Positions 1-9,308 of a DNA stretch of 9,308 nucleotides are shown here, one piece after another. Source of the stretch: Candidatus Eiseniibacteriota bacterium (GTDB lineage: Bacteria > JAFGKV01); NCBI GenBank assembly GCA_025453925.1, contig JALOPK010000108.1:1-9308 (forward strand). The letters run 5' to 3'. The notes under the pieces were generated by a model. It saw only the letters and a program-made list of their open reading frames with translations. It ran no database searches and was not told where the DNA came from. The position numbers and the translations under genes were made by a program. Numbering within the stretch: the first letter of the stretch is position 1; every line of letters starts with the position of its first letter.

Positions 1-795
1 CTTCCCGAGATTTGCGGGCTGTTTGCCGCGTCCGTACTTGCAATCCCCACCAACGGCCAGGACACCGGCACCATCGTCCCCATGGTCAGAGAGATCGTGG
101 CGGGCGCACGCGCACGGGTTGTTATCAGCCTGTCGGTCGATGGCTCGGAGACGATGCACGATGCCATCAGGGGAGCAGGTACGTGGCGGCGGGCGTGGTC
201 GACCTTCGAGGAGTTGCGCGAGATAAAAGGCATCTCGTTGAAGGTGAACACCGTGGTGACCAGTTCGAACGTGGAATCGCTCCCCGCCTTTGCGGCCTAT
301 GTCAGGGCGCGGGGGGCCGACGCTCATTCCTTGATTCTCCTTCGGGGTGATCCGCGTGACCCGTCCCTGCGACCACCCCTTCCGGCCGACCTCAGGAGGA
401 TCGGCCCGCTGCTTCTGAACGAGCTGCGCAGCTACGGATACGCTCAAGGAGGCCTAAAAGCCCGGCTTCTTTGGCGGTATCACCGGGCGGCCTGGTCCAC
501 ATCCGTCGCCACCATCGAGCAGGAACGTCAGGTCGTGCCGTGTCTGGCCGGGCGGAATCATCTGGTCATATGGCCGGATCGGACCGCCGGCCCCTGCGAG
601 CTGCTTCCACCCGTAGGATGTATCGAGCCCGCCGGGCTCGGGCCCCTCATCAGCGGTTCCGCCTGGCGCGAACGGTGCGACTTCATCGCCGGAGGCGGGT
701 GCTGGTGCACCCACAACTGCGCCCTCCTGGCGAGCCTGCTCTTCCATCCGCCTTCAGTGATCCGGCTGATCGCATCGGCAGCAGGGGCATCGTGA
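1..795 (+). CDS. Radical SAM protein with SPASM/twitch-like C-terminus (5' partial)
   Basis: The reading frame is open from base 1, giving 264 visible residues. The start and the CxxxCxxC cluster that binds SAM must lie upstream. The visible part fits the second half of a radical SAM barrel: a TNG turn near residues 18-20, a strand with ISLSVDG followed by HDAIRG (about 43-58), and VNTVVTSSNVESL (about 83-95). The C-terminal third is Cys-rich: C181, C199, C207, C226, then C234-W-C236-T-H-N-C240. This resembles SPASM/twitch domains that hold auxiliary Fe-S clusters. Such proteins modify peptides, sugars or other small molecules by radical chemistry; the substrate cannot be read here. The TGA stop overlaps the GTG start of the next gene, a glycosyltransferase, so the two are probably translationally coupled and may act in one pathway. 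The family call is firm and the substrate is unknown. Confidence 0.82.
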   Translation, partial: LPEICGLFAASVLAIPTNGQDTGTIVPMVREIVAGARARVVISLSVDGSETMHDAIRGAGTWRRAWSTFEELREIKGISLKVNTVVTSSNVESLPAFAAYVRARGADAHSLILLRGDPRDPSLRPPLPADLRRIGPLLLNELRSYGYAQGGLKARLLWRYHRAAWSTSVATIEQERQVVPCLAGRNHLVIWPDRTAGPCELLPPVGCIEPAGLGPLISGSAWRERCDFIAGGGCWCTHNCALLASLLFHPPSVIRLIASAAGAS

Positions 796-1721
796 CTGGC
801 CTCGGTGAGAGGCGCCTGGCGGTCGTCGTCCCCGCGCGAAACGCCATGGAGGTCCTCCCGGCATTCCTCACGTCATTGGAGGGATCAACACACCGAACCT
901 GGGAAGCCTTCCTGGCCGATGACCAGTCCACCGACGACACCGCGGGTATGGTAGAGAGGTGGTGCCGGAATGGACGCGGTCGCCTGGTGACCCTGCAGAC
1001 CCGACAGGGAGCGCCTGGAGCCCGGAATGCCGCACTCCGGGCGGCGCTGGCGGCCGGGCACGATCTGGTGGTCTTTCACGACGCGGACTGTGTGCTCGAA
1101 CCGGGCACCTTGGCGGCCCATGCGGCAGCTCAGACCGCGCATCCGCGTGCGGGAATCGTGGGCGGGCCCGTGCGGAGCCTCCATACCACGAGGATCGGGG
1201 CTGCGGACGGCTACGCCTCCTGGTTCACCTCGCCTCCGGGCCGTCCCGATGGCCGGGTCCGTTTCCTGCATCTGCCGACGTGCAACCTGAGCGTCAAATC
1301 TTGGGTCTTCGAGAAGACAGGCTTCTTCCGGGAGGATCTCGCCACGGGGGAGGATGTCGCTTTCTGCCAGGAGGCGAGGCGCCATGGCGTCGAACTGCGG
1401 TTCGCGGCGAATGCTGTGATCGGACACAGAGACCGGGATCGGCTCGACCAGGCCCTCGCCCATCACGCGCGTTGGGGAGAGCACACACACGAAGTACGCC
1501 AGGGAGAACGTGCGTTCCTAGCATCGCTCGTGCCCAGCAGCCCCCTTGCCTTTCGGCTGGCGTCCGTCCCCTACGCCTTGGGCTTCAGCCTTCTTGTGCT
1601 CGCGCTCTGGATTCGCTATGATCCGAGGGTGCTCTTGGCCACTGCGGACATTTTTCGGATGAAACGGGCGTTCACCGAGGGCATGGTGTCGGGGGCGATG
1701 CGCCGATCCCGACGCGACTGA
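792..1721 (+). CDS. Family 2 glycosyltransferase (GT-A fold) with C-terminal membrane segment
   Basis: A 309-residue enzyme expected to transfer a sugar from a nucleotide-sugar donor on the cytoplasmic face of the membrane. GT2 signatures occur in order: VVVPARN at 11-17, ADDQSTDDT at 42-50 (nucleotide binding), GAPGARNAALRAA (the common G-ARN motif), HDADC at 96-100 with D97-A-D99 as the metal-binding DxD, and TGEDVAFCQEARRHG at 185-199 with E187/D188 as the likely catalytic acid pair. A hydrophobic stretch at about 252-274 should anchor it to the membrane. I chose GTG at 792 because the first beta strand (RLAVVVP) begins just after it. It also forms a GTGA overlap with the upstream stop, and AGGGG lies 4 bases before it. 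The next Met (846) would cut off the nucleotide-binding strand. The frame stays open upstream to about 471, but that overlaps the radical SAM gene and lacks GT2 character. Donor and acceptor are unknown. Confidence 0.9.
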   Translation: MTGLGERRLAVVVPARNAMEVLPAFLTSLEGSTHRTWEAFLADDQSTDDTAGMVERWCRNGRGRLVTLQTRQGAPGARNAALRAALAAGHDLVVFHDADCVLEPGTLAAHAAAQTAHPRAGIVGGPVRSLHTTRIGAADGYASWFTSPPGRPDGRVRFLHLPTCNLSVKSWVFEKTGFFREDLATGEDVAFCQEARRHGVELRFAANAVIGHRDRDRLDQALAHHARWGEHTHEVRQGERAFLASLVPSSPLAFRLASVPYALGFSLLVLALWIRYDPRVLLATADIFRMKRAFTEGMVSGAMRRSRRD

Positions 1722-1812
1722 TGACTCGGCGAGAGGGTGCTGCTCCCGTGCCCGTCGACGTTCAGGAATGTGCGGGATTGTTCGACATGGTGCTCTGTGC
1801 GGAGGGATCAGA
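1722..1812. other. Gap between glycosyltransferase and ferredoxin genes
   Basis: This 91-bp gap is the first non-overlapping junction in the window and the likeliest place for a promoter of the redox pair. I see no convincing -35/-10 pair and no strong terminator hairpin. The only small structures are the 8-bp palindrome CGTCGACG at 1753-1760 and the ribosome binding site at its 3' end. An alternative upstream ATG at 1768 would add 15 residues to the ferredoxin, but it lacks a comparable binding site. Confidence 0.35.
1801..1806 (+). promoter_or_regulatory. Ribosome binding site of the ferredoxin gene
   Basis: GGAGGG ends 6 bases before ATG 1813. It decides the start in favour of 1813 over the in-frame ATG at 1768. 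Confidence 0.75.
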
Positions 1813-2271
1813 ATGAAGTACGTGAAGCCTCACCCGGAGAAATGCGGTTTCGTACAGGCCTGCATGCGAGCCTGTGCGCGGAAGACACAGAAGTCGGATG
1901 ACTTGTCCTTGTCATCCATTGTGGTCACCCAAGCTGATGGCGGCACGATCGACATCAACGTCTGCAATCAGTGCGGCACGTGCATCGACATCTGTCCAGT
2001 GACTGCCATCACCCGAACGAAGTCCGGCGCGGTGGTCGTGAACAAGAGCCTCTGCGTTGGCTGCTACTCCTGCGTCGAGTACTGCCCTACCGGCTCGATG
2101 CGGACCCACGCATCCCGTCTGGCGCCCTTCAAGTGTATCGCCTGCGGCGCCTGCGTCGAAGCGTGCCCTGCAGGCGCCCTGGAGCTTGCCGAGGGAGAGT
2201 TCGAGGCGTCCTATCTCGAATGTGAACAGGCCGGCGAACCGGGTGCCACGTTCTCCAAGAGCTACTTCTGA
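1813..2271 (+). CDS. Polyferredoxin, BamC/AorA-like electron-transfer partner of AOR
   Basis: A 152-residue cytoplasmic Fe-S protein. Three complete CxxCxxCxxxCP motifs are visible: C51-C54-C57-C61, C81-C84-C87-C91 and C108-C111-C114-C118, enough for three 4Fe-4S clusters. An N-terminal segment has C11, C17 and C21 with the same spacing as a fourth motif, but V14 stands where its second Cys would be. A further Cys, C137, lies near the C-terminus. No signal peptide or membrane segment is seen. The gene is followed after 44 bp by an AOR-family tungsten/molybdenum enzyme. By family precedent (BamC with BamB, AorA with AorB, YdhY with YdhV) it should carry electrons to or from that enzyme's own cluster. 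It could also serve other redox enzymes, but the adjacency makes the AOR partner very likely. Confidence 0.88.
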   Translation: MKYVKPHPEKCGFVQACMRACARKTQKSDDLSLSSIVVTQADGGTIDINVCNQCGTCIDICPVTAITRTKSGAVVVNKSLCVGCYSCVEYCPTGSMRTHASRLAPFKCIACGACVEACPAGALELAEGEFEASYLECEQAGEPGATFSKSYF

Positions 2272-2315
2272 CATCCCCTGAAGGTCTCCTCACGACGCGT
2301 ACACGGAGAGCTGCG

Positions 2316-4487
2316 ATGAGCGAAAAGACTATTGCCGAGATGAAGATCGCCCACCGCGTGGTGGCGACACATCATTATGAGCCCGCGCCAGTTGAGAAGG
2401 GCTATGCCAACAGGACCCTTCACGTGAATGTGGGCACTCGCGAGATCAAAGAGAAGCCGGTCACAAATGAGATGAAGGAGAAATTCACGGGTGGGCGGGG
2501 ATTTGGGTTGTGGCTGTTGTGGCATGCGGTCAAGGACACGACACGCTGGAATTCGGACGAGAACGAAATCGTGATCTCACCGGGCCCGTTGAGCGGCATC
2601 ACACAATACCCGGGATCGGGCAAGTCACTGGTGGTGGCGATTTCCCCCGTCACGGATCAGGTCATCGACTCCAATGTCGGCGGCTACTTCGGCCCCTACC
2701 TCAAGTTCTCCGGGTTCGATGCGCTGGAGATTCAGGGCAAGGCGGACCAAGACGTGATCATCGTGATCGATGGTCAGACCGGCCTGGTCACGATCGAGAC
2801 GGCTCCTGACGAACCGGCGGATACCCATCGGTTGGCCGAGGTTCTGACCCACATGTATGCGGTCGACGAGAAAGACATGCGCAATGTGTCGGTGGTGAGC
2901 GCGGGCAGCGGAGCCGATCATACACTGATCGGCTGCTTGAACTTCTCGCTGTGGGACGTGCGCCGGAAGGGCGTCCGAGTGAAACAGGCCGGTCGGGGCG
3001 GCATCGGGAGCGTCCTCCGCAACAAGCATGTCAAAGCGGTGGTGGTGCATGCGCCCCAGGTCCGCGGGGATGACAACCATCCGGGGGACTTGCAGGAAAT
3101 CCAGGCAACTGGCCGGAAGCTGCACCGCGAAGTATTCCAGAACGATTCGAGCATGGAGCGCATGCGCATGCGCGGAACACCGCACCTGGTCGAGGTGATG
3201 GACGCATTTGATCTGCTCCCCGTGAACAACTTCCAGTTCGGCCGTCACGACGACACGAAGCACATCGCATCCGACGTCTGGGTGAAGTGGTTCCACCAGG
3301 GCATCCCCGATGGATGCTGGTATGGCTGCACCTTGGCGTGCGCCAAGACGGTCGAAGACTTCGCGCTGTCATCCGGCCCCTACAGGGGCGAAGCGGTGCG
3401 AGTCGACGGCCCCGAGTACGAGACGGTGGCCGGCGTGGGGTCGAACTGCGGCATCTTCGATGCCCGCTACATCCTCGAGGTGAACTTCTACTGCGATACG
3501 TACGGCATCGACACCATCTCCTGGGGCACGCTGACGGCCTTCGCCATGGAGTGCTACGAGCGTGGCATCATCACCAAGGAGCACACCGGCGGACTTGAGC
3601 TGACGTTTGGCAACATCCCGGCGGCCCTGGAACTGCTCCATCAGGCGGCGCGCGGTGAGGGATTCGGCAGGATCGCCGGAATGGGTGTGCACAAGATGAA
3701 GGAGCACTTCGCCGCCCACTACGGCGCCGACATCGCTTTCCTCAACGATATCGGCATGGAGAACAAGGGGCTGGAGTACTCCCAATACGTCTCCAAGGAA
3801 TCGCTGGCCCAGCAGGGCGGCTATGCCCTTACCAACAAAGGGCCCCAGCATGATGAGGCCTGGCTGATTTTCATGGACATGGTCAACAAGCAGATCCCGA
3901 GCTTCGAAGACAAGGCGGAGGCACTCTACTACTTCCCTCTGTGGCGAACATGGTTCGGCCTCAACGGTTTGTGCAAGCTCCCATGGAACGACGTCGAGCC
4001 TGTGGACAACAAGAAGAAGCATCCTCCCAAGGAGGCAGCCAAGGTCCCTGAACACGTCGACAACTATGTACGACTGTTCAACTCCATGACCGGCAGGAGC
4101 ATCACCAAGGAGGAGGTGATCCTCCAGTCCAAACGCGCGTACGACTTTCAGCGCATATTCAACATCAGGCTCGGGAAGGGTCTCCGCCGGTTCGATGCGC
4201 AGCCCTACCGGGCGGCCGGTCCTGTGTCCGTTGAGGAGTATGAATCGCGGGCAGATCGGTACGACGAACAGCTCCGAACCGAGGTCGGCCTCACCATTGA
4301 CGGCATGAGCACCGCCGAGAAAGTGGCCGCCCTCAGGAAGTATCGAGAGGCCAGATACGAGAGGCTGATGGATGCCGTGTACGAGCGCCGGGGATGGACG
4401 AAGAACGCCGTCCCCAGGCTCGAAACCGTTCAGATGCTCGGCATCGACTATCCCGAGGTGGTCGAGGTGGTACAGCGCCACCTGTAG
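2316..4487 (+). CDS. Aldehyde ferredoxin oxidoreductase family W/Mo-pterin enzyme (BamB-like)
   Basis: A 723-residue cytoplasmic oxidoreductase of the AOR family. Members hold tungsten or molybdenum in a bis-pyranopterin plus one 4Fe-4S cluster, and interconvert aldehydes and carboxylates or catalyse related low-potential reductions. Visible landmarks are the RTLHVNV strand, GGRGFG at 59-64 (pterin-binding N-domain), SPGPLSG and SNVGGYFGPYLKFSGFDALEI of domain 1, GRGGIGS from 226, the cluster ligands C334, C338 and C342 in GCWYGCTLACAK, GGYALTNKGPQHDEA from 501, and the fourth ligand C553 in GLNGLCKLPW. A polar N-terminal extension of about 30-45 residues precedes the usual AOR start, and the protein is longer than the roughly 600-650 residues of classic members. 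GGAG at 2305-2308 lies 7 bases before the ATG. The upstream polyferredoxin is its likely electron partner. The sequence style recalls BamB of class II benzoyl-CoA reductase, but no other bam gene is visible, so I give no symbol. The substrate is unknown. Confidence 0.92.
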   Translation: MSEKTIAEMKIAHRVVATHHYEPAPVEKGYANRTLHVNVGTREIKEKPVTNEMKEKFTGGRGFGLWLLWHAVKDTTRWNSDENEIVISPGPLSGITQYPGSGKSLVVAISPVTDQVIDSNVGGYFGPYLKFSGFDALEIQGKADQDVIIVIDGQTGLVTIETAPDEPADTHRLAEVLTHMYAVDEKDMRNVSVVSAGSGADHTLIGCLNFSLWDVRRKGVRVKQAGRGGIGSVLRNKHVKAVVVHAPQVRGDDNHPGDLQEIQATGRKLHREVFQNDSSMERMRMRGTPHLVEVMDAFDLLPVNNFQFGRHDDTKHIASDVWVKWFHQGIPDGCWYGCTLACAKTVEDFALSSGPYRGEAVRVDGPEYETVAGVGSNCGIFDARYILEVNFYCDTYGIDTISWGTLTAFAMECYERGIITKEHTGGLELTFGNIPAALELLHQAARGEGFGRIAGMGVHKMKEHFAAHYGADIAFLNDIGMENKGLEYSQYVSKESLAQQGGYALTNKGPQHDEAWLIFMDMVNKQIPSFEDKAEALYYFPLWRTWFGLNGLCKLPWNDVEPVDNKKKHPPKEAAKVPEHVDNYVRLFNSMTGRSITKEEVILQSKRAYDFQRIFNIRLGKGLRRFDAQPYRAAGPVSVEEYESRADRYDEQLRTEVGLTIDGMSTAEKVAALRKYREARYERLMDAVYERRGWTKNAVPRLETVQMLGIDYPEVVEVVQRHL

Positions 4488-4509
4488 GCCTGCCCACGAA
4501 CTCCTCCCG

Positions 4510-4563
4510 TGAACGCTCCTCCGTGCGGCCATCCCGGCGGTGGAGCGTTCAGCGCTCTGTTTT
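4510..4563 (+). terminator. Strong hairpin with T-rich tail: terminator or leader structure
   Basis: A perfect 10-bp inverted repeat (TGAACGCTCC at 4510-4519 with GGAGCGTTCA at 4542-4551) continues inward past one T-T mismatch into CCG/CGG (4521-4523 with 4538-4540), leaving a loop of about 12-14 bases. After a short spacer comes TCTGTTTT at 4556-4563. It starts 22 bases after the AOR stop, so it could end the ferredoxin-AOR transcript. The tail is offset from the stem by about 4-5 bases and is not a pure T run, so intrinsic termination is plausible rather than certain. The structure ends 4 bases before the next ATG, and its right arm contains the only purine-rich GGTGGAG. It could therefore instead control translation of the downstream gene. 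Confidence 0.55.
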
Positions 4564-4567
4564 CGCC

Positions 4568-6118
4568 ATGTTGAACCGAATCGGGCCATCGCTGATCGAC
4601 ATCCTCATCGTGTTCTCCCTGGCCATGCTCCATGGCGGCTACCTCAGCTTCCCGCCGGAGGATCCCGACGTAGGTGGCATCACTTACAATGCCATGCTGA
4701 TCAACCGGGGCATGGCACCCTATCGCGATTCGTTCGAACAGAAGTTGCCGGGCGCGTTCTTTCTCGTCGCGGCATGGACCCGAATCCTGGGAGAGTCGGT
4801 TCTCGGCTTGAACCTCGCTGCGTTGATCTGGTCGGCGACGCACCTCATCGTTCTCATGTGGGGCGTCCGTCGCCTGTGGGGCGTCGGACCGGCGCGGTGG
4901 GCCGGAATCGCCTTTGCACTCGCCTCCACAGCACCGGTAGTGTCGGGCCGCTGCCCGAACTACGAACTCTGGATGACGATGCCCATCACATGGGGCGTTC
5001 TGCTGGTGATGATGGCCCAGGAGGGGAATCTCATCCGCCTCGCGTGCGCGGGCTTTCTGGCCGCCTCCGGCGTTTTGGTCAAGCAGCAGGCGGCGTTCTC
5101 ATGTCTTCCCCTCATCCTGTGGTCGGCCACCCGCATCAGGAGGAGTACACGGCACGGGTTGAGCGAACTGGCTGCCATGGCCGCCGGGGCAGCCGTGGCG
5201 ACGCTTCCGATACTGCTCTTCTTCTCCATCAAGGGGGAGTTGCTCAACTTCTTTCACATGATCGATCCCCGGGGAGCGGCCGCCTACGCGGCCGGCGGAG
5301 GCAGCCCTGCGGACGTGGTCTGGCGGATCGCACGCCAGGAGACCATGCGCGTGATGCGGGAGATGCCCCTGCCGTTCTACGCGGGAACCGCCGTGGTGGC
5401 CGCGGCCTTCTGGAATTGGCGACGGCGGGATCCTCGGGGCGACCGGCTGGGCCTCTTGGTCGTCTGGATACTGGGCGCTGCCTTCGGCGTCACGGCCGGC
5501 TTGAGGTTCTACACTCATTACTATGTCCAACTCGTGCCGCCGCTCTGCATCGCGGTGGGCTGGGTAGCCGCCCGGTTGCAGCCATCATGGCGCGCGTCGT
5601 CACGGGAGTCAGTCGCGGCGTTTCTCCTGGGTGCCACGTTGCTGTGGCCTTCGATGGGCAGGGTCGTCCGTGATGCCCGCATGGCCTGGTGGCAGGCGAA
5701 GTTCGCAGCGATTGGGCGCGAGATGCCTGCCATCGCGCCAATGCGATTGGCGGCAACAATCCGGCAACGAACGCCGCCGACTGCCGCCATCCTCGTCTGG
5801 GGTCACGCGGAAGACCTGTACTTTCTGACGGGGCGCCTCGCCCCAACCCGCTACTACAAGTACTACGCGTTCCTCACGCCCCCGCCTGTGACCTGGAGCC
5901 CCCCCGAGTTCAACCCTCAGGCAGCCGACCATGCCGCCCGGTTCCTCCGAGAGATCAGCGCGCATCGACCCGGGGCCATCGTGGTCTCCTCACTGATGGG
6001 AAGCGCCCCGACGACGATCTTTCCGGAGTTTGATGCTTTTCTCACCGCCGGCTACCGTCGCGAGGCATCGTATGACGGTCTGGATCTATGGCTTCCGCAG
6101 CCACGCACGGCCATGTGA
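4568..6118 (+). CDS. Multi-pass GT-C type glycosyltransferase (PMT/ArnT/GT39-like)
   Basis: A 516-residue integral membrane protein with about 10-11 hydrophobic segments and a C-terminal soluble region from about residue 375. After the first membrane segment comes an acidic outer loop with PEDPDVGG (D34), then PYRDSFEQKLPG at 51-62. This matches the first-loop acidic residue and the Pro-Tyr-Arg-Asp/Lys-Pro pattern of GT-C enzymes that use polyprenyl-phosphate sugars. The C-terminal part has ILVWGHAEDLYFLTGR followed by an Arg-Tyr-Tyr segment, a pattern shared by many GT39-like proteins. It should transfer a lipid-linked sugar on the outer face of the membrane; acceptor and sugar are unknown. 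The start is uncertain. ATG 4568 sits right before the first membrane segment but lacks a close ribosome binding site, and GTG 4523 lies inside the upstream hairpin. The frame stays open back into the AOR gene, but that part is not protein-like. Its stop overlaps the next start as GTGA. Confidence 0.82.
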   Translation: MLNRIGPSLIDILIVFSLAMLHGGYLSFPPEDPDVGGITYNAMLINRGMAPYRDSFEQKLPGAFFLVAAWTRILGESVLGLNLAALIWSATHLIVLMWGVRRLWGVGPARWAGIAFALASTAPVVSGRCPNYELWMTMPITWGVLLVMMAQEGNLIRLACAGFLAASGVLVKQQAAFSCLPLILWSATRIRRSTRHGLSELAAMAAGAAVATLPILLFFSIKGELLNFFHMIDPRGAAAYAAGGGSPADVVWRIARQETMRVMREMPLPFYAGTAVVAAAFWNWRRRDPRGDRLGLLVVWILGAAFGVTAGLRFYTHYYVQLVPPLCIAVGWVAARLQPSWRASSRESVAAFLLGATLLWPSMGRVVRDARMAWWQAKFAAIGREMPAIAPMRLAATIRQRTPPTAAILVWGHAEDLYFLTGRLAPTRYYKYYAFLTPPPVTWSPPEFNPQAADHAARFLREISAHRPGAIVVSSLMGSAPTTIFPEFDAFLTAGYRREASYDGLDLWLPQPRTAM

Positions 6119-7080
6119 GTGCCAACCCGGCTCGTGCAGTGACACGGACATACCGGCAGCTCCCCGGTCTGCTGGCGGGGGCCGTCCTCACCGTGGGACT
6201 CACAGCTTTGTTGCTTCGACCCGTGGGCCCAAGGAGTGTTCTGGGCGTCTTTGGCGATCTGCAGTGGCCCACCGCACTACCCTTCGTGCCGATCTCCCTC
6301 ATCGCCAGCGGCGCGCGCGCGGCGGTGTACCATCTCGTCCTCGGTGGCCGGGTGGGGGTGTTCGGGTTGGTGCCGCTCATGTGGCTTCGGGCTTTGGCGG
6401 TCGATTTTGTCCCCGCGCGCCTGGGACTCGCGGCGATTCCTCTGGCGCTGCGCGTGGTGTGGGGAATCGAGACCTCCTCGGGTTTCGGCGCACTTGCCGG
6501 CGTCACCGTCGCGGAGTTCGCCTCGCTTGGGGCCCTCGTTCTTCTGGCCGCGTCCGCGTCTCCCAGCACCACGGGCGGGCTGCATTCCGCTCTCATCATC
6601 CTGGGATTCCTTCTGGTGGCCAGTCTGCCTGTCGCGATCTCTGCAAGCCGATATGCCCAGAGGCTCCGGGGCAGAGGGCGCATCCGCACTGCGTGCGCTG
6701 ATATCGCCCTTTCCGTTTCGGAACTCAGCCGCCGCAGTCTCCTGACGCAGGTGATCATGTGGTCCTTCACGACACGGCTGGCGAAGTACGCCGGGCTCTA
6801 CCTGCTGCTGCGCGCGATGCCAGTACCGCCGCTGCAACCGCTTGCGTTCCTCGGCGCCGCTCTCGCGGCCGAAGCGACCACGACTCTGCCGGTGCAGGGG
6901 CTGGCCGGGATCGGTACGTGGGAGGCGGCGTGGGTCGCGGCGACGACCGGCCTCGGCTTCAGCATGCACGACGCAGTGTTGTCCGCATTCGGATTGCATC
7001 TCCTGGTGCTTGGCTGGGAGATTCTCTTGGGCAGCGCGGGATTGGCGATACTGATGGGGATAGGGCGACACCACCCGTGA
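6115..7080 (+). CDS. Integral membrane protein, LPG_synthase_TM/AglD-like (UPF0104 type)
   Basis: A 321-residue protein made largely of hydrophobic segments, about 7-8 in all. Two conserved spots of the MprF/AglD transmembrane family (PF03706-like) are visible. One is DFVPARLGLAAIPLALR, corresponding to the usual P-A-R-x-G-E region. The other is LPVQGLAGIGTWEAAWVAA, corresponding to the late P-x-x-G-x-G-x-x-E motif. Relatives include the membrane half of MprF, which moves lysyl-phosphatidylglycerol across the membrane, and AglD, involved in dolichol-linked glycosylation. A role in flipping or transferring a lipid-linked sugar is plausible here because the preceding gene is a GT-C transferase. 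The usual Glu after P-A-R-x-G is replaced by Leu (R-L-G-L). I chose GTG 6115, which forms a GTGA overlap with the upstream stop. ATG 6088 is in frame and would give 330 residues with a 31-bp overlap. Neither has a clear ribosome binding site. Confidence 0.75.
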   Translation: MSANPARAVTRTYRQLPGLLAGAVLTVGLTALLLRPVGPRSVLGVFGDLQWPTALPFVPISLIASGARAAVYHLVLGGRVGVFGLVPLMWLRALAVDFVPARLGLAAIPLALRVVWGIETSSGFGALAGVTVAEFASLGALVLLAASASPSTTGGLHSALIILGFLLVASLPVAISASRYAQRLRGRGRIRTACADIALSVSELSRRSLLTQVIMWSFTTRLAKYAGLYLLLRAMPVPPLQPLAFLGAALAAEATTTLPVQGLAGIGTWEAAWVAATTGLGFSMHDAVLSAFGLHLLVLGWEILLGSAGLAILMGIGRHHP

Positions 7081-7760
7081 GAATGGTGCGTCGTCTTGAC
7101 AAACTCGCGGGGCGGCTCGCGGCGGGTCGGCGATGCGCACAGCAGAATATCGTGCTGGTCGGCGACAGCCTCTGCAGCCCCCGCGCCGCGGTAAACCTGT
7201 CCCGTCTTCTTCGGACGAGTGCTCCGCCGGTGGGCGTCGTCGCATGTGCCGAGAACGGCCTTGAGATCACGAAACTGAGTGACTTGATTACGTCCGCTGC
7301 TCGTCGCCCCCCTCCTGAATCCGTCATCGGCGTCATCGTCCTGGCGGGAGGAAACGATGCCAAGCGGGGACGAGTGCCCGACCCGCATGGTCTGGGCGAT
7401 GCCCTTGGTCGGGCTATTGAAGACATCCGGAAGAAATGGCCTTCCGCTTTCGTGGTGCTCTGCACCATCCCCGTGCCGGGAGCACACCCGGCGCTGAGGA
7501 CCGACGCGGCCGAAATCACCACGGGCATCCTCAATCCGGCGCTACGCGCGACTGCCCGCACGCAACGCGTGGCCCTGTGCGACGTGGAAGATGTGTTCGA
7601 AGGACTCCCCGATGTCCGCAGCGACGGCGTCCACCCGACAGCATCCGGGGATGCCCTGCTGGCAGAGCGCTGGTTCCAGTCAGTTCGGCCGTGGCTCGCC
7701 CGCCCCGGGGCGAGTGGAGACGTCCACCTCGACTCCCCGCCCCTGAACCCTGTCCCCTGA
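7077..7760 (+). CDS. SGNH/GDSL-family hydrolase
   Basis: A 227-residue predicted esterase, lipase or deacetylase. All four SGNH blocks are visible. Block I is IVLVGDSLC at 25-33 with nucleophile S31. Block II is likely the Gly in AENGLE (G61). Block III is LAGGNDAK with N93. Block V is DGVHPTASG with D183 and H186, completing a Ser-Asp-His triad. No clear signal peptide or membrane anchor is seen; the N-terminus is basic (RMVRRLDKLAGR), so a cytoplasmic or membrane-peripheral site is likely. GTG 7077 gives a GTGA overlap with the preceding stop, and ATG 7083 two codons later is an equally reasonable start. Beside a GT-C enzyme and a flippase-like protein, a role in removing acyl or acetyl groups from a glycan or lipid carrier is plausible, but the substrate is unknown. 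The last codons lie in a short direct repeat. Confidence 0.85.
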   Translation: MRMVRRLDKLAGRLAAGRRCAQQNIVLVGDSLCSPRAAVNLSRLLRTSAPPVGVVACAENGLEITKLSDLITSAARRPPPESVIGVIVLAGGNDAKRGRVPDPHGLGDALGRAIEDIRKKWPSAFVVLCTIPVPGAHPALRTDAAEITTGILNPALRATARTQRVALCDVEDVFEGLPDVRSDGVHPTASGDALLAERWFQSVRPWLARPGASGDVHLDSPPLNPVP

Positions 7761-7764
7761 ACCC
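7740..7764 (+). repeat. 11-bp direct repeat with 14-bp period across a stop codon
   Basis: CCCCTGAACCC occurs at 7740-7750 and again at 7754-7764. The second copy contains the TGA stop of the SGNH hydrolase (7758-7760) and abuts the ribosome binding site of the thioesterase. Because the period is 14 bases, loss of one unit would shift the frame and remove the stop. Confidence 0.8.
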
Positions 7765-7770
7765 GGAGAA
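7765..7770 (+). promoter_or_regulatory. Ribosome binding site of the thioesterase gene
   Basis: GGAGAA lies 4 bases before ATG 7775. It supports that start over the long open stretch upstream in the same frame, which overlaps the SGNH gene. Confidence 0.7.
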
Positions 7771-7774
7771 CGCA

Positions 7775-8257
7775 ATGTCCTCAGTACCCCTGCACAACCC
7801 ATACCTCGCCATGGAAGGCTACAACTGCTTCGGGTGCAGCCCCCACAATCCCTATGGGCTTCACTTGTGCTTTCTGTACGATGATGAGACCGACGAAGTC
7901 TTCGCCATGGCCAGTCCTGCGCTCGAGCATTGCGGATACCCGGGCGTGCTGCATGGCGGCATCCAGGCCACCTTGCTGGATGAGGTCGGTTACTGGGCAG
8001 TCCACCAGAAGCTGTGCCTCCCGGCATTCACGACCCGGCTTGAGCTCGAGATCGTTCGGGCCGTGCGAATTCCGGCGGCCGTGCAGGTGCGAGCCCGCGT
8101 AGTGGAGACCCATCGCAAGCTCGTTATCGTCGAAGCGCGCCTGCTGGTCGGTGAGGCCGAGCACGCCCGGGCCAAGATCACGTACTACCGCGCCGACGAT
8201 CGAATATGGGAGAGGGTCACTGGCCGCCCGGCAACGACATCATGCGACCACCGGTAG
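7775..8257 (+). CDS. PaaI-like hotdog-fold thioesterase
   Basis: A 160-residue cytoplasmic protein of the hotdog thioesterase superfamily, which hydrolyses acyl-CoA or acyl-carrier thioesters. The hallmark is VLHGGIQATLLDEVGYWAV: H60-G61-G62 opens the central helix, and D68/E69 supplies the acidic residue used in PaaI/4HBT-type catalysis. The N-terminus has NCFGCSPHNPYGLHL (C18-x-x-C21), common in a PaaI-like subgroup where it precedes the first strand; whether it binds metal is unclear. The rest alternates in beta strands as expected for this fold, and the length is typical. The gene starts 14 bases after the SGNH stop with a good ribosome binding site, so the two are probably in one operon. 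The natural substrate cannot be told from sequence. It may release a fatty or aromatic acid from CoA in the same pathway, or be a general housekeeping thioesterase. Confidence 0.88.
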   Translation: MSSVPLHNPYLAMEGYNCFGCSPHNPYGLHLCFLYDDETDEVFAMASPALEHCGYPGVLHGGIQATLLDEVGYWAVHQKLCLPAFTTRLELEIVRAVRIPAAVQVRARVVETHRKLVIVEARLLVGEAEHARAKITYYRADDRIWERVTGRPATTSCDHR

Positions 8258-8359
8258 CTCGCGGACAATGCCCGGCGCTCCCTTTTCACCGAAGGGCGCA
8301 CGCGACGATCCGGCTGTTTCCGGAGACACCTCCGGCCACCCTGGAGGCAGGATCCACCA
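8258..8359. other. Gap between thioesterase and DUF4846 genes with a short hairpin
   Basis: This 102-bp gap holds a perfect 6-bp inverted repeat, CCGGAG (8320-8325) and CTCCGG (8330-8335), with a 4-base loop. No T run follows, so it is not a convincing terminator. GGAGG at 8343-8347 is the likely ribosome binding site of the downstream gene, 12 bases before GTG 8360, slightly farther than usual. I see no clear promoter. The reading frame of the thioesterase stays open through the gap, but the translation there is Arg- and Pro-rich and does not look like protein. Confidence 0.4.
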
Positions 8360-9308
8360 GTGGCCCGTAGGACGATTGCTGTCACACCGGTGATGCTCGC
8401 CGTCGCCATCGCGATCCGATCCACGATCGGAACCGTCCACCATTTCGCCGATGCCAGGCGGTCGTGCCCTCCGCTTTCCGGCCGGGCCAGCCCGCAAATC
8501 GTGCTTCAGGCTCCCGAGACAGGCTCAGGGTGGCGGGAACGCTATGCATGGCGATTTGGCGAAGACGCCGAACCCCTCCTGGGACGCGTGGCCTCCCCAA
8601 ACGAACTCGAGCGGCTACCGGCCGCCGAAGGTTCGTTCGGTGCCTGGCTGCGCCGGCTTCCAGTCAAGCCCGGCACCCCTCCGGTGCGCCTCTTCGATGG
8701 ACGACTGAAAGCCAACCAGAGCGCCCACCATGCGGTAGTCGACATCGACGTCGGCGGCCGCGATCTCCAGCAGTGCGCAGACGCCGTGATCAGACTCCGC
8801 GCTGAGTACTTGTGGGCTGCGGGCTGCGCGGACTCCATCTCGTTCTGCTTCTCCAGCGGCGACCCTGCCTCTTGGGGGGCGTGGGAGGCGGGGTATCGCC
8901 CATCGGCCCAAGGTTCGTCGGTTACCTGGGCCAGAACCGCCCCGGAGGAGGGGACCTACGCTGCGTTCAGGCGCTATCTCGACACGGTCTTCACCTATGC
9001 AGGATCGGCATCACTGGAACGGGAACTCGTCCGGGTGTCTGACCCGTCAAAGCCCGAGATCGGGGACGTGTTCATCCAAGGGGGATTCCCCGGGCATGCC
9101 GTCCTTGTGGCGGATGTGGCGGAGGATGATCACGGCCGGCGTTGGTTCGTGCTGGTCCAGAGCTACATGCCTGCCCAGGAAGTTCACGTACTTCGGAATC
9201 CGCTCGGTACGTGGTCACCGTGGTATCCCGCGCACGCCTCCGGAGCCCTCGTCACGCCTGAGTGGACGTTCAGTCATGAGGATCTGCATCGGTTTCCGGT
9301 TCTGGGCT
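8360..9308 (+). CDS. Exported DUF4846-family protein (3' partial)
   Basis: About 316 residues are visible and the frame runs off the window end. GTG 8360 gives a basic start (VARR) followed by a hydrophobic run (IAVTPVMLAVAIAI), resembling a signal peptide or anchor; ATG 8393 is an alternative that would break it. The body matches my memory of DUF4846 (PF16138): FGAWLRRLPVKPG, VRLFDG, VVDIDVGGRDLQQCADAV with C139, RLRAEYLW, FRRYLDTVFTYAGSASLE, GDVFIQGGFPGHAVLVAD with H246 and D252, VQSYMPAQEVHVLRN with Q267, WSPWY, and TPEWTFSHEDLHRF. The family has no proven function that I know of. A Cys at a helix followed by a Gly-His-Ala strand resembles NlpC/P60 or CHAP cysteine hydrolases, so an envelope hydrolase is a possible role. 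The protein is probably nearly complete at the window edge. It may be a separate transcription unit or the last gene of the preceding cluster. Confidence 0.8.
   Translation, partial: MARRTIAVTPVMLAVAIAIRSTIGTVHHFADARRSCPPLSGRASPQIVLQAPETGSGWRERYAWRFGEDAEPLLGRVASPNELERLPAAEGSFGAWLRRLPVKPGTPPVRLFDGRLKANQSAHHAVVDIDVGGRDLQQCADAVIRLRAEYLWAAGCADSISFCFSSGDPASWGAWEAGYRPSAQGSSVTWARTAPEEGTYAAFRRYLDTVFTYAGSASLERELVRVSDPSKPEIGDVFIQGGFPGHAVLVADVAEDDHGRRWFVLVQSYMPAQEVHVLRNPLGTWSPWYPAHASGALVTPEWTFSHEDLHRFPVLG

Follow-up and report, generated by a model that had tools for sequence, protein, structure and literature searches.

Locus and genomic setting

The window analysed here, 9,308 bases in length, is an entire contig (C74) of the 3.9 Mb MAG G000, which is 82% complete. 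It carries two adjacent genes that we assign to the subunits of a candidate oxidoreductase:

1813..2271, + strand: WorS-type small subunit, a ferredoxin of 152 aa with four 4Fe-4S motifs (Fer4 and related models)
2316..4487, + strand: WorL-type catalytic subunit, a predicted tungstopterin protein of the AOR family, 723 aa (AFOR_N and AFOR_C)

A spacer of 44 bases separates the two genes on the same strand, and their Pfam matches (Fer4, 5.7e-18, for the ferredoxin; AFOR_N, 1.6e-47, and AFOR_C, 1.9e-93, for the AOR) bear out the tight pair of a polyferredoxin and an AOR-family enzyme described in a first-pass annotation of this DNA. The ferredoxin gene starts with the ATG at 1813, preceded by GGAGGG, with an alternative ATG at 1768 that would give a longer protein; the first 4Fe-4S motif is atypical (C-x5-C-x3-C). 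Profile searches of the 9.3 kb contig retrieved neither bamD-I nor an FAD/NAD (flavin) subunit, in line with the absences that the annotation had recorded.

The flanking genes encode a GT2 glycosyltransferase, a weak PMT-like membrane protein, an LPG_synthase_TM protein, a GDSL hydrolase and a hotdog thioesterase. These flanks agree with the annotation, and its tentative suggestion that the thioesterase might supply a free acid found no support. The order rSAM, GT2, AOR, PMT-like, LPG_TM, GDSL is common to G000 and the two other genomes of its family (G001 and G002); glycan neighbours of the AOR occurred only in these three genomes, and the other relatives examined differ. A radical-SAM fragment and the GT2 gene that it adjoins lie in 1-1721 of the window, an order kept in 3/3 genomes of the family. 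For the GT2 protein, the NCBIfam model of the mycofactocin glycosyltransferase MftF scored highest, at 98.8 bits and thus far under the cut-off, and a DUF4846 protein (8360-9307) is truncated at the contig end.

Clade and active site of the catalytic subunit

Searches of named contigs and whole genomes placed the window AOR in a clade of proteins of about 710-740 residues with 52-86% identity to it; no AOR outside the clade exceeded 35%, a gap that disregards short high-scoring fragments. The clade was found in at least nine phyla, with members in Acidobacteriota, Myxococcota, Cloacimonadota, Aminicenantes, Bipolaricaulota, Chloroflexota, Synergistota, Bacillota and Fermentibacterota, and among the named relatives a Candidatus Fermentibacteria MAG (L018) is closest, with an AOR that shares 86% identity. 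The 38 clade members formed a monophyletic group with a long stem (support 100) in a tree of 73 rows, in which BamB was represented by its N-domain only; outside this group fell GOR, the AORs (PfAOR, AorB) and BamB together with YdhV. Within the clade, Fermentibacteria adjoined Acidobacteriota and Myxococcota (support 99). The archaeal formaldehyde ferredoxin oxidoreductase (FOR) was nearest to the clade, with weak support (88-90), and AU tests rejected neither GOR nor BamB/YdhV as its sister. One genome (G079) has a second clade member with a stop codon inside (C1:109938-111510; L123, L131), which looks like a pseudogene, and an intact copy on C2.

The pair very probably encodes an aldehyde-oxidising Class II enzyme (WorL + WorS) whose clade is uncharacterised. 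Its family and clade, the pairing of the subunits, the active-site residues and the recurring neighbours are all read from the sequences. This assignment upholds the proposal of a stand-alone two-subunit enzyme of aldehyde type without a described substrate. GOR, the bacterial GAP:ferredoxin oxidoreductase (the XOR of C. bescii), was an early candidate for its identity, as the subunit plan and the Tup and pterin neighbours fitted; the tree contradicts it. We located Caldicellulosiruptor genomes through a BglA beta-glucosidase marker (matches 92-95% identical), and 7/7 of them have a single AOR-family gene, whose 589-aa product shares about 25% identity with the window AOR. The AOR locus of one genome, G265, which we take to be C. 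bescii, has genes for a ferredoxin, ThiS/MoaD, MoeB, TupABC, MoeA and MoaA, as named by eye. This locus matches the published XOR/GOR locus (PMC6391272). Like the window pair, GOR consists of two subunits of the WorLS type, and its gene neighbours are ThiS/ThiF/Tup (PMC13328260, PMC6391272); CbGOR shares the ThiS-like partner gene with relatives in the window clade, but the two catalytic subunits belong to different clades. Instead, the Caldicellulosiruptor protein groups (support 100) with a second AOR-family gene of the window genome (G000:C350; L156:1795-3945, + strand), so G000 appears to hold a GOR besides the window enzyme, a point that we count in favour of the substrate proposed below. 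Because the sole Caldicellulosiruptor AOR gene belongs to a different, 589-aa clade, we dropped the GOR identity and give it next to no credence.

Alignment of the window AOR with its relatives, with invariance scored over 47 clade members, located the following putative active-site and cluster positions:

3177..3179, + strand: T288, equivalent of PfAOR Thr243, invariant in the 47 members
3315..3341, + strand: C334-WYG-C338-TLA-C342, 4Fe-4S ligands, cysteines invariant
3420..3422, + strand: E369, equivalent of PfAOR Glu313, invariant
3786..3788, + strand: Y491, equivalent of PfAOR Tyr427, invariant
3849..3851, + strand: H512, equivalent of PfAOR His448, invariant
3945..3947, + strand: R544, aligned with FOR Arg481, invariant in the 47 members, Arg also in FOR-type proteins
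3972..3977, + strand: C553, fourth cluster ligand, and K554, aligned with FOR Arg492, both invariant

All the active-site residues of aldehyde oxidases are thus retained. A clade-specific CxxxCxxxC replaces CxxCxxxC, one residue more than in AOR, FOR, GOR and YdhV, and a further mark of the clade is Lys at 223 and 508, positions at which Arg prevails among relatives. The basic pair R544/K554 is common to FOR-type proteins only; AorB, GOR and YdhV do not combine the two residues and have V, L and N, respectively, at the K554 position. In FOR, Arg481 and Arg492 presumably contact the far carboxylate of glutarate. FOR binds glutarate, and its lowest Km is for glutaric dialdehyde (PMC12096430). 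Among solved structures, FOR (1b25) fitted an AlphaFold2 model of the window AOR (pLDDT 91.9) best, at Z 43.6 and with 30% identity across 596 residues; the AORs came within about 1 Z, and BamB (Z 34.8) was last of seven structural relatives.

The FOR of Pyrococcus furiosus (1B25/1B4N) resembles the window AOR in its active-site set, in the basic pair near the fourth cluster cysteine and in Trp positions, yet it is a one-gene homotetramer of about 620 residues, whereas the window enzyme is longer by about 100 residues and has the CxxxCxxxC motif and a ferredoxin subunit. Another Class II WOR, ASOR/WOR5, belongs to a different clade; in it the Thr is absent and His replaces Tyr, while the window AOR retains Thr and Tyr. 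The AorABC enzyme of Aromatoleum likewise combines a ferredoxin subunit with a catalytic subunit, but the window pair lacks AorC, shows 24% structural-alignment identity and lies outside the AOR clade. The Fe-S and AOR-like subunits of BamBC follow a similar plan, BamB is distantly homologous to the catalytic subunit and a sister relation survived the AU test, all of which would suit the BamB/BamC label of the first-pass annotation and an orphan core of a class II benzoyl-CoA reductase. However, BamB and YdhV lack the four second-shell residues and have an extra Cys ligand (PMC12096430); the window AOR retains these residues, and alignment revealed no extra Cys ligand of the BamB type in it. 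With a clade that leaves out BamB and YdhV and with BamB at the bottom of the fold ranking, we reject the BamBC reading on tree, residues and fold, and regard it as most improbable.

Conserved neighbours and proline genes

The AOR gene is immediately preceded by a ferredoxin ORF, recognised in a motif scan by its repeated CxxCxxCxxxC, in 89 of the 111 relatives whose upstream sequence was long enough. The pairing of ferredoxin and AOR is far beyond chance. On the neighbourhood check proposed in the first-pass annotation, a conserved partner exists, the ferredoxin, but the glycan genes do not travel with the pair beyond its own family. A gene for a ThiS-like protein of about 65 residues, the WorX type of an earlier survey (PMC13328260), was found in 75 of 100 loci, mostly directly after the AOR gene; none follows the AOR gene in the window. 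Genes for ThiF, MoeA, ModE-like proteins and TupABC are common around clade AORs, which fits a tungsten enzyme.

Other arrangements were lineage-specific. At five Aminicenantes loci (L079, L027, L033, L050 and L060), the AOR gene lies beside a gene for an ALDH-superfamily protein of about 520 aa that is far under every NCBIfam cut-off, and no ferredoxin gene is directly upstream. At six loci of Thermosediminibacteria (L058, L024, L061, L225, L226 and L242), the ferredoxin-AOR pair is inside a histidine-degradation operon, often with a gene for a monomeric FeFe-hydrogenase-like protein after it, a setting that the proline link described below does not explain.

Outside the window family, the catabolic genes that recur near the AOR are those for forming or consuming glutamate-5-semialdehyde and Δ1-pyrroline-5-carboxylate (P5C). 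In Geothrix, the gene order is TupA, P5C dehydrogenase, TupB, TupC, ferredoxin, AOR and ThiS. Both this P5C dehydrogenase (P5CDH) and the one adjoining the AOR in G246 score above the TIGR01236 cut-off, and they are the only strong P5CDH matches in their three genomes. In several Clostridia, the ferredoxin-AOR pair has a complex of four or five genes as its direct neighbour, and the best match of its beta (FAD) subunit (E 1.7e-85) is 1y56_B, the beta chain of the L-proline dehydrogenase of P. horikoshii (PMC1949818); this DAO/HcnB-type complex could also act on hydroxyproline or sarcosine rather than proline. In G204, a PF01619 proline dehydrogenase (2 kb away) and a regulator best matching PrdR are encoded within about 2-3 kb of the AOR gene, in a genome in which we found no P5CDH match. 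Locus L234 has a PrdR-like regulator and a PF01619 proline dehydrogenase homologue beside the AOR, plus an ornithine cyclodeaminase. The proline dehydrogenases near clade AORs are of two unrelated kinds.

We scored a locus as positive if it encoded a P5CDH, either type of proline dehydrogenase, an ornithine cyclodeaminase or the P5CDH-like ALDH of Anaerolineae within 6.5 kb of the AOR gene. By this measure 26 of the 76 loci were positive, a state that changed at least 15 times on the tree, and 50 had no such gene nearby; the window has none. Across 398 genomes, the proline-dehydrogenase-like subunit was present in 24 of the 32 genomes with a clade AOR and in 61 of the 366 without (p 1.2e-11), and without Thermosediminibacteria the counts were 14/22 and 60/366 (p 2.5e-6); as genomes are not independent, these p-values are indicative. 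A literature search returned no publication tying the clade to proline.

For the window organism, the role is transferred from relatives outside its genus that are 52-65% identical. The G000 genome encodes a proline dehydrogenase (on C485) and had no P5CDH-like match at 1e-60, a combination that fits the oxidation of glutamate semialdehyde by the window enzyme, although gene absences carry little weight in an 82%-complete MAG. No PF01619 match was found in G001 and G002.

Candidate substrate and alternative readings

We propose, with a probability of roughly 55%, that the pair is a WorLS tungsten oxidoreductase of an uncharacterised clade whose most likely substrate is L-glutamate-5-semialdehyde and whose electrons go to ferredoxin. 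This semialdehyde is P5C in its open form, which derives from proline, ornithine or arginine. The large subunit, with a single 4Fe-4S cluster and tungsten in a bis-pterin cofactor, would convert an aldehyde to the acid. By comparison with FOR, R544 and K554 may hold the far acid group of the open-chain semialdehyde, and, by analogy with AOR, the aldehyde would be oxidised at the tungsten centre with E369 and H512 as acid-base groups. Electrons would then pass from the local cluster to ferredoxin by way of the small subunit and its four clusters. The metal, the partner, the reaction direction and the substrate are thus predicted features of the enzyme. To our knowledge, oxidation of the proline-derived semialdehyde has so far been described only for a different kind of enzyme. 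With glutamate as the product, the window enzyme would be the ferredoxin-reducing counterpart of the NAD-dependent L-glutamate gamma-semialdehyde dehydrogenase (TIGR01236), which carries out the same step but is an unrelated protein that uses NAD, not tungsten and ferredoxin.

That glutamate semialdehyde is the main substrate seems to us slightly better than an even bet. The broader proposal is evenly balanced: at least nine phyla of bacteria would possess a tungsten- and ferredoxin-dependent P5C oxidoreductase, which accompanies or replaces the NAD-dependent P5C dehydrogenase and makes proline and ornithine catabolism a source of low-potential electrons. The histidine degradation of the Thermosediminibacteria operon yields no semialdehyde and counts against glutamate semialdehyde. 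Of the 92 WOR clades distinguished in a recent survey (2026), just five have a member whose physiological role is defined (PMC13328260), and a large clade without a function gains here a specific, testable candidate substrate. If the proposal is true, the oxidation of proline, ornithine and arginine in many anaerobes reduces ferredoxin, not NAD, which would alter the energy yield (hydrogen, Rnf) and make tungsten supply relevant to amino-acid fermentation. A ferredoxin-plus-AOR pair should not, in any case, be taken as GOR or BamBC by default.

A close amino-acid semialdehyde may be the substrate instead. The same type of enzyme could act on aminoadipate semialdehyde, on alpha-ketoglutarate semialdehyde or on a range of amino-acid-derived aldehydes, a reading that we hold to be unlikely but deserving serious attention. 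Holophagaceae have a piperidine-6-carboxylate dehydrogenase above the cut-off near the AOR, which makes the C6 homologue a possible substrate; further ALDH types adjoin the AOR in Aminicenantes and Anaerolineae, and a proline-racemase/hydroxyproline-type gene is present in L161 and L234. Against these stands the recurrence, across separate lineages, of a true P5C dehydrogenase and of both unrelated kinds of proline dehydrogenase. A hydroxyproline dehydratase (HypD) considered in L161 was set aside, as the fragment fits PFL-like models better.

Broad aldehyde detoxification, as in AOR sensu stricto and with neighbours that are due to chance or regulation, appears improbable. The canonical active site and the frequency of broad-spectrum AORs in the family would accommodate it, but the pocket region has the FOR-like basic pair and not the AOR pattern, the proline-type neighbourhoods are repeated and the co-occurrence is strong. 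We consider it very improbable that the enzyme runs in reverse, from glutamate to the semialdehyde with low-potential electrons for proline synthesis. Strong donors let AORs reduce acids, yet this reduction is very slow (PMC6365974), and the neighbours are catabolic (proline dehydrogenases, the PrdR-like regulator and histidine degradation). A role in the surrounding glycan locus, such as the oxidation of a sugar aldehyde, would agree with the gene order kept in all three genomes of the family but has hardly any standing with us, as glycan neighbours do not recur in other phyla.

Within that family, G002 departs from the two-gene plan. Its clade AOR (L204:4734-10073, minus strand; G002:C198) is split exactly at the AFOR_N/AFOR_C border, so that AFOR_N is fused to a NuoE-like domain, followed by NuoF and then by a NuoG-like N-terminus fused in frame to AFOR_C. 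The ferredoxin gene is missing, with no room for it in the 80 bases upstream, and the key residues are retained in the split protein. Barring an assembly error, this arrangement may be a version of the enzyme that is linked to NAD through a diaphorase module embedded in it.
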